DNA from: Caldicellulosiruptor diazotrophicus
GTDB lineage: Bacteria > Bacillota > Thermoanaerobacteria > Caldicellulosiruptorales > Caldicellulosiruptoraceae
Assembly: GCF_017347585.1 (NCBI RefSeq)
Contig: NZ_AP024480.1
Span: 2,006,001 to 2,070,000 of the forward strand
DNA length: 64,000 nt
Reading direction: 5' to 3'
The stretch's first letter is position 1. Each line of letters opens with the position of its first letter. The notes beneath the pieces are model-generated. The model did no database searches, had not been told where the DNA came from, and worked only from the letters and a program-made list of their open reading frames with translations. A program made the position numbers and the translations under genes. Below, one piece after another: positions 1 through 64,000 of this stretch.

Positions 1-515
1 GTTTTTAGAGCAAAGTTTGCCATAACACTACCCTGGAACGAGTCATTAAAACAAATCCTAAAAATATAAGCTTTTGTTTTTCCTGTACGTTCATCTACTG
101 TAACAAGGTCATCTGTTGCTGTAGAGGAAATTAAAGGTATTTTATAACGCTGCGCAGCAACAGAGGCTGATTTTGTTGCCCCTGACGTAACTGGTCCTAA
201 CATCGCAAAAACATTTTCTTTTGTAGCAAGTTTTGTAGCAACATTCAATGCTTCTGTTTTGTCTGATTTGTTGTCGTAAATCACGAGCTCAATTTTTTTG
301 CCCAAAACTCCACCCTTATTGTTTATTTCTTCAATTGCCATTTTAAGTCCTTCTAAATTCCTCTGGCCAAACTGTGCAACTGCGCCTGATAGTTCAAGAT
401 TTACACCAAGTCGTATTGTTTTTGTGTTCGAAGATTCTACACTGGTAAAAAGAGAAATTAATAAAATCAAGACCAGAACAATTCCAATCAGACTCTTCAC
501 ACTTAACCTTTTCAT
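1..515 (-). CDS. Branched-chain amino acid-type ABC transporter substrate-binding protein, N-terminal part
   Basis: Partial gene that runs off the left edge; 171 residues are visible from an ATG at 515-513. The N terminus is a signal peptide (basic MKRLSVK followed by about 16 hydrophobic residues) with no lipobox cysteine. The mature part starts with IRLGVNLELSGAVAQFGQ and continues with GLKMAIEEINNKGG and LGPVTSGATKSASVAAQ. These match periplasmic-binding-protein family 6 (LivK type), which delivers branched-chain amino acids or related ligands to a Liv-type permease. A GGAGG-like site lies about 12 bases upstream. Ligand specificity cannot be read from sequence, and the permease genes would lie outside the window. 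Confidence 0.85.
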   Translation of the reverse strand, partial: MKRLSVKSLIGIVLVLILLISLFTSVESSNTKTIRLGVNLELSGAVAQFGQRNLEGLKMAIEEINNKGGVLGKKIELVIYDNKSDKTEALNVATKLATKENVFAMLGPVTSGATKSASVAAQRYKIPLISSTATDDLVTVDERTGKTKAYIFRICFNDSFQGSVMANFALK

Positions 516-557
516 AATCCTACCATCCTCCCGTTAATATAATAATTTGATTTGAAT

Positions 558-605
558 ATTAAAAAAGGCAAAGGTAACCTCTTCTTGCGGCCCCTTTGCC
601 TTTTT
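558..605 (-). terminator. Intrinsic terminator of the nif operon
   Basis: The arms AAAAAGGCAAAGG and CCTTTGCCTTTTT form a 13-bp stem. On the minus strand it is followed by a U run, downstream of the last nif-operon gene (stop at 691) and upstream of the binding-protein gene. The first 23 bases recur with one mismatch at 12457-12479, in the terminator of the paralogous synthase gene. Confidence 0.85.
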
Positions 606-690
606 CCCAAGTCATACTGAAAATATTTTAGCATAATTTTTTATAGCTTTCAACATTTTAAATCTTGTATCTTATAAACAAATCTAAAAC

Positions 691-1683
691 TTATACAAAT
701 TGAAATTTTTCCAAAAACTCTTCAAGTTCATAATATGCTTCGAAATTAAGTTTCAATCTAATCTCTTCTTTTATTTGAATAAGATCAAAAATCAAAATTT
801 CAAATAAAGCTATGCCTGTTCTCTCACCCACACCCCTGATACAACAATTTACAGTTGATGCTCCAAACAGCCATGCACATACTGCGTTTGCCTGGGCTTT
901 ATAAAAATCATTGTGACCATGCCATTCAAGCTTTTGATGGGAAAGACCGCAATGCAGCCGCAAGACGTTTATAAGCCTTGGAACACCTCGGGGCAAACTT
1001 GCATACTCGTATGGAACACCCAATCCCAATGTGTCACAAAGTTTATAACGAATCTCTATCCCTGTGTTTTTTGTTTTACTTTCAATTAACAAAATAAAAG
1101 GTATCACAAAGTTTTGGATATCAGCCCTTGTAATATCCTCAAGGTGAATCCTTGGTTTTAAGTTCAAAGCCAGAGCTTCTTCAATTATATCTATATACTC
1201 TTTTGCAACATCAAACCTTGTCTTGCCAAACTTTTTGTAAATATGATAGTCTGATGCTGGCATCAAAATCCCAACCTCATCAAGCCCCAACTCTTTAGCA
1301 ATCTTTAGTTCTTCTTTTTTTGCTCTCACCCACCCCACCACCCGTGGAAATTTGAACCCTTTCTTTAAACACTTTTCAACACATCGTCTGTGATAGTTTG
1401 TATAAAGGAAAAATTCTGAGTATTCTATTGTCCCGGTTTCGTTATCTATATAATGGAAGTATTCAAAAATCCTTTCCACGTTATCTTCTCCTATATACGA
1501 AATTGCTTGCTGACCTTCTCTGAATGTGCTATCTGAAATGCAAAGAGTTTCTGGAATATCTAAAAGAACAGGTGTATCTTCAAAAGGTATCTTTGGTATT
1601 GAGGTGTACGGAAATATATCTTTAAAATAATTTGGTGCGTTTCTTGATAGAACTTCATATTCCTCATTTTCAATTTTTATCAT
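691..1683 (-). CDS. Homocitrate synthase / Re-citrate synthase-family protein (NifV-like), short form
   Basis: HMGL-like TIM-barrel acyltransferase, 330 residues. It carries DSTFREGQQ (metal and substrate loop), HLEDITRADI, CDTLGLGVP and EWHGHNDFYKA (metal-binding His pair). It aligns along its whole length with the 465-residue protein encoded at 14058-12661 but lacks roughly 120 C-terminal residues of that protein. As last gene of the nif operon it most plausibly makes the homocitrate organic ligand of the iron-molybdenum cofactor, the role of NifV. This is inference from context; citrate synthesis is the alternative. The ATG at 1683 is preferred over one nine bases upstream because AGAGGAG sits nine bases before it. 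It follows modB by 29 bases. Confidence 0.75.
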   Translation of the reverse strand: MIKIENEEYEVLSRNAPNYFKDIFPYTSIPKIPFEDTPVLLDIPETLCISDSTFREGQQAISYIGEDNVERIFEYFHYIDNETGTIEYSEFFLYTNYHRRCVEKCLKKGFKFPRVVGWVRAKKEELKIAKELGLDEVGILMPASDYHIYKKFGKTRFDVAKEYIDIIEEALALNLKPRIHLEDITRADIQNFVIPFILLIESKTKNTGIEIRYKLCDTLGLGVPYEYASLPRGVPRLINVLRLHCGLSHQKLEWHGHNDFYKAQANAVCAWLFGASTVNCCIRGVGERTGIALFEILIFDLIQIKEEIRLKLNFEAYYELEEFLEKFQFV

Positions 1684-1712
1684 ACTCCCCATCTCCTCTT
1701 ACTTTTTGAACT

Positions 1713-2501
1713 TTAATAATCAACATTGTTCAAAAGTTTTTTGGTAATATAAAGTAGAAGGTATGAGATGGCTATCATAATAAAACTTACACAGTAAACT
1801 TCATCCTGATTTTGAGCGTAAAGCTTATAAATATAAAGAGAAACTGTTTGAGTTTTGCCGTAAACATTCCCCGCAAAAACAACTGTTGCCCCAAACTCAC
1901 CAAGGGCTCGTGAGAAGGTCCCAAGTATCCCTATCACAATCCCTTTCTTGCAAACAGGCAAATACACTTTAAACAAAAGCCCCAATTCATCCAATCCTAA
2001 GATATATCCTTCTTCTTTGAGCTGTTTGTCTACTGCTAAAAATGAAGTATATGAAACTTTTAAATAATATCCCATCGAAACAAATAGCTGGGCAAGTACA
2101 ACCGCAGATGTAGTAAATGGAATCTCAAAACCAATTTTGCTCAAATACCTGCCTAAAAAACCCATTCTTCCATAAAGTAAAAGAAGCAAAACACCTGTTA
2201 TGATTGGCGGTAGAACATTTGGCAAATCAATTAAAATCTCCAGAAACTCATTTTTCTTTTTCAAAGATGAAAGCAAATAGGCAAACGGTGTGCACAGCAA
2301 AAATGCTAAAATAGAGCAAATTGCAGCAGTAAAAAATGAAAGACCAAATGCAGTTATGGTCTCTTCTTTTGTTAAAGCATTTATTAATGTAGTATATGGC
2401 ACAACAAGGATTAGGTTTATAAAAGGCAAGAGTAAAAACAGCAAAAACGGTACTGATAAAAAGAATATCTTTTTCATATCAAGCTCACACACTTTTTGCA
2501 T
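1713..2501 (-). CDS. modB: Molybdate ABC transporter permease ModB
   Basis: Integral membrane permease of about 262 residues with five to six hydrophobic segments and the cytoplasmic EAA loop (EEGYILGLDELGLLFKVYLP) that docks to the ATPase, followed by SRALGEFGATVVFAGN, typical of ModB/CysT permeases. It imports molybdate for nitrogenase cofactor assembly together with ModA, whose gene lies just upstream. An internal ATG nine codons in (2477) begins the more typical MKKIFFLSVPFLLF and may be the true start; neither start has a strong ribosome-binding site. No ModC ATPase gene follows; the next gene is the NifV-like synthase, so the ATPase must be supplied from elsewhere. Confidence 0.88.
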   Translation of the reverse strand: MQKVCELDMKKIFFLSVPFLLFLLLPFINLILVVPYTTLINALTKEETITAFGLSFFTAAICSILAFLLCTPFAYLLSSLKKKNEFLEILIDLPNVLPPIITGVLLLLLYGRMGFLGRYLSKIGFEIPFTTSAVVLAQLFVSMGYYLKVSYTSFLAVDKQLKEEGYILGLDELGLLFKVYLPVCKKGIVIGILGTFSRALGEFGATVVFAGNVYGKTQTVSLYIYKLYAQNQDEVYCVSFIMIAISYLLLYITKKLLNNVDY

Positions 2502-2518
2502 TATTTAAAAAAGACCAA

Positions 2519-3304
2519 TCATTCATACCCCTTTTCTCTTAAGAGCTTTGCAATGGTTTTGCTCTTAATAAAAGATATAAAATCTTTTGCAAACTTTGGA
2601 TTTTTAGCTTTCTCAACAGCTGCAACATAGTGTATTGTAGCTACATTATATTTTTCTGGAATGTCTATTATCTTGAGCTTTGTAAGCTTTGCATCAGGAA
2701 AATAAACAATCCCAGCGTCAGCTTCATCAACCTTTACTTTTTGAATTACATCAGTGAGCTCAAACTCCTGCGAAATAATGTTGGCTATTATACCGCTGTA
2801 AAGACTCTTGTTATCATTTTTTATCTTGTCAATTAGCATCTTTGTATACATGCCAATGGGAGACACAGGATCAGCTATGCAAAGCCTTGCCCCCTTTTTT
2901 GAAATATCCTCAAACTTTTTTATACTTGGGGAACTTGATATAACACAGAGTTTTGTTTTAGCAAAAATTTCGTATTTATCTATATATTTGGCCTTTTTTA
3001 GACTATCAATATACCTTCTGTCTGCAGAAAAAAATACATCACACCTTGCTCCATTTTTCAGCTGTGTAACAAGCACATGAGTCCCCGCCACATTTAGAAC
3101 AACTTTACATGATTTTTGTTTTTCGAATTGCTTAGAAATGTCTTTTACAATGCTTTCCAACGTATGAGGTACAAAAACAATCAAACTTTCTTTTGTGTTT
3201 TTATCTTTACTAAAAGATACATTAGAAACTGTTGATAGGAGAAAAGATGCTATTATAAAAAAATAGACACATCGCATCTTAAAAATAAAAAGTTTCTTAA
3301 TCAT
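2519..3304 (-). CDS. modA: Molybdate ABC transporter substrate-binding protein ModA
   Basis: 261-residue extracytoplasmic solute-binding protein with an N-terminal hydrophobic signal segment (residues 5-25) but no lipobox cysteine. The mature part has the ModA features LIVFVPHTLESIVKDI, NVAGTHVLVTQLKNGARCDVF, DPVSPIGMYTKML and KVDEADAGIVYFPDA. It captures molybdate (possibly also tungstate) outside the membrane. It lies within the nif operon, 46 bases after the NifX-like gene and 17 bases before modB, which ties molybdenum uptake to nitrogenase expression. AAAGGAAG lies about nine bases before the ATG. Choice of molybdate over tungstate is inferred from the nif context. Confidence 0.88.
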   Translation of the reverse strand: MIKKLFIFKMRCVYFFIIASFLLSTVSNVSFSKDKNTKESLIVFVPHTLESIVKDISKQFEKQKSCKVVLNVAGTHVLVTQLKNGARCDVFFSADRRYIDSLKKAKYIDKYEIFAKTKLCVISSSPSIKKFEDISKKGARLCIADPVSPIGMYTKMLIDKIKNDNKSLYSGIIANIISQEFELTDVIQKVKVDEADAGIVYFPDAKLTKLKIIDIPEKYNVATIHYVAAVEKAKNPKFAKDFISFIKSKTIAKLLREKGYE

Positions 3305-3350
3305 TTCCTACATCTTCCTTTCATCTTGCAAAATGCATGACCAGCTTACT

Positions 3351-3677
3351 TTACATAAAAATCTCTACAATCTCTTTTAAGGCATCTTTTATAAATCCTT
3401 GTCTTTCCAAGACAATTTTGTCTGAAAGTTTTTCCAAGGCACAAAGCCCGACTCTATTTGCTACAATTACATCACAGTCTTTTAGCATAACCACTCTCTT
3501 TTCTATCCTCTGTTCATTAGAACAATCTTCTTCTTTGTCTTTAAATTCTCTAACACATATAAGTTCACAGCTTCCATCGCTGAAAAGGTCAACTATTAGA
3601 AAATTTTCGCTATTTCCAAAATGCCTATTTACAAGTCTTCCATCACTTGTTGCAATTGCCACTCTCTTTTTCTTCAT
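3351..3677 (-). CDS. NifX/NafY-type iron-molybdenum cofactor-binding protein
   Basis: 108-residue single-domain protein of the dinitrogenase FeMo-cofactor family (the fold of NifX, NafY and the C terminus of many NifB proteins). Recognisable parts are RVAIATSDGRLVNRHFGNS and the later CDVIVANRVG. Members bind NifB-co, VK-cluster or FeMo-co and carry it between NifB, the NifE scaffold and the apo-dinitrogenase. It directly follows nifB (21-base gap), so here NifB is a radical-SAM-only protein and this gene supplies the domain that is fused in longer NifB versions. Whether it acts as NifX or as a NifB partner is not decidable from sequence. Confidence 0.85.
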   Translation of the reverse strand: MKKKRVAIATSDGRLVNRHFGNSENFLIVDLFSDGSCELICVREFKDKEEDCSNEQRIEKRVVMLKDCDVIVANRVGLCALEKLSDKIVLERQGFIKDALKEIVEIFM

Positions 3678-3698
3678 CTTTTTACCACCACCACTTTT

Positions 3699-4499
3699 TC
3701 ACACAAGCAATCCAGCTTCATCCGACCTGCACTGTCTGCAATGGGTCACAAGCTGAATTATTTTACTACACTTTTCTCTTGCTTGAGCAAGAACACTACA
3801 AGATGGTTTTTCAATATCAGAAAATTTTGCATAGGGCATGAGCGGCATTATATTCATCACCTTAGCACCAAGTTCTTTGACTCTTGCAGCGATCTTCTCA
3901 ATGTGATGGCTATTTATTCCAGGTATCAAAACTGTATTTACCTTCACCACAAGTCCAAACTCGGATGCTCTGTGGATACCATATTGCTGTTTATGGACAA
4001 TGAGTTCTGCTGCCTCTTTGCCAAAATATATAAGTTCATTGTACATGGCAAATTCATAAATGTTCTGAGCAATATTGCTATCTACTGCGTTGACTGTGAC
4101 CGTCACATATTTGACATTGTAATTTAAAAGCACTTCCACCAAATCTTCTAATAAAAGTCCATTTGTGCTTATACAAAACTCTGCCTGTTCGTCATAATTT
4201 CTTATAAGCTCAAAAGTTTCAAACGTTTCTTGATTAAAGAGAGGATCGCCCGGTCCAGAAATTCCTACTATCTTTATAGTTTGGTCTTTGCTTGTGATAT
4301 CCTTGTACCTTAAAAGCGCCTCTTGAGGAGTTAATACTTTTGAGCATGCGCCAGGGTGGTGATCGTTTAGGCATGATATGTTCCTGTCACAGTAATTACA
4401 TTTTATATTGCAAGACTTTGCAACAGGAAGATGTATTCTGCCAATTTTATATATAACATCTTTGTTGAAACACGGATGACCCAAAAGTCTGCTTTCCAT
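3699..4499 (-). CDS. nifB: Nitrogenase cofactor biosynthesis radical SAM protein NifB
   Basis: 266-residue radical SAM enzyme that makes NifB-co, the carbide-containing 8Fe core of the nitrogenase cofactor. The SAM-cluster motif is CNIKCNYC at residues 30-37, followed by GISGPGDPL (SAM-binding GGE-like strand) and a C-terminal HCRQC motif that supplies extra cluster ligands. It is the short NifB form without a fused NifX domain. The start codon is two bases after the nifE stop, and its ribosome-binding site GGAGGT lies in the last nifE codons, so the two are translationally coupled. Confidence 0.95.
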   Translation of the reverse strand: MESRLLGHPCFNKDVIYKIGRIHLPVAKSCNIKCNYCDRNISCLNDHHPGACSKVLTPQEALLRYKDITSKDQTIKIVGISGPGDPLFNQETFETFELIRNYDEQAEFCISTNGLLLEDLVEVLLNYNVKYVTVTVNAVDSNIAQNIYEFAMYNELIYFGKEAAELIVHKQQYGIHRASEFGLVVKVNTVLIPGINSHHIEKIAARVKELGAKVMNIMPLMPYAKFSDIEKPSCSVLAQAREKCSKIIQLVTHCRQCRSDEAGLLV

Positions 4500-4500
4500 C

Positions 4501-5835
4501 TCAAATCAACCTCCATACAGGTGCATGTATTTCTTTGGATAAATCCTCACACATGTTTAAAAAACCTTCAAAACACGCATAGGGTTTTGTCTCCTGAGGA
4601 AGAACCAAAAAGGGTATTCCAAACTTGTGTGCAAGATACCATTCTCTTGTTCCACCAATAAATACATCAGGCTTTATCCTCAAAAGAATTTCCTCTATTT
4701 CTGCACAGTTAAAATCATCAATAAAAAGTGCAGAAGGAAGCTCAAACCGTGCAGCCTCATAATCAATATTGCATCCAAACTGACTGCCGCATACACAAAT
4801 TTCAAGTCCTGCTTCTTTAAATGCACCAGCCATAAAGCCTATCCTTGAACCTCCAAGAAGAATAACCGCTTTTTTGCTAAAAATCTTCTTTTTATACTTC
4901 TCAAGCCTATCTTTTATTTTTTCATACTCTTCCGAAATGACCATCTCAACTTTATGTTCAATACCAAAAAATTTCGAAATTTTTTTAAGAGAATTTATAG
5001 TATTGCTAAGTCCATAGAATGAGACATCTACAAAAGGAATAGAGTATTTTTCTCTCATAAACTGAGCAAGTAAAAGTCCAGAGCTTTTACAAACAAGCAA
5101 GTTAAGCGCAGCAGTTACGCTTTCTTGCATAAGGTCTGCATCACAATCACCTGTATAGCTACATATAACCTTTATTCCTATCTTTTCTAACAGTTTTTTT
5201 ATAACCAACGTCTCTCCTGCTACATTGTACTCCCCAATTATGTTTACAGAAAATGGCTTTGTACTTTCTTTTCTGCAATACCCTGAAAGATAGCTTATAA
5301 TAGCCCTCTGCGCTATGTGGTGCCCGTCTGATTGAGAAAACCCTCCAAACCCAGGAACCTCAACAGGGATAACAGGTTTTTGTACTTTTTCTTTTACTCT
5401 TTCTACAACCCACTTTATGTCTTCTCCAATTTGAGAAGATGTGCATGTAGAATATACAAATATCAAACTGTGTTCAGGAAAGATTTTTGCTGCTTCTTCA
5501 ATACACCTTTCAAGCTTTTCATGCGCACCAAAGATAACATCCTTTTCATTCATATCAGTTGAAAGTATTAAATAATTCTTTTTCCTTACATTCTGACCAT
5601 AATATGCACAGTCAACAGGTGCGTGCACAATGTGAGTTGAATTTCTTACAGGGGCAAGGACCCAGCGCGCTCCATAATAGGTACAAGCGCGCTGGGACAT
5701 CACACCTGGAATTGTTGGTCTTGAACACTGAGGTATTCCGCTTTGTTTGATGTGTCCCTGTCTTTGATCTAAAAAAGCTTTTATAACCATTTCAATACAC
5801 CACTTTTCATCTTGTTTACTGGTGAAGTTTATCAT
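4501..5835 (-). CDS. nifE: Nitrogenase cofactor scaffold protein NifE
   Basis: 444-residue NifD-like protein that normally pairs with NifN to mature NifB-co into FeMo-co. NifE character: Cys37, Cys51, Cys76 and Cys131 in the expected order (QCSR, RACTYYGA, VDCAYYG, STCTSSQIGED), TDMNEKDVIFGAHEKL and NIIGEYNVAGE. With the ATG at 5835 the first cysteine falls at position 37, as in the Azotobacter protein, which supports this start although the ribosome-binding site is weak. It overlaps the 3' end of nifK by 20 bases. No nifN follows; nifB is next. It may act as a homo-oligomer or with NifK-type partners; that is inference. Confidence 0.9.
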   Translation of the reverse strand: MINFTSKQDEKWCIEMVIKAFLDQRQGHIKQSGIPQCSRPTIPGVMSQRACTYYGARWVLAPVRNSTHIVHAPVDCAYYGQNVRKKNYLILSTDMNEKDVIFGAHEKLERCIEEAAKIFPEHSLIFVYSTCTSSQIGEDIKWVVERVKEKVQKPVIPVEVPGFGGFSQSDGHHIAQRAIISYLSGYCRKESTKPFSVNIIGEYNVAGETLVIKKLLEKIGIKVICSYTGDCDADLMQESVTAALNLLVCKSSGLLLAQFMREKYSIPFVDVSFYGLSNTINSLKKISKFFGIEHKVEMVISEEYEKIKDRLEKYKKKIFSKKAVILLGGSRIGFMAGAFKEAGLEICVCGSQFGCNIDYEAARFELPSALFIDDFNCAEIEEILLRIKPDVFIGGTREWYLAHKFGIPFLVLPQETKPYACFEGFLNMCEDLSKEIHAPVWRLI

Positions 5836-7195
5836 GCGGATAAGAATAATCCAAGATTGTATTTACAATCAAATCCAAAAGCCAGATACTCCCTTTATAC
5901 CCTGTTATTCCGTATCTGAAATATCCAACCCTGTCGTATACAGGGAAGCCTATTCTCACAACAGGGCATTTTACTGATTTTGCAACTTCAACTGCTTTTG
6001 AGTTGCCAAGTATGACCTCAACCCCTGCTTCTTTTGCTAAGTATTCAAATTCATAAAGGTCGCTGTCTACAAGAATTTCACCTTCAATGTTATACTCATC
6101 AAAGATTTTCTTTATCTCATCGGCAAAGGTAGAAGAAGGCGTTGCTGTCTCCACCACCTTTACATCCATCCCAAGTTCACACAAAAACCTGGTAACAGCT
6201 ATTACAATGTCAGGGTCACCAAACACAGCTGCCCTTCTCAGCATTGTATACTGGCAAGTATCTGCCATAGCATCTAAAAGAAGACCTCTTTCAACTTTGA
6301 CTTCCTCTGGAATTTCGATTCCGCAGACTAAAGCAACATTTTTGACAAACTTATCTGTATTTTCTACTCCAACCGGGAACGGACCAAGAATACTTTTTAC
6401 ACCAAACTCACTTTCCAAATAACTTGCACCAGACCCACCTGCATGAGGACAAAGAGCTAAGATGGCTTTTCCGTTTGCACAGTCTTCAAGTTCCTGCCAT
6501 GGTGTGCCACCTTCTGGATAGAGCGGTTTTGGAGGCATCAGTGGTGAGTTTAAAGTTTTTGAAATATCAAATAAAACTGAATATTCTATGCCCATTAAAT
6601 TTAGAAGATGTTTTACCTCTTCGATGTCACCGGGATTAATCATTCCTGGAATAATATATAGTTTTTGGTTTGGTTCTTTTGATTTTGCAAAGTACTTAAT
6701 ATACGAAATTGTTGCTGTGTCATAGCCTTTTACATGTGTTCCTGCGTAGCTTGGTGTATGAATTGGCACAACAAACACGCTTTGTGCAACCTCATCACCC
6801 AGTTCTTCTCTCACCTTTTTATATGCCTCTTTTATAAAAGCTTCTATATCGTCTCCTATGGTTTCGCTTGAACATGTTGTAACAACACCTATCACCTTTG
6901 GCGCATATCTAAAAATAAGATTTCTTATTCCTTCTATAAGATTTCTCCTTCCGCCAAACACAGCCGCATCTTCGTGGAAAGATGTCACTGCAATGTTCAC
7001 AGGTTCTTTGAAGTGTCTATTGAACTGGTATCGAACATAAGTGCAGCATCCTTGAGAACCTTGAACAAGTGGCACTGCCTTGTCAATACCAAGCGTTGCA
7101 TACATTGCACCAATTGGTTGACACATCTTTGGAGGATTTATGGTAACATGCCTGTTTGCTTTCGAAATTAGCGTATTCTCAAGTTTTGTTGCCAT
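5816..7195 (-). CDS. nifK: Nitrogenase molybdenum-iron protein beta subunit NifK
   Basis: 459-residue beta subunit of dinitrogenase, which houses half of the P-cluster. Its P-cluster cysteines are visible at about residues 25 (KMCQPIGA), 50 (GSQGCCTY) and 108 (TTCSSETIGDD). It is shorter than proteobacterial NifK (about 520) because it lacks the N-terminal extension, as in clostridial and archaeal forms. The ATG at 7195 is chosen because AGGAGGTG lies nine bases upstream; a GTG at 7207 falls inside that site. It overlaps nifD by 28 bases and nifE by 20, so the three are cotranscribed. Confidence 0.96.
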   Translation of the reverse strand: MATKLENTLISKANRHVTINPPKMCQPIGAMYATLGIDKAVPLVQGSQGCCTYVRYQFNRHFKEPVNIAVTSFHEDAAVFGGRRNLIEGIRNLIFRYAPKVIGVVTTCSSETIGDDIEAFIKEAYKKVREELGDEVAQSVFVVPIHTPSYAGTHVKGYDTATISYIKYFAKSKEPNQKLYIIPGMINPGDIEEVKHLLNLMGIEYSVLFDISKTLNSPLMPPKPLYPEGGTPWQELEDCANGKAILALCPHAGGSGASYLESEFGVKSILGPFPVGVENTDKFVKNVALVCGIEIPEEVKVERGLLLDAMADTCQYTMLRRAAVFGDPDIVIAVTRFLCELGMDVKVVETATPSSTFADEIKKIFDEYNIEGEILVDSDLYEFEYLAKEAGVEVILGNSKAVEVAKSVKCPVVRIGFPVYDRVGYFRYGITGYKGSIWLLDLIVNTILDYSYPHDKLHQ

Positions 7196-8562
7196 TGTGA
7201 TGCCCACCTCCTGTCAATAAATTTCCAAACTGGAGCATATAGCGACTTGTAAAGGTCTCTTGCAAAATTGACCAGTCCTTCAAAAGCTACATATGGCCCA
7301 TTTTCGTAAGAATGTGAGTTCAAAGATGGAACACCAATCTTGTGTGCAAGGTATTTCTCTTTCAATCCTGTGAGGAATATATCGGGTTTGTACTTTTCTA
7401 TAACCTCTTCAAGTTCAAGCTCGTTAGGATTGTCGATCACCAAAACTCCATCGTCTGCTCTTGCGTTTATCTTTTCGTAGTCATCCTCATGCCCAAATGT
7501 TGTAGCACATGCAACAACTTCTATTCCAAGGTCACGCATTAGCGGTATCCAGTGCCAGACTCTCGGTGCTCCAACGTAAATCATTGCACGCTTGCCACGA
7601 AGCTTTTCTCTGTAAAACTCAAGCCTTGGCATAATACTTTCGAGCTCTTCTTCAATCACTTCTTCCACCTTTTTCTCAATTCCAAAAAACTTTCCTATTT
7701 CCCTAAGAGAATTAATTGTTTCGGTAATTCCAAAAAGTGTTACCCTGATAAATGGCGTGCCGTACTTTTCTTTCATAAGCCTTGCAATATATGTTGCTGA
7801 CCTCTGGCAGTGGACAATGTTGAGCTTTGCATAGTGCATCTTGCACAGATTATCATAAGAAGCGTTTCCAGTAAATGCTGTTATAATCCTCAAGCCAATC
7901 TTTGTGAATAGCTTCTCAAGCACCCAATAATCTCCATCAATGTTGTACTCGCCTATAATATTAACGTCATACGGTGTTGGGTCTTCAAGTTCTTTTGTCC
8001 CAACAATCTTTTCAAAGATTGTGTGATTTGCGATATGATGACCTTTAGACTGAGAAACACCGCAAAAACCCGGTGAATTGAATGCAATGACTGGTTTTCC
8101 TATTGCTTTTGAAGCTTTTTTAGCAACAGCTTCTAAATCATCACCAATTAGGGCAGTTGGACATGTTGCATATATAAATACCGCTTTGGCTTCAGGAAAC
8201 TGCTGGTTTGCTTCAATTATTGCATTGTAAAGTTTCTTTTCTCCACCGAAAACTATGTCTTTTTCTTGCATGTCAGTTGAAAAGCAATACTTTCTATGAA
8301 ATTCACTATCGGATAGGTGTCTTCGTGAAGACCACGTATAATATGCACAGCCAATTGGCCCATGGACTATCTGAATCACATCTTTAACAGGTCCTCCAAC
8401 AACACCTCTTGCTCCTGCAAATGCACAACCACGCTCTGTCATGTCACCTGGAATGGTTCTTATATTGCACAAAGGTACAACAGGATTATTTTTGTCAGTT
8501 ATATATGTGTGTTTTCCTCTTTCTTCTATGCACTTGTCACAGTCTAAAGTCACAAATGGCAT
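7168..8562 (-). CDS. nifD: Nitrogenase molybdenum-iron protein alpha subunit NifD
   Basis: 464-residue catalytic subunit of dinitrogenase. P-cluster cysteines are at about 46 (ERGCAFAGAR), 72 (GPIGCAYY) and 134 (YATCPTALIGDD). The cofactor-binding residues are Cys252 (IVHCQRSATYI) and His417 (LNSHSYENGPY), and the substrate-site pair Gln171/His175 lies in GVSQSKGHHIAN. All residues expected of a functional Mo-nitrogenase alpha chain are therefore present. The ATG at 8562 has GGGAGG nine bases upstream, preferred over a TTG at 8571. The C terminus ends in a basic tail (RRWASQWQQNLRIR). It follows nifI2 in the nifH-I1-I2-D-K order seen in anaerobic bacteria and archaea. Confidence 0.96.
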   Translation of the reverse strand: MPFVTLDCDKCIEERGKHTYITDKNNPVVPLCNIRTIPGDMTERGCAFAGARGVVGGPVKDVIQIVHGPIGCAYYTWSSRRHLSDSEFHRKYCFSTDMQEKDIVFGGEKKLYNAIIEANQQFPEAKAVFIYATCPTALIGDDLEAVAKKASKAIGKPVIAFNSPGFCGVSQSKGHHIANHTIFEKIVGTKELEDPTPYDVNIIGEYNIDGDYWVLEKLFTKIGLRIITAFTGNASYDNLCKMHYAKLNIVHCQRSATYIARLMKEKYGTPFIRVTLFGITETINSLREIGKFFGIEKKVEEVIEEELESIMPRLEFYREKLRGKRAMIYVGAPRVWHWIPLMRDLGIEVVACATTFGHEDDYEKINARADDGVLVIDNPNELELEEVIEKYKPDIFLTGLKEKYLAHKIGVPSLNSHSYENGPYVAFEGLVNFARDLYKSLYAPVWKFIDRRWASQWQQNLRIR

Positions 8563-8602
8563 AACTGTCAACCTCCCTTTTTTTAAAGATAGGATTGATT
8601 TT

Positions 8603-8977
8603 TTATATCAGGGCCTCATAGCCCTTTTCTCTTGTCCTGATTCTTATGCTATCTTCAACAGGAAGAACAAATATCTTTCCATCGCCAATTTGACCTGTGC
8701 GATTTACAGCAATAATAATATTGACAACTCTTTCAACATCTCTGTCATCTACGATGATTGTAACCATTCTTTTGGGAATAAACTCCATAGCGGTGGATGA
8801 AAGAACCATCTCTGTAGCTTTGTCAACCTCCACTGCCTTTACCTCACCCACAAGCCCACGCTGTTTGCCACGCCCCATGACTTTTTGGAATGTGGCAGCG
8901 GGATATCCCGCTGCAGCCAACACATCTTTTGTCACACCCACTTTGTTCATTCGGATAATAGCTACAATCTCTTTCAT
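8603..8977 (-). CDS. nifI2: Nitrogenase-specific PII-like regulator NifI2
   Basis: 124-residue GlnB-family protein between nifH and nifD. It opens with MKEIVAIIRMNKVGVTKDVL, contains KVMGRGKQRGL (T-loop region) and ends with the family signature GQIGDGKIFVLPVEDSIRIRT. In methanogens NifI1 and NifI2 form a complex that binds dinitrogenase and switches it off when ammonia returns, relieved by 2-oxoglutarate; the same post-translational control is expected here. A TTG two codons upstream (8983) is better spaced from GGAGG than this ATG, so the start is uncertain by two residues. Longer than NifI1, as usual for I2. Confidence 0.93.
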   Translation of the reverse strand: MKEIVAIIRMNKVGVTKDVLAAAGYPAATFQKVMGRGKQRGLVGEVKAVEVDKATEMVLSSTAMEFIPKRMVTIIVDDRDVERVVNIIIAVNRTGQIGDGKIFVLPVEDSIRIRTREKGYEALI

Positions 8978-9000
8978 TTTCAAAAAATACCTCCTTCTTA

Positions 9001-9318
9001 CTACAGACCTTTTTCTCCCGTTCTGATGGTATAAGCCTCTTCAACAGGGCTTATAAATATCTTGCCGTCACCGAAATTGCCGGTATACGCATTTTGCAAG
9101 ATTATATCAACCACTTTTTGGCAGTCACTATCTTCTACCACCATCATGATCATTGTTTTTGGAAGTTCGTCATAGACGATGTTCCCTGTTTTGATGCCTT
9201 TTTGTTTTCCACGCCCAAATACATCAATCTTTGTCATTGAAACAAAACCGTTTGAGTCAAGTGCCCTCACAACCTTTTCTTGCATCTCTGGCCTAATTAT
9301 TGCTCGTATCATCTTCAT
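9001..9318 (-). CDS. nifI1: Nitrogenase-specific PII-like regulator NifI1
   Basis: 105-residue GlnB-family protein immediately after nifH (23-base gap). It starts MKMIRAIIRPEMQEKVVRAL, has VFGRGKQKGIKTGN as T-loop region and ends with the PII signature FGDGKIFISPVEEAYTIRTGE. It is the partner of NifI2 in ammonia switch-off of nitrogenase. The Tyr of enterobacterial GlnB that is uridylylated is not in the usual context, which fits regulation by ligand binding only. AAGGAGG lies 12 bases upstream of the ATG. Confidence 0.93.
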   Translation of the reverse strand: MKMIRAIIRPEMQEKVVRALDSNGFVSMTKIDVFGRGKQKGIKTGNIVYDELPKTMIMMVVEDSDCQKVVDIILQNAYTGNFGDGKIFISPVEEAYTIRTGEKGL

Positions 9319-9341
9319 AACTATTCAAAACCTCCTTTTTT

Positions 9342-10166
<825 letters not shown>

Positions 10167-10262
10167 CTAATTGCCTCCTTTCAGCAAGATTAAAATTGTT
10201 GAATTATGTGTTTTGATATGGTAAACTTAAAAATGGGACAATAAATCAATTTTTTTGCGAGG

Positions 10263-10337
10263 CAGGGGGAGATAAGTTGTGCAAATCTACTAAGTAGCTT
10301 CAAGGTAGAGGAAGCACTTTTTATTCTTCTCCCCCTG
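10263..10337 (-). promoter_or_regulatory. Strong inverted repeat in the nifH leader
   Basis: A perfect 10-bp stem joins 10263-10272 (CAGGGGGAGA) to 10328-10337. The 55 bases between contain smaller pairings: GTGC 10279-10282 with 10314-10317, TCTAC 10286-10290 with 10305-10309, and as an alternative GCTTC 10297-10301 with GAAGC 10311-10315. It lies 100 to 175 bases upstream of nifH. No U run follows on either strand, so it is not a standard intrinsic terminator. A leader RNA element or a protein-binding dyad are both possible. Confidence 0.5.
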
Positions 10338-10373
10338 TATTTCCAACAAAAATGAGCTAAAATCTATGAAAAA

Positions 10374-10528
10374 TGGCAACAGCAGACATCAAAGCCTTGC
10401 TATGGCGAATAACACATGGCAATGGCAGGCACAAAACACGCTATTCACTTTTTTAAAAAGAGGGGCGCAAGAGGCAAGGCAGATTTATCTTCTCAATTTG
10501 GGGGTGTTTTGGATGCCTGCTGTTGCCA
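10374..10528 (-). ncRNA. Candidate structured RNA between glnB and nifH
   Basis: A 17-bp closing stem pairs 10374-10390 with 10512-10528; its only irregularity is U-G if read on the minus strand but A-C on the plus strand, so minus is favoured. Inside it, 10394-10400 pairs perfectly with 10474-10480 (7 bp) and 10407-10411 with 10442-10446 (5 bp). 10433-10439 can pair with 10504-10510 (7 bp) across the second helix, a possible pseudoknot. AUUUUU follows the 3' arm on the minus strand, and a TATAAT lies just before the 5' arm (10535-10530). No ORF is present. I know no family with this layout. It could be a nif leader or a small RNA; function is unknown. Confidence 0.45.
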
Positions 10529-10557
10529 AATTATAAACTCAAGGAATGAGGGAAGGT

Positions 10558-10902
<345 letters not shown>

Positions 10903-10940
10903 TCACCCTTTTCAAATAAAATTTATCTTAAAATCAAAAT

Positions 10941-12287
10941 TTACTTTACTGCCTGAGACTTCATTACAAAGTCACTATACGCTGTTGCGCCGTGTTCTGC
11001 AACGTCAAGACCTTCTATTTCTTCTTCTTCAGAAACTCTGAGCCCAACTGTTATTTTGATGATTGCAAAGAGTATAAATGCTGTCACAGTGGTCCATACA
11101 AATGTTGATGCAACACCAGCAAGCTGAACCAAAAACTGCTTTATTCCTCCACCATAGAAAAGTCCGCCATCTAGAGCAAAAAGTCCAACCATCAGTGTTC
11201 CAAAAGCTCCACATACGCCATGAACAGAAATTGCACCAACTGGATCGTCTATCTTGAGTTTCTTGTCTATAAACTCAACGGCCATTACAACCAGTATACC
11301 TGCAAGCCCACCTATTATTGCCGCACCCCATGGGTTGACAGATGCACAACCTGCTGTAATCGCAACAAGACCAGCCAAAGCACCGTTTAGTGTCATACTG
11401 ACGTCTGGTTTTTTATACTTTAGCCATGTGTATATCATTGCTAAGTTTGCACCCATCGCAGCTGCCAGGTTGGTGTTGACAGCAATATCACCAATCTTCT
11501 CATTCATACCAGATAAGGTTGAACCTGGGTTAAATCCAAACCAACCAAACCATAATATAAACGTTCCAAGTGCTGCTAAGGTTATACTATGACCAGGTAT
11601 AGCATTTACTTTACCATCTTTTGTGTATTTACCTATTCTTGGCCCAAGCAATGCTGCACCAATTAGAGCACACCAGCCACCAACAGAATGTACAACAGTT
11701 GAACCTGCAAAGTCGATAAATCCAAGTTTGCTCAGCCAACCGCCACCCCATGCCCAATGACCTACAACAGGATAAATGATAAACGAAATTACAGCACTGT
11801 AAATGCAATACGCAATAAACTTTGTTCTTTCAGCCATAGCACCTGAGACAATTGTTGCAGCTGTTGCAGCAAACACTGTTTGAAACATCAAAAATGATGT
11901 AAGCGGAATAGATAGGCCCAAGTGTTTAAATGAATCATTCAGGAAAAATCCAGACGTACCGATAAACCCACCTGTGTCTTTCCCAAACATAAATGCAAAT
12001 CCAAAGAGCCAGAATATTACAGAGCCTATCGCAAAGTCCATTAGGTTTTTCATAACAATATTGCTCGCATTTTTTGCTCTGGTAAAGCCTGCTTCGACCA
12101 TTGCAAATCCTGCTTGCATAAAGAACACCAAAAATGCTGTAACAAGAACCCAGACATTATCAACAGCAGTTGCCACTTTATCAGGTGTAACCTGGTCTGC
12201 TTTTGCTATTGATGTAAAAAGTAGCAAAGTTACAATTGTTCCTACCGGGATTAAAAAGGCCTTGTAGTTTTTAATGAGTCTATTCAT
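10941..12287 (-). CDS. amtB: Ammonium transporter AmtB
   Basis: 448-residue channel of the Amt/MEP/Rh family with a signal-like N-terminal segment (residues 10-30) and eleven further membrane helices. Diagnostic parts are FFMQAGFAMVEAGFTRAKN, DFAGSTVVHSVGGW with the first pore His and SVHGVCGAFGTLMVG with the second. The cytoplasmic tail (VSEEEEIEGLDVAEHGATAY) is the conserved GlnK-contact region. It conducts ammonium or ammonia into the cell when external levels are low. It is the first gene of the amtB-glnB unit and has TAAGGAGG ten bases before the ATG. Confidence 0.97.
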   Translation of the reverse strand: MNRLIKNYKAFLIPVGTIVTLLLFTSIAKADQVTPDKVATAVDNVWVLVTAFLVFFMQAGFAMVEAGFTRAKNASNIVMKNLMDFAIGSVIFWLFGFAFMFGKDTGGFIGTSGFFLNDSFKHLGLSIPLTSFLMFQTVFAATAATIVSGAMAERTKFIAYCIYSAVISFIIYPVVGHWAWGGGWLSKLGFIDFAGSTVVHSVGGWCALIGAALLGPRIGKYTKDGKVNAIPGHSITLAALGTFILWFGWFGFNPGSTLSGMNEKIGDIAVNTNLAAAMGANLAMIYTWLKYKKPDVSMTLNGALAGLVAITAGCASVNPWGAAIIGGLAGILVVMAVEFIDKKLKIDDPVGAISVHGVCGAFGTLMVGLFALDGGLFYGGGIKQFLVQLAGVASTFVWTTVTAFILFAIIKITVGLRVSEEEEIEGLDVAEHGATAYSDFVMKSQAVK

Positions 12288-12456
12288 CTTTAAAAACCCT
12301 CCTTAAACCTAACTTTTTACTGATACAACTTTGTTCACTTGCCCTGCGCCCCCTTTTCAAAGTAAAGATTCTCTGGTATAATGAAAAAGCACGCAATTTT
12401 TAAAAAGAGAAGATTGAAAAACCAAAGGCATGTGTGGAGACGGATAAAATTGGGTA

Positions 12457-12502
12457 ATTAAAAAAGGCAAAGGCAACCTTTTGAAAGGCGCCTTTGCCTT
12501 TC
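12457..12502 (-). terminator. Intrinsic terminator after the Re-citrate synthase-like gene
   Basis: AAAGGCAAAGGC pairs with GCCTTTGCCTTT around a short loop, and the minus strand continues into a U run. It ends the transcript of the gene at 14058-12661. The remaining non-coding DNA on either side (12288-12456 and 12503-12660) shows no ORF or clear motif; the amtB promoter must lie in 12288-12456, but I could not assign its hexamers. Its first 23 bases repeat those at 558-580. Confidence 0.8.
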
Positions 12503-12660
12503 TTTCTTTATTCTCTTTGTTTACTCTCATTATATTCTTCATTTTGCAATTTGTCAATACCAAAATTGCATTTTATTTTAGATAAAGTTTTTGGAATTTT
12601 AAATCCATGTTTTGTGAAAAATGAATATGCTTGCAGCAGCTTTTATTTAATTCTACCCTG

Positions 12661-14058
12661 TTATTTTACCCTGCTTTCATGCATCTTGAAAAGCTCTGGC
12701 ATGATTTCTCGAACAACCATTTCAAGCTCATCGTCGCCAATAACAGTTGTTCTTCCATTTTCGTACTCCTTGTCAACCCACTCTTTGATTTTAGCAACTC
12801 TTGGGTCGCGCTTGTCAATCTTCTTGTCACCTTCAAGCCTGAAATATGTGTTAATCCATGCAGCGATACCTGCAAGCCCAGAGTGTGCATCAACTGCAAT
12901 GACAATTGGCCTGTTTAAAATCTTCTTTGTATCAAAGATGTTGTAGATCTCCTCATCCTTTAAAATACCGTCAGCATGAATTCCTGCTCTTGTTGCATTA
13001 AATGCTCTGCCAACAAACGGCGTTCTTGGTGGAATCTCATAGTCAAGCTCTTTTTCAAAGTAATCTGCAATCTCAGTGATTACCTCAAGCCTCATATTCT
13101 TTGTTGTTCCACGAAGCTGGGCATATTCAATTACCATAGCCTCAAGCGGAGTATTACCAGTCCTCTCACCAATACCCAAGAGCGAACAGTTGACTGCAGA
13201 TGCACCGTAAAGCCATGCAGTACCAGAGTTAACAACAGCCTTGTAAAAATCGTTGTGACCGTGCCACTCAAGCCACTCAGACGGCACCTCTGCGTAATGC
13301 CTTAGCCCGTAAATTATTCCCTGGACACTTCTTGGCAGAGCAACTCCCGGGTAAGACACACCAAGCCCGAGGGTATCGCATGCTCTTATCTTGACCGGCA
13401 TATTTGCTTGGCGCGCAAGTTTCATAAGCTCATTTGCAAACGGAACAACAAAGCCGTAAAAGTCTGCTCTTGTGATGTCCTCAAAATGGCAGCGCGGAAT
13501 AATTCCATGTTCAAGAGCGGCTTCAACAATAGAAAGATACATTTCCATTGCCTGTTTTCTTGTCATGTTGAGCTTTTTGAATATATGATAGTCAGAGCAT
13601 GATACCAAAATTCCTGTCTCTTTGATGCCCATCTCTTTCACAAGTTGAAAATCCTCTTTTCTTGCTCTTATCCATGAGGTAACCTCTGGATACCTATAAC
13701 CTCTTTCCATGCATTTAATAACAGCTTCTCTATCTTTTTTTGAATATAGAAAAAACTCTGTCTGACGGATCACGCCAGAGTCGTTGTCAAGTTCGTGGAG
13801 ATAATCAAAAAGCCTTACAATCTGTTCAACTGTATAAGGAGACCTTGCTTGCTGACCATCTCTGAATGTTGTATCTGTTATCCATATCTCATCAGGCACA
13901 AACATAGGGACATGCCTGTGGTTGAAGGCTATCTTGGGTATCTCTGTGTACGGGAAAATCTCTCTATAGAGGTTCGGCTCTGGAACATCCTGGAGTGTAT
14001 ATTTATACGCTGCCTGCTCAATCAGATTTGTCTTGGGATTAAATTCTACTCTTGCCAC
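12661..14058 (-). CDS. Re-citrate synthase-like enzyme (isopropylmalate/homocitrate synthase superfamily)
   Basis: 465-residue HMGL-like acyltransferase with TDTTFRDGQQARSPYT near residue 57, HFEDITRADFYGFV, CDTLGLGVSYPGVALPRS and EWHGHNDFYKAVVNSG, then a C-terminal domain with GRAFNATRAGIHADG. It lacks the long LeuA regulatory domain. This is the clostridial type to which Re-stereospecific citrate synthase of Clostridium kluyveri belongs, condensing acetyl-CoA with oxaloacetate in anaerobes without a classical citrate synthase. Homocitrate synthesis is the alternative. The start is GTG at 14058 with GGAGGG eight bases upstream. A near-palindrome lies just upstream of the ribosome-binding site. 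It is monocistronic by its terminator. Confidence 0.8.
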   Translation of the reverse strand: MARVEFNPKTNLIEQAAYKYTLQDVPEPNLYREIFPYTEIPKIAFNHRHVPMFVPDEIWITDTTFRDGQQARSPYTVEQIVRLFDYLHELDNDSGVIRQTEFFLYSKKDREAVIKCMERGYRYPEVTSWIRARKEDFQLVKEMGIKETGILVSCSDYHIFKKLNMTRKQAMEMYLSIVEAALEHGIIPRCHFEDITRADFYGFVVPFANELMKLARQANMPVKIRACDTLGLGVSYPGVALPRSVQGIIYGLRHYAEVPSEWLEWHGHNDFYKAVVNSGTAWLYGASAVNCSLLGIGERTGNTPLEAMVIEYAQLRGTTKNMRLEVITEIADYFEKELDYEIPPRTPFVGRAFNATRAGIHADGILKDEEIYNIFDTKKILNRPIVIAVDAHSGLAGIAAWINTYFRLEGDKKIDKRDPRVAKIKEWVDKEYENGRTTVIGDDELEMVVREIMPELFKMHESRVK

Positions 14059-14074
14059 TTAAGCTTCCCTCCAC

Positions 14075-14094
14075 ATTGTATATATGTATACAAT
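14075..14094. promoter_or_regulatory. Operator-like near-palindrome upstream of the Re-citrate synthase-like gene
   Basis: ATTGTATATATGTATACAAT is a 20-base dyad with one mismatched base pair. It is centred about 26 bases upstream of the GTG start, where a repressor would block initiation or elongation. Dyads with TGTATACA cores are typical of GntR-type regulators, but no regulator gene lies nearby. Confidence 0.4.
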
Positions 14095-14238
14095 CAAGTG
14101 TTATGAGATATATTATATTCTACTTTTGCATTTTTGACAATAGGACATTGCAAATTGTTCTTTTGCGCAAGTGTATATTTTAAGATATTGAGCGAAATTT
14201 TGCAAGATGGCAATTTAAAATCTTCATATGTGAGATTA

Positions 14239-15474
14239 TTACCCTGAACTTTTTTCAATAGCTTCCTCATCATAAAGAATCTTATCTATATCTTTTTCTG
14301 AAGAGAGGAACTCAACACTTTTGAGCTTTCTTTCTATGGTTCTTGTCTTTCTTGTTGCAGTGTCAATAGTATCCTGTGCCTCAGAAAGCTTCTTTTTAAC
14401 CTTTTCAAGTATCTCAGCAAACCTTGAAAACTCAGTCTTGACCGCGGACAAAAGCTCCCAAACCTCGCTTGTTCTCTTTTCAATGGCAAGGGCTTTAAAT
14501 CCAAGCGAAATAGTGTTGAGCATTGCAACAACTGTTGTGGGTCCCGCAATGATTACCTTGTATTCCCTTTGCACAGACTCAAACAGCCCGGGTATCCTCA
14601 AAACCTCTGCATAAAGTCCTTCAGAAGGCAAAAACATGATAGCAAAATCTGTTGTTTTTGGCGGGTCTATGTACTTTTCCTTTATAGTCTTTGCATTTTG
14701 CCTTATACTATTTTCAAGCTCCTTTGAAAACCTTGCAACTTCTTCTGTCTCCGCTTTCTCCTGCGCCTCAATAAGCCGCTGATAACTTTCTATGGGGAAT
14801 TTAGAGTCTATTGGAAGGTATATAAATTCATTATCTTTTGAATTTTTAGAAGGAATCTTTATTGCAAACTCAACTTGCTCTTGAGTGTGCGGTTTTATCC
14901 TGACATTTCTTTCGTACTGTGATTGATCCAAAATCTGGTCTATGATATTGCCAAGCTGAATCTCCCCAAGAGTGCCTCTAACTTTTACATTGCTCAAAAT
15001 CTTTTTGAGATCTCCCACACTTCCGGCAAGTGCCTGCATCTCACCAAGGCCTCTATGAACAAGCTCAAGCCGTTCTGATACAAGCTTGAAAGACTGCGAA
15101 AGTTTTGTCTCTAATGTGCTTTGTAGCTGGCTGTCAACAGTCTCTCGTATTTTCTCAAGCTTGCTATCTATCTCTTTTCGGATACTGTCAAGCCTCTCCT
15201 GACTTGATGATGTAAAATTTATTATCTGATTGGATAGATCTGAAAATCTTGTCATTAAAATGCTGCCAAATGAGCTTATCATACTTTGCGTTTCATTTTT
15301 ATTCTGAGAAAATTGCTGTGAGATAGAATTTTGAATTTGTTCAAGTTCTTTTTCAATCTCTAACAGTTTATTTTGAGTATCCAAAGAAGAATTTATATTA
15401 TTTTTAAGCCTTATGAGCAGTAGCAAGTTTGATATGACAAGAACAATAGCAACAATTAGCAAAACTACTTCCAA
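14239..15474 (-). CDS. rmuC: RmuC family protein
   Basis: 411 residues: an N-terminal membrane helix (residues 3-22), a long coiled coil (about 25-150), then the RmuC domain with VRGTLGEIQLGNIIDQIL, LPIDSKFPIESYQRL, PPKTTDFAIMFLPSEGLYAEV and IIAGPTTVVAMLNTISLGFK. RmuC proteins are predicted nuclease-fold proteins that limit rearrangement between inverted repeats in E. coli; the exact activity is unsettled. Translation starts at TTG 15474, seven bases after GAGGTG. It lies 109 bases downstream of the ricT stop, past that gene's terminator. Confidence 0.9.
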   Translation of the reverse strand: MEVVLLIVAIVLVISNLLLLIRLKNNINSSLDTQNKLLEIEKELEQIQNSISQQFSQNKNETQSMISSFGSILMTRFSDLSNQIINFTSSSQERLDSIRKEIDSKLEKIRETVDSQLQSTLETKLSQSFKLVSERLELVHRGLGEMQALAGSVGDLKKILSNVKVRGTLGEIQLGNIIDQILDQSQYERNVRIKPHTQEQVEFAIKIPSKNSKDNEFIYLPIDSKFPIESYQRLIEAQEKAETEEVARFSKELENSIRQNAKTIKEKYIDPPKTTDFAIMFLPSEGLYAEVLRIPGLFESVQREYKVIIAGPTTVVAMLNTISLGFKALAIEKRTSEVWELLSAVKTEFSRFAEILEKVKKKLSEAQDTIDTATRKTRTIERKLKSVEFLSSEKDIDKILYDEEAIEKSSG

Positions 15475-15521
15475 TCTTTATCACCTCTGCACAAGAAAAA
15501 GAATCTTAAAATTTAAAAAAC

Positions 15522-15553
15522 GGGCTGCTTTTATGTTAACTTTTTAGCAGCCC
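15522..15553 (-). terminator. Terminator after ricT
   Basis: GGGCTGC at 15522-15528 pairs with GCAGCCC at 15547-15553. T runs follow on both strands, so it could work in both directions; on the minus strand it closes the ricT transcript. Confidence 0.75.
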
Positions 15554-15583
15554 TTTTTGCCTCTTTCAAGTTCAAATTCATTT

Positions 15584-16471
15584 TTATTCTTCTAAATCCA
15601 AAAGCTCTTTTATCTCATCGTCATCAAGTGCAACAACCGGCTGTTGAATCTTCTTGGTGTCTTTTAGAATCTCAAACTCACCAACAGAGTATTCTTTTAC
15701 CTCTACATTTTGCATCTCATCTTCAAATCTGACCTTTATCTTTTCTTTTAAGACGCTTACCTCAACAACTTCACCTATACCATCGGCTGTTTTTACAATT
15801 GCACCTATCCCTGGAAGTTTGAGCATTGCCTCCTCATAGAATTTTTGCTCGTATGTCAAGCAGCACATGAGCCTTCCGCAAAGGCCGGATATCTTTGCAG
15901 GATTTAAAACAAGCCCCTGCTGTTTTGCCATCTTTATTGAGATTGGTACAAACTCACAAAGATGCAATGCACAGCAAACCTCACGTCCACACGGACCCAA
16001 ACCACCACGGAACTTTGTGTCGTCTCTGACACCTATTTGTCTTAGCTCAATCCTTGTTCTGAAAACTGCTGCAAGGTCTTTTACAAGTTCTCTGAAATCA
16101 ACCCTTCCTTCTGCTGTGAAATAGAAAAGAAGCTTGTTGTTGTCAAATGTGTACTCGGCATGCAAAAGCTTCATAGGAAGCCCATGCTTTTGTACTTTTT
16201 CCTTGCAAATCTCAAGTGCTCTTGCCGCCTTTTCCATGTTTTCTTGAGCTTTTTTGTAATCCTCTTCTGTTGCCTTTCTTACAACCTTTTTGAGAGGCTG
16301 GACTATCTCTTCGTCCGGCACCTCTCTTTTTTCTATCATAACTTTTCCCATCTCGATCCCGCGGACTGTCTCAACAATGACGTCATCTCCGGCTTTTAAA
16401 TCTATGTTATTCGGGTCAAACCAGTATATCTTCCCTGCTTTTTTGAATCTAACTCCAACAACTTCTGCCAT
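15584..16471 (-). CDS. ricT: PSP1-domain regulator RicT (YaaT)
   Basis: 295-residue PSP1 protein. In Bacillus RicT works with RicA and RicF, binds Fe-S clusters and directs RNase Y maturation of certain mRNAs; it also affects sporulation and competence. The cysteine clusters GPCGREVCCALHLC and SGLCGRLMCCLTYE, proposed cluster ligands, are intact. The start codon is ten bases beyond GGGGGC, which is formed by the last codons of holB, so the two genes are translationally coupled. This holB-ricT order is conserved across Firmicutes. Confidence 0.92.
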   Translation of the reverse strand: MAEVVGVRFKKAGKIYWFDPNNIDLKAGDDVIVETVRGIEMGKVMIEKREVPDEEIVQPLKKVVRKATEEDYKKAQENMEKAARALEICKEKVQKHGLPMKLLHAEYTFDNNKLLFYFTAEGRVDFRELVKDLAAVFRTRIELRQIGVRDDTKFRGGLGPCGREVCCALHLCEFVPISIKMAKQQGLVLNPAKISGLCGRLMCCLTYEQKFYEEAMLKLPGIGAIVKTADGIGEVVEVSVLKEKIKVRFEDEMQNVEVKEYSVGEFEILKDTKKIQQPVVALDDDEIKELLDLEE

Positions 16472-16478
16472 CCTTCTT

Positions 16479-17447
16479 TTAGCCCCCTGATAGTTTTAAA
16501 AAAATCATGTCAAGCACATTGTCTGAGATTACATTTGCATCTGGGTACTTTTCTAACATCATGAAATCCTGCAGTAGCCTGTATATATGAGAGATTGTAT
16601 GCTTGTTTGCAAACTCAACTATCTTTTCTAACTTGTCTGTGTTTGTAATAAGCTCAACGAGGTTTGTTTTTTTGAACATAAGCGCATCTCGTAAAAAGTA
16701 TATAACTGTTTCAAATAAAAATGCAAAGTCGTCTTTAAACTTTTCAAAATCACTTTCAAATTCTTTTATCAAACTAAAACTTGCCCCGTCGTATGAAAGA
16801 AGTTTATCAAAAATATAGTCTCTTTTATTTTGAACCTCTTTATCATAAAAATCAAGAGCAATTTTAGGATTCCCTCTGCAAAGTTTTAAAACATAGTCTT
16901 TGGGTTCAAGCCCATGATTTTTTAAAATCTCAGAGATTTCGCTTGAGCTGTACCTTTTGAATGAAAGCACTAATGACCTTGAAACCACTGTCGGCAAAAG
17001 CCTTTCTAAATTGTTGCATGTGAGAATAAAAAGAGCATACTCTGGAGGCTCTTCTAAAGTCTTTAAAAGTGCATTTTGAGCACTTGTTGACATCTCCTCT
17101 GCCTCTTGTATTATATATACCTTTTTACTTGCAAATATGGGTCCTCGTGAAATGTCTTTTATAATCTCTCTAATAGCGTCAACAGATATCTCTTTTCTGT
17201 CTTCATCTCTCTTTATTAATTTAAAATCCGGGTGTGTGAGTGCGTCAAAGAGCCTGCAGCTTTTGCAAACGCCGCACGCAAGCTTTTTTTCACACAAAAC
17301 TTGCTTTGAAAAGGTCATTGCCAAAAGTTTTTTGCCAAGTCCTTTTTCACCTTCAAAAATGTATGCGTGAAAAGGCCGAATAAGTGCCTTTTTGAGTGTA
17401 GCAACAAGCCCATTTTGACCTATGAAAGTATCTAAATTCATATTCAT
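16479..17447 (-). CDS. holB: DNA polymerase III delta-prime subunit HolB
   Basis: 322-residue clamp-loader subunit of the AAA+ fold. GEKGLGKKLLAMTF is its degenerate P-loop (residues 34-47), CGVCKSCRLFDALTHPD the zinc module, and ALLKTLEEPPEYALFIL the sensor region with the SRC-like RSLVLSF arginine finger region downstream. With delta and tau subunits it loads the beta clamp. The second in-frame ATG (17441) is better placed relative to AGGGTGAG than the first. It lies between yaaR and ricT as in Bacillus. Confidence 0.92.
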   Translation of the reverse strand: MNMNLDTFIGQNGLVATLKKALIRPFHAYIFEGEKGLGKKLLAMTFSKQVLCEKKLACGVCKSCRLFDALTHPDFKLIKRDEDRKEISVDAIREIIKDISRGPIFASKKVYIIQEAEEMSTSAQNALLKTLEEPPEYALFILTCNNLERLLPTVVSRSLVLSFKRYSSSEISEILKNHGLEPKDYVLKLCRGNPKIALDFYDKEVQNKRDYIFDKLLSYDGASFSLIKEFESDFEKFKDDFAFLFETVIYFLRDALMFKKTNLVELITNTDKLEKIVEFANKHTISHIYRLLQDFMMLEKYPDANVISDNVLDMIFLKLSGG

Positions 17448-17467
17448 CTCTCACCCTGTGCAAATTT

Positions 17468-17914
17468 CTAAATAAATAGGTCAACAAGCAGCCCTTTTAT
17501 TTCTCCTACATATGATAAAACCTTGAGATTGTCTGCCTCTTTTTTCAAAATCTCCTGGGTCAGCATATCCATCTTTTCATCAATCTTCTTGATGATACCA
17601 AACACCTTGTGCCTGCCTTTTCTGCTAAAAAGGCTTTCACTAAAATACTCGTGAGAAGAATACACTGTATATCCCAAAAGTTCTTTTATGGCCTTTTTGT
17701 ACTCTTTGAGCGTTGAAAGGTCCAATCTCTCTGCAAGGCTCTTGCCAAGAGAGTCTATTTTGTTAATAAGCTCTTTTATTCTATTGATAATTTCATCTTT
17801 CTCAAGCTGCTTTACATAGTTTGAAAAAGAGTCTTTTGGCCTTTCAACTCTTCGCTGGTCTTGAAAAAACGCTACATTATTTATATTGTTTCTTTTAACA
17901 TCTTCTACTCTCAT
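17468..17914 (-). CDS. yaaR: YaaR family protein (DUF327)
   Basis: 148-residue, largely helical protein without membrane segment. It matches the YaaR/DUF327 family in length and in the block TLKEYKKAIKELLGYTVYSS followed by a basic stretch and a helical tail (DKMDMLT-like). Function is unknown; the gene is conserved between the c-di-AMP receptor gene and holB in Firmicutes, as here. GTGGGAAAG precedes the ATG. Confidence 0.85.
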   Translation of the reverse strand: MRVEDVKRNNINNVAFFQDQRRVERPKDSFSNYVKQLEKDEIINRIKELINKIDSLGKSLAERLDLSTLKEYKKAIKELLGYTVYSSHEYFSESLFSRKGRHKVFGIIKKIDEKMDMLTQEILKKEADNLKVLSYVGEIKGLLVDLFI

Positions 17915-17940
17915 TTTGCTTTCCCACTTCTTAAATTTTT

Positions 17941-18270
17941 TTAAACCTTCTCAAATCTCTCAACATTGAGGACAAATATTGTAGCACCACCAATTGTTAT
18001 TTCAACAGGATATGGCAGGTATACACCTGCTGACGGATTGTTTGTCACAGGCGATGAGACAATTTGTTTGCGTGTCTTGCACTTTTGAGATATAATGTCA
18101 ATCACCTCAGCAACTCTTTCATCATCAATGCCTATGAGCAAAGTGGTATTGCCAGAGCGCAAAAATCCACCTGAGGTTGAAAGCTTTGTTGCCATTATGC
18201 CTTCTTTTTGAAGAGCGTCCAAGAGCCTACCAATGTCTTCATTTTGTACAACTGCTACAATAAGCTTCAT
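17941..18270 (-). CDS. darA: Cyclic-di-AMP receptor DarA (PstA/YaaQ)
   Basis: 109-residue PII-like trimeric protein, recognised by MKLIVAVVQNEDIGRLLDAL, TKLSTSGGFLRSGNTTLLIG (ligand-site loop) and VEITIGGATIFVLNVERFE. DarA binds c-di-AMP; its downstream target is unknown in most bacteria. The gene lies between tmk and yaaR, the standard Firmicute context. GAGGAAAG precedes the ATG closely. Confidence 0.93.
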   Translation of the reverse strand: MKLIVAVVQNEDIGRLLDALQKEGIMATKLSTSGGFLRSGNTTLLIGIDDERVAEVIDIISQKCKTRKQIVSSPVTNNPSAGVYLPYPVEITIGGATIFVLNVERFEKV

Positions 18271-18327
18271 CTTTCCTCTTCTCTCCTCTCTTTGAAAAGC
18301 TTTGCCGACTTAGCATTCCTCTATATT

Positions 18328-18966
18328 CTACCACTTCTCTTTGCTTTCAAATAGCCTTTCTATCTCACGACACACCTTTTCAAAAACCTCTTTTTCTGAA
18401 CCTTGCGCCTCAATGTTCACACATCTTTCAAACCATTTTGATACCTCTTTAAAGCCGCTGTACACACGCCTGTGAAACTCCAAATCTTCTAAGTCAAGCC
18501 TGTCGTTTTTGCCAGCCATTTTAATTCTTTGCAGAGCTATTTCAGGCTCTAAGGTAAGAACAATGTAAAGATCGGGTTTTATTCTATCTTCAAAGATTGA
18601 ATTTAATCTCAGAATATTTTCAACACCAACCCCTCTTACAATGCCCTGGTAAACTACACTACTCAAGATATATCTATCGCAAAGCACAATGTACCCTTCA
18701 TCAAGGGCAGGAATGAGTACATTTTTCACATGTTCGTTCCTGTCTGCAGCTAAAAGCAGAGCTTCAGTAAGCCCATCCATCTTATATTGAGGGTCTAAAA
18801 GAAGCTTTCTGATTCTGTATCCTACTTCTGTCCCACCTGGCTCTCTTGTTGTGAGAACTTTGTATCCCTTCTCTTTAAGATATTTTTCAACTTTTACAAG
18901 CTGGGTAGTTTTACCTGAACCATCGTTTCCTTCAAATACTATGAGTTTACCCTTCCTCAACCACAT
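18328..18966 (-). CDS. tmk: Thymidylate kinase Tmk
   Basis: dTMP kinase of about 212 residues. P-loop FEGNDGSGKTTQ is close to the N terminus, followed by TTREPGGTEVGYRIR, the CDRYILSSVVYQG motif and LEPEIALQRI. It phosphorylates dTMP to dTDP for DNA synthesis. An ATG nine codons further upstream (18993) exists, but family members start only a few residues before the first beta strand, so the ATG at 18966 (MWLRKGKLIVFEG) or a TTG two codons later is preferred. It overlaps the end of the upstream decarboxylase-family gene by 20 bases. Confidence 0.93.
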   Translation of the reverse strand: MWLRKGKLIVFEGNDGSGKTTQLVKVEKYLKEKGYKVLTTREPGGTEVGYRIRKLLLDPQYKMDGLTEALLLAADRNEHVKNVLIPALDEGYIVLCDRYILSSVVYQGIVRGVGVENILRLNSIFEDRIKPDLYIVLTLEPEIALQRIKMAGKNDRLDLEDLEFHRRVYSGFKEVSKWFERCVNIEAQGSEKEVFEKVCREIERLFESKEKW

Positions 18967-20341
18967 CAACCTCATTTTTTTTGATAAATTCAATACCCAA
19001 AAGCTCTTGTAAATATTCTATAGTATCCTTTTCTATAACCTCACCCTCAACAACAACCGGAAATCCCGGTGGGTAAGGAATGATTGCCTGCGCACATACA
19101 AAGCCTTCTGCCTCGCAAATCTTTACCCTTCTTTTTTTCGCGTTGTCAACTTCATATACTTTTAAAACCTTTTTTGGTCTTGGCGGTGATAAAAACCTTT
19201 TCTCAGGTTCTCCTTTTCCTTTTTCTTTTATTATATCATAAAAAAAGCTTTCCAAGATTTCAAAATTAGAAAGAGCATCCACCAGAGAAAAATAAAACAG
19301 AATCCTATTTTGATCAAAAAGCTCTGGAACAATGGAATACTTCTCCAAAAGACTTTTTACAAAACTTTGATTTTTCCCTGCTTTGCCAAAGTTCAAAAGA
19401 AGTTTTAAAACATCTACATCTCTGTAGACATAGTTTGTATACTCCAAGACCGACTTGCATATCTTTTCAAGTTTTCTTTCGAGCTCTTTAAAAAGCTGTC
19501 TGCCAAACATTTTTGAAAACTCTATCCCATACTCAGTCCAAGCAAGCAGCACATACGATGGACTTGTTGTATGAAGATAACTTAAATTGGCAGAAAGTTT
19601 CTTATTATCATTATCTGCTAAGTTTGACAAAAGCAGTGCAGACTGGTTTGGGCATGGCAATGTTTTGTGAAGACTTAAAATGCATATGTCAGCTCCGCTA
19701 TCCAAGGCTGTTTTTTTCCCTACAAATTTATAATAACCTCCGTGAGCTTGGTCAACTATGAGCTTTTTTTGATATTTCTTTGCTATCCTTGATAGCGCTT
19801 TTACATTCTGCTCAATGCCATAATATGATGGTGAGGTTATTACAACAATTTGAGATTTTGAATTTTTGACAACACTTTCAAAGTGCTTTTCGTCTATATA
19901 TGTAAGTATTCCTAAAGAATCATCGTACTGTGGATATATATATTCAATGTCAAGTTTTAAAATCTTTGCAATATTATATATGCTTTTGTGAGCATCCCTG
20001 TTTATAAGTATTCTGTCATACGGATTTGAAAATGCAGCAATTGAAGCTTGCAGAAGGTGCGTTGAACCCTGAAGAGACAAAAAACTATAATTTGAACCAA
20101 AAAACTCATTTATCCCCTCTAAAAATTCCTTTATATAACCTTTTGGGTCTAATAAGTTGTCTGTACAGAAGGTTTCTGTGACATCAAAGCTGGGAAATAT
20201 ATTTTTAATAGCATCTGGGAAAATCTCTTCTTTACCTTTGTGACCTGGCATGTGAAGACGCAAAAAATCGTACTTTTTAAGAGCATTGAAAATTTTAAGA
20301 TTATCTAAAATCCTTTGCATACTTTCTTGGTCCAACTTCAT
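18947..20341 (-). CDS. Orn/Lys/Arg decarboxylase-family PLP protein (YaaO type)
   Basis: 464-residue fold-type I PLP enzyme. RLHMPGHKGKEE is the family N-terminal block, DQAHGGYYKF carries the PLP-ring Asp/His, SLHKTLPCPNQSALLL the Schiff-base lysine, and IIPYPPGFPVVVEGE the C-terminal signature. It matches the short decarboxylases lacking the N-terminal wing domain. Substrate (arginine, lysine or ornithine) is not predictable; a polyamine role is likely. It sits upstream of tmk as in Bacillus. The first 41 bases overlap the end of the fumarase-like gene. Confidence 0.85.
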   Translation of the reverse strand: MKLDQESMQRILDNLKIFNALKKYDFLRLHMPGHKGKEEIFPDAIKNIFPSFDVTETFCTDNLLDPKGYIKEFLEGINEFFGSNYSFLSLQGSTHLLQASIAAFSNPYDRILINRDAHKSIYNIAKILKLDIEYIYPQYDDSLGILTYIDEKHFESVVKNSKSQIVVITSPSYYGIEQNVKALSRIAKKYQKKLIVDQAHGGYYKFVGKKTALDSGADICILSLHKTLPCPNQSALLLSNLADNDNKKLSANLSYLHTTSPSYVLLAWTEYGIEFSKMFGRQLFKELERKLEKICKSVLEYTNYVYRDVDVLKLLLNFGKAGKNQSFVKSLLEKYSIVPELFDQNRILFYFSLVDALSNFEILESFFYDIIKEKGKGEPEKRFLSPPRPKKVLKVYEVDNAKKRRVKICEAEGFVCAQAIIPYPPGFPVVVEGEVIEKDTIEYLQELLGIEFIKKNEVDVVEEG

Positions 20342-20858
20342 ATATATCTTCCCCTTGAGAATCTATTGCCACAATGCAAGGCAAATCTTCCACTTCAATC
20401 TCACGAATTGCCTCTGCACCAAGGTCCTCAAACATAACTATCCTTTGAGATTTGACACAGCTTTGAATCAAAACTGCAGCACCGCCAAATGTGGCAAGAT
20501 AAATGCTACCGTGCTTTTTAATTGCCTCTTTTACAGCTTCATTTCTTTTACCCTTTCCAATTAAAACCTTTATTCCAAGCTCAAGCATCATGGGAGTAAA
20601 TACATCCATCCTGCCTGCTGTTGTTGGGCCACATGGTCCTATTACTTCACCCGGCTTTTCTGGACAGGGACCCATGTAATATATCGCACCGTTTTTAAAA
20701 TCTATTGGGATTTTACTTCCTTTTTGAATCATTTCAAAAAGCCTTTTGTGAGCAGCGTCCCTTGCAACAAAAAGTTTGCCACACACTAAAACTTCTTGAC
20801 CACATTTTAGCTTTTGTAACTCCTCAGGATTTTGAACTGGAACATAAATCCTGTTCAA
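20301..20858 (-). CDS. Class I fumarate hydratase, beta-type C-terminal subunit
   Basis: 185 residues matching the C-terminal half of class I (Fe-S) fumarases or the beta subunit of the split form: LKCGQEVLVCGKLFVARDAAHKRL, YYMGPCPEKPGEVIGPCGPTTAGRMD and FGGAAVLIQSC. The complete enzyme interconverts fumarate and malate and needs an alpha subunit carrying the 4Fe-4S cluster. No alpha gene lies next to it; the neighbours are a ferredoxin gene behind a terminator and an overlapping decarboxylase-family gene. The start appears to be TTG at 20858 (product begins MNRIYVPVQN). L(+)-tartrate dehydratase beta is a possible alternative. Confidence 0.8.
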   Translation of the reverse strand: MNRIYVPVQNPEELQKLKCGQEVLVCGKLFVARDAAHKRLFEMIQKGSKIPIDFKNGAIYYMGPCPEKPGEVIGPCGPTTAGRMDVFTPMMLELGIKVLIGKGKRNEAVKEAIKKHGSIYLATFGGAAVLIQSCVKSQRIVMFEDLGAEAIREIEVEDLPCIVAIDSQGEDIYEVGPRKYAKDFR

Positions 20859-20924
20859 CTTCTTTTTCGCCCTTCCTTTCGACTATACAGATTTTTCTAA
20901 TTTTGTTTCAATTTATAATTTAAA

Positions 20925-20952
20925 GACCGGGCACTTGATTTTCTACCCGGTC
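20925..20952 (-). terminator. Terminator after the ferredoxin gene
   Basis: GACCGGG at 20925-20931 pairs with CCCGGTC at 20946-20952; the minus strand continues with UUUAAAUU. It separates the ferredoxin transcript from the downstream fumarase-like gene. Confidence 0.75.
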
Positions 20953-20976
20953 CTAAGATATTTTGCAATTTAAGAA

Positions 20977-21150
20977 CTAATCTCTTGGCTTTGGAGCATC
21001 AACTGGGCATACATTTGCACATGCACCGCATGAGATGCATTCTTCTTCGTTGATTACATACTTTCCATCGCCAGGGGATATGCACTGAACAGGGCATTCG
21101 CTCTCGCATGCGCCGCATGAAATACAATCATCTGTGATGTAATATGCCAT
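20977..21150 (-). CDS. 2[4Fe-4S] ferredoxin
   Basis: 57-residue protein read from ATG 21150 to TAG 20979-20977. It has two complete clostridial ferredoxin motifs, CISCGACESECP (residues 9-20) and CISCGACANVCP (38-49), and otherwise only short linkers. It is a low-potential electron carrier for pyruvate:ferredoxin oxidoreductase, hydrogenase and, in this organism, possibly nitrogenase. The gene is monocistronic, with GGAGGCAAAG just before the ATG and a terminator after it. Electron partners are inferred only. Confidence 0.95.
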   Translation of the reverse strand: MAYYITDDCISCGACESECPVQCISPGDGKYVINEEECISCGACANVCPVDAPKPRD

Positions 21151-21304
21151 TTTATCTTTGCCTCCCTTTTGAAATTAGATTTACTTCTATAATAATACCA
21201 CGATTTTGTGGTTTTTAAAATAGATTTTTAATTAGGTTTTTAAAAGGAAAGAATTAAGCAAAAGATTTTTAAGAAAAATAAGATATGAGGAGGTGAAAGC
21301 TTAA

Positions 21305-21916
21305 ATGAGAAAAATAGTTGCATTTTTGAGCATACTATTTTTTCTGAATTTTTCAAGTGCCTTTGCACAAACAAAGATTTATACAATCCAAACCGGAGAC
21401 ACTTTGTGGAGTATAGCTGCCAAAAATCAAGTTGGTATAAGCGAACTTTTAGCGGCAAATCCACAGATTAAAAATCCAAACTTAATATTTCCCGGACAAA
21501 AGATAAACATACCCAGTCAATCTGATTTTAAATCCTTTGAAGATGAAGTAATAAGGCTCACAAACCAAGAGCGCGCAAAAGCTGGGCTTGCGATACTTAA
21601 GTCAAATTGGCAGCTTTCACGCGTTGCCAAATACAAATCTCAGGATATGGCAAGCAAAAACTATTTTTCACACTATTCCCCAACTTATGGCTCACCATTT
21701 AAGATGATGGAAAGTTTTGGTCTCAAATTTTCTGCAGCAGGAGAAAATATTGCGTACGGGCAAAAATCTCCTCAAGAGGTTGTTCGTTCATGGATGAACT
21801 CCCCAGGTCACAGAGCGAATATTCTAAGCCCCTCTTTTACTGAAATTGGTGTTGGGGTTGCAAAAAACAGTAAGGGAGTTTTGTACTGGACCCAGATGTT
21901 CATAAGACCATACTAA
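21305..21916 (+). CDS. Secreted LysM and CAP-domain protein (YkwD/SafA-like)
   Basis: 203 residues: signal peptide (1-21, ending SSAFA-Q), one LysM peptidoglycan-binding repeat (YTIQTGDTLWSIAAKNQVG to FPGQKINIP, about 25-69), and a CAP/SCP domain (about 78-203) with LTNQERAKAGL, NYFSHYSP, GENIAYG and MNSPGHRANIL. Bacterial CAP proteins are wall-associated or spore-coat proteins of unsettled biochemistry. GAGGAGGTG lies eight bases before the ATG. It is divergent from the ferredoxin gene and closed by a strong terminator. Confidence 0.9.
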   Translation: MRKIVAFLSILFFLNFSSAFAQTKIYTIQTGDTLWSIAAKNQVGISELLAANPQIKNPNLIFPGQKINIPSQSDFKSFEDEVIRLTNQERAKAGLAILKSNWQLSRVAKYKSQDMASKNYFSHYSPTYGSPFKMMESFGLKFSAAGENIAYGQKSPQEVVRSWMNSPGHRANILSPSFTEIGVGVAKNSKGVLYWTQMFIRPY

Positions 21917-21956
21917 TGGTTAATTTTGGGTTAGAATAAAATGCTTGAAAAGTAAT

Positions 21957-22006
21957 AACTGGGGACCAAAAAGAGTGTATCTTTTAAAAATAGTCCCCAG
22001 TTTTTA
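21957..22006 (+). terminator. Terminator of the LysM-CAP gene
   Basis: AACTGGGGAC at 21957-21966 pairs perfectly with 21993-22002 and is followed by TTTT. Between here and 22279 no gene is visible. Confidence 0.85.
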
Positions 22007-22279
22007 TTTATACAAGAAAAAAATCCGTAGCTTATTTCAAAGCATTTTTTTCTATATGTTCTGCCTTGCTGTTTGTTTTAAAGTTTCTCAAATCAAACTA
22101 AATTTTTGTTATTGTTACCTCTATCCTTTTATTTATGCTATAAATTATTATCTACTCAAAAATCTGCCGTTCATAAATACGGCTATTGCCTATTATTTGT
22201 ATTCATGATAAAATAAAACTATTCTCCAAAAATAAAATATGACAAAGCCTCATTACTTAATTGCTGAAGGAGGTACACC

Positions 22280-22801
22280 ATGAAAAAAAGAAAAGCAACT
22301 ATAATAAGCTTTATTTTGATTATAATTCTCATAATAGCCTTTGTTACTACATTTATACCAACGTTACAACTAAAAACAAAAAATATGAAGGCAAAAAAGG
22401 GAAAGTGGGTAGATGTATATTACGAAAAGGAGGAAGCAGCTGCTTTAGATTGTTTTAATTTAGCAGAACAGAGAGCAGAATATCTTATGGGCAAATTAGG
22501 TATTAAAGAAAAATCTAAAATAAAAATATTTATTTATGACAAACAATCCACGTTCCAAACTAAAAAATACGGATTAATAACTCTTCTTTTTAACCTTGAT
22601 TGGTATATTGGCGACAATATAGGTTCAACAGTTATATTAACCTCACCTGCAAATCCAGGAAGATTACACAACTACAAAAGTATTAAACAATCTCTTCCGC
22701 ATGAAATGGTCCATGCTTATAATTACATAGGACTGCTAGGAAAGTCAGAAAAAGAAATATACGAGGAATGGGTGAATTACATTAAAAGTGTGTATAAATA
22801 A
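22280..22801 (+). CDS. Membrane-anchored putative zinc metallopeptidase, apparently truncated
   Basis: 173 residues with an N-terminal membrane helix (residues 8-29). SLPHEMVHAYNY near residue 140 is an HExxH zinc-peptidase motif in the sequence style of the peptidase MA-like (gluzincin) family. In that family a conserved downstream acidic zinc ligand and about 80 more residues follow; here the reading frame stops about 30 residues after HExxH, with EEWVNYIK the only candidate for the third ligand. It could be an active short form or a truncated remnant. CTGAAGGAGGT lies seven bases before the ATG. No operon partner. Confidence 0.55.
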   Translation: MKKRKATIISFILIIILIIAFVTTFIPTLQLKTKNMKAKKGKWVDVYYEKEEAAALDCFNLAEQRAEYLMGKLGIKEKSKIKIFIYDKQSTFQTKKYGLITLLFNLDWYIGDNIGSTVILTSPANPGRLHNYKSIKQSLPHEMVHAYNYIGLLGKSEKEIYEEWVNYIKSVYK

Positions 22802-22844
22802 CAAATATCTTGTCTTGCTTATTAGCGATATATTTCTTATTCTT

Positions 22845-24125
22845 TTATTCACAAAATGACAAAAATACTTTCCAGCCTGAGTTTTTATTTTCTTTATATA
22901 CATGAACAAAAGCATTACCCTTCCCATCAGGTTGCACAACAAATTCATAAAAATCTACGTCAACAAATACTACATATCTAAGAGTTTTAAATGAACCATA
23001 TGTCCACTCTTGGGGTTCAGAAATACTTAAAAGTTTAATCTTTTTGATATTATGGTTAGGATATAAGTAATCATTTTCATGGTTGTAAATCTTATCATCT
23101 CTTAAATTTGTAAGTAAATTATAAAACAAATCATAAGTTGGTTCATATGCCCATAATTTTTTACGGTCATGACTATCCAAAGCTTTTATGTAATCTTTAA
23201 TAACATCTACAGGAGACATTGTAGAAGTTTTCTTCTCCCACTCATTATTATAGTCAACATACTGGTAAATTATTTCCCTCCACTTTTTTCTTGTAATTTT
23301 ATAAAATGTACTTCTTTTAAGTGAACATAAATCTACCTCAGCGTCAATATAAGCACCAATTATTTTATTGTTATATCTCAAAACAATTCCTTTTGATGGA
23401 AGCCGATATACAATACCTTTAGGTTCACCCTCAATAATGGTAATTTCTCTTAACTTATAAATTTCATAGTTTATATTTTCCCCAAGATATTGCTTTAGGC
23501 TAAAGCCACAATCAGAAAGAAAATAATTGACATAAGCCCAAAAAAGCTTTGAAGGATACTCACCAGCTCTGTGAATTAAATTTTTTGGCAAAGTCTCTGT
23601 TCCTTTTGCTATCAAGTAATCAACCGTCCAGCTGTACTTCCTGAAAAGATTAATTACATCTGATGAAATTTCTGTTTGAGGATTTTTGTGTTCCAAAATA
23701 GATAAAATATATACAACCAGTTGATCATTTAAAAAATAACTCTTTCCATCTATAAGAATTACACCATCATAAGCAGGAAACCCATTATTAAAGTAAAATA
23801 TACCCTCTTTTTTACTATCCTCCCAGCAAAATATTATTTTATTTGGCCCTTCCCGAAACTGACTCAATTTGTTGTTTCCAAGCTTGTATGACTGACATTT
23901 AGAAAGCATATCTATTAAATCAGTAATTATTTTCTTATTCTTGATTTCTTTAGAACGTTTTACATTTGGTTCATTTGTTCCAAATATAATTTTGATTTTA
24001 TCTGGTAGCAAATCAGTTTTTATGTTTAGAAAAACATATTTATTTACTCTAGCTTCTGCTGAAAATGTGCAAAACTCTAATGTTAAAAAACAAATTAAGA
24101 GAATTAAATTAATTAACTTTCTCAT
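22845..24125 (-). CDS. Secreted protein of unknown function with possible C-terminal DUF4829-like domain
   Basis: 426 residues with a signal peptide (residues 1-25, ending FSAEA). I recognise no catalytic motif. The region from about residue 300 (SPVDVIKDYIKALDSHDRKK) to the end resembles NTF2-like DUF4829 domains of secreted clostridial proteins, often fused or linked to sensor kinases or stress proteins. The gene converges on the truncated peptidase gene and stands alone. AT-rich, with many Asn, Lys and Ile codons, like the islet at 36-43 kb. Confidence 0.55.
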   Translation of the reverse strand: MRKLINLILLICFLTLEFCTFSAEARVNKYVFLNIKTDLLPDKIKIIFGTNEPNVKRSKEIKNKKIITDLIDMLSKCQSYKLGNNKLSQFREGPNKIIFCWEDSKKEGIFYFNNGFPAYDGVILIDGKSYFLNDQLVVYILSILEHKNPQTEISSDVINLFRKYSWTVDYLIAKGTETLPKNLIHRAGEYPSKLFWAYVNYFLSDCGFSLKQYLGENINYEIYKLREITIIEGEPKGIVYRLPSKGIVLRYNNKIIGAYIDAEVDLCSLKRSTFYKITRKKWREIIYQYVDYNNEWEKKTSTMSPVDVIKDYIKALDSHDRKKLWAYEPTYDLFYNLLTNLRDDKIYNHENDYLYPNHNIKKIKLLSISEPQEWTYGSFKTLRYVVFVDVDFYEFVVQPDGKGNAFVHVYKENKNSGWKVFLSFCE

Positions 24126-24257
24126 TTTCTACCTCAATATTTAAATCAGTTTTTTTTGATTATTATATCATAATACACATTTTACTTCAAAATTTATTTA
24201 ATATCTACACACAATAATATTACTGTAATTGTTCGTCGTAATTTCAAATAGTTATTT

Positions 24258-24589
24258 AGGTTGTTGAATAGAAAAGTATCCAATCAATATACCTTTTTAT
24301 AATTTCTAAATCCCTTGAGTCTCACATTCTCAAGATTCTATTCTCCTTTGGATTTACCAAATAGTCTTTCAATCTTTATTCTATGCACAATAAAACTTCA
24401 GTAACCTTTTTTATTACAAAAAGCAGCTTTGAAAATTTCTTATTTTGTGCCTTAATATTCCTGAGTACATCTTTTTTACCCATTGTGTTTGTTGTGGTTT
24501 TCTCTTAAATTAAAATTATAACACAAGGGAGCTTTTTTCTTTTGTTACTATGTTTACTCTATATGGTTATTTCTTTTATTCAACAACCT
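24258..24589 (-). mobile_element. Internally deleted insertion sequence remnant (MITE-like)
   Basis: Perfect 13-bp terminal inverted repeats, AGGTTGTTGAATA at 24258-24270 and its complement at 24577-24589, bound 332 bp. Minus-strand translation gives the end of a DDE transposase, HRIKIERLFGKSKGE, a stop, then ENVRLKGFRNYKKVY, preceded by a short ORF from ATG 24483 that may be the transposase N terminus. The centre of the gene is missing, so it cannot move by itself. No clear target duplication is visible. The 200 bases beyond it (24590-24789) hold nothing I can identify. Confidence 0.6.
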
Positions 24590-24791
24590 CATATTAATAA
24601 TAAAAAATGTGGAGATTTGAACCAACTTGGAATGGAAAAAATATAGCACTTGTTAATCACAAAGGTAACACCAAGAGCACTTTCTATAAAATTCGTTTTT
24701 AAAAAGCAAGTAAAGGACTCTTTAAAAACTCAATTTTCCACATTGCTTTCTTACTATATAGAACTCAGAAACAAAACACTAAAGTTAAAGA

Positions 24792-24813
24792 GGCTGCCAA
24801 ATTTTTGACAGCC
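24792..24813 (-). terminator. Terminator after cimA
   Basis: GGCTG at 24792-24796 pairs with CAGCC at 24809-24813, with further partial pairing inside the A/T-rich loop; the minus strand continues with UCUUUAACUUU. It lies ten bases after the cimA stop. Confidence 0.65.
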
Positions 24814-24822
24814 CCGCTTTAT

Positions 24823-26403
24823 CTATTTCCCCACTTTTTCTTTGCAAAGCTTATACTCCAGTGAGTCAACAAGTGCAATCCAGCTTGCATTTACAATGTC
24901 GGTTGAAACACCTACAGTTGTCCAGGTGTCTTTGCCGTCTGTTGACTCAATCAGAACTCTTACCTTTGCAGCAGTTGCAGTCTCAGCATTCAGTACCCGT
25001 ACTTTATAGTCAACAAGATGAACCTCTTTTAGCTCGGGATAGAACTTTTCCAAAGCCTTTCTCAAAGCACTATCTAAAGCATGAACAGGACCATCACCTT
25101 CTGCAGCAGTGATTGCTGTAACCCCATCTACTGCAATCTTTACAATTGCAGATGAGCTGTACTCTACTGCCGGTTCATTAATGAGAACTTTAAATTCTTT
25201 GAGAGTAAAGAACGGCTGGTAAAGTCCCAGTTTTTTTCTAATTAGCATCTCGAATGAAGCTTCTGCCGACTCAAACTGATATCCTTCATTTTCAAGGCGC
25301 TTTAGCTCATCAATAATCTCTTTTGTGACAGGTGAGTCTTTTGTAACTGTCGGGTCAATCTCGCGAATCTTGTCAAGAATTGTAGCCCTTCCTGCAACCT
25401 CAGACAGTACTATTCTTCTTGTGTTTCCAACAATCTCAGGGTTAATATGCTCAAACGAAGCTGGATTTTTTTTGACAGCATCAATGTGCATACCAGCCTT
25501 GTGAGTAAACGCATAAGCTCCAACATATGGTGCGCGCTCGTTTGGAATCATATTGGCAATCTCAGCAACATACCTTGAAAGAGAGGTCAGGTGTTTTATA
25601 TTCTCATCAGGCACACATTTAAACCCAAGCTTTAGCTGAAGATTTGGAATGAGTGTGATAAGGTCTGCATTACCACATCTCTCACCATATCCGTTTATAG
25701 TTCCCTGTACCTGACGAGCTCCTGCCAAAACTGCCATGATGGAGTTTGCAACGGCCATGCCTGTATCGTTGTGACAGTGAATTCCAATCAATGTCCCAGG
25801 AAACATCTCAACAACTTCTTTCGTGATGTTGTAAACATCCATTGGGAAAGTACCGCCATTTGTATCGCACAGGTCCAAAGAGTCTGCACCTGCCTCTTTT
25901 GCAACCTTTAAAGTCTCCAAAGCGTACTCTTTGTTATTTTTATACCCATCAAAAAAATGCTCTGCGTCAAATACAACATACTTGCCCAAGGACTTTAAAT
26001 ATTTTATTGTGTCATAAATCATCTGAAGATTTTCGTCCTCTGTTGTTTTCAAGACCTCTTTGACATGAAAATCCCACGACTTGCCAAAGATTGCAACAGC
26101 TTCGGTATCAGCTGCAATGAGTGACTGAATGTTAGGGTCATCTTTTACGTCAATTCCCACTCGCCTTGTTGAACCAAAGGCAATAAGCTTCGCGTTTTTC
26201 AATTTCATCTTTTTAACTCTTGCGAAAAACTCCTGGTCTTTGATGTTAGAACCAGGATTCCCTGCCTCGATAAATTTTACACCAAATTTGTCAAGTCTCT
26301 CTACAATCTTGAGCTTATCTTCCAAAGTGTATGAAATTCCACCAGCCTGAGCACCGTCTCTTAAGGTTGAATCATAGATGATGATGGTCTTATTATCTTC
26401 CAC
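24823..26403 (-). CDS. cimA: (R)-citramalate synthase CimA
   Basis: 526-residue member of the isopropylmalate synthase family. The N terminus has YDSTLRDGAQAGGISYTLED, then FIEAGNPGSN, DLCDTNGGTFPMDV and GIHCHNDTGMAVANSI, and the C-terminal regulatory domain contains AAEGDGPVHALDSALRKAL. The GAQ motif and the EAGNPGSN loop separate CimA from LeuA. It condenses pyruvate with acetyl-CoA to citramalate, starting the threonine-independent route to isoleucine. The start is GTG at 26403, eight bases after GGAGGG. An intrinsic terminator stands 13 bases upstream of that site, so expression must depend on readthrough or antitermination. Confidence 0.93.
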   Translation of the reverse strand: MEDNKTIIIYDSTLRDGAQAGGISYTLEDKLKIVERLDKFGVKFIEAGNPGSNIKDQEFFARVKKMKLKNAKLIAFGSTRRVGIDVKDDPNIQSLIAADTEAVAIFGKSWDFHVKEVLKTTEDENLQMIYDTIKYLKSLGKYVVFDAEHFFDGYKNNKEYALETLKVAKEAGADSLDLCDTNGGTFPMDVYNITKEVVEMFPGTLIGIHCHNDTGMAVANSIMAVLAGARQVQGTINGYGERCGNADLITLIPNLQLKLGFKCVPDENIKHLTSLSRYVAEIANMIPNERAPYVGAYAFTHKAGMHIDAVKKNPASFEHINPEIVGNTRRIVLSEVAGRATILDKIREIDPTVTKDSPVTKEIIDELKRLENEGYQFESAEASFEMLIRKKLGLYQPFFTLKEFKVLINEPAVEYSSSAIVKIAVDGVTAITAAEGDGPVHALDSALRKALEKFYPELKEVHLVDYKVRVLNAETATAAKVRVLIESTDGKDTWTTVGVSTDIVNASWIALVDSLEYKLCKEKVGK

Positions 26404-26429
26404 TTCATTTTCCCTCCTTTATGAATATC

Positions 26430-26466
26430 AAAAAAGCCCAGCCTGTGATTTTTTGGCTGGGCTTTT
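26430..26466 (-). terminator. Terminator/attenuator directly in front of cimA
   Basis: AAAAGCCCAGCC (26466-26455 on the minus strand) pairs perfectly with GGCTGGGCTTTT (26443-26432), an 11-base loop lies between, and UU follows. Only 12 bases separate it from the cimA ribosome-binding site, too few for a promoter. Transcripts reaching cimA must therefore pass through it. Confidence 0.8.
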
Positions 26467-26496
26467 AAAATTCAATCTCAAATTTGATTGCAAATT

Positions 26497-26661
26497 CTAA
26501 AGATGCCCTAAGGGCCTTTTCAAAAACCCTCTTTTTTCATACACAGGCCAAAATGGGTGCAATGCGGCATATGAAATTTTATAAATCCATTTAATTATTC
26601 TCTTTCTAATAACTGAAATAATGCTAATTATTGTGATTGCGCCGCATATTCGTATTATCAT
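26497..26661 (-). CDS. Isoleucine-rich leader peptide candidate upstream of cimA
   Basis: 54-codon ORF from ATG 26661, preceded by AAAGGGGTG seven bases upstream. It begins MIIRICGAITIISIISVIR and contains 13 isoleucine codons in its first 29 codons; the remaining 25 codons have none. RNA arms inside the ORF, AUGCGGC (26647-26641) and GCCGCAU (26568-26562), can pair and flank ten of the Ile codons. The ORF lies between a good promoter and a terminator next to cimA. I infer a leader peptide for transcription attenuation by charged isoleucyl-tRNA. A small membrane protein is the alternative, since the Ile-rich part is hydrophobic. Confidence 0.6.
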   Translation of the reverse strand: MIIRICGAITIISIISVIRKRIIKWIYKISYAALHPFWPVYEKRGFLKRPLGHL

Positions 26662-26701
26662 TTTTTGCACCCCTTTGACCCTCAAGTTTTATTTGCTAAT
26701 T

Positions 26702-26730
26702 ATTTTAAACCCAATTTAAAAAATTGTAAA
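26702..26730 (-). promoter_or_regulatory. Promoter candidate for the cimA leader
   Basis: On the minus strand TTTACA (26730-26725), a 17-base spacer and TAAAAT (26707-26702) fit a sigma-A promoter. It starts ten bases after the leuA stop and would give a leader of about 290 bases containing the Ile-rich ORF and the terminator. Confidence 0.55.
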
Positions 26731-26739
26731 GAGTCAATT

Positions 26740-28263
26740 TTACTCCTCTGAAATTTTATACAGCATCTTATTTATAGCATTTACATATGCTTTTGCGCTT
26801 GCTTCTAAAATATCTGTAGATAAGCCTCTTCCCAAAAACGCTTTGCCATCTTTCTTAATTCTGACTGTTACCTCGCCAAGAGCATCCTTGCCCTGGGTGA
26901 CAGCCTTTATACTGTAATCATCAAGTTCAACCTGAAGCCCTGTTATTCTGTCAATTGCTTTAAAGATTGCATCAACAGGACCATCGCCAGTTGCCGCCTC
27001 TTCAAACTCCTCATCACCCGATTTTATCTTTACAGAGGCAGTTGATATAAGACCATTGCCGCTTATTATCTGGAACCTCACAAGCTCATATGTCTCTGGA
27101 ATATTGAGTGACTTTTGCTCTAAAAGTGCTTCAATGTCTTTGTCAAGCACAACCTTCTTTTTATCTGCCAAAACTTTAAACTTTTCAAACGCAGCATCAA
27201 TCTCTTCTCTTGTGAGGTCTGTGTATCCAAGTTCTTTTAATCTTTCTTCAAATGCATGACGACCTGAATGCTTGCCAAGTACCATCCTGTTTTTCGGAAG
27301 ACCAATTGACACAGGGTCAATAATCTCATATGTTGTTCTCTCTGAGAGCACTCCATGCTGATGTATACCAGACTCGTGCGCAAATGCATTTGCACCAACA
27401 ATTGCCTTGTTTGGCTGAACAAATACGCCCGTAAGAGAAGACACAAGCTTGCTTGTTCGGTATATTTGAGTTGTGTCAATCAAAACATCGACATCATAAA
27501 AGTCTTTTCTTGTCTTGAGCGCCATAACAATCTCCTCTAAAGCAGCATTCCCAGCCCTTTCTCCAAGTCCGTTTATTGTACACTCAACCTGATGAACCCC
27601 TTCTTCAACAGCAGCCAACGAGTTTGCAACAGCAAGGCCAAGGTCGTTGTGGCAATGAACTGAAATTTGAACCTTGTCAATGTCAGGAATGTTTTCTTTT
27701 AATGCTCGAATAATCCTTTTCATCTCTTCAGGTGTTGTGTAACCTACCGTGTCTGGTATGTTTATAACTGTTGCACCAGCTTTTATCACAGCATCAAACA
27801 CCTTTATCAAAAACTCTATTCTTGATCTTGTAGCATCCTCACAAGAAAACTCAACGTCAGAGACATACTTTTTAGCATACTTTACCATTGCAACAGCTCG
27901 CTCAAGTACCTCATCTTCTGTCATTTTGAGCTTGTATTTCATATGAATATCGCTCGTTGCAATAAAAGTATGAATCCTCGGAGATGAAGCCTTTTTGAGC
28001 GCCTCATACGCCCTATCTATATCTTTTTCAATCGCCCTTGCCAGAGATACAACAACTGCATCTTTGATGTTTTCAGAAATTGTCTTTATAGCCTCAAAAT
28101 CGCCAGGAGAGGCTATTGCAAATCCTGCTTCTATCACATCAACTTTGAGCTTTTCAAGCTGTTTTGCAATCTCAAGCTTTTCATTGACGTTGAGCGACAC
28201 ACCTGGTGTTTGCTCACCGTCTCTGAGCGTGGTATCAAATATCTTTATAACTCTTTTTCCCAT
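26740..28263 (-). CDS. leuA: 2-isopropylmalate synthase LeuA
   Basis: 507 residues: catalytic TIM barrel with [46 protein letters not shown] and [16 protein letters not shown], then a C-terminal regulatory domain with [17 protein letters not shown], where leucine binds. It condenses acetyl-CoA with 2-oxoisovalerate, the first step of leucine synthesis. It follows ilvC by 16 bases and is the last gene of the ilvBNC-leuA run. GGGTGAGGGG precedes the ATG. Feedback inhibition by leucine is expected for the family. Confidence 0.95.
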
Positions 28264-28279
28264 TAAAAACCCCTCACCC

Positions 28280-29796
<1,517 letters not shown>

Positions 29797-29846
29797 CTTC
29801 TTACATCCCCCTATCAACAAAAATTTTAGCAAGCTCAATTAAACCA

Positions 29847-31454
29847 TTAAGGTATAGTTGGCTCATCAGGGCTTGTCACAACTTCAAGCAAAAATGGACC
29901 ATCGTGGATTTTCATAATCTCAATAGCCTCTTTTAACTTTTCTTTGCTCTCAAGTCTCATACTCTCAATACCATATGCTTTTGCTAATATCATAAAGTCA
30001 GGGTTACCATCCAAGCATGTTGCAATAAATCTGCCTGTACATCTTTTCTTCTGAAGCTCATATACCATTCCAAGCCTTGTGTTGTTGAAAAGGACAATTT
30101 TAATCGGCACCTGCTCTCTTTTAATGGTAGCAAGCTCCTGCAAAAGCATCTGGAAACTTCCATCACCAGTGATGCTAATCACTTCTTTGTCTGGTCTTCC
30201 AAACTTCGCACCAATTGCCGCAGGAATGCCATATCCCATTGTACCAAGTCCACCCGAAGTTATAAAGGTTCCTGGCTTTTTGATATATAGATTATGAGCT
30301 GCCCAAATCTGATGCTGACCAACATCTGTTGTGATTATATAATCTCCATTGTACGCCCTTGAAATTTCTTTTAACACATCATAAGGATGAAGCTTGTCAT
30401 CATCTGGAAGAACTTTCTTCTGTGCTTTAATCTCATAAGCCCAAAAATCTTTTCTTTCTGAAATTCTTTTATTAATCTCTGAAAGCACCTGTTTTGCATC
30501 GCCAACAATTGGAATGTTTGTATCAACATTTTTTCCTATCTCGGCAGGGTCAATGTCTATATGAATAATCTTCATATTATCAGTAATTTTTGTATCACCC
30601 AAGGCCCTGTCTGCAAGCCGCGCACCTATCACAATTAAAAGGTCTGCCTGCCTGAGCGCCAAATTTGCCTCTTTCTGACCATGTGAACCTATCATGCCAA
30701 GATAATAAGGATGGTCTGTTGGAATACAGCCAATTCCCATCAAAGTTGAAATTACAGGAATCTTTTGCTTTTCTACTAAAATTCGAAGCTCTTCTGATGC
30801 CCCTGATGCAATAACTCCACCACCGCTGCATACAACAGGTCTTTTTGAATTTTCTATTGCTTCTACCGCTCTTTTTATCTGTAGAGGATGCCCTTTTTCT
30901 TTCGGCTTGTAGCCAGGAATATCAATCTCTTTTGGAATTTCAAATTCAATCTCCTGCATTTGAACATCTATAGGAACATCTATCAAAACAGGCCCACGTC
31001 TTCCTGTTGAGGCTATATAGAATGCTTCTTTTAAAATCCTTACAATTTTTTTAGGGTCTTTTACAAGATAGTTATGCTTGGTAAACGGAGCTGTTGCCCC
31101 TGTTATATCCACTTCTTGAAACACATCTTTCCCAATTAAACTTGAATTTACCTGACCGGTGATAGCAACAATTGGAACAGAATCCATATATGCAGTTGCA
31201 ATGCCAGTTATAAGATTTGTAGCACCAGGCCCAGAGGTTGCAACGCACACACCCACCTTGCCTGTTGTGCGCGCATATCCACTTGCCTCATGAACTGCTG
31301 CCTGCTCTGTGCGTACTAAGACATGCTTAATATCAGAGCTATAGAGCGCATCATAAAATGGATATATTGCCGCACCTGGAATGCCAAAGATAATCTCTAC
31401 ACCTTCGCTCTTTAAAACCTCTACCATTGCCCGTGCTACCGTCATCTTTGCCAT
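29847..31454 (-). CDS. ilvB: Acetolactate synthase large (catalytic) subunit IlvB
   Basis: 535-residue thiamine-diphosphate enzyme. It has the N-terminal block VEIIFGIPGAAIYPFYDAL, the catalytic Glu in RTEQAAVHEASGYART, GPGATNLITGIATAYMDSVP and the TPP/Mg motif GDGSFQMLLQELATI ending with NNTRLGMV. It makes 2-acetolactate or 2-acetohydroxybutyrate. The ATG at 31454, after a GGGTGGGAT ribosome-binding site, is preferred over an upstream in-frame start at 31550 that lies within the leader. It is the first gene of the ilvBNC-leuA operon. Confidence 0.96.
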   Translation of the reverse strand: MAKMTVARAMVEVLKSEGVEIIFGIPGAAIYPFYDALYSSDIKHVLVRTEQAAVHEASGYARTTGKVGVCVATSGPGATNLITGIATAYMDSVPIVAITGQVNSSLIGKDVFQEVDITGATAPFTKHNYLVKDPKKIVRILKEAFYIASTGRRGPVLIDVPIDVQMQEIEFEIPKEIDIPGYKPKEKGHPLQIKRAVEAIENSKRPVVCSGGGVIASGASEELRILVEKQKIPVISTLMGIGCIPTDHPYYLGMIGSHGQKEANLALRQADLLIVIGARLADRALGDTKITDNMKIIHIDIDPAEIGKNVDTNIPIVGDAKQVLSEINKRISERKDFWAYEIKAQKKVLPDDDKLHPYDVLKEISRAYNGDYIITTDVGQHQIWAAHNLYIKKPGTFITSGGLGTMGYGIPAAIGAKFGRPDKEVISITGDGSFQMLLQELATIKREQVPIKIVLFNNTRLGMVYELQKKRCTGRFIATCLDGNPDFMILAKAYGIESMRLESKEKLKEAIEIMKIHDGPFLLEVVTSPDEPTIP

Positions 31455-31484
31455 AAATACAATCCCACCCTTTATATATGAAAA

Positions 31485-31514
31485 GTCCGACCATGCTACT
31501 TTAATTTGTCGGAC
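31485..31514 (-). promoter_or_regulatory. Hairpin with U run in the ilvB leader (attenuator candidate)
   Basis: GTCCGAC (31514-31508, minus) pairs with GTCGGAC (31491-31485) around a 16-base loop and is followed by UUUUC. It lies between the ilvB promoter and its ribosome-binding site, where it could terminate transcription early. No Ile/Leu/Val-rich leader ORF and no T-box sequence was found beside it. Confidence 0.4.
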
Positions 31515-31565
31515 AATTTCTTTCTTGCAATAGCTTTTTGTTATTTTCAAATTAAATTTTGAAAT

Positions 31566-31594
31566 ATTTTAGCACGTATTTTTATTCGTGTCAA
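31566..31594 (-). promoter_or_regulatory. ilvB promoter
   Basis: Minus strand TTGACA (31594-31589), 17-base spacer, TAAAAT (31571-31566): close to the sigma-A consensus. It predicts a leader of about 105 bases before ilvB. Confidence 0.75.
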
Positions 31595-31626
31595 GGAATT
31601 TAGGTGCAAAGACTATTACAATCTTT

Positions 31627-32421
31627 TTAACTTTTTTTAAATGCTTTTTCAACTATAAAATCTGAAAGGTGTGGAAAAAGGCGGGTAAAAAGCACAAATA
31701 TATAGTCTTTTTTAGATGTGTATATCTCTTTCCTGTTCTTCTCAATACCCACGATAATTCTTCTTGCAGCAACATCCGGCGAAAGCCTTGAAAGCCGAAT
31801 TTCATCTTCTGGATATGGCTTTCCTAAAGCTTTTTTTCTAAAGCTTGTTGAAATAGAACCTGGATATGCATTTAAAACATTTATGTTATATTTTTTAAGC
31901 TCCATTCTTGCAACATCAGCCATGACCGACAATGCCGCTTTTGAAGCTGTATATCCGCTTGTGAATGGCACAGGTCTTTTCACACCAAGCGAACAAATAT
32001 TCACAATTGTGCCTCCTCCTTGTTCTTTGAAAAAGGAGATTCCATACTTCATCATGTAAAAAGCACCAAAAAAGTTAGTATCAAATACCTTTTTAAGATC
32101 AAGCTCATCGATTTCTTCCACTTCACATCTCAAGCCAACTCCTGCGTTGTTAATTAAAAAATCTGCCTTTTTTAGATTATCTTTTATAATTTTAAATACA
32201 TCTTCACAATCTTTCTTAAAGCTTATATCTGCCTTTATTAAAAAAAGATTTTTTGAAAACATTATGAGTTCATTCTGAAGCCCTTTTAAAGACTCTTCTG
32301 ACCTTGAAATGGCAACAACTTTTGCACCTTTTTCAAGTAAAATCTTTGTCATTTCCTTCCCAAGACCAGATGTTGCCCCTGTAATGATGATGGTCTTATC
32401 TTTCCAAAAGTCTTTTCTCAT
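31627..32421 (-). CDS. Short-chain dehydrogenase/reductase
   Basis: 264-residue classical SDR. The NAD(P)-binding motif is TGATSGLGKEM (TGxxxGxG) near residue 14, the NNAG motif is present in LINNAGVGLRCE, and the catalytic Ser-Tyr-Lys triad is Ser145 region (NICSLGVKRP), then SGYTASKAALSVMADV, with PGSIST after it. The basic residue after the second strand (SRSEESL) suggests NADP. Substrate unknown; a C-terminal hydrophobic stretch (DYIFVLFTRLFPHLSDFIV) suggests membrane association, as in acyl-lipid-acting SDRs. It starts nine bases after the truncated toxin ORF. Confidence 0.88.
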   Translation of the reverse strand: MRKDFWKDKTIIITGATSGLGKEMTKILLEKGAKVVAISRSEESLKGLQNELIMFSKNLFLIKADISFKKDCEDVFKIIKDNLKKADFLINNAGVGLRCEVEEIDELDLKKVFDTNFFGAFYMMKYGISFFKEQGGGTIVNICSLGVKRPVPFTSGYTASKAALSVMADVARMELKKYNINVLNAYPGSISTSFRKKALGKPYPEDEIRLSRLSPDVAARRIIVGIEKNRKEIYTSKKDYIFVLFTRLFPHLSDFIVEKAFKKS

Positions 32422-32430
32422 GCGGTACTG

Positions 32431-32556
32431 TCACCCTTTGGAATGTTGAAATTGTGAAAGATACGAAATTGTATCTGCTTTTTTGTCAAGCCCACAAGCC
32501 TCCAACTTTTTTGCATCTTTCAACGCCTGTTTTGAAAACTTTAGTCTATATCCCAT
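32431..32556 (-). pseudogene. Truncated YoeB/RelE-type toxin remnant
   Basis: A 41-codon ORF starts at ATG 32556, overlapping the 3' end of the antitoxin gene, the normal arrangement of yefM-yoeB pairs. Its start MGYRLKFSKQALKDAKKLE matches the N terminus of Txe/YoeB-type RNase toxins, which have 80 to 90 residues. The product stops at QFQHSKG, before the part that carries the catalytic residues, and no continuation is visible in another frame before the SDR start at 32421. The toxin is therefore dead. Confidence 0.65.
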
Positions 32557-32798
32557 CCTAAGTCTTCCTCGTCTTTCCATTCATCTAATGGGACCTTATC
32601 TGCCTCTAAAATGCTTTCTCTCAAATTCGGTATTGATAGCAGATATAAAGTTTCCTGAATAGCGTTCCAGTCTTCCTCAGAGATGAGAACTGCATTGCCT
32701 TTTTTAGAAGTTATCTGTATCGGTTCGCTACTTATTCTTACCTGTTCCAAAATTTTATATATGTTTTGCCTTACTTTTGTTACAGGTATTGTCTTCAA
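32541..32798 (-). CDS. Antitoxin of the Phd/YefM family
   Basis: 85 residues: N-terminal DNA-binding Phd/YefM fold (MKTIPVTKVRQNIYKILEQV, then PIQITSKKGNAVLISEEDW) and an acidic C-terminal tail (LDEWKDEEDLGWDID type) that would neutralise the toxin. Normally it represses its own operon together with the toxin. Here the toxin ORF overlapping its stop is truncated, so this is an orphan antitoxin that may protect against, or regulate, related pairs elsewhere. Confidence 0.88.
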   Translation of the reverse strand: MKTIPVTKVRQNIYKILEQVRISSEPIQITSKKGNAVLISEEDWNAIQETLYLLSIPNLRESILEADKVPLDEWKDEEDLGWDID

Positions 32799-32839
32799 CC
32801 TAAATCACCTCTTTTAAAATTTATTATAACGTACGTCAA

Positions 32840-33628
32840 TTATATTTCAAACACATCTCCCACACCACAAACCTTTAACTTATTTGCTATATTATTACCA
32901 AAATAAATTAATGTCTCTATCCCAGAGCAGTGAAGAGGTACAAGCTTATAAATTCTCTTTTCCCTGAAAAACTGACAAAGCCTTTGCAAATCATCTTGTT
33001 GAAAATTCTTTGAATGAAATCCGCCGATTACTGCGAAGATGCTCTGAGAAAAACATTTTTCCACTTTTTCTATAATATTCTCAATTCCGTTGTGACTGCA
33101 GCCGACAATAAGTATAAGTTTGTCATCTTCCTTAACTACAAGAGATTGTTCTTCTAAAAACAAATCGCTTTGAAACCGACCATCTTTGAGAATATAAAAC
33201 TCATTAGATTCCTTACCTGAGGTAACATTCACCACAAAAATACCATCAAATATCTCATAGACATCTTCATTAACAACCTTAAACCTTGCCATGTCAAGCG
33301 CTTCAAAATTTTCACCTATAAATTTATACTCCCCTTCTCTTTTGGCAAACTTTTTCTCAAAAAATCCATGGTGCACCCAAATATTACAATCTGTTCTTTC
33401 AATAAGAAATTTAAGACCACCTATGTGGTCATAATGGGCATGGCTAAGGACTACAGCATCAAAATCAAAGCCCATACCCATCTTCTCAATGTTTTTCACA
33501 ATGGCATTTGTCTGCCCACAGTCAAACAAAATCTTTTTGTCATCTTTTATAACCAAAATTGAAAGACCATGCTCTGCTAAATACCCACCTTTGAACGTCC
33601 AGTTGTTGACAAGTATTTTGACTCTCAA
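32840..33628 (-). CDS. Metallo-beta-lactamase-fold hydrolase
   Basis: 262 residues with the zinc motif SHAHYDHIGGLKFL (HxHxDH, about residue 62), GCSHNGIENII and VIGGFHSKNF supplying further ligands. The N terminus GYLAEHGLSILV and overall pattern match the branch often named after the archaeal 7,8-dihydropterin-6-yl-methyl-4-(beta-D-ribofuranosyl)aminobenzene 5'-phosphate synthase; that name should not be taken as function here. Start codon TTG 33628, ten bases after GAGAGG. Substrate unknown. Confidence 0.85.
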   Translation of the reverse strand: MRVKILVNNWTFKGGYLAEHGLSILVIKDDKKILFDCGQTNAIVKNIEKMGMGFDFDAVVLSHAHYDHIGGLKFLIERTDCNIWVHHGFFEKKFAKREGEYKFIGENFEALDMARFKVVNEDVYEIFDGIFVVNVTSGKESNEFYILKDGRFQSDLFLEEQSLVVKEDDKLILIVGCSHNGIENIIEKVEKCFSQSIFAVIGGFHSKNFQQDDLQRLCQFFREKRIYKLVPLHCSGIETLIYFGNNIANKLKVCGVGDVFEI

Positions 33629-33683
33629 TTTTTAAAAACCTCTCTTTCTAATTTGCCATTTACTAATCTCTATACAAAACATC

Positions 33684-34499
33684 TTAGCTTGCCCTATGAA
33701 CAATTTTGAGTCCAAGTAACTGCTGCGCATTCTTCCAAAAAATCTTTTCTTTCTCTTCTTCAGAAAGTCTTAAGCTATTTACATACTCAACTTCTCTTTT
33801 CTGGTCTTTCCATGGAGAGTCTGTTGCAAACAAAATCTTATCTATCCCATGACTTCTGAAAACCTCTTCGGGATTTTGTATATCAACTTCACCAAAGAAA
33901 AAGGATGTATCAAGATACACATCTTCACCTATCAAATACTCAAGCGTCTCACCAAAAAACCTATATCCACCCATATGCGCTGCAACTATCTTTGCACCCG
34001 AAAAATCTTTTAGAACCTTATGAAGCTTTTTTGGTGTACAATGGTAAGGTGGCATAAAAGCCGGGTCAACTCCGCTGTGAAAAAGTATAATCATATCGTT
34101 TTGGAAAATTGCATCATAGATTGGATACATCTTTTTATCATCTACAAAAAAATCCTGATAATCAGGGTGAAATTTTATCCCAGCAAACCCGTTTTCTTTT
34201 AACCACCTTATCTCTTCTTTCCACTCATCAAACTCAGGATGAACTGTGCCAAAACAAATTATCTGCTTGTTTTCTTCCATTACCGACAAGGCCCATCTGT
34301 TTATTGTTCTTGTTTGCTGAGGTTTTGTTGCAATGGGCAGAACCATGCACATGTCAATTCCAGCTTTTTTAGCAGAGTCTTTCAGACCTGACAAAGTACC
34401 GTTGTGATAATATGGCATACCAGAATTTTGTGAAAGCTTTGACATTGCTCTTGGTGCAAGTTCATCTGGAAAACAGTGGGTGTGAAAGTCTATAATCAT
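33684..34499 (-). CDS. Amidohydrolase family protein (PF04909 type)
   Basis: 271-residue TIM-barrel metal-dependent hydrolase. It has the N-terminal HTH metal motif (IIDFHTHCFPDELA), GFAGIKFHPDYQDF, LFHSGVDPAFMPPYHC, AAHMGGYRFFG and the final Asp in ILFATDSPWKDQ. This is the layout of the uronate isomerase/ACMSD-like amidohydrolase_2 group. Substrate unknown. GGAGAGT precedes the ATG. It is separated from the downstream metallo-beta-lactamase-fold gene by 55 bases, possibly the same transcript. Confidence 0.87.
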   Translation of the reverse strand: MIIDFHTHCFPDELAPRAMSKLSQNSGMPYYHNGTLSGLKDSAKKAGIDMCMVLPIATKPQQTRTINRWALSVMEENKQIICFGTVHPEFDEWKEEIRWLKENGFAGIKFHPDYQDFFVDDKKMYPIYDAIFQNDMIILFHSGVDPAFMPPYHCTPKKLHKVLKDFSGAKIVAAHMGGYRFFGETLEYLIGEDVYLDTSFFFGEVDIQNPEEVFRSHGIDKILFATDSPWKDQKREVEYVNSLRLSEEEKEKIFWKNAQQLLGLKIVHRAS

Positions 34500-34579
34500 A
34501 CTCTCCTACTCTCCTTTTTTCTTTTCTAAATTTTTCATTTGATTATTGCAAGTATTTTTCATTTTTAGGTGGCTGGAGC

Positions 34580-36094
34580 GGTCAAGTCCAAATTTTTGTG
34601 TAAAATACCCTCTGGTTAGAATATAAGCTTTTTAGTATATTTTAATCGGTCGAATAAAATTCCATATGGTTTTTTGTAAATTATAATTTACCAATTATTA
34701 CCTGTAAGCCTTAAAATATCTTCTACGCCCATTTACAAACTAACAGCCTTAAAAAAGCTCATTTCATCAAAACAATTTCTTTTCTAACACCTTCCTTCAC
34801 CTTTTCCTGCCACTCAAAATACTCTCTCATCTGTAAGTACTTCCTCGTAGATAGCCATCTTTCATCCTGTTCCATTAATAAAGCACCTATTAAGCGAATA
34901 CACGACTCTCGGCTAACAAATACCTTATCACCCTTTCTCGTCGACGAATTTCTCCATTCAGTCGCTCTAACATATCAGCCTACGCGCAGCCTCCTTCGGT
35001 ATGGCTCTGGAAGTTCTAAAACTGCTATCGCGTCTTCAAATCCTTCTTCTAAAACTTCCATTGCTTTTGGGGCTTTATTTTTGTACTCTTCCAACACTTG
35101 ATTTAACAACACCCTTGCTGTCTTTGCATCTGGAGCTTCAAATATAGCTCTTATCTTAGCATGTAGTTCCTTTTGTAAACCCTTCGGTGTCTTGTCAAGA
35201 ATGTTTCTCATAAAATGAGTTTGACACCTTTGCCAGGTCGCACCTTGAAAATGTCGATAAATCGCTTGTACAAGCCCTTTATGATGATCTGAAACAACTA
35301 AATCGACTCCATGCAACCCTCTTTCCTTTAACCATGAGAAAAATTCTCCCCAGCTTTCTTCTGATTCGCTGTCTCCTATCATAACCCCCAAAACTTCTCT
35401 GTAACCTTCTTCATTTACACCTACACCAATTAGAAGACTTCTCTGTCGAACACGACCTTCTTCTCTTATCTTTACAACCATCGCATAGGCTTACACAAAA
35501 GGAAACTTCTTTTCTTCCAAAGACCCCGAATTCCACTGCGCAATTACAGGATCAAGATTTTTGCAAAGCTCTGAAATGGTGGATTTTGAAAACTCAGTCC
35601 CACATAACTCATAAGTAATTTCTTCAATCTTTCGTGTGGATACCCCATTTACCACCATCTCCATCAATGCCAATAAAAGCGCTTGTTCACTTCGCTGATA
35701 ACGTTCAAAAAGGTCTGTAGTAAATTTACCATTACGCAGTCTTGGTACTTTCAAAGTCAAAGTCCCTACTCTGGTAATTAAATTCCTTGAATAATAACCG
35801 TTACGATAATCTTGTCTTTCCTCTGTCCTCTCGTAAGGTTCAGCCTTAATTTGTTCAGTAGCTTGAGCAGCTAAAATTTGATTAAGTATTGATTCTAATA
35901 ACTTGGCTAATTTCTCGTCTTTTGTGCCTGTTGTAAAAAGGTAATGCAAAATTTCAGAATCTATGGTAATATTGTATTGAGCCATTCCTCATCCCTCCTG
36001 AAAGAATTTGGTTTTTGGTTCTTCTTAATTTCTATTCTAACCAGAGGGTGAGGGGTGGCTCAATCCCTTTTTACACAATTATATAGACTCAACT
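34580..36094 (-). mobile_element. Decayed IS256-family insertion sequence
   Basis: About 1.5 kb. The ends are imperfect terminal inverted repeats of about 25 bases ending in GTGTAAAA (34581-34605 and 36068-36093). Inside these lies a perfect 17-bp inverted repeat, ACCCTCTGGTTAGAATA at 34607-34623 and its complement at 36034-36050. Direct repeats GCTGGAGC flank it at 34572-34579 and 36095-36102, the 8-bp target duplication expected for this family. The transposase gene inside is broken. The host site is intergenic, so no host gene was disrupted. Confidence 0.85.
34759..35985 (-). pseudogene. IS256-family (Mutator type) transposase, inactivated
   Basis: The full span corresponds to 408 codons, the usual length. 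The first part (35985-35491) reads MAQYNITIDSEILHYLF to GSLEEKKFPFV and then meets TAA where the family has the Tyr of FPFVYVDA; the catalytic Asp position two codons later reads Tyr. Translation continues in the same frame with MVVKIREEGRVRQRSLLIG to EPYRRRLR. A frameshift follows near 34990 and a compensating one near 34890, after which ESCIRLIGALLMEQDERW is back in the original frame. One nonsense change, a lost catalytic residue and two indels make it inactive. Confidence 0.9.
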
Positions 36095-36103
36095 GCTGGA
36101 GCA

Positions 36104-36624
36104 AAAAATTTTTTAAAACTTATCTCTAGTTTTAATATTTTACCATAGTTTCCTTATTAATTATTCACAAAATTTCTTTTTGTCTTCATCTAAAACTTTA
36201 TTTAAAATGCTAATTGTTTTTTTCTTTTTTTTTGCTAATATGAAAGTAAATAATTAACTTGAGAGGTGATTTCATTATCTAAAACTTTTGCCTTCTAATT
36301 CAACAACTTTGTTCTTCTTATACTATTTTCAAATATACCAAAGAGTCGAGGGGTGATTTACTAAATTCTAACGGACTAAAAACTATAAAAGCACAAAGAA
36401 TAACTTTATAGCATTCTATATTGCTATGGTATATATTAGGTTAAGTTATACAAAAGTACAGAAGAAAGAAACATTAAGGGAAAAACTTATTTCTGTAACA
36501 ACAAAAATTTATATGCAGAAAAAATAAAAATTGGTTTTTGTCTTTGCTAAAAGTTCTTTGGCGTCTTCGGCTTTCTGAAGTTTATTTTGTAGTATGTGTC
36601 ATGCGGTGCATAAATGAAACATCA
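36104..36624. other. Long non-coding AT-rich stretch after the IS element
   Basis: No ORF with a ribosome-binding site is visible in either strand. The only structure I see is a 17-base exact copy (36247-36263) of the sequence that immediately precedes the start of the gene at 36726 (36696-36712), followed by GAGAGGTGATT but no ORF. Confidence 0.5.
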
Positions 36625-36653
36625 TTTATATCCGATTCTGATCAAAGTATAAT
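36625..36653 (+). promoter_or_regulatory. Promoter candidate for the exported protein at 36726
   Basis: TTTATA, a 17-base spacer and TATAAT (36648-36653); the predicted leader is about 65 bases. Confidence 0.45.
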
Positions 36654-36725
36654 ATAAGAAAGGAATTGTTGTTTAAATTGTAAATAGCAGTTATATAAAT
36701 AATTAACTTGAGGAGGCGGAATATT

Positions 36726-38294
36726 ATGATAGTTAGAAATAAAATAATTGCTAAAATACTATCAGTATTGATGATAATATCTTTTTCTCTTATTACGAGT
36801 GCCTTTAATATTAAAGCGTATGCTGAAAACAATGAATTGATTGTTGACAATGGTATTTTAAAAGGAATACAATATAAAGGTGGAAATTTTGTCAAAGTTG
36901 ATTCCGAAAATCAACTGGATTCTAAATTGATAATTAAAAAAATGCAAATAAAAAATGATGAGCTTATTTTAGAAGCTGTAATAGAAAATAAAAATATGCA
37001 AAACTTAATTCAAGCAACTGGAAAAATATATTATTCTCAAAACATGATGTTGAAGAAAACAAGATCTCTAACAGTATTATTTAACAATGAAGGAGATTAC
37101 AAAATATTATCATTTATAATTGAAAATAACGCCAATGAAGGACTTCTTCTTCCTGTAAATAGAAAACTTAAAAATAAAACTGTGGCTAAAGTAGCAGTAT
37201 TGTGCACAAACACAAATGATATTTTCTATTTTGAAGATGTTTTCCCCAGTATAAATAAATTATCAAGCTTATATAATCTCGCTAAAGAGCCAGCTGAAAC
37301 TTATAATAAAGATGAAGTTGATAAATCAGGTATAGAAATTGGCAAAACAAATATTGACGAAGCTGACAAAGTAGGTTTTTCTGAAAATTGGTTTATGCCT
37401 TTTATCGTAAATAGTAATACTTTACAGATTGAAGAAACCAAAGATGTTAGCCTTAAGGAATCTCAAATTGTTAGTCTCACAACAACATCTCCAGTACCTG
37501 GTGTTCCAGTTAGTGATTTTATTACTATTGGTAAGAAGGTATATACTAATAGTGACACTTATGGTTACTATAAAAACACTGTGGAGTGGCCAGTAGGAAG
37601 CGGAAATAGACTTACAACTTTGCTAAAATGGGGAATAACACCATTGATTATTACAATTGCTGGAAAAGTAAATAATGTAAATACTACTATTGCAAATGGT
37701 TCTACAGAACTTAAAATTTTAGATGAAGCTCAATATATTTACCTTGCATATAATGGTTCCATTCAATTATTTGATAATAGTTCCTATTTAAGAGTAAGAA
37801 ATGCTTATATAGAATCTTTACTTGCCTCAGGTAATAAAGATATATTAATTGAAGTTAGAAGAGGAGCAGACTCTAATTCAGGCAATTTGAACTTTTCTTT
37901 GTTTACATTTATTGGTGCTTTACCATTTGGAAATACTTATTCCACTATTGCTGATATATTTTCTTCAATTAGTTATGTAGTTAATGGTAGTACTTTTGAC
38001 ACTTTTAGCTACCCTGCCTCTAAAAAAGACCAAGAATATCAATATGGAAAAGTCATTAGATATTGTAAAACATCTTTGGATTCAAACGGATATTTATCAA
38101 CTGAATCACAACGTCTATATTTATCTTTTAAAGCTATCCCACCAATTGATATCGCACCAAAAGTTATAGGATATCGTGATGTATATAACAAAATTTACTT
38201 TGAAATTTATTCTCGTCATCCTGTTTGGTTAACATATAGTGTATTGGAAGCAACTGTAGACAAAACAATTACAAAAAATTATTATATTCAATAA
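36726..38294 (+). CDS. Exported protein of unknown function
   Basis: 522 residues with a signal peptide (basic MIVRNKIIAKI, hydrophobic 11-28, cleavage likely after IKAYA). I recognise no domain. Visible features are a Ser/Thr/Val-rich stretch around residue 250 (SLTTTSPVPGVPVSDF), then a beta-rich second half with many Asn, Tyr and Ile. Only one Cys in the second half (RYCKTS). The ATG at 36726 is chosen because GAGGAGGCGG ends six bases before it; an upstream ATG at 36708 overlaps that site. A fragment of this gene (37632-37752) is copied at 38481-38608. It is closed by a strong terminator. Confidence 0.7.
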   Translation: MIVRNKIIAKILSVLMIISFSLITSAFNIKAYAENNELIVDNGILKGIQYKGGNFVKVDSENQLDSKLIIKKMQIKNDELILEAVIENKNMQNLIQATGKIYYSQNMMLKKTRSLTVLFNNEGDYKILSFIIENNANEGLLLPVNRKLKNKTVAKVAVLCTNTNDIFYFEDVFPSINKLSSLYNLAKEPAETYNKDEVDKSGIEIGKTNIDEADKVGFSENWFMPFIVNSNTLQIEETKDVSLKESQIVSLTTTSPVPGVPVSDFITIGKKVYTNSDTYGYYKNTVEWPVGSGNRLTTLLKWGITPLIITIAGKVNNVNTTIANGSTELKILDEAQYIYLAYNGSIQLFDNSSYLRVRNAYIESLLASGNKDILIEVRRGADSNSGNLNFSLFTFIGALPFGNTYSTIADIFSSISYVVNGSTFDTFSYPASKKDQEYQYGKVIRYCKTSLDSNGYLSTESQRLYLSFKAIPPIDIAPKVIGYRDVYNKIYFEIYSRHPVWLTYSVLEATVDKTITKNYYIQ

Positions 38295-38318
38295 TTCTAA
38301 AGCATAATCATCTAATTA

Positions 38319-38372
38319 TATAAATGCACTACATAAGCTTTGAATTATGTAGTGCATTTATATACTTTTTTA
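38319..38372 (+). terminator. Strong terminator of the exported-protein gene
   Basis: A perfect 18-bp stem (38319-38336 with 38345-38362), an 8-base loop and a T-rich tail. Confidence 0.85.
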
Positions 38373-38396
38373 TTTATGTGAGGTATAATTTTAAGG

Positions 38397-38608
38397 TTTT
38401 TAATACAAGCTTTTGGGCATAAATATCTTTGAGAAAAATTTTATAAAAAGGAAAGACTTTGTGATGAGCAAAAAAATGCAGGAATAACACCATTGATTAT
38501 CACAAGTAATGTAAAGGTAAATAATGTAGATACTATTATTGTAAATTGTAAATAGTTCTACAAAACTTAAAATTTTAGATGAAGCTCAATATGTCTACCT
38601 TGCATATA
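38397..38608 (+). pseudogene. Mosaic of two gene fragments
   Basis: 38397-38477 is a diverged copy of 40793-40871, the upstream region and first codons of the ferritin-like gene, including GTGATGAGCAAAAA. From 38481 it switches to a diverged copy of 37632-37752 from inside the exported-protein gene (shared GGAATAACACCATTGATTA and AAACTTAAAATTTTAGATG). The frame is broken. It looks like a recombination scar whose 5' part came from a gene 2.4 kb downstream. Confidence 0.7.
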
Positions 38609-38636
38609 GAGGTATTTTGAAATAGGAGGAGAATGG

Positions 38637-39254
38637 ATGAAGAGAAAAATCATTTTTAACCATATAGTTTTCTTGATTATAATAGCATCAATTTTTTTCA
38701 TTCTCTTTAAAAATTACTCAAAAGAAATAAATTACTTCAATAAGGCTTTGAATAATCTGAAAGCAGAAGCCTTTTTAAAAATACGAGATATTTTATGGAA
38801 TTCTGCTCCAGATAATATAATATCTAACAAAAACAGTATTATTCTGGAACGCATTTTGTATTTGAAATCTGAAGCAGAATGCATGTCGTTTATAATATCT
38901 GCTTTGGAGTATATAGATACCGATTCAAATAATGTTCCTTACTACAAGGCAAAATTACATTCAATGTACTCTACATTTTCTAATTTTGTAACATTTTTGA
39001 GTAAAGTTTATGATTATATTAAAGATGGAGAAAAACCTTTTAATTTACCTAATGACAAAGATATTAAATTCATAATAAAAACTAAAAAAGACATTTATAA
39101 TGAATTGCTGTTGTATCATGATTTTTTTTCAAAATTAGATATAAACGTAATAGGACCTGTTTATGGTAATGAGGTATTTAATAAGATTATTGAAAAATGG
39201 AGCATTGAAAAGGCAGATAAAATAATATACCCTTCTAAAAGAATTCAAAAATAA
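38637..39254 (+). CDS. Membrane-anchored protein of unknown function, tandem copy 1
   Basis: 205 residues: one N-terminal membrane helix (HIVFLIIIASIFFILFKNY, about 8-26) and a helical extracytoplasmic part. It is a paralog of the protein at 40082 and of the broken gene between them. The best conserved block is IKTKKDIYNELLLYHDFFSK near residue 147, followed by FNKIIEKWSIEKAD. The fold could be a helical bundle like sensor domains, but no signalling domain is attached. GGAGGAGAATGG precedes the ATG. Confidence 0.65.
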   Translation: MKRKIIFNHIVFLIIIASIFFILFKNYSKEINYFNKALNNLKAEAFLKIRDILWNSAPDNIISNKNSIILERILYLKSEAECMSFIISALEYIDTDSNNVPYYKAKLHSMYSTFSNFVTFLSKVYDYIKDGEKPFNLPNDKDIKFIIKTKKDIYNELLLYHDFFSKLDINVIGPVYGNEVFNKIIEKWSIEKADKIIYPSKRIQK

Positions 39255-39393
39255 ATAATGAGCTCGTGAGACTTTGCAAAAAGATTTTAAAATTGTTATA
39301 GTTATGTTAATAAAGATAATAAAGATGGTAGTGTACTAAATGTTATAAAAAAGTTATTATAGCGAAAAGGCACTCATTTCAGGGGGAAAATTT

Positions 39394-40044
39394 TTAATTA
39401 ATAAAAATCTTACTCTTAAACTTGCTGTTTTATTAACTATTTTATCTTTGATTTTAGTAGTTATTAGCTGAGATTATTATAATGTCAAACATAGATTCGT
39501 TAGTTCGAGCCGGGCTGCTAAATACTTTAAATACTTATTCTTTTTGTCAATACGAAATTCTTATAACAATGCTTTAAATGTTATTCAAGACTTGAAAAAA
39601 AATAATAATAATCTTGTACTTAATAATAACATGTTATATCTATTTGATTCTTTGACCCAGAGTGAAAGCTTCTTAGAAGTATTGTATAATATAAATTCCA
39701 AATACAGAAAATATGAATCAAAGGTTCCGTCTTTATTGTTTACTATCAGGAGTGTTAAATTTCTTGTATCTGAGATAAGTTCTTACCTTTCAAATGGAAC
39801 ACCGATTACCAGACTTGTTGATAATAAACTTAGATAACTAACAAACGAAGACCTTCGCAATATCTTATCAAACTATTGCAGTTTAGTAAAAAACATAATA
39901 TCTGAAAATGGAAAAATCGTAGAAAGTGATAAAGTTTTAAATAAACCAGATAAGTATTTTGATAAAATGCTTGAAAAGTGGAACATAAAAAAAACAGAGT
40001 TGTTATTTCACAAGGAACTTAAAGATGTTAATATAACTATTTGA
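39394..40044 (+). pseudogene. Broken tandem copy 2 of the membrane-anchored family
   Basis: A continuous frame from about 39394 to TGA 40042-40044 is interrupted by TGA near 39469 and by TAA at 39835-39837. The translation gives a membrane segment (LKLAVLLTILSLILVVIS), then a helical part with LNVIQDLKK, SVKFLVSEISSYL and finally FDKMLEKWNIKKTELL, which matches the FNKIIEKW end of copies 1 and 3. No proper start codon is visible. A TTG-started piece (39544-39837) could in theory still be translated. Confidence 0.65.
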
Positions 40045-40081
40045 ACTTAATGAAGTTTTTTAAAAAGCGGGAGGAAGATGA

Positions 40082-40687
40082 ATGAAGAGAAAAATCATTT
40101 ATATTCATATGATTTTCTTGATTATAATAGTATTAATTTTATCTATTCTATATAGAAATTATTCAATAAAAAGAACGTCTTTTGAGAAGGCTTCGGAGAA
40201 TTTAAAAGTTAAATTATGTTCAGAAATACAAAGTGCTGTACAACTTACAGATTATATGATATCTAATTTCGACAAAGATAGTTTTTCTGAGGGAAACGTA
40301 TTGCTTTTAAAATATAAATCTAAAGTTATTTATGAATCTATTAGATTCATCTTGCTTAGTGTAGACCTTGATATGGACGATGATTATTTTGTAAGATTAC
40401 ATTCAATAGAGAGTACATTTGAAACTTTATTTTTATTTTTGAATGAAGTTTACAAGTATATTAAAGATGGAGGAACCCATTTTAATCTACCTAATAGCAA
40501 CAAAATGATAATAAAGACTAAAAAAGATATTTATAATGAATTGCTCTTGTATCATGACCTTTTTTCAAAATTAGATATTAACAATAAAGGAAATTATAAA
40601 GGTATTGAATTATTTAATAGAATCATTGAAAAATGGGATACTAAAAAGGCAGAGTTAATAGCATATCCTTATGAAAGAATTAAATAG
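40082..40687 (+). CDS. Membrane-anchored protein of unknown function, tandem copy 3
   Basis: 201 residues with an N-terminal membrane helix (HMIFLIIIVLILSILYRNY). It is paralogous to the protein at 38637: nucleotide identity is high over the first 60 bases and over the region coding for IKTKKDIYNELLLYHDLFSK, and low between, as after gene conversion. GGGAGGAAG precedes the ATG by a few bases. Function unknown. Confidence 0.65.
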   Translation: MKRKIIYIHMIFLIIIVLILSILYRNYSIKRTSFEKASENLKVKLCSEIQSAVQLTDYMISNFDKDSFSEGNVLLLKYKSKVIYESIRFILLSVDLDMDDDYFVRLHSIESTFETLFLFLNEVYKYIKDGGTHFNLPNSNKMIIKTKKDIYNELLLYHDLFSKLDINNKGNYKGIELFNRIIEKWDTKKAELIAYPYERIK

Positions 40688-40859
40688 CAAATATTAGCTT
40701 TATAATAGATTTTATCAAAACAGATTAACTTAAACTGTGGTACCTGCATTTATTAAAATAATAAGCAATTTTCATTTTTATGATTTTTTAAAGTTTTCAA
40801 TTCTTGTTTTTGGGTATAAATATCTTCGAGAAAAATTTTATAAAAGGAGAGACCTTGTG

Positions 40860-41354
40860 ATGAGCAAAAAGATCGAGAACATATTGAGGTTTGGAATGAA
40901 GATGGAGAAAAATGCGCAAGACTTTTATTCGTTCTATGCAAATAGCTTGCAAGATGAAGGGCTAAAAAAACTTTTTGAAGAGTTTGTAAAGATTGAACAA
41001 GAACATTATAAGTATCTTGAGAATATTCTAAAAAGTCTGGGCAGCCAAGAACCACCAATTTCAATTTCATGGGTTGTAGATGACCAGAACAAAATGGTAG
41101 ACCCGCATATATTAGTTGATAACTCCAAAATTTTGGAAACTGACTTTTCAGACCTTACAATTTTAAGGCTTGCATACCTGATTGAAAGCGATTTTGCAGC
41201 ATTTTATAAACACGCTGCTGAAAAAGTTGAAGATGGCAATGTAAAAGGTTTGCTTCTACATCTTGCCAAGTGGGAAGAGGAACATGAGAAATTCTTTAAA
41301 GATAGGTACCACAGCCTTATGAAAAAAGAGTGGGAAGAAATTGATTTGTTCTAA
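40860..41354 (+). CDS. Ferritin-like (rubrerythrin-type) diiron protein
   Basis: 164-residue four-helix protein. The carboxylate ligands expected of a diiron site are visible: Glu in MKMEKNAQDFYSFY, ExxH in KIEQEHYKYL, Glu in LIESDFAAFYKHA and ExxH in KWEEEHEKFF. There is no rubredoxin domain at either end, so it is an erythrin-like protein, perhaps a peroxide or iron-handling enzyme in this anaerobe. The ATG at 40860 follows GGAGAGACC; the frame is open further upstream but without family match. A scar copy of its promoter region lies at 38397. Confidence 0.85.
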   Translation: MSKKIENILRFGMKMEKNAQDFYSFYANSLQDEGLKKLFEEFVKIEQEHYKYLENILKSLGSQEPPISISWVVDDQNKMVDPHILVDNSKILETDFSDLTILRLAYLIESDFAAFYKHAAEKVEDGNVKGLLLHLAKWEEEHEKFFKDRYHSLMKKEWEEIDLF

Positions 41355-41376
41355 AAAAGACCCACAAAAAAGCATT

Positions 41377-41416
41377 AAGGGAGCAGTCTTTATTCTATTC
41401 TTCAGACAGCTCCCTT
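41377..41416 (+). terminator. Terminator of the ferritin-like gene
   Basis: AAGGGAGC (41377-41384) pairs with GCTCCCTT (41409-41416), with GTCT/AGAC pairing inside. The tail is T-rich on both strands, so it may also serve the converging gene. Confidence 0.65.
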
Positions 41417-41432
41417 TAAATATTTGTTTGAA

Positions 41433-42437
41433 TTATTTTTGAATATAGTTTTGTTTTTGTATATTTCTAACATTTTTGTAAAATAGATGCTGATAAGAAA
41501 ATTTCCACTTTGAGCATATAACAACAATAGCAGTCAGAATTAGCAAGTATATGGCAATCATGGCATTCTGAGTTCTTTCTTTTTTGGCAGCAACAAAGTA
41601 TAATGTCTTTGAAGGATCTTCTCCACCTATCATTATCTTTTCAGGAGCTTCCCTCATCAATCTACTTCTTTCTTCTAAAGCGTTTAAAATTCGAACTGGT
41701 ATTTTATTTAATGCATCTTTTATTATGCCAAAATCCCATATATGATTTTCGTAACCTTTTGCACCAGCACACCACCAATTTCCATCACCTGATACTGCGT
41801 ATAATGTTATTTCTTCAATATTGACAATTTTTACATCACTCTTCATGCCTCGTTGTACCAAATATTTTTCCAAATTATTTACTGCATTACCCAATGAATC
41901 ATTCCCAAACACTCCAGTATTCACTATATAATTGTTCATTTTACTATCCCACTCGATAAGAAGATATCCAACAGGTATATTATCGTAATATACAATTCTT
42001 GCCCATCCCTTGTCTACAAATTCAGTATTAAAAACATCTTTCCAAGAGTTAAATCTCAAATTTTTTATTTTTTCTTTTACCTCATCTCTTACAATATGAT
42101 ATGGACGCCCATTTTCAGCTATCTTAACTTCAGTTGGGATATGAAATACCCTGTAATATTCATACTCTTTGCTCAACTTGAATTTTTCAATGTTATACGG
42201 TCCATTGATATTTGTTATTTCATTTAACGATTGCAGCGTAGATGAGTCTTTTATATAATTTTTAATAAGAGTACTGATATAAAGCTTGAGCCATGACTCG
42301 GCTAAATACTGCCTTCTTAGTATATTAATTTCATCATTGTGTTCGATTGAATAGCTTGCTCCAGTAGCTGAAAATGTCGTAAAGAAAAGCAACAAAAAGG
42401 TCATTACAAAACCAATATATACCTTATTCTTTTTCAT
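41433..42437 (-). CDS. Exported protein with C-terminal membrane helix, unknown function
   Basis: 334 residues: signal peptide (1-27, FSATGA end), extracytoplasmic domain, and a membrane helix near the C terminus (about 288-307, AMIAIYLLILTAIVVIC) followed by a short basic tail, so it is a type I membrane protein facing outward. One tract is rich in Trp/Cys/Gly (SGDGNWWCAGAKGYENHIWDFG is the region, about 220-240). No family recognised. It starts 22 bases after the papain-like protease gene and is surely cotranscribed with it, so a substrate, inhibitor or anchor role is conceivable. Confidence 0.65.
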   Translation of the reverse strand: MKKNKVYIGFVMTFLLLFFTTFSATGASYSIEHNDEINILRRQYLAESWLKLYISTLIKNYIKDSSTLQSLNEITNINGPYNIEKFKLSKEYEYYRVFHIPTEVKIAENGRPYHIVRDEVKEKIKNLRFNSWKDVFNTEFVDKGWARIVYYDNIPVGYLLIEWDSKMNNYIVNTGVFGNDSLGNAVNNLEKYLVQRGMKSDVKIVNIEEITLYAVSGDGNWWCAGAKGYENHIWDFGIIKDALNKIPVRILNALEERSRLMREAPEKIMIGGEDPSKTLYFVAAKKERTQNAMIAIYLLILTAIVVICSKWKFSYQHLFYKNVRNIQKQNYIQK

Positions 42438-42458
42438 TCTATTTCACCCCCCGTTATA

Positions 42459-43088
42459 TCAATATGGTTTAAATACTCTTATCGCATCTAAGTAATCCTG
42501 GTAATTGTCATTATCTCTCAACTCAGAATCAGGAATACTAATTACTCCACCTATAGCTGGATCCATAATCATTATATAATTTTGTAGATATCCATTTGAG
42601 TCAAAATATTGCCATATACCATTTAAAACAACAAAATGATTTTGACTTACTGTTGCTGTAATTACTAATCCTATTGGACTTCTGTAATTTACAATTTGCT
42701 CTGCAATTTGCCCATATGAAATTATCCAGCCACTTACTGGTATCATGCGTGAAGAGCCAACACCATAATAGCTCAGCGCTCTTTGTATATCATAAAGAGA
42801 TGCAGGTTTATTTACATAGCTTCCATAAATATATTTCACTATATCCCACTGTGTTGCCTCTCTCCCAAAACCTAAATAGTTTTTGCAATAGTACAATATC
42901 GACTCACACCCTGCTGCCCAGCACCAATTTGAATATGCCTGACTTACTTTTTTAACTGGAAGTTCAACATACGTAATTGTATTTTCTGCAAATGCATCAC
43001 TAAGGTTCAGTAAGAGTAATGTAAAAAACACAATAGCACTAATCACGATTCTTTTGTACCTTCCCTTTTTTAGTAATTTTTTGACCAT
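42459..43088 (-). CDS. Secreted papain-like cysteine protease (C39/AvrRpt2-like)
   Basis: 209 residues with a signal peptide (about 1-34, ending SDAFAE). The mature part begins with the typical VELPVKKVSQAYSNWCWAA, whose Cys is the nucleophile; the catalytic His lies in TVSQNHFVVLNG and the Asp/Asn in IMIMDPAIGG. This matches papain-like C39_2/AvrRpt2-type proteases. There is no ABC transporter, so it is not a bacteriocin-exporting C39 protein. Two extra cysteines (GCESILYYCKN) follow the nucleophile. It is cotranscribed with the membrane protein downstream. Target unknown. Confidence 0.8.
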   Translation of the reverse strand: MVKKLLKKGRYKRIVISAIVFFTLLLLNLSDAFAENTITYVELPVKKVSQAYSNWCWAAGCESILYYCKNYLGFGREATQWDIVKYIYGSYVNKPASLYDIQRALSYYGVGSSRMIPVSGWIISYGQIAEQIVNYRSPIGLVITATVSQNHFVVLNGIWQYFDSNGYLQNYIMIMDPAIGGVISIPDSELRDNDNYQDYLDAIRVFKPY

Positions 43089-43549
43089 ATCTTCTCACCC
43101 TTTCGTTTTTTAATTCTATTTCATTTAAGAACCTTTAATTATAATTTATAACTGCTGTTTTTAATTTCAATTCACAATATTGTTTTTTTGCAATATTTTG
43201 CACTCAATTTTACATTATTTTGTCTTGTCAAAGATAAAAATTTACCTTGGACTGTTTTCTGTTTTTAAATTAAACCAATTACTATATTTTTTGCACTCTA
43301 ATTACACACTAACAAAACAAACACAAATCCAAAGGGAAAAGTCACCTTAAATGACTATTGTAAACTGATTCAAAGTTACCTTTATTGGACATAAAAACCT
43401 ATCGCAAAGCTTTAAAATTCCGCAATTAAAGAAAGTGCTTTTAAAATCGTGTCTTTTTCACCTGAATTTTCATCGATATGATATAATATTTGATGTTGAT
43501 TAATATAGGACAATTTTAAAATACATTTAATCAGGAGAGATATACAGCA
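43089..43549. other. Intergenic region with divergent promoters
   Basis: No ORF is visible. TATAAT at about 43491-43496 is the probable -10 of the aspA-hydF transcript, without a clear -35. The rest is A/T-rich and I see no repeat or hairpin of note. Confidence 0.45.
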
Positions 43550-44935
43550 ATGTCAAGAATAGAAAAAGATTTCTTGGGCAGTATTGAGCTTTCTGACCTT
43601 GAGCTTTACGGAATTCACACAAAACGCGCTTTTGCTAATTTTAACGTTTCTGGAAAGAGCGTTGACAAAGATTTAATAAAAGCGCTTGTCATGGTCAAAA
43701 AAGCGTGCGCAATTGCAAATTATGAAGTTGGTCTTTTGGATGAAAAAATTAAAGATGCTATTGTCTTTGCATGTGACGAAATTCTGGCAGGAAAATATGA
43801 TGACCAGTTTATTGTAGACAGATTCCAGGGCGGTGCGGGAACATCTACAAATATGAATGTAAACGAAGTTATTGCAAACGTAGCCTTAATTCACATTGGA
43901 AGAAAACCGGGTGAGTATGACATAATTCATCCAATCAACCATGTAAATATGTCACAGTCAACAAACGATGTGTACCCTACAGCCCTGCGAATTGCCACTA
44001 TATGGAATGTAAGAGAACTTTCAGAAGAATGTGCAGAACTTCAAAAAAGCCTTCAGAAAAAAGAGCATGAATTTGAAGATGTGATCAAGGCAGGAAGAAC
44101 TCAGCTGCAGGATGCCCTACCTGTAACACTTGGTCAGGAGTTTGGTGCATATGCCCAAGCTATCTCACGCGACAGATGGAGACTTTATAAAGTAGAAGAG
44201 CGGCTAAGAGTTGTCAATCTTGGTGCAACTGCTGTTGGCACAGGAGTAAACGCACCTTTGAAATACATCTTTAAAGTGATAGAAATACTAAGAAACCTTA
44301 CCAAAATTGGCTTGGCTCGTTCAGACTATCTTATGGATGCAACACAGAACGCAGACGTTTTTGTTGAATGCTCTGGGCTTTTGAAAGCCTTGGCAGTAAA
44401 TCTCTCAAAGATTGCAAATGACCTTCGTCTTCTTTCCTCTGGACCAAACACGGGCTTTAATGAGATAAACCTGCCAGCTGTTCAGGCAGGTTCAAGCATT
44501 ATGCCAGGAAAGGTAAATCCTGTAATTCCTGAGCTTATAAACACAATAGCTTTTCAGGTGATGGCAAACGACTTTGCAATAACTTTAGCAGCGCAGGCTG
44601 GTCAGCTTGAGCTGAATGCTTTTTTACCTCTGATAGCAAACAATCTTCTTGAAAGTCTTAAAATTCTCAAAAACGGTATTAAAATTTTCAGGCAGCAGTG
44701 TATAGATGGTATAACAGCAAACAAAGAAAAATGTTTAGAGTATGCAAAAAAGACTCCTGCTATTGCAGCAAGCTTAATCGACAAGATTGGATATGACAAG
44801 GCAGCAGAAATTACAAAAAAGGCAATTCTTGAGAACAAACAAATAATTGATGTTGTCAAAGAGCTAAATATTATGGATGAAAAAGAAGCACAAGAGCTTT
44901 TGAATCCTTTTGAGTTTATAAAGTTTAAAGAATGA
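43550..44935 (+). CDS. aspA: Aspartate ammonia-lyase AspA
   Basis: 461-residue member of the fumarase/aspartase superfamily. It opens ERDFLG-like (EKDFLGSIELSDLELYGIHT), has NVNMSQSTNDVYPTALR, KAGRTQLQDALPVTLGQEF and the signature GSSIMPGKVNPVIPE around residue 315. Aspartase features outweigh fumarase C. It splits aspartate to fumarate and ammonia. It lies 27 bases upstream of hydF; aspartase genes accompany hydrogenase-maturation genes in several anaerobes, which suggests a supporting role in H-cluster assembly, though simple nitrogen metabolism is also possible. AGGAGAG precedes the ATG. Confidence 0.88.
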   Translation: MSRIEKDFLGSIELSDLELYGIHTKRAFANFNVSGKSVDKDLIKALVMVKKACAIANYEVGLLDEKIKDAIVFACDEILAGKYDDQFIVDRFQGGAGTSTNMNVNEVIANVALIHIGRKPGEYDIIHPINHVNMSQSTNDVYPTALRIATIWNVRELSEECAELQKSLQKKEHEFEDVIKAGRTQLQDALPVTLGQEFGAYAQAISRDRWRLYKVEERLRVVNLGATAVGTGVNAPLKYIFKVIEILRNLTKIGLARSDYLMDATQNADVFVECSGLLKALAVNLSKIANDLRLLSSGPNTGFNEINLPAVQAGSSIMPGKVNPVIPELINTIAFQVMANDFAITLAAQAGQLELNAFLPLIANNLLESLKILKNGIKIFRQQCIDGITANKEKCLEYAKKTPAIAASLIDKIGYDKAAEITKKAILENKQIIDVVKELNIMDEKEAQELLNPFEFIKFKE

Positions 44936-44962
44936 AATATTATGGAAAGGACTGACTTTAAG

Positions 44963-46174
44963 ATGAACACAACACCGAGCAGTGAAAGGCTTCACATAGC
45001 TATATTTGGAAAGCGAAACGCTGGTAAGTCAAGCTTAATCAATGCCATCACAAACCAGCCAATTGCGATTGTGTCTGACATGCCAGGAACTACAACCGAC
45101 CCTGTTTACAAATCAATGGAGATTTTGCCGCTCGGGCCTGTTGTTTTGATTGACACAGCAGGAATTGACGATGAAGGTATACTAGGCAAGCTCAGGGTTG
45201 AAAAGACACTGGAGGTTTTGAACAAAACAGATATTGCAATCTTAGTGGTATCTGATATAGATGATTTGACGTATGAAAAGCAGCTTGCAAAACTTTTTGA
45301 CGAGAAAAAAGTGCAAAAAATTGGTGTTTTGAATAAGATTGACAAAGACCCAAATTATAAAGAAAAACTTTCTTTTTTGCAGTCAAGCTTGGGAATGCCA
45401 TTTTTAGCTGTGTCATGTGTTACTTTAAAAGGCATTGATGAGCTAAAAAGTTCACTTTCAAAGCTTGTGCCAGATGTTGGAGAGGATTTGCGAATAGTAG
45501 GAGATTTGATAAACCCGGGTGACTTTGTAGTTTTAGTTGTGCCGATTGACAAGGCAGCCCCAAAAGGAAGATTGATTTTGCCTCAGCAGCAGACAATAAG
45601 AGATATTCTGGATTCTGATGCAATTGCAATTGTGACAAAGGAATACGAGCTTAAAGAAACTATCGAAAATCTTGGTAAAAAACCTGCAATTGTAATAACA
45701 GACTCACAAGCTTTTTTAAAGGTTGACGCAGACACCCCACCTGATATTCCTCTTACTTCATTTTCAATTTTGTTTGCAAGATACAAAGGGGATTTGGTGG
45801 AGTTTGTTGAGGGAGTCAGGAAAATTAAAGATTTAAAACCTGGAGATACAGTTTTGATTGCCGAGGCATGTACACACCACAGGCAATCAGATGATATTGG
45901 AACTGTTAAAATTCCAAGGTGGCTCCGCCAGATAGCTGGATTTGATATAAACTTTGAGTGGGTATCAGGCTACAATTATCCAAAAGACCTCACAAAGTAT
46001 AAGCTTATAATCCACTGTGGTGGCTGTATGATAACACGAAGAGAGATGCTATTTAGAGTAGAACTTGCTAAAAAACAGGGTGTGCCAATAACAAACTATG
46101 GTCTAATGATTGCATATGTCCATGGAATCTTGCCAAGAGCATTAAAACCGTTTGGGATTGAGTTTGAATATTAA
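44963..46174 (+). CDS. hydF: [FeFe]-hydrogenase H-cluster maturation GTPase HydF
   Basis: 403 residues: N-terminal TrmE-like GTPase domain with P-loop GKRNAGKSSLINA (about 16-28), DMPGTTTDPVYKSME, LIDTAGIDDEG and NKID; a dimerisation domain; and the C-terminal Fe-S domain with CTHHRQSDDIG (about 302) and IHCGGCMITRREM (about 350), supplying the cluster cysteines. HydF is the scaffold on which HydE and HydG assemble the 2Fe subcluster. The ATG at 44963 is preferred over 44942 because GGAAAGGAC lies between them. HydE and HydG are not in the window. Confidence 0.95.
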   Translation: MNTTPSSERLHIAIFGKRNAGKSSLINAITNQPIAIVSDMPGTTTDPVYKSMEILPLGPVVLIDTAGIDDEGILGKLRVEKTLEVLNKTDIAILVVSDIDDLTYEKQLAKLFDEKKVQKIGVLNKIDKDPNYKEKLSFLQSSLGMPFLAVSCVTLKGIDELKSSLSKLVPDVGEDLRIVGDLINPGDFVVLVVPIDKAAPKGRLILPQQQTIRDILDSDAIAIVTKEYELKETIENLGKKPAIVITDSQAFLKVDADTPPDIPLTSFSILFARYKGDLVEFVEGVRKIKDLKPGDTVLIAEACTHHRQSDDIGTVKIPRWLRQIAGFDINFEWVSGYNYPKDLTKYKLIIHCGGCMITRREMLFRVELAKKQGVPITNYGLMIAYVHGILPRALKPFGIEFEY

Positions 46175-46176
46175 AA

Positions 46177-46215
46177 CCCCTTCCAACTTTCCTAGGAAAC
46201 TGGAAGGGGCTTTTT
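46177..46215 (+). terminator. Terminator of aspA-hydF
   Basis: CCCCTTCCA (46177-46185) pairs with TGGAAGGGG (46201-46209), followed by CTTTTT. It probably also stops the converging SIMPL gene. Confidence 0.9.
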
Positions 46216-46220
46216 GCCAC

Positions 46221-46955
46221 TTATTTTATTATAAACTCACAGTTCACAACAGCAGTTATTTCTTTATCTATTGATGTTGTATCATTTATTCCATAGTCAC
46301 TAACTTCAGTTGAATAAAGCGGAGTTATCTGAAAAACACCCATAGAAGCAGATTTTAATCTTTCAACGCTACTTCCTGTGCTCTTTGCAATCTGTTTTGC
46401 TCTTCTTACAGCATCTTCTGTCGCTAAAGAAAGCATCTGAATTTTTAAATCTGCAAGCTTTGTGTAATAATACTGAGGTGGCATAGACTCAAACTGAACA
46501 CCGGAGTTTATAAGCTCTGTTGACTTTCGAGAAAGATCTGTAATCTTGTCTACATCTTTTGATGTAATCTGAATGCTTTGCGAAAGCTTGTAGCTATCAA
46601 CTTTTGTTGAATATATTCCATTTGGAAGCATCTCGTATATTGTTTGAGTTGAAATTGAAGAAAAAATTAAGTCCTTTTCAGAAAGTCCTTTCGAAAGGAA
46701 ATAGTCTTTCACCTTCTTTTGACTTTCTTCTAAAAGTTTGTAAGCTTCTTTTAAATCTTTTGCCACAACAGTGTACATCCCTGTCCACTTGACAAGGTCA
46801 GAGCGAAGCTGTTTTTTTGCAGAGCCTGTTACTGTAATGACCTTTCTTTCTGCCCTTAAATTTATAAGGCCGTTTGATAAAAAGTAAGATGAAACTGTCA
46901 AAGAAATTCCTAAAATTAAAGCCACAATAACACAGGTAATATTTTTACTATTCAA
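46221..46955 (-). CDS. SIMPL domain protein (DUF541)
   Basis: 244 residues with an N-terminal membrane anchor or signal (about 5-28) and the SIMPL domain: KVITVTGSAKKQLRSDLVKW near the start, KVKDYFLSKGLSEKDLIFSS and AVRRAKQIAKSTGSSVERLK. These exported proteins (E. coli YggE is the known example, linked to oxidative stress) have no established biochemical activity. Translation appears to start at TTG 46955. Monocistronic. Confidence 0.85.
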   Translation of the reverse strand: MNSKNITCVIVALILGISLTVSSYFLSNGLINLRAERKVITVTGSAKKQLRSDLVKWTGMYTVVAKDLKEAYKLLEESQKKVKDYFLSKGLSEKDLIFSSISTQTIYEMLPNGIYSTKVDSYKLSQSIQITSKDVDKITDLSRKSTELINSGVQFESMPPQYYYTKLADLKIQMLSLATEDAVRRAKQIAKSTGSSVERLKSASMGVFQITPLYSTEVSDYGINDTTSIDKEITAVVNCEFIIK

Positions 46956-47036
46956 AACCTCAAACCCCCATTTATAACTTTTCTATATTATATCACTAAA
47001 TCTATATAACCACAACCAAAAATTTAAAAAAGTAAG

Positions 47037-47062
47037 AACCACCTGCCTATTCACAGGTGGTT
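47037..47062 (-). terminator. Terminator after the GNAT gene
   Basis: AACCACCTG pairs with CAGGTGGTT (47054-47062); the minus strand continues UCUUACUUUUUU. Confidence 0.75.
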
Positions 47063-47084
47063 AAGATTGACTAAAACAAATACT

Positions 47085-47903
47085 TTACAATCCCAATGTT
47101 ACCCATGTACCAATCTGCTGAAAGCCAATCTTTCTGTATATATTAGCAGCTTTAGGATTGTCACAAAACAAGCAAAGCGATTTGCCCTCTTTTATCAAAT
47201 CACTGCAAAGTCTTTTCATGCACATAGTAGCGTATCCTCTTGAACGATACTCGTGCATTGTGCAAACACTTAAAACCATTGCCATGTCTGCAATTTCTGC
47301 ACTCGTTCGTGCAGATGATACAACCATCCCATCTTCTTCTATATAATATATCCTGCTTCTTCCCATCAAAACATCCTGTCTTAGTTGTTCAAACGTTGAG
47401 GGATTTAAAAATTCTTCTATAGACTGATATAAGTATACTATTAGTTCAAGCTTGTCAAGGTTTTCTTCTAAATTATCCTTATTTATTACCTTGACCTTTT
47501 CAAACTCTTCCTGAGAAAGTTCAAATTTATTCTTAGCTACACTGCTGTCAAGCTTCATAAAAAGTTGCTCTCTTTTATTAAGCACATTCAGTGCTTTCAA
47601 AAACGGCACAACAACATCCTTTTTGCCAGAAAGAACTTTGCACTTTGTTGTAAGTATTATGTTGCAAAATGAGTCAATGTCCCAGCTGCCAGAATCTGAA
47701 TAGAAAATCAAATCTCTGCGATAGCGAAGAAGAACTGCTTTTAAATTCCCAGAAATAACGTCAAATTCTCCCCAAACCTCAACAACTGGTGAGTCAAAAC
47801 CAAAACTTAAAATATCGCCAATTATAAAAATATTCCACTCTTTTTCCTTTCGGACAAAATCCATAAGAGTTTTAAAATCAGCATTTGAAAGTTTCCTTAT
47901 CAT
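47085..47903 (-). CDS. GNAT family N-acetyltransferase
   Basis: 272 residues. The C-terminal half is a GNAT fold with the acetyl-CoA motif YRSRGYATMCMKRLCSDL (about 222) preceded by the strand SVCTMHE and followed by LFCDNPKAANIYRKIGFQQIG. The N-terminal half is an additional divergent domain as in two-domain GNAT proteins of clostridia. Substrate unknown. It lies upstream of the SIMPL gene behind a terminator. Confidence 0.85.
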   Translation of the reverse strand: MIRKLSNADFKTLMDFVRKEKEWNIFIIGDILSFGFDSPVVEVWGEFDVISGNLKAVLLRYRRDLIFYSDSGSWDIDSFCNIILTTKCKVLSGKKDVVVPFLKALNVLNKREQLFMKLDSSVAKNKFELSQEEFEKVKVINKDNLEENLDKLELIVYLYQSIEEFLNPSTFEQLRQDVLMGRSRIYYIEEDGMVVSSARTSAEIADMAMVLSVCTMHEYRSRGYATMCMKRLCSDLIKEGKSLCLFCDNPKAANIYRKIGFQQIGTWVTLGL

Positions 47904-47951
47904 AGAACCACACTTTCCTGCTTTTTTACAATTATACTACCAAATTTAAAT

Positions 47952-50141
47952 CTAATCAACTGCTTTTAAAATCCACATATGAGAATTAAAGTCTCCCCAC
48001 ATCTGAGGAATCATAAGTCCTATGTTCATAAGCTCATCGCCAAACCTTGTTTTTTGCTCACCTTCAATTAAATAGCTCTTGCTGGGGTCAAGACCATCTA
48101 ATTTTAACCTTTTGATTGGTGGGTTTGGCTGCCTTAAAATTTCAACATAGAATACAACTGCCTCTTTTTTGTCCTCTGTCACATACATCCATGCAGCGCT
48201 ATTTCCCTCAAATGGAGAAATTAATCTGAACAAATCACCTTCAAACACTATATGCCATATTCTCTTGTAAAGCTCAATTTGTCTTTTAATCTCTTCTTTG
48301 TCCTCACAAGATAGCTTTGTCAAATCAAGTTCATACCCAAAACAACCTGAAAGCGCTACAATTCCTCTTGTCTTCATTGGTGTTATCCTACCAACCTGAT
48401 GGTTCGGCACAATTGATACATGAGCACCCATCGTAGATGCTGGATATACAATGCTTGTACCAAACTGGATTTTAAGCCTCTCTATTGCATCTGTGTCATC
48501 ACTCGTCCAAATTTGAGGCATGTAATACAAAATTCCCGGGTCAAATCTTCCACCACCGCCAGAACATCCTTCAAATAAGATGTGCGGAAACTCTGTTGTA
48601 AGCTCTTCCATCATTTGATAAAGTCCCAGAACATATCTGTGGAAGACCTCTTTTTGCCTCTCAGGTGGAAGCTCAAGCGAACCCACCTCTGTTAAGGGTC
48701 TGTTCATGTCCCACTTGATATATTCAATTGGAGCTGCTTTTAGAATCTCCTTCATCATTCTCAAAATCTCTTTTCTTACATCCTCTCTTGTAATGTCCAG
48801 AACGTACTGGTTCCTGCACTGAGTCAAGCTTCTTCCTCGAACTTGAATGCACCAATCAGGATGCTTTCTGTAAAGTTCACTATCAGGGGATATCATCTCA
48901 GGCTCAAACCAAAGCCCAAATTTGAGCCCCATTTCATTTAGCTTTTTGCCAAGCCCATCTAAGCCATTTGGAAGCTTTCTTCTGTCAACAAACCAGTCTC
49001 CAAGCGAGCTTGTGTCATCATCTCTTTTGCCAAACCATCCATCATCAAGTACAAATAGCTCAATCCCAAGCTCTTTTGCCTCTTTTGCCAATGCCAAAAG
49101 CTTTTCTTCATTGAAATTGAAATATGCTGCTTCCCAGCTGTTTATCAGAATTGGTCTTCTCTTGTCTCGATATGCTCCTCTGCAAAGTCTTTTTCTGTAA
49201 AGCTTGTGGTATGTGCGAGACATTCCTCCCAAGCCCTCTTGTGAATAAACCATTACAACCTCGGGTGTCTGAAACTTCTCGCCTGGATCTAACACCCAGG
49301 TGAACTCAAATGGATTTATACCAATTGTCACCCTAACAAGATTGTACTGGTCTTTTTCAACAATTGCAGCAAAATTACCACTGTAGACAAGAGAAAACCC
49401 AAAAACGTCTCCAAACTTTTCGGTCGCACCCTTTGATAAAAGTGCTATAAACGGATTGTGTTGATGTGAGCTTTCACCTCTTGCACTTTCAATTATCTGA
49501 GTTCCGTGGATAAGAGGAGTTCTCTCTATGTATCTTTCTCTTGCCCATGAACCCCACAGGTGCAAAAGTTCAAAATCCCCTTCTGGAAAGTCAACACATG
49601 CACTCATTGCACGAAGGATTTTTAGTTTTTGTTTTCCTAAGTTCTCAAATCTTACGCTTCTTGTTATTGCATCATAATCTTTGTAGGCTGTATAAATCAA
49701 TGTGACTTTCAAGTCAATCAAATCATCATAAAGGTCAATCTCCAGTGTCTGGGCTTCATCAGACGACTCGACATATGTTGTTGGAAGACCTTCAAGTTTG
49801 GGCTTTCCATCATAGATTCTGTGAGTTTTGTAAACAAGGTTTGTGATACGAGAACCGTCTTCCTGCTGAACTTGATACGCGGGATGCCTAAAATCAGAAT
49901 TGCCATATGCAGGGTATTCTAAAAGCATTGTATCAAATGTGTATGTTTTGTCATTTAGGTCAGGTGTTGGACCAAACGCTCTTTCGCCTGTCACATCAAA
50001 ATCTGTCCACTCAAACTCTTTTATCTTTTTGCCCCAGTAAACATGGGACAAAAACTTTCCTTTGAAAAGCTTTATAACATAGCTTGTGTTTTTTGCTTCT
50101 ATGAAAAACATATTTGTTTGTGGGTTAAAGGTTATTGGCAT
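47952..50141 (-). CDS. Alpha-galactosidase, glycoside hydrolase family 36
   Basis: 729 residues. N-terminal beta-supersandwich domain, then the TIM barrel: FVLDDGWFGKRDDDTSSLGD, FGLWFEPEMISPDSELY, the nucleophile Asp in EYIKWDMNRPLTEVG, EGCSGGGGRFDPGILYYMPQ and the acid/base Asp in WTSDDTDAIERL. The C-terminal beta domain follows. There is no signal peptide, so it acts inside the cell on melibiose, raffinose-type or galactomannan-derived oligosaccharides. AAGGAGG lies nine bases before the ATG. Confidence 0.95.
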   Translation of the reverse strand: MPITFNPQTNMFFIEAKNTSYVIKLFKGKFLSHVYWGKKIKEFEWTDFDVTGERAFGPTPDLNDKTYTFDTMLLEYPAYGNSDFRHPAYQVQQEDGSRITNLVYKTHRIYDGKPKLEGLPTTYVESSDEAQTLEIDLYDDLIDLKVTLIYTAYKDYDAITRSVRFENLGKQKLKILRAMSACVDFPEGDFELLHLWGSWARERYIERTPLIHGTQIIESARGESSHQHNPFIALLSKGATEKFGDVFGFSLVYSGNFAAIVEKDQYNLVRVTIGINPFEFTWVLDPGEKFQTPEVVMVYSQEGLGGMSRTYHKLYRKRLCRGAYRDKRRPILINSWEAAYFNFNEEKLLALAKEAKELGIELFVLDDGWFGKRDDDTSSLGDWFVDRRKLPNGLDGLGKKLNEMGLKFGLWFEPEMISPDSELYRKHPDWCIQVRGRSLTQCRNQYVLDITREDVRKEILRMMKEILKAAPIEYIKWDMNRPLTEVGSLELPPERQKEVFHRYVLGLYQMMEELTTEFPHILFEGCSGGGGRFDPGILYYMPQIWTSDDTDAIERLKIQFGTSIVYPASTMGAHVSIVPNHQVGRITPMKTRGIVALSGCFGYELDLTKLSCEDKEEIKRQIELYKRIWHIVFEGDLFRLISPFEGNSAAWMYVTEDKKEAVVFYVEILRQPNPPIKRLKLDGLDPSKSYLIEGEQKTRFGDELMNIGLMIPQMWGDFNSHMWILKAVD

Positions 50142-50346
50142 TTTTTAGCCTCCTTTTTTTAAGCTTATACTTTCAAAATTTATAATATCATTAATGGAAA
50201 ATGTTTTGCTATATTCACTTAAAAAAATTAAATAAACACTAAAATTTTGATATGTTTTTTTAAAAGCTACCGTGCAAATTCTTAACTTTCCTGATAAAAT
50301 ATTTTTATGGAAAACAAAACATAAAATTAAGGAAAGGGATTAAAAA

Positions 50347-51099
50347 ATGCGAATAAAAGTAGATTTTGAATCACAAAAGCCAATAGAACTTCCCATTCAT
50401 TACAACTACTTTGTCCAGTCCATGATTTACAATACTATTGATGATAAAATTTATGCAACATTTTTACATGATAAGGGATATGAGGTTGATTTGAAAAACT
50501 TTAAACTCTTTTCATTTTCTCGCTTAGAAGGACCATTTAAAATTGTGGGAAATGATTCAAATAAAAAGATAGTCTTTGACAAAAAGGTTTCACTTATAAT
50601 CTCTTCACCTGTTGAGGATTTTATTACAAAGTTTTCAACCGGGCTTTTAAAAAAAGACCAAATCTATCTAAAAGATAATATACTATATGTGACATCTGTA
50701 AATATGCTCAAAAAACCGAAATTTTCAAGTCTTCATAAAATAAAAATGTTGTCTCCTATGTGTGCATACAAAACAATCAGAAACGAAAATTCAGAATACA
50801 AGCACTTTTTTACTCCTTTTGAGGATGAGTTCTATAACCTCATTTCTCAAAACCTGATGAAAAAATGCAAGCTTTTAATAAAAGACTTTGACGAAAAAAG
50901 CTTTAGATTTGATTTAAAACCACTGAAGGTTGAAGAAAAAACACACTTTAAACCCATGCTTTTTAAAAAGACGCCTATAAAAGGCTGGCTTGGTTTTTAT
51001 ACAATTGAAACTGACCCAAGAATAATGGAAGTTGCATATTACTGCGGACTTGGCTCAAAAAACTCCCAGGGATTTGGACTTTTCGAAATCATAGAGTAA
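50347..51099 (+). CDS. cas6: CRISPR-associated endoribonuclease Cas6 (stand-alone)
   Basis: 250-residue RAMP protein with the C-terminal glycine-rich loop GLGSKNSQGFGLFEI and the preceding GWLGFYTIETDPRIMEVAYY, diagnostic of Cas6. The N terminus (PIHYNYFVQSMIYNTI) contains the His/Tyr region of the first ferredoxin fold. Cas6 cuts CRISPR precursor RNA within the repeat. No CRISPR array and no other cas gene is visible in the window; the next gene, 21 bases away, is an ABC exporter. It presumably works in trans with arrays elsewhere or is a relic. Confidence 0.88.
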   Translation: MRIKVDFESQKPIELPIHYNYFVQSMIYNTIDDKIYATFLHDKGYEVDLKNFKLFSFSRLEGPFKIVGNDSNKKIVFDKKVSLIISSPVEDFITKFSTGLLKKDQIYLKDNILYVTSVNMLKKPKFSSLHKIKMLSPMCAYKTIRNENSEYKHFFTPFEDEFYNLISQNLMKKCKLLIKDFDEKSFRFDLKPLKVEEKTHFKPMLFKKTPIKGWLGFYTIETDPRIMEVAYYCGLGSKNSQGFGLFEIIE

Positions 51100-51120
51100 G
51101 TTTTTCAAGGAGATGATTGA

Positions 51121-52881
51121 ATGGGGTATTTGATAAAACTTGTCAAGATGGCAAGACCGTACTGGAAATATCTTATTATCTCTGGTATCTCCATGCTTGC
51201 AATCACAGCACTTAACCTTCTTGGTCCGTGGCTTGTAAGGGATTTGACAGGAATAATTACAAATATTAGCAAGTACCCAAATGCAAAAAGAATGATAATC
51301 AAAATCTCTCTTATATTGATTTTATCTTACATTTTAAGGATTGTATTTCAGTTTTTAAATAGTTATCTCTCACATTATGCAGCATGGAATTTAGTTGCAC
51401 ATGTGAGAACTTTGGTTTATAGCAAGCTTCAACAGCTTTCTTTCGGATATTTTGTCGACAAACAAACAGGGCAGCTTATGTCAAGAGTTGTAAATGATAC
51501 TGCAAACTTTGAAGTCTTGATTGCTCATGCAGTACCAGACCTGTTTACAAATGCTTTTATTATTGTTGGAGTTGCAATTATTCTTTTTATCATAAATCCT
51601 GTGCTTGCTGCGCTATCTTTAATCCCAATTCCGTTTCTTGTTTTAAGTGGAACAGTGTTTGCTAAAAAGATTTTGCCAAATTTTAGAGAAGCACAAAAAG
51701 CTTTAGCAGATTTAAACGCTGACTTGCAAGATAATCTCTCAGGTATTCGTGAAATACAGATTTTTAACAAACAGGAAAAAGAACTTAAAAAAATTAAAGA
51801 AAAAATTTACAGACACATTCACGCACTTTTAAGTGCCCTCAAGCTCTCAGCAGTATTTCATCCAACTGTAAGTTTTCTAAGCTCTGTTGGAACAGTGATA
51901 GTAGTTTCTGTTGGCGGACTTATGGCTCTAAAAGGAAAAGTGCCTGTACAAGATATTGTCGGATTTATTCTTTATCTTAGTATGTTTTACCAACCGGTGA
52001 CTCAGCTGTCTCAAGTTATTGAAAACGTTCAGCAGGCTTTAGCAGGTGCTGAAAGAGTTTTTGAGATTCTTCAAACAGAGTCTGAGATAAAAGAAAAAGA
52101 AAATGCTATTGAACTCAAAAATGTTAGAGGAAAAATTAAATTTGAAAATGTATCATTTTCATACAACCCTGAAATTCAAGTTTTGAAGAATATATCATTT
52201 GAAATTCTTCCTGGACAAATGGTTGCATTTGTCGGCCCCACTGGTGTTGGAAAGACAACAATTATGTATCTTTTAAATCGCTTTTATGACCCAGATTCAG
52301 GTGTAATTAAAATTGACGATATTGATATAAAGGATGTTACATTGAAATCTCTGCATGATAATATCAGTATGGTAATGCAGGATGTATTTTTGTTCAATGG
52401 AACAGTTGCTCAAAATATTGCATACGGAAAAGAAAATGCTACCATGGATGAAATAATTCAAGCTGCAAAAATTGCCTGTGCTCACGACTTTATTCAATAT
52501 CTTCCTCAAGGTTACAATACTGTAATTGGCGAAAGAGGAGTAAAGCTCTCTGGAGGCCAAAAACAGCGTTTGGCAATTGCAAGAGCTGTTTTGAAAAATG
52601 CACCGATTTTGATTTTAGATGAAGCAACTTCTTCTGTTGATACAGAGACTGAAAATGAGATTCAAAGAGCAATCAACAACTTGGCAGGAACAAGGACGAT
52701 ATTAATAATTGCTCACAGGTTATCTACTGTCAAAAAAGCTGATAAGATTATAGTTTTGAAAGAAGGTGAAATTGTAGAGGTTGGTACGCATGATGAGCTT
52801 ATTGCTAAAAAAGGACTTTATTATACCCTTTGTTCTGTTCAGCTTTTAAATGAAAATGATAATCTAATCAGGAGGGACTAA
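51121..52881 (+). CDS. ABC exporter, fused permease and ATPase
   Basis: 586 residues: ABC type 1 transmembrane domain (about 1-310, six helices) and an ATPase domain with Walker A GPTGVGKTTIMYLL (about 372), Q-loop SMVMQDVFLFNG, signature LSGGQKQRLAIARA (about 476), Walker B ILILDEATSSVD and the H-loop AHRLS. It is a half-transporter of the multidrug/lipid exporter type (MsbA/BmrA-like) that must dimerise. Substrate unknown. GGAGATGATTGA precedes the ATG; 21 bases after cas6. Confidence 0.93.
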   Translation: MGYLIKLVKMARPYWKYLIISGISMLAITALNLLGPWLVRDLTGIITNISKYPNAKRMIIKISLILILSYILRIVFQFLNSYLSHYAAWNLVAHVRTLVYSKLQQLSFGYFVDKQTGQLMSRVVNDTANFEVLIAHAVPDLFTNAFIIVGVAIILFIINPVLAALSLIPIPFLVLSGTVFAKKILPNFREAQKALADLNADLQDNLSGIREIQIFNKQEKELKKIKEKIYRHIHALLSALKLSAVFHPTVSFLSSVGTVIVVSVGGLMALKGKVPVQDIVGFILYLSMFYQPVTQLSQVIENVQQALAGAERVFEILQTESEIKEKENAIELKNVRGKIKFENVSFSYNPEIQVLKNISFEILPGQMVAFVGPTGVGKTTIMYLLNRFYDPDSGVIKIDDIDIKDVTLKSLHDNISMVMQDVFLFNGTVAQNIAYGKENATMDEIIQAAKIACAHDFIQYLPQGYNTVIGERGVKLSGGQKQRLAIARAVLKNAPILILDEATSSVDTETENEIQRAINNLAGTRTILIIAHRLSTVKKADKIIVLKEGEIVEVGTHDELIAKKGLYYTLCSVQLLNENDNLIRRD

Positions 52882-52884
52882 TTT

Positions 52885-53907
52885 ATGAAATTTCGCAGAC
52901 TTGGTAGAACAAATATTGAGGTTTTCCCAATCGCATTTGGTGGAATACCAATACAAAGAATCGATGAAGAGTCTGCTATAAGATTAATCATAAGAGCAAT
53001 TGAACTTGGAATTAATTTGATTGACACTGCAAGAGGTTATACTGATAGTGAAATAAAAATTGGTAATGCTTTGAAAGGAATTAACAAAAAAGTATACTTG
53101 GCATCTAAATCACAAAATAGAACAAAAGAAGGAATTTTGAAGGATATTGAAATAAGCCTTAAAAATTTTGGTGTTGAATAAATTGATATTTATCAGCTAC
53201 ATGGTGTTAATGATATAGATACATTCAATAGGGTTTTTGCTGAAGATGGAGCTTACTGGGGACTGGTTGAAGCAAAGGAAAAAGGCCTTATTCGGTTTAT
53301 CGGCGCTTCAAGCCACAGTGTAGAAATTCTTGAAAAGTTAATAAATACAGATAAATTTGATGTAATCCAGCTTTGTTATAATATAATAGAAACAGATGTA
53401 GAAGAAAAAGTTTTCCCGTTAGCACTCAAAAAAGATATTGGAATAATTGCAATGAAGCCAGTTGGGGGTGGTGTTATTCCAAATGCTGCACTATCTTTAA
53501 AATACGTCTTGCAAAAAGAATTTGTTGTACCCGACCCTGGAATAGAAACTATTGAGGAATTAGAACAAAACGTAAATGTAGCAACGAACCTTAGCCCTTT
53601 GACTTATGATGAAATAAAAGAAATAGAAAATATTCGAAAAGAGCTTGGCAAAGAATTTTGCAGAAGATGCAATTATTGTCAACCATGCCCTCAACAAATT
53701 CCTATTTGGGTTATACTCCATGCAGATTCTGCAATGAAAAGATTACCTTTTAATACATTAAAGTGTGGCTGGTTTTATGATGCATATCAAAAAGCAAAAA
53801 ATTGCATTAAATGTGGAGTTTGCGTAACAAGATGCCCCTATAATTTACCAATACCTGATATGATTGAGAAAAAGCTTGAGATTATTCGAGCAACAATCGA
53901 CGATTAA
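52885..53907 (+). pseudogene. Aldo/keto reductase with C-terminal 4Fe-4S domain, broken by one stop codon
   Basis: The frame is open from ATG 52885 to TAA 53907 except for TAA at 53179-53181, where the family has Tyr in GVDYIDIYQLH (here GVE-stop-IDIYQLH). Before it come RTNIEVFPIAFGGIPI and NLIDTARGYTDSE; after it GLIRFIGASSHS, the ferredoxin-like FCRRCNYCQPCP and CIKCGVCVTRCPYNLP. No other lesion is visible. Full length would be about 340 residues. It starts three bases after the ABC exporter gene. Recent inactivation or a sequence error both fit; a restart at ATG 53452 would give only the C-terminal part. Confidence 0.85.
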
Positions 53908-53919
53908 TTTAATCTTTAT

Positions 53920-53957
53920 GCCTCTTCCCTTGAAAATTTAAGGGATGAGGCTTTTTG
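53920..53957 (+). terminator. Terminator of the cas6-ABC-reductase run
   Basis: GCCTCTTCCCTT pairs with AAGGGATGAGGC (two mismatches in the middle), an 8-base loop, then CTTTTTG. Confidence 0.8.
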
Positions 53958-54081
53958 TTTTGGATGATGAGAACTAAAATTTTTTTATCAAATACTCTTC
54001 ATTTTTTGATAAAATTAATATTTGGATAAAAATCTTTATTCCGAGTGATGAATACTAAAATGAAAAAGGATGTGAAAGACA

Positions 54082-57000
54082 ATGTCAACAGAGCTTAGCT
54101 ATCAGACTATTGTGCAGTTTTTAACAGACAATCAACTTGCTCAACTTGCAAAAAACAGAAAAGCTTTTGAAAAAGGTATATCTCTTTCTCGAAAAATACA
54201 AAAAGAAGATATTCAATATGACCAAGAACAAAATGCAATATATGGCAAAGTAGATGATGGCAAAAATGAATATTGGGTTTTTGTTGATTTTGATTTGCCT
54301 TCATACATGGCTCAGGACTTTTTTGGTAATATAAAAATTGAAAATATAATCATAAGTGCTGCGTGTACATGCAGTTTGGAAAATATTGATTTAGAATTAG
54401 AAGAAGATATTGATATAGAAGATTTTGTTCAGTTTGATGATTTTTGTCGGCATATAATTGCTGTGTTAAAAAGTTTTGCCGATGGTAAATATATTCTCAA
54501 TAGCCTAAATAAGATGCAAGAAACTTTATTTCAGATGTTAGAACAAAAACTAAATGAGTCAATTGAAAAGGAAAAAACAAAAAACTCTCGCATTTATCAG
54601 TTTATGTCAAGCAATTTTGAAGAAAATTATATAAAGTTTTTACTTGATAACTCATTTAAAAAAGCTCCTAATATATTCCTAGAAAAATACTTTGGTTCTT
54701 CTACAAATGATTTAGTAACTTTAAAATTAAAAATAAAAACTTCAGATTTAAAGAGAGACTATGTAGTTTCAAATATACCAGAATTTTTAAAAGCATACGA
54801 ACAAAAACAACCATTTCAGTTTGGTAAGAATTTTGTGTACAATCCTACTTATCATTTTTTTGGTGAAAAAGACAAAAAATTTTTGGATGTACTTTTGAAG
54901 TATCTGAACTTTTTAGATTTAGAAACAGAAAAAAATACTATTTATTTACCTGTAAAAATTGCAAATGAAATAATCGAAATCCTTGACAATGAAGAAATTT
55001 TTATATCTTTTGATTATTTTGTGGCAAATTATTATGATGCTCAAAAAGTAAAAGTTGATCTTTGCACTAAGGTAAAACCAAAGATTTCATTTAAACTTGA
55101 AGACAATCAGGTAAGACTTTATAGTGATTTAATAGACACTGCCAACAAAAAATTTTTATATAGCGATGGTAGTTATTTTGTCTCAGGTGACACTTTATAT
55201 AAGCTTTCACCAGAGCAGAAGATATTTTCTTCAATTATCAAAAAAATGGCTGAAGCAAATAGAGTGTTTAACTTTTTCAAAGTTGAATATGTTAAATTTT
55301 TTACCTTCAATAAAGAAGACTTTTGTGAGTTCATGAACAAATATTATCTATTTTTAAATGAACACTTTGAATTAGAAATTGACCCAGACCTCAAAAAATT
55401 AATATTGGAGGATTATATTATTAAACCTAAACTATATTTAGAATTTGAAAATGAAAGGTTTGTTGCAAAAATTGGTGGAATGAATGAAATATTTGATACA
55501 ATATCAAAAACAAAGAAAGTCCCATTGTTTGATTACTTTAATTTGTTCCAACTTCAGAGCATTTTATTTGCTTATGGGTTTAATGAGATAGAGTCTGACC
55601 AAGAATTCTGTTATGAATGTGTTGACCCTGATTTGTTTATGGAATTTTTAGCAGAAGGTGTTCCGCAAATCCAAAATATAACCGATGCTTATTATTCAGA
55701 AGATTTTAAAAAGCTTAAAATTAAAAAAGATGTAAAAATTATTCCCTGCTTAAAATATTCTAAACACTCAATTGACTTCTGGCTTGAAAGTGATGAGCTT
55801 GAGAGTTCAGAGCTTAAAAATATTCTTGATGCAATAAAGAAAAAGAAAAAGTATTACAAACTCAAAGATGGTTCAATTTTGATTTTAGATAGTCCAAATA
55901 TGAAAAAATTAGTTTCATTTATAGATTCTGCATCTGACATAGGTCAGCTTATAAAAGAAAAAGCTGAGCTTTCTTTACAAGAAGCAGTAGCTATAACAAA
56001 ACTTTTAGATGAAAGCGGAATTCAAGCAACCGGAGTTGAAAGTGTTAAAAGCATTATCGAAAAGATAGAAAATATTAAAGAAATTGATATCCAAATCCCG
56101 GTTGAGCTTCAAGGTGTGTTAAGAGATTATCAGAAACTTGGAATAAAATGGTTATCTTCTCTATTTGAAAATGAACTTGGTGGAATTTTAGCTGATGATA
56201 TGGGGCTTGGAAAAACTCTACAGGTGCTTGGCTTTATTATTGCAAATAAGCAAAAAATTAAAAAACCGGTATTAGCCATTGTGCCAACATCACTTATTTA
56301 TAACTGGAAACAAGAGATTGAAAAATTTGCACCGGGTCTGAAAACTTTAATTATTGACTCAACACCTGCAAAGCGCAAAAAAGCTATAGAAAAAATACCA
56401 GAGTATGATATTGTAATTACATCATATGCACTTTTGAGAAAAGATATAGAACTTTATAAAGACATTGATTTTAGTGTTTGTATCTTAGATGAAGCACAGT
56501 ACATAAAAAATCCTCACTCACAAATAAAGCTGGCTGTAAAAGAAATCTGTGCAGATGCTAAATTTGCCCTGACAGGTACACCAATCGAAAATAATCTCAT
56601 AGAACTGTGGTCGATCTTTGATTTTATACTTCCTGGGTATTTAGGAGGAGCTGAGAAATTTGTTGAGCGATTTGTGATGCCAATTTATAGCGGAAACAAT
56701 GATGCATTGGAAAAATTGAAAAAACTAATAAAACCATTTGTCTTAAGAAGAGTAAAACAAGATGTATTAAACGAACTTCCTGAGCTAATAGAAACAAATA
56801 TCCAAGTTTTAATGAGCCCTGAACAAGAAAAAATCTACAAGCAATTTTTAGTTTCAGCCAAAAAAGAAATTGAAAAAGAAATAGATTCAGCTGGGTTTGA
56901 AAAAAGTCAAATAAAAATATTTTCCTTATTAACAAGACTAAGACAGATTTGCTGTCATCCAAAGCTTGTTTTTGAAGATTATAAAGGAAGCTCTGGTAAG

Positions 57001-57501
57001 ATGGAAGCACTGAAAGAAATCTTACAAGACTGTTTAGAAAGCGGGCACAGGGTAATTATATATTCTCAGTGGACTTCAATGCTATCTATTATCAAAAAAA
57101 TGCTTGACAAGGAAAAAATTTTATATTTTTATTTAGATGGTACAACAAAATCTGAAGACAGAGTTGAAATGGTAAACAGGTTCAACAGTGGAGAGAGAAA
57201 TGTCTTCTTACTTTCTCTAAAAGCTGGTGGATTTGGGCTCAATATTACTGGTGCAGACGTTGTTATTCACTTTGATGCATGGTGGAACCCGGCAGTTGAA
57301 AACCAGGCAACAGCAAGAGCACACAGGCTGGGTCAGAAAAATGTTGTTCAGTCATTTAAGATTATAACCAAAAATTCAATAGAAGAGAAAATACTTGCTT
57401 TGCAACAGAAAAAGAAAGACCTATTTGATAGTTTAATCGAAGCAAGTCAATCTTTTATAGGAAAACTCACAAAAGAAGAAATAATGGAGCTTTTGGAATG
57501 A
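54082..57501 (+). CDS. SWIM zinc-finger SNF2-family helicase
   Basis: 1139 residues. A SWIM-type zinc motif lies near the N terminus (CTCS at about 95, CRH at about 123). A long AT-rich middle region follows without recognised domain. The C-terminal SNF2 ATPase starts near residue 675 with LRDYQKLGIKWLSSL, motif I ADDMGLGKTLQVLG (about 703), motif II LDEAQYIKN (about 802), TGTPIENNLIELWSI, then the helicase C domain with IYSQWTSM (about 996) and ARAHRLGQKN (about 1078). These DNA translocases are common in Firmicutes; their role is undefined. AAAGGATGTG precedes the ATG. Confidence 0.92.
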   Translation: MSTELSYQTIVQFLTDNQLAQLAKNRKAFEKGISLSRKIQKEDIQYDQEQNAIYGKVDDGKNEYWVFVDFDLPSYMAQDFFGNIKIENIIISAACTCSLENIDLELEEDIDIEDFVQFDDFCRHIIAVLKSFADGKYILNSLNKMQETLFQMLEQKLNESIEKEKTKNSRIYQFMSSNFEENYIKFLLDNSFKKAPNIFLEKYFGSSTNDLVTLKLKIKTSDLKRDYVVSNIPEFLKAYEQKQPFQFGKNFVYNPTYHFFGEKDKKFLDVLLKYLNFLDLETEKNTIYLPVKIANEIIEILDNEEIFISFDYFVANYYDAQKVKVDLCTKVKPKISFKLEDNQVRLYSDLIDTANKKFLYSDGSYFVSGDTLYKLSPEQKIFSSIIKKMAEANRVFNFFKVEYVKFFTFNKEDFCEFMNKYYLFLNEHFELEIDPDLKKLILEDYIIKPKLYLEFENERFVAKIGGMNEIFDTISKTKKVPLFDYFNLFQLQSILFAYGFNEIESDQEFCYECVDPDLFMEFLAEGVPQIQNITDAYYSEDFKKLKIKKDVKIIPCLKYSKHSIDFWLESDELESSELKNILDAIKKKKKYYKLKDGSILILDSPNMKKLVSFIDSASDIGQLIKEKAELSLQEAVAITKLLDESGIQATGVESVKSIIEKIENIKEIDIQIPVELQGVLRDYQKLGIKWLSSLFENELGGILADDMGLGKTLQVLGFIIANKQKIKKPVLAIVPTSLIYNWKQEIEKFAPGLKTLIIDSTPAKRKKAIEKIPEYDIVITSYALLRKDIELYKDIDFSVCILDEAQYIKNPHSQIKLAVKEICADAKFALTGTPIENNLIELWSIFDFILPGYLGGAEKFVERFVMPIYSGNNDALEKLKKLIKPFVLRRVKQDVLNELPELIETNIQVLMSPEQEKIYKQFLVSAKKEIEKEIDSAGFEKSQIKIFSLLTRLRQICCHPKLVFEDYKGSSGKMEALKEILQDCLESGHRVIIYSQWTSMLSIIKKMLDKEKILYFYLDGTTKSEDRVEMVNRFNSGERNVFLLSLKAGGFGLNITGADVVIHFDAWWNPAVENQATARAHRLGQKNVVQSFKIITKNSIEEKILALQQKKKDLFDSLIEASQSFIGKLTKEEIMELLE

Positions 57502-57614
57502 TGAGATGTAGAACAAATGTAATGCATATTGGTGATTGACAAAAATTTGTTTCTATTATATAATGAGAGTTTGCAAAGAATAATTGTTTGGAATCAATTG
57601 CAGGAGTTGATCAG

Positions 57615-58091
57615 ATGTCTGAAAAGAATAAACAGAATGACATAAAAATCATTGCAACAAACCGCAAAGCCTATCACGACTACTTCATTGAAGAGACAAT
57701 CGAAGCAGGAATTGAGCTAAAAGGCACCGAAGTAAAGTCTGTGCGCCTTGGTCATGTAAATCTAAAAGACAGTTTTGCAAGAGTAGAAGATGGTGAAGTT
57801 TTTCTTTACAACATGCATATAAGCCCATATGAAAAAGGCAACATCTTCAATGTAGACCCAATGAGAGATAGAAAACTACTTTTGCACAAACATGAAATCA
57901 ACAGACTTGCAGGTTATGTGCAGCAAAAAGGTTACACTTTAATCCCATTGAAGATTTACATCAAAAGAGGTAAAATAAAAGTAGAGCTTGCAGTTGCAAA
58001 AGGTAAAAAACTTTTTGATAAGCGTGAAGCAATAGCAAAAAGGGATGCTGAGCTTGAGATAAGAAAGAAAATGAAGGAGTATTTAAGATAA
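57615..58091 (+). CDS. smpB: SsrA-binding protein SmpB
   Basis: 158 residues with the SmpB barrel motifs [31 protein letters not shown] and the C-terminal tail [18 protein letters not shown]. It brings tmRNA to stalled ribosomes for trans-translation. The ATG at 57615 is eight bases after AGGAG; a TTG further upstream is less likely. The stop codon's last base is 58091 and tmRNA begins at 58092, so the two genes abut exactly. Confidence 0.96.
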
Positions 58092-58458
58092 GGGGGCGTG
58101 TTTTGGAATTCGACGGGGGCAGTCGGATTCCAAATAGCGGGTAGTGGTTTTCTCGGAACCACTATAAAAAACCGAGAAGAAAAATAACTGCAGAAAAACC
58201 ACAACTCGCTTTAGCTGCGTAAATAAGCAGCTAACGTCCGCCGGAGGTGCCCACGGCCTCCGAGTCGGGCGCCAACCGTCGTGGGGCACCGAAAGTAAGG
58301 TCGCCTGAGCCTTACTTTTGGGACTAATCTCAGGCTGGGGAAGAAAAAGCCTGTCAGTGGGCGTTTTCTTCCCGAGAATTTAAGTACACTGACTGCACCC
58401 GGAGAAGTTTGGGGTTCGATGCCTTCGGACGGGGGTTCAAATCCCCCCGCCTCCACCA
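58092..58458 (+). ncRNA. ssrA: Transfer-messenger RNA (tmRNA)
   Basis: About 367 bases. The 5' end GGGGGCG pairs with CGCCUCC before the encoded 3' ACCA (one G-U pair). GGTTCAAATCC-type T-arm (GGGGGTTCAAATCCCCC) precedes the 3' end, and GGAATTCGACGGGG is the conserved 5' region. The tag ORF starts at GCA 58190 and ends at TAA 58222, coding AEKPQLALAA, a normal degradation tag. GC-rich helices 58230-58400 fit the pseudoknots. With SmpB it rescues stalled ribosomes and marks the nascent chains. Confidence 0.97.
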
Positions 58459-58471
58459 ACCAAAATTGAAG

Positions 58472-58512
58472 CAAAAGGACTTGAACCCTCGTGTTAAAGT
58501 CTTTTTGTTTTT
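58472..58512 (+). terminator. Terminator of ssrA
   Basis: CAAAAGGACTT (58472-58482) pairs with AAGTCTTTTTG (58497-58507) through one G-U pair; T-rich tail follows. Confidence 0.75.
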
Positions 58513-58517
58513 AGCTT

Positions 58518-58533
58518 TATACTGTGCAGTATA
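58518..58533. promoter_or_regulatory. Dyad 1 upstream of the EFR1 gene
   Basis: TATACTG-TG-CAGTATA, 7-bp arms and a 2-base centre. It lies about 50 bases upstream of a TATAAT at 58582-58587 and could be an operator. Confidence 0.4.
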
Positions 58534-58540
58534 AATGTTA

Positions 58541-58559
58541 ATTGATTTGTGAAATCAAT
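58541..58559. promoter_or_regulatory. Dyad 2 upstream of the EFR1 gene
   Basis: ATTGATTT-GTG-AAATCAAT, perfect 8-bp arms. It ends at the position of the expected -35 region of the TATAAT at 58582-58587, a classical repressor site layout. Confidence 0.45.
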
Positions 58560-58631
58560 CCACAAATTTCCTCCTGCATGGTATAATGTAGTATGTAGTA
58601 TTAAGAGAAAAAATTGGAATGAGGATTTGCA

Positions 58632-59501
58632 ATGAGAAAAATCGCAATATTTTATTTTTCTGGCACGGGTAATACTGAATTCATTGCAAAATTGATAAGA
58701 AATAACATGATTAACCTTTCGATTAACCTTTCGATAGATTTATATCGTGTCGAAGATATACTGAATAATGATATAGAAGTGGATATATATAATTATGACA
58801 TCATAGGAATCGGTGCACCAAGCTATGGATTTAATCCTCCCAAAATTATTATAGATTTCTGTAAAAACTTAATAAAAGTTAATCATGTGAAAGTATTTCT
58901 GTTTCTGACATGTGCCGCACCATGTTATCTGAATAATGTTGCTTTTTTTGGAATAAAGAGAATTTTAAAACGGAAAGGCTATGAGGTAATATATGAGAAG
59001 GTTATTTGCATGCCAGCAAATATATTGCTTAAGTATGATGATTCTATAATAAAAAGGCTTTATGATTCAGCAGTTGAAAGAGTAAAAATAATGACAAAAG
59101 ACATTTTGGGAAATACTGTAAAAGTTAGAAACGACCATTTTATCCCCTATTTGTTTCGTTGGCTGTTAATACTATTGGTGAGGTTAGCGATCAAAACCGT
59201 TCCGTTAGATTTTATTGTCGGGAAAGCATGCAACGAATGTATGAAATGTATTCGTATATGTCCGCGAAAAAACATTTATTTTAAAAGAAAGATCAAGCAT
59301 GGCTTGAAATGCGAAGCATGTTACCGATGTGTTTATGGATGTCCTCAAAGAGCTATAAAAGGACGCCTTTACAATATTGCTATTCATAAAGAAGGATATG
59401 ATATTGAAGGTATATTTGAAAAATGCAAGGATATAGATACAAAAAAGCCATTGAAAGGCATATATAAAACCTTTGAGTCATACTTTAATTCTCTAAGCTA
59501 A
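58632..59501 (+). CDS. EFR1-family flavodoxin-ferredoxin protein
   Basis: 289 residues: flavodoxin-like N-terminal domain with the FMN phosphate loop FYFSGTGNTEFIAKL (about 7-21) and GIGAPSYGFNPPKII, a hydrophobic middle segment (about 178-195), and a C-terminal ferredoxin domain with CNECMKCIRICPRKN and CEACYRCVYGCPQRA, two 4Fe-4S motifs. EFR1 proteins are found in clostridia and carry out unknown redox reactions. Monocistronic behind two dyads. A tandem INLSINLS repeat at residues 28-35 comes from a 12-base duplication in the DNA. Confidence 0.88.
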   Translation: MRKIAIFYFSGTGNTEFIAKLIRNNMINLSINLSIDLYRVEDILNNDIEVDIYNYDIIGIGAPSYGFNPPKIIIDFCKNLIKVNHVKVFLFLTCAAPCYLNNVAFFGIKRILKRKGYEVIYEKVICMPANILLKYDDSIIKRLYDSAVERVKIMTKDILGNTVKVRNDHFIPYLFRWLLILLVRLAIKTVPLDFIVGKACNECMKCIRICPRKNIYFKRKIKHGLKCEACYRCVYGCPQRAIKGRLYNIAIHKEGYDIEGIFEKCKDIDTKKPLKGIYKTFESYFNSLS

Positions 59502-59669
59502 TGAAAAGGCTTTTGAGGCAAATTCTTCGGAATGAATGGCATCTATATTCACCTAACTTGCCAAAATAAACAATTCTACAATGTTTTAGGATTATGAGAC
59601 TACACTTCTAAGAAGAACTCCCATTAGAAAAATAATGAGGTATAGTATATTAATTCAGAGGTGAAATTA

Positions 59670-59867
59670 GTGAAAGCAAATAAAAATCTTTTATTAAAGC
59701 TAATTGAGGAAATCCCGGAAAGTCAACTTGAAGAAGTTATTAATTTTATTTTGTTTTTAAAACACAAGCAAGACAAAAAGTTATTTAGTGATTTGGTGTC
59801 CGCCAGTGAGAGTAGTATAGATTTTTGGAACAACGATATTGACGATGAGGTATGGAACAATGTATAG
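59670..59867 (+). CDS. Small antitoxin-like protein (DUF2281 type)
   Basis: 65 residues from GTG 59670 (AGAGGTG six bases upstream; another GTG lies three codons earlier). KLIEEIPESQLEEVINFILFLK is typical of DUF2281 antitoxin-like proteins, followed by an acidic tail (DFWNNDIDDEVWNNV). No toxin ORF follows; a strong hairpin starts at the stop codon. Orphan antitoxin or a regulator; evidence is the sequence style only. Confidence 0.6.
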   Translation: MKANKNLLLKLIEEIPESQLEEVINFILFLKHKQDKKLFSDLVSASESSIDFWNNDIDDEVWNNV

Positions 59868-59923
59868 CAGTCGGCAGTGCATTACCCAATTGGTAGTGCC
59901 AAATATGCCGATTGCTCATTTTT
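59866..59923 (+). terminator. Double-stem terminator after the antitoxin-like gene
   Basis: An outer 11-bp stem (59866-59876 with 59906-59916, one G-U) encloses an inner 8-bp stem (59879-59886 with 59892-59899, one G-U) and is followed by CATTTTT. The outer stem begins inside the stop codon. The 50 bases to the next gene end hold nothing further. Confidence 0.75.
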
Positions 59924-59975
59924 ATTGAAATTTTTTATAAACAGAGGCTACCTTTCAAAATCAAAAGCTGCTCTA

Positions 59976-61319
59976 TTAATTTTTAGCTTTTACCCCCTCA
60001 GCTGCCTCTTTGGTAAAGATTGTTTTTAAGGTCAACAGTAAAATTTTAATATCCAAAAATACAGAATAGTTCTTTATATATATCAAATCAAGCCTGAGTT
60101 TGTCTTCTGGGCTTGTTGCATACTTGCCGTAAACCTGTGCAAGTCCTGTGAGCCCTGCCTTTACATTGTGACGAAGAGAATACTCAGGATAGATCTTTTT
60201 AAACTGCTCAACAAAATAAGGACGCTCTGGTCTTGGTCCTATAAAACTCATCTCACCCTTTAGAATATTTATAAGCTGTGGAAGCTCATCAAGCCGGGTT
60301 GCACGTAAAAACCGTCCAACCCTTGTTATTCTTGGGTCGTTCTCGGTTGCCAAAACCGGCCCTGTCATCTTCTCGGCATCTTTTACCATTGTTCTGAACT
60401 TTAAGACATAAAACTCTCTCTCTCCTTCAGTGACCCTTTTTTGCCTGTAAATCACCGGTCCTTCAGAGTCAAGTTTTATGGCAATTGCAATTAAAATCAT
60501 TATTGGAAAAGCAATAACCAGCGCAACTGATGCAAGAAGAATGTCACACACTCTTTTTATGAGCTTTTGCTCGGAAGTAAGCTCCGGCTGTTCAATTGAA
60601 AGTGTTGCAACATCATCAAACTGAATCACCCTCGCTTTTGAAATCAATATATCTCTAAAGTCTGGTGCTATGAAAATATGTTTTTTGAATTCTATTGCTT
60701 TTCTTACAATCTCACTTTTTAAATTCTCATCCATTTTTGAATAAAGATAAATTGTATCAACAACTTTTATATATGGTATCAACTCTTCAATAGCCTTCGG
60801 TTCAAGAACATACTTTACATCAATCCACCCTTTTGAAATATTTTGAAGCTTTTGAGCAAACTCCTGCGCTTTTGAGATCTCACCAATTACAAGCACATGT
60901 TTGATTCCTTGAACTCTCTTGAAGACATATAAAACAAACCCTCTCCAACCCAAAAGCAATAAAAACTGTACAAAAAAGGCAATTATAAATATACTCCGTG
61001 GGAAAGCAAAGTGTCTGTAAAAAAATGTTGATACAACTGTTAAAAATTGTAGAAGCATTAGAGCCAGACCCAGAGAAAATGCTATTTCGCTAATGGTTTT
61101 CATTGTTATTGTATAAAGTCCGTAAATATTCAAAAGTATAAGAGCAAAGAGAGTTATTTGAGGAATTAATGTATAATAAGGCATAAAATTTTTCTCTGGG
61201 AATGTAAAGTTGAATTTTATTATATATGCAAGAATGTAACCTGCGTGTATAAGTAAAATGTCCATAAGTACAACAAAAAATTTGCTAAGCTTGTGATAGC
61301 TTTTAATATACGACTTCAT
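59976..61319 (-). CDS. Polyprenyl-phosphate sugar-1-phosphate transferase (exopolysaccharide priming enzyme)
   Basis: 447 residues: four to five N-terminal membrane helices, a CoA-binding-like Rossmann part (LVIGEISKAQEF), one more helix (about 270-290) and the C-terminal bacterial sugar transferase domain with PVIYRQKRVTEGEREFYVLK, FLRATRLDELPQLINILKGE, MSFIGPRPERPYFVEQF and VKAGLTGLAQVYG. It belongs to the WcaJ/CpsE type, which transfers glucose- or galactose-1-phosphate to undecaprenyl phosphate to start repeat-unit synthesis. It follows a glycosyltransferase gene by 16 bases, same operon. Confidence 0.92.
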   Translation of the reverse strand: MKSYIKSYHKLSKFFVVLMDILLIHAGYILAYIIKFNFTFPEKNFMPYYTLIPQITLFALILLNIYGLYTITMKTISEIAFSLGLALMLLQFLTVVSTFFYRHFAFPRSIFIIAFFVQFLLLLGWRGFVLYVFKRVQGIKHVLVIGEISKAQEFAQKLQNISKGWIDVKYVLEPKAIEELIPYIKVVDTIYLYSKMDENLKSEIVRKAIEFKKHIFIAPDFRDILISKARVIQFDDVATLSIEQPELTSEQKLIKRVCDILLASVALVIAFPIMILIAIAIKLDSEGPVIYRQKRVTEGEREFYVLKFRTMVKDAEKMTGPVLATENDPRITRVGRFLRATRLDELPQLINILKGEMSFIGPRPERPYFVEQFKKIYPEYSLRHNVKAGLTGLAQVYGKYATSPEDKLRLDLIYIKNYSVFLDIKILLLTLKTIFTKEAAEGVKAKN

Positions 61320-61335
61320 TTCCTACCATCTCCGC

Positions 61336-62559
61336 TTATAATATTTTTTCTAACCTATCTGCAAGCACCTTTATATCATGGTACTTTTGGGCATACTCTC
61401 TTCCCTTTTGCCCAATTCTCTCTCTTTCTTCTTCTGACATAGCATACAAGCTCAATATTGCCTCAGCAAATGCTTTGCTATCATAACTTTGGCAGGAAAT
61501 TCCTGCACCCGACTCTTTGACAATATCATTTGCTACATTTCCCGCAAAAACAATCGGTTTTGCAGCACACAAATAGTCAAAAAGCTTATTAAGTGATATT
61601 CCAAACCTGTAAACTTTTAGATTGTGCATAGAAACAAGTGTTATGTCAACGCGCTCAAGTAAGCTTGGCACAGAAAGTTTTGAGATAGGAGAATAAAAAA
61701 ATACATTTTTAAGTCCAAGCTCCTTTGCCATGTTCTCAAGCTTTTCTTTTTCAGGACCGTCACCTATTACCAAAAAATGGACTTTATCGCCTACATTTTC
61801 CTGGACAATTTTTGCAGCCTCTATTATGGTCTCCATTGCATTTGCCTGTCCAAGCGCACCCAAGTAACAAGCCTTAAAATATCCTTCATGTTCGTCTAAA
61901 ATCTTTTTCGCTTCTTCTGAAAAAACATTTTTAAGACCATCAAATCTCTCTATATCACATCCGTTAGGAATATGAACAATCTTCTTTTTATCAATACCCA
62001 AACTTTCTATGTACTGGTCTGCCTTTGGCAATACCGTTACAACATAGTCTGCTTTTGTGTAAATAAATTTTTCAAGTCTTCTCAAAAGCTTTACAATTAT
62101 ACTCTCTTCCTTCAAAGCACCAAGGTCAATACCACTTTGGGGCCAAAGGTCCCTAACCTCTGCAATGAATCTGCATTGAAATTTTTTTGATAGTAGATAC
62201 CCCACAATCCATGCAAGAGGATGAAATGAAGATGCCAATATTACATCAGGTTTTTCAAATTTTCTTGCAATGAAATAAAGGTTTTTGGCATATGAAAATA
62301 TGTTAAAAAGTCTTTTTATATCATTCTTTTTATAAGGAAACGTCTTTATCCACACAAACTTTACTTTTTCATATTCCTCTATTTTAAACTTCTTGCCTTT
62401 TTCTAACATCTCAACCCTTTGTTTGTGGTCAAAACTTGAAGCAAAGATGGTAACGCTATAGCCTCTTTCTGCAAGCTGCTTAGCAAAATCAAAATGCCTT
62501 GTAATTCCCCCAACTTTTGGCGGGATTGCATAGTGATTAAATATCCAAACTTTCTTCAA
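61336..62559 (-). CDS. Glycosyltransferase family 4 protein (WbuB-like)
   Basis: 407-residue GT-B glycosyltransferase. The N terminus IFNHYAIPPKVGGITRHFDFA and DVILASSFHPLAWIVGYLL match the group that includes WbuB; the donor domain has IPNGCDIERF, LVIGDGPEKEKLENMA and FDYLCAAKPIVFAGN. It probably transfers a sugar (an N-acetylated amino sugar in known relatives) to a lipid-linked intermediate. TTG start at 62559. First visible gene of a small exopolysaccharide operon. Confidence 0.88.
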   Translation of the reverse strand: MKKVWIFNHYAIPPKVGGITRHFDFAKQLAERGYSVTIFASSFDHKQRVEMLEKGKKFKIEEYEKVKFVWIKTFPYKKNDIKRLFNIFSYAKNLYFIARKFEKPDVILASSFHPLAWIVGYLLSKKFQCRFIAEVRDLWPQSGIDLGALKEESIIVKLLRRLEKFIYTKADYVVTVLPKADQYIESLGIDKKKIVHIPNGCDIERFDGLKNVFSEEAKKILDEHEGYFKACYLGALGQANAMETIIEAAKIVQENVGDKVHFLVIGDGPEKEKLENMAKELGLKNVFFYSPISKLSVPSLLERVDITLVSMHNLKVYRFGISLNKLFDYLCAAKPIVFAGNVANDIVKESGAGISCQSYDSKAFAEAILSLYAMSEEERERIGQKGREYAQKYHDIKVLADRLEKIL

Positions 62560-62814
62560 TCTTCTTCTTCCTCTCTAAAGATTACTTTCTTGAAGCTTTG
62601 TTTATGTAACATATGCAAAATTTTTTTCATATTGAGTATACCACAATTTGAGTTGATTATTAATATCTAAAATCAAAGCTTTGGGTGGATTGTTTTATGT
62701 CAAAATAGTGCAAAATAAAAGCAAAATAATTAAAGTTGGCAGTTTGGTAAAAAAGGTATAATTAAAGGTAGGCATAGGACCTTAACAAATATCTTCGGAG
62801 AAAGGAGTTCAAAA

Positions 62815-64000
62815 ATGAAGTTTGGATATTTTGACGATGCCAAAAGAGAGTATGTCATAACAACACCTCTTACCCCATATCCATGGATAAATTATTTGGG
62901 AATGAAAGACTTTTTATCTTTAATTTCTAACCACGCTGGGGGTTACTGCTTTTATAAGGACGCAAGACTTAGAAGAATAACAAGGTTCCGTTATAATAAC
63001 GTTCCGCTTGATATGGGCGGAAGATACTTTTACATAAAAGACAATGAGGATGTCTGGTCACCCTCATGGATGCCAACAAGAAAAGATCTTGAGTTTTATG
63101 AATGTCGCCATGGTCTTGGATATACAATCATAACAGGAAGAAGAAATGGCGTTGAGGTAGAGCAAACATTTTTTGTGCCAGTTGGTGAAAACTGTGAGAT
63201 ACACTATCTTAAGATAACAAACAAATCTATCCAGGCAAAGGATTTGACACTCTTTTCATTGATTGAGTTTTGTCTTTGGAACGCGCTTGACGATATGACA
63301 AACTTCCAAAGAAATTTAAGTACAGGTGAGGTTGAAATAGAAGGTTCTGTAATTTACCATAAAACAGAGTATAGAGAGCGTAGAAATCATTATTCTTTTT
63401 ATTCTGTAAACGTTCCAATCGATGGATTTGATACAGACAGGGACACGTTTCTTGGTCTTTACAGGGGATTTGATGCACCTTTAGCAGTTGAAAATGGAAA
63501 GAGTTTTAATTCAGAAGCTCACGGCTGGGCACCTATTGCATCGCATATGATAAAAATCTATTTGCAGCCAGGGGAGACAAAAGAGCTTGTATTTGTGCTG
63601 GGTTATGTAGAAAATGATGAAGACAAAAAATGGATTAAAAAAGGTGTTATAAACAAAGAAAAGGCTTACAAAATGATAGAAAAATTCAAAAACCCAGCAG
63701 ACGTTCAAAGATCATTCGAAAATTTGAGACAATTTTGGAGCAATCTATTGAACAAGTTTAACGTTCTGACTGGCATAGACAAGGTAGATAGAATGGTAAA
63801 TATCTGGAATCAGTATCAGTGTATGGTAACATTTAACCTGTCAAGAAGTGCTTCATACTTTGAGTCTGGAATAGGAAGAGGAATGGGGTTTAGAGATTCT
63901 AACCAAGATATCCTTGGTTTTGTTCACCAGATACCAGAACGTGCAAGAGAAAGAATACTGGATTTAGCCGCAACTCAGCTTGAAGATGGCGGTGCTTACC
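62815..64000 (+). CDS. Cellobiose phosphorylase (GH94), N-terminal part
   Basis: Incomplete at the right edge; 395 codons are visible of about 810. It starts [29 protein letters not shown], shortened here to its parts [19 protein letters not shown] and WINYLG; the catalytic Asp lies in [16 protein letters not shown], the GH94 signature. Earlier blocks such as [20 protein letters not shown] are typical of cellobiose phosphorylase rather than cellodextrin or chitobiose phosphorylase. It phosphorolyses intracellular cellobiose to glucose 1-phosphate and glucose, saving ATP. AAAGGAG lies eight bases before the ATG, and a TATAAT-like -10 (about 62757) precedes it. Confidence 0.92.

Follow-up and report, generated by a model that had tools for sequence, protein, structure and literature searches.

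The window analysed here, a 64,000-nucleotide stretch (G000:C1:2006001-2070000) of a Caldicellulosiruptor-like genome of ~2.6 Mb, carries a nitrogen-fixation locus whose genes on the minus strand follow one another as amt1, glnB1, a noncoding element, nifH, two further PII-like genes, and nifD-/nifK-like genes. The two PII-like genes 3' of nifH are presumably nifI, a name taken from their position. The Amt, PII, and NifH identities are backed by NCBIfam, in agreement with an earlier note on this DNA that had placed a structured RNA candidate in the gap between glnB and nifH, the flanking genes being a PII gene (glnB) and nifH. The features discussed below, in minus-strand order, are as follows.

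12335..12358, minus strand: amt1 leader site UGAAAAGGGGGCGCAGGGCAAGUG, partner of the second antisense site by complementarity
10941..12287, minus strand: amt1, an ammonium transporter gene of the nif-linked operon (NCBIfam)
10558..10896, minus strand: glnB1 (PII; NCBIfam), with its stop codon ~28 nt 5' of the element
10530..10535, minus strand: TATAAT, a -10-like box (TAYAAT in 9/9 relatives in the alignment)
10369..10530, minus strand: proposed small RNA from the closing stem to U5 (~155-162 nt; covariance model R1, alignment A1)
10509..10528, minus strand: arm C, the 5' arm of the closing stem (38/38 identical between clades through to CCCCCAAATTGAG)
10495..10515, minus strand: 21-nt antisense site CAUCCAAAACACCCCCAAAUU, a perfect complement of the amt2 Shine-Dalgarno sequence and AUG (G000:C1:593413-593433)
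10455..10480, minus strand: C-rich second antisense site GCCUUGCCUCUUGCGCCCCUCUUUUU, complementary to the amt1 leader
10417..10441, minus strand: arm B', an internal partner of C in a fallback fold (GUGUUUUG with CAAAACAC, plus UGCCUGC and UUGCCA) that imitates the amt2 site
10374..10393, minus strand: arm A', the 3' arm of the closing stem, pairing with arm C
10369..10373, minus strand: U5 tract, terminator-like, directly 3' of the closing stem (TTTTT in 9/9)
10263..10337, minus strand: separate hairpin in the nifH leader (CAGGGGGAGA...UCUCCCCCUG), whose inner stems show compensatory changes
9342..10163, minus strand: nifH (NCBIfam)

The element is very probably a conserved RNA read from the minus strand. 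This strand is favoured by a G-U pair in the closing stem that is conserved in 9/9 genomes, by the TAYAAT box before the element, and by the TTTTT tract after it; on the plus strand the G-U position becomes an A-C mismatch. Both motifs, which the earlier note had described as a TATAAT upstream and a U tract following, are present at 10535-10530 and 10373-10369 and kept in 9/9 genomes. Both strands fold better than chance, and energy alone does not choose the strand, since the z scores against shuffles are similar (-4.7 for minus and -5.2 for plus, with 0/200 shuffles as good on either strand). No -35 sequence is conserved at the TATAAT box among the nine aligned relatives, a promoter scan of 10150-12700 gave no match to a full sigma-70 promoter at the element, and a start site 6-7 nt past TATAAT would cut into the closing stem, a point against the small RNA reading. 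No Rfam family reached its gathering threshold for the element, and the short, weak matches obtained at a relaxed E of <=5 scored far under the gathering level and all lay outside it. The absence of any Rfam match of substance, the invariant arms, and the conserved stem G-U together support a conserved, structured minus-strand RNA of unassigned class. The window's only Rfam match at gathering threshold is a tmRNA at 58092-58458 on the plus strand. A conserved open reading frame within the element was rejected on either strand, as lengths and frames vary among genomes and the length differences of the element are not multiples of three. On the plus strand, 10500-10536 reads as an amt2-like ribosome site followed by a tiny frame, ATGCCTGCTGTTGCCAAATTATAA (MPAVAKL), which is probably a by-product of the antisense arm.

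The predicted fold has the 17-bp closing stem with one G-U, recognised in the earlier note as specific to the minus strand, in which UGGCAACAGCAGGCAUC (10528-10512) pairs with GAUGUCUGCUGUUGCCA (10390-10374). Two further helices described there need correction. The pairing that it read as a possible 7-bp pseudoknot is present (8 bp, 10504-10511/10432-10439, invariant in 9/9), but it is an ordinary helix because it is nested inside the closing stem; the 7-bp helix at 10394-10400/10474-10480 (GCAAGGC) can be drawn in the window, but the second clade has not kept its 3' side. Overlooked at that time was the existence of two competing folds, in which arm C pairs either with A' or with a second internal copy, B'. 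With A' barred from pairing, the element of every genome adopts a structure of -35 to -42 kcal/mol; the C:B' helix is displayed for G000 and G003. Both B' and A' are similar to the amt2 site (GUGUUUUG). Covariation, which the earlier note had put forward as a check, proved uninformative in the alignment of relatives: 22/23 pairs are invariant, and invariant arms cannot test the helices in this way. As a terminator, the closing stem would enclose an unusually large interior of ~120 nt, and a terminator scan restricted to loops of 3-8 gave no flag at the closing stem and U5.

The distribution of the element coincides with that of nifH within the genus. Among 12 genus genomes, nifH occurs in nine, and the same nine carry both the element and amt1; covariance model R1 matches all nine with 187-215 bits, and the element, amt1, and nifH are all missing from the other 3/3. 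Outside the genus, no element was detected in 25 further genomes of the class (class set of 37 genomes in 8 genera), in ~40 nifH loci of other lineages, or in a plasmid collection. Between clades, identity is 38/38 from arm C through CCCCCAAATTGAG, 24/25 in the central C-rich stretch, and 19/20 in A' plus U5, compared with 31% over the 54 bases upstream, 42% in the stretch from B' to A', and 60-70% in the remaining nifH leader. An R1 match at 12460-12501 was rejected as a relative, being an ordinary terminator of the amt1 leader, and the second BLAST places in G004 and G007 (L020, L021) proved to be unrelated sequence. The hairpin of the nifH leader is likewise found only in the nine nif-bearing genomes, and three of its pairs change in a compensatory way from one clade to the other (GUGC/GCAC to GUAC/GUAC; CUAC/GUAG to UCAC/GUGA).

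The genome contains a second ammonium transporter gene, amt2, followed by a second PII gene, glnB2, and its translation start is the likely target of the element RNA, as judged from sequence complementarity. A BLAST search of the element against its own genome returned a single strong non-self match (E 9e-4 genome-wide), located 1.4 Mb away at amt2-glnB2; the matched 21 nt, AATTTGGGGGTGTTTTGGATG, end in the ATG of amt2, so the element RNA runs antisense to the ribosome-binding site of amt2. The 16-mer core GGGGGTGTTTTGGATG occurs twice in the genome, at the element and at the amt2 site only. Across the nine RNA-bearing genomes the RNA arm is constant, and the match to amt2 is present in 9/9, being perfect over 20-21 nt in seven and carrying one internal mismatch each in G006 and G007. 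The predicted duplexes range from -30.1 to -36.9 kcal/mol. The G000 value of -36.9 kcal/mol compares with a best of -23.6 in 26,600 sampled windows and with a mean of -8.2 (sd 3.6, best -20.1) over 432 sampled gene starts, the background being a 400-kb genome sample plus the window. When both RNAs of G000 are folded, the complex is favoured by 13.6 kcal/mol at 37 C and by 8.8 kcal/mol at 75 C, in comparison with ~0.4 for shuffled targets. CCCCCAAA is mostly unpaired in the predicted fold, could initiate the pairing, and is nevertheless conserved 38/38 together with arm C. Two properties of a base-pairing trans-acting sRNA are seen here, namely complementarity to a translation start beyond chance (21 nt over the ribosome-binding site of amt2) and retention of site and target in relatives (9/9).

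Several observations weigh on the other side. At 37 C, internal pairing takes up roughly half of the antisense site. The amt2 site is identical in all 12 genus genomes and hence equally conserved in the three that lack the RNA, which means that it is not kept for the sake of the RNA alone. No compensatory change between the RNA and its targets was seen in the nine genomes, because both partners are nearly invariant. As a separate observation, the amt2 leader (L144) is strongly conserved in 12/12 genomes and contains a GGGGGCAUACC/GGUAUGUCCCC hairpin together with a weak hairpin over the Shine-Dalgarno sequence.

The amt1 leader contains a conserved island whose complement is a second conserved and largely unpaired stretch of the element, CUUGCGCCCCUCUUUU. 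This match occurs in 9/9 genomes at -33.4 to -36.6 kcal/mol; bulges that break it in several genomes, and GC-rich coding windows that reach similar energies, count against it. The motif RGGGGCGCARG has 4 genomic copies (0 for the reversed control), situated in the element, the amt1 leader, the start of an amino-acid permease gene, and the region before a glycoside-phosphorylase-like gene, the last two names being readings of the translations. The permease start GGGGGCGCAAGATG (L190) is complementary to the second site of the element at -30.4 kcal/mol, and on this complementarity the permease is a possible third target. Matches of the amt1 and permease type are weaker than that to amt2 and may be due in part to ribosome sites being rich in G. 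The amt1 leader itself (12462-12557, minus strand) bears a perfect TTGACA-17-TATAAT promoter and, within ~70 nt, a near-invariant terminator hairpin; it contains AGGC-AAAGGC-GCCU, a hexaloop with A1 and G4 of the kind that ANTAR proteins like.

The position of the element resembles that of an operon 3' end. It starts 28 nt after the glnB stop codon, or ~42 nt after ureC in G008. Two relatives, G008 and G011, carry a urea-transporter and urease operon that separates glnB from the element; in G008 its genes were identified, and in G011 the evidence is a direct reading of the half copy and of a urtA-like start. In these two genomes glnB is followed by the 5' half of the element only, without the terminator arms, and the full element comes after the urease gene. 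Hence, whatever nitrogen operon lies ahead of nifH, a complete copy of the element closes it. Such placement fits a terminator with a 3'-UTR RNA and is supportive rather than proof, as a chance duplication of ~83 bp would look alike. For the inserted operon (L142 in G008, L143 in G011) urtA, urtB, and urtE were confirmed. The 5' half of the element flanks the insertion as direct copies of ~83 bp, and the two copies within each genome resemble each other; in G008 a truncated second urtA start has an IS1634 transposase gene beside it.

The reading preferred here, to which we assign a probability of about 0.6 on sequence grounds, is that a small RNA from the 3' end of the amt1-glnB operon represses amt2 translation and perhaps acts on amt1. 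It builds on where the element lies and how well it is conserved, on the strand-specific G-U and the predicted fold, on a complementarity that is rare in the genome, and on the joint occurrence with amt1 and nif. From these we infer transcription, processing, the direction of regulation, and a physiological role as a transporter switch under nitrogen fixation. A minus-strand RNA of ~160 nt would arise as a 3'-UTR RNA of the amt1-glnB1 operon, the -10 box being a possible second source, and would be terminated by the 17-bp closing stem together with U5. The largely unpaired CCCCCAAAUU would act as a toehold for the amt2 mRNA, and pairing would then open the C:B' helix within the RNA, along with C:A' at its inner end. 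Consequently, amt2 translation would be blocked whenever the nif-linked amt1-glnB1 operon is on, and the central C-rich stretch may pair with the amt1 leader, with possible feedback on the amt1-glnB1 operon. The presence of an Hfq gene in the genome counts in favour of an sRNA. A more elaborate and only tentative version holds that the RNA is self-locking and dual-targeted, with an amt2-antisense arm and two internal target mimics, and that it combines a conditional amt1-glnB/nif terminator with a trans-acting switch; if this were true, one ammonium transporter would be turned off while the RNA's own operon supplies the other.

The main rival is a cis-acting attenuator of the nif operon, in which transcription from amt1-glnB would read through when C pairs with B' and terminate when C pairs with A' ahead of U5, a nitrogen signal choosing between the two. 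It would account for the two mutually exclusive pairings (C:B' and C:A') of one invariant arm, for U5 directly after A' in 9/9, and for an element that lies directly before nifH in 9/9, between glnB and nifH wherever the urease insertion is absent. However, it offers no account of why the element matches the ribosome-binding site of amt2 exactly, or of the invariant unpaired stretches matching amt1; nifH is preceded by a long leader of its own, in which a separate conserved hairpin could be a 5' end; and in G008 and G011 the element stays with nifH despite a changed upstream operon. Attenuation appears rather unlikely. The same unpaired stretches, antisense to the amt2 ribosome-binding site and the amt1 leader, together with an element that follows the preceding operon like a 3' end, disfavour the riboswitch-like regulator of the nitrogenase operon suggested in the earlier note, whose view of a structured minus-strand RNA without a known class is supported.

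The remaining explanations have low probabilities. It is improbable that the element acts as DNA, with GGCAAYRGCAGRCA (two direct copies and one inverted) bound by a nitrogen regulator: all three exact copies lie inside the element, and its 5' half is carried in front of urtA in two relatives, but genome-wide no exact copy is found at any other gene, the spacer is conserved as well as the copies, a G-U is conserved where DNA would have a mismatch, and the amt2 match is not accounted for. A terminator or processing RNA of amt1-glnB without a trans target, for which the amt2 match would be coincidence or relic, suits the position directly 3' of glnB and the conservation of the amt2 ribosome-binding site where the RNA is absent; it must nonetheless accommodate a 21-nt match exactly on the functional site of a paralogous amt gene, whose unpaired part is invariant between clades, and is likewise improbable. 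Near-perfect inverted repeats of ~20 bp at the ends recall a mobile-element remnant or MITE, a possibility that is extremely slight and largely refuted by the single-copy orthologous position: the same site is occupied in nine genomes, with a nearly invariant interior and no clear target duplication. A multi-copy mobile element or insertion sequence was rejected, the element being single copy in the genome and dispersed copies absent.

If the trans-acting small RNA reading holds, the candidate would connect the amt1-glnB operon beside nif with the genome's other amt-glnB pair in a thermophile growing at <=78 C, and would be an sRNA with a predicted antisense site on the start codon of an ammonium transporter. 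Caldicellulosiruptor lacks nifA, and the ammonium response of its nitrogen fixation has been stated as open (PMC8209448). ANTAR-controlled leaders are known to precede ammonium-transporter, PII, and nitrogenase genes and require two small hairpins with A1/G4 hexaloops before the terminator (PMC3369931). One ANTAR protein of the genome scored over the cut-off, a response regulator at G000:C1:1951974; the leader layout itself is absent from the element, as its predicted folds contain no tandem short hairpins with A1/G4 hexaloops. Like the element, NfiS and NfiR of Pseudomonas stutzeri are noncoding RNAs, needed there for nitrogenase expression, but their targets are nifK and nifD mRNAs, with no antisense pairing at an amt start site described (PMC6606865, PMC9170634). 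sRNA154 of Methanosarcina mazei is similarly a small RNA tied to nitrogen fixation with nitrogen-assimilation mRNAs as targets; unlike the element, it is archaeal, its listed targets (nifH, nrpA, glnA1, and glnA2) include no ammonium transporters, and it stabilises nif mRNA (PMC9170634). Among the titles and abstracts listed in searches of openly accessible papers, none describes anti-Shine-Dalgarno pairing of an sRNA with an amt mRNA. GlnZ is the sRNA of the glnA 3'UTR in Enterobacteriaceae. Release of an sRNA from that 3'UTR is described (PMC9731577); the element differs in its bacterial hosts and target class and in its source, amt1-glnB beside nif, no sequence kinship being claimed; what the two would share is the 3'UTR of a nitrogen operon as the source of a trans-acting RNA.
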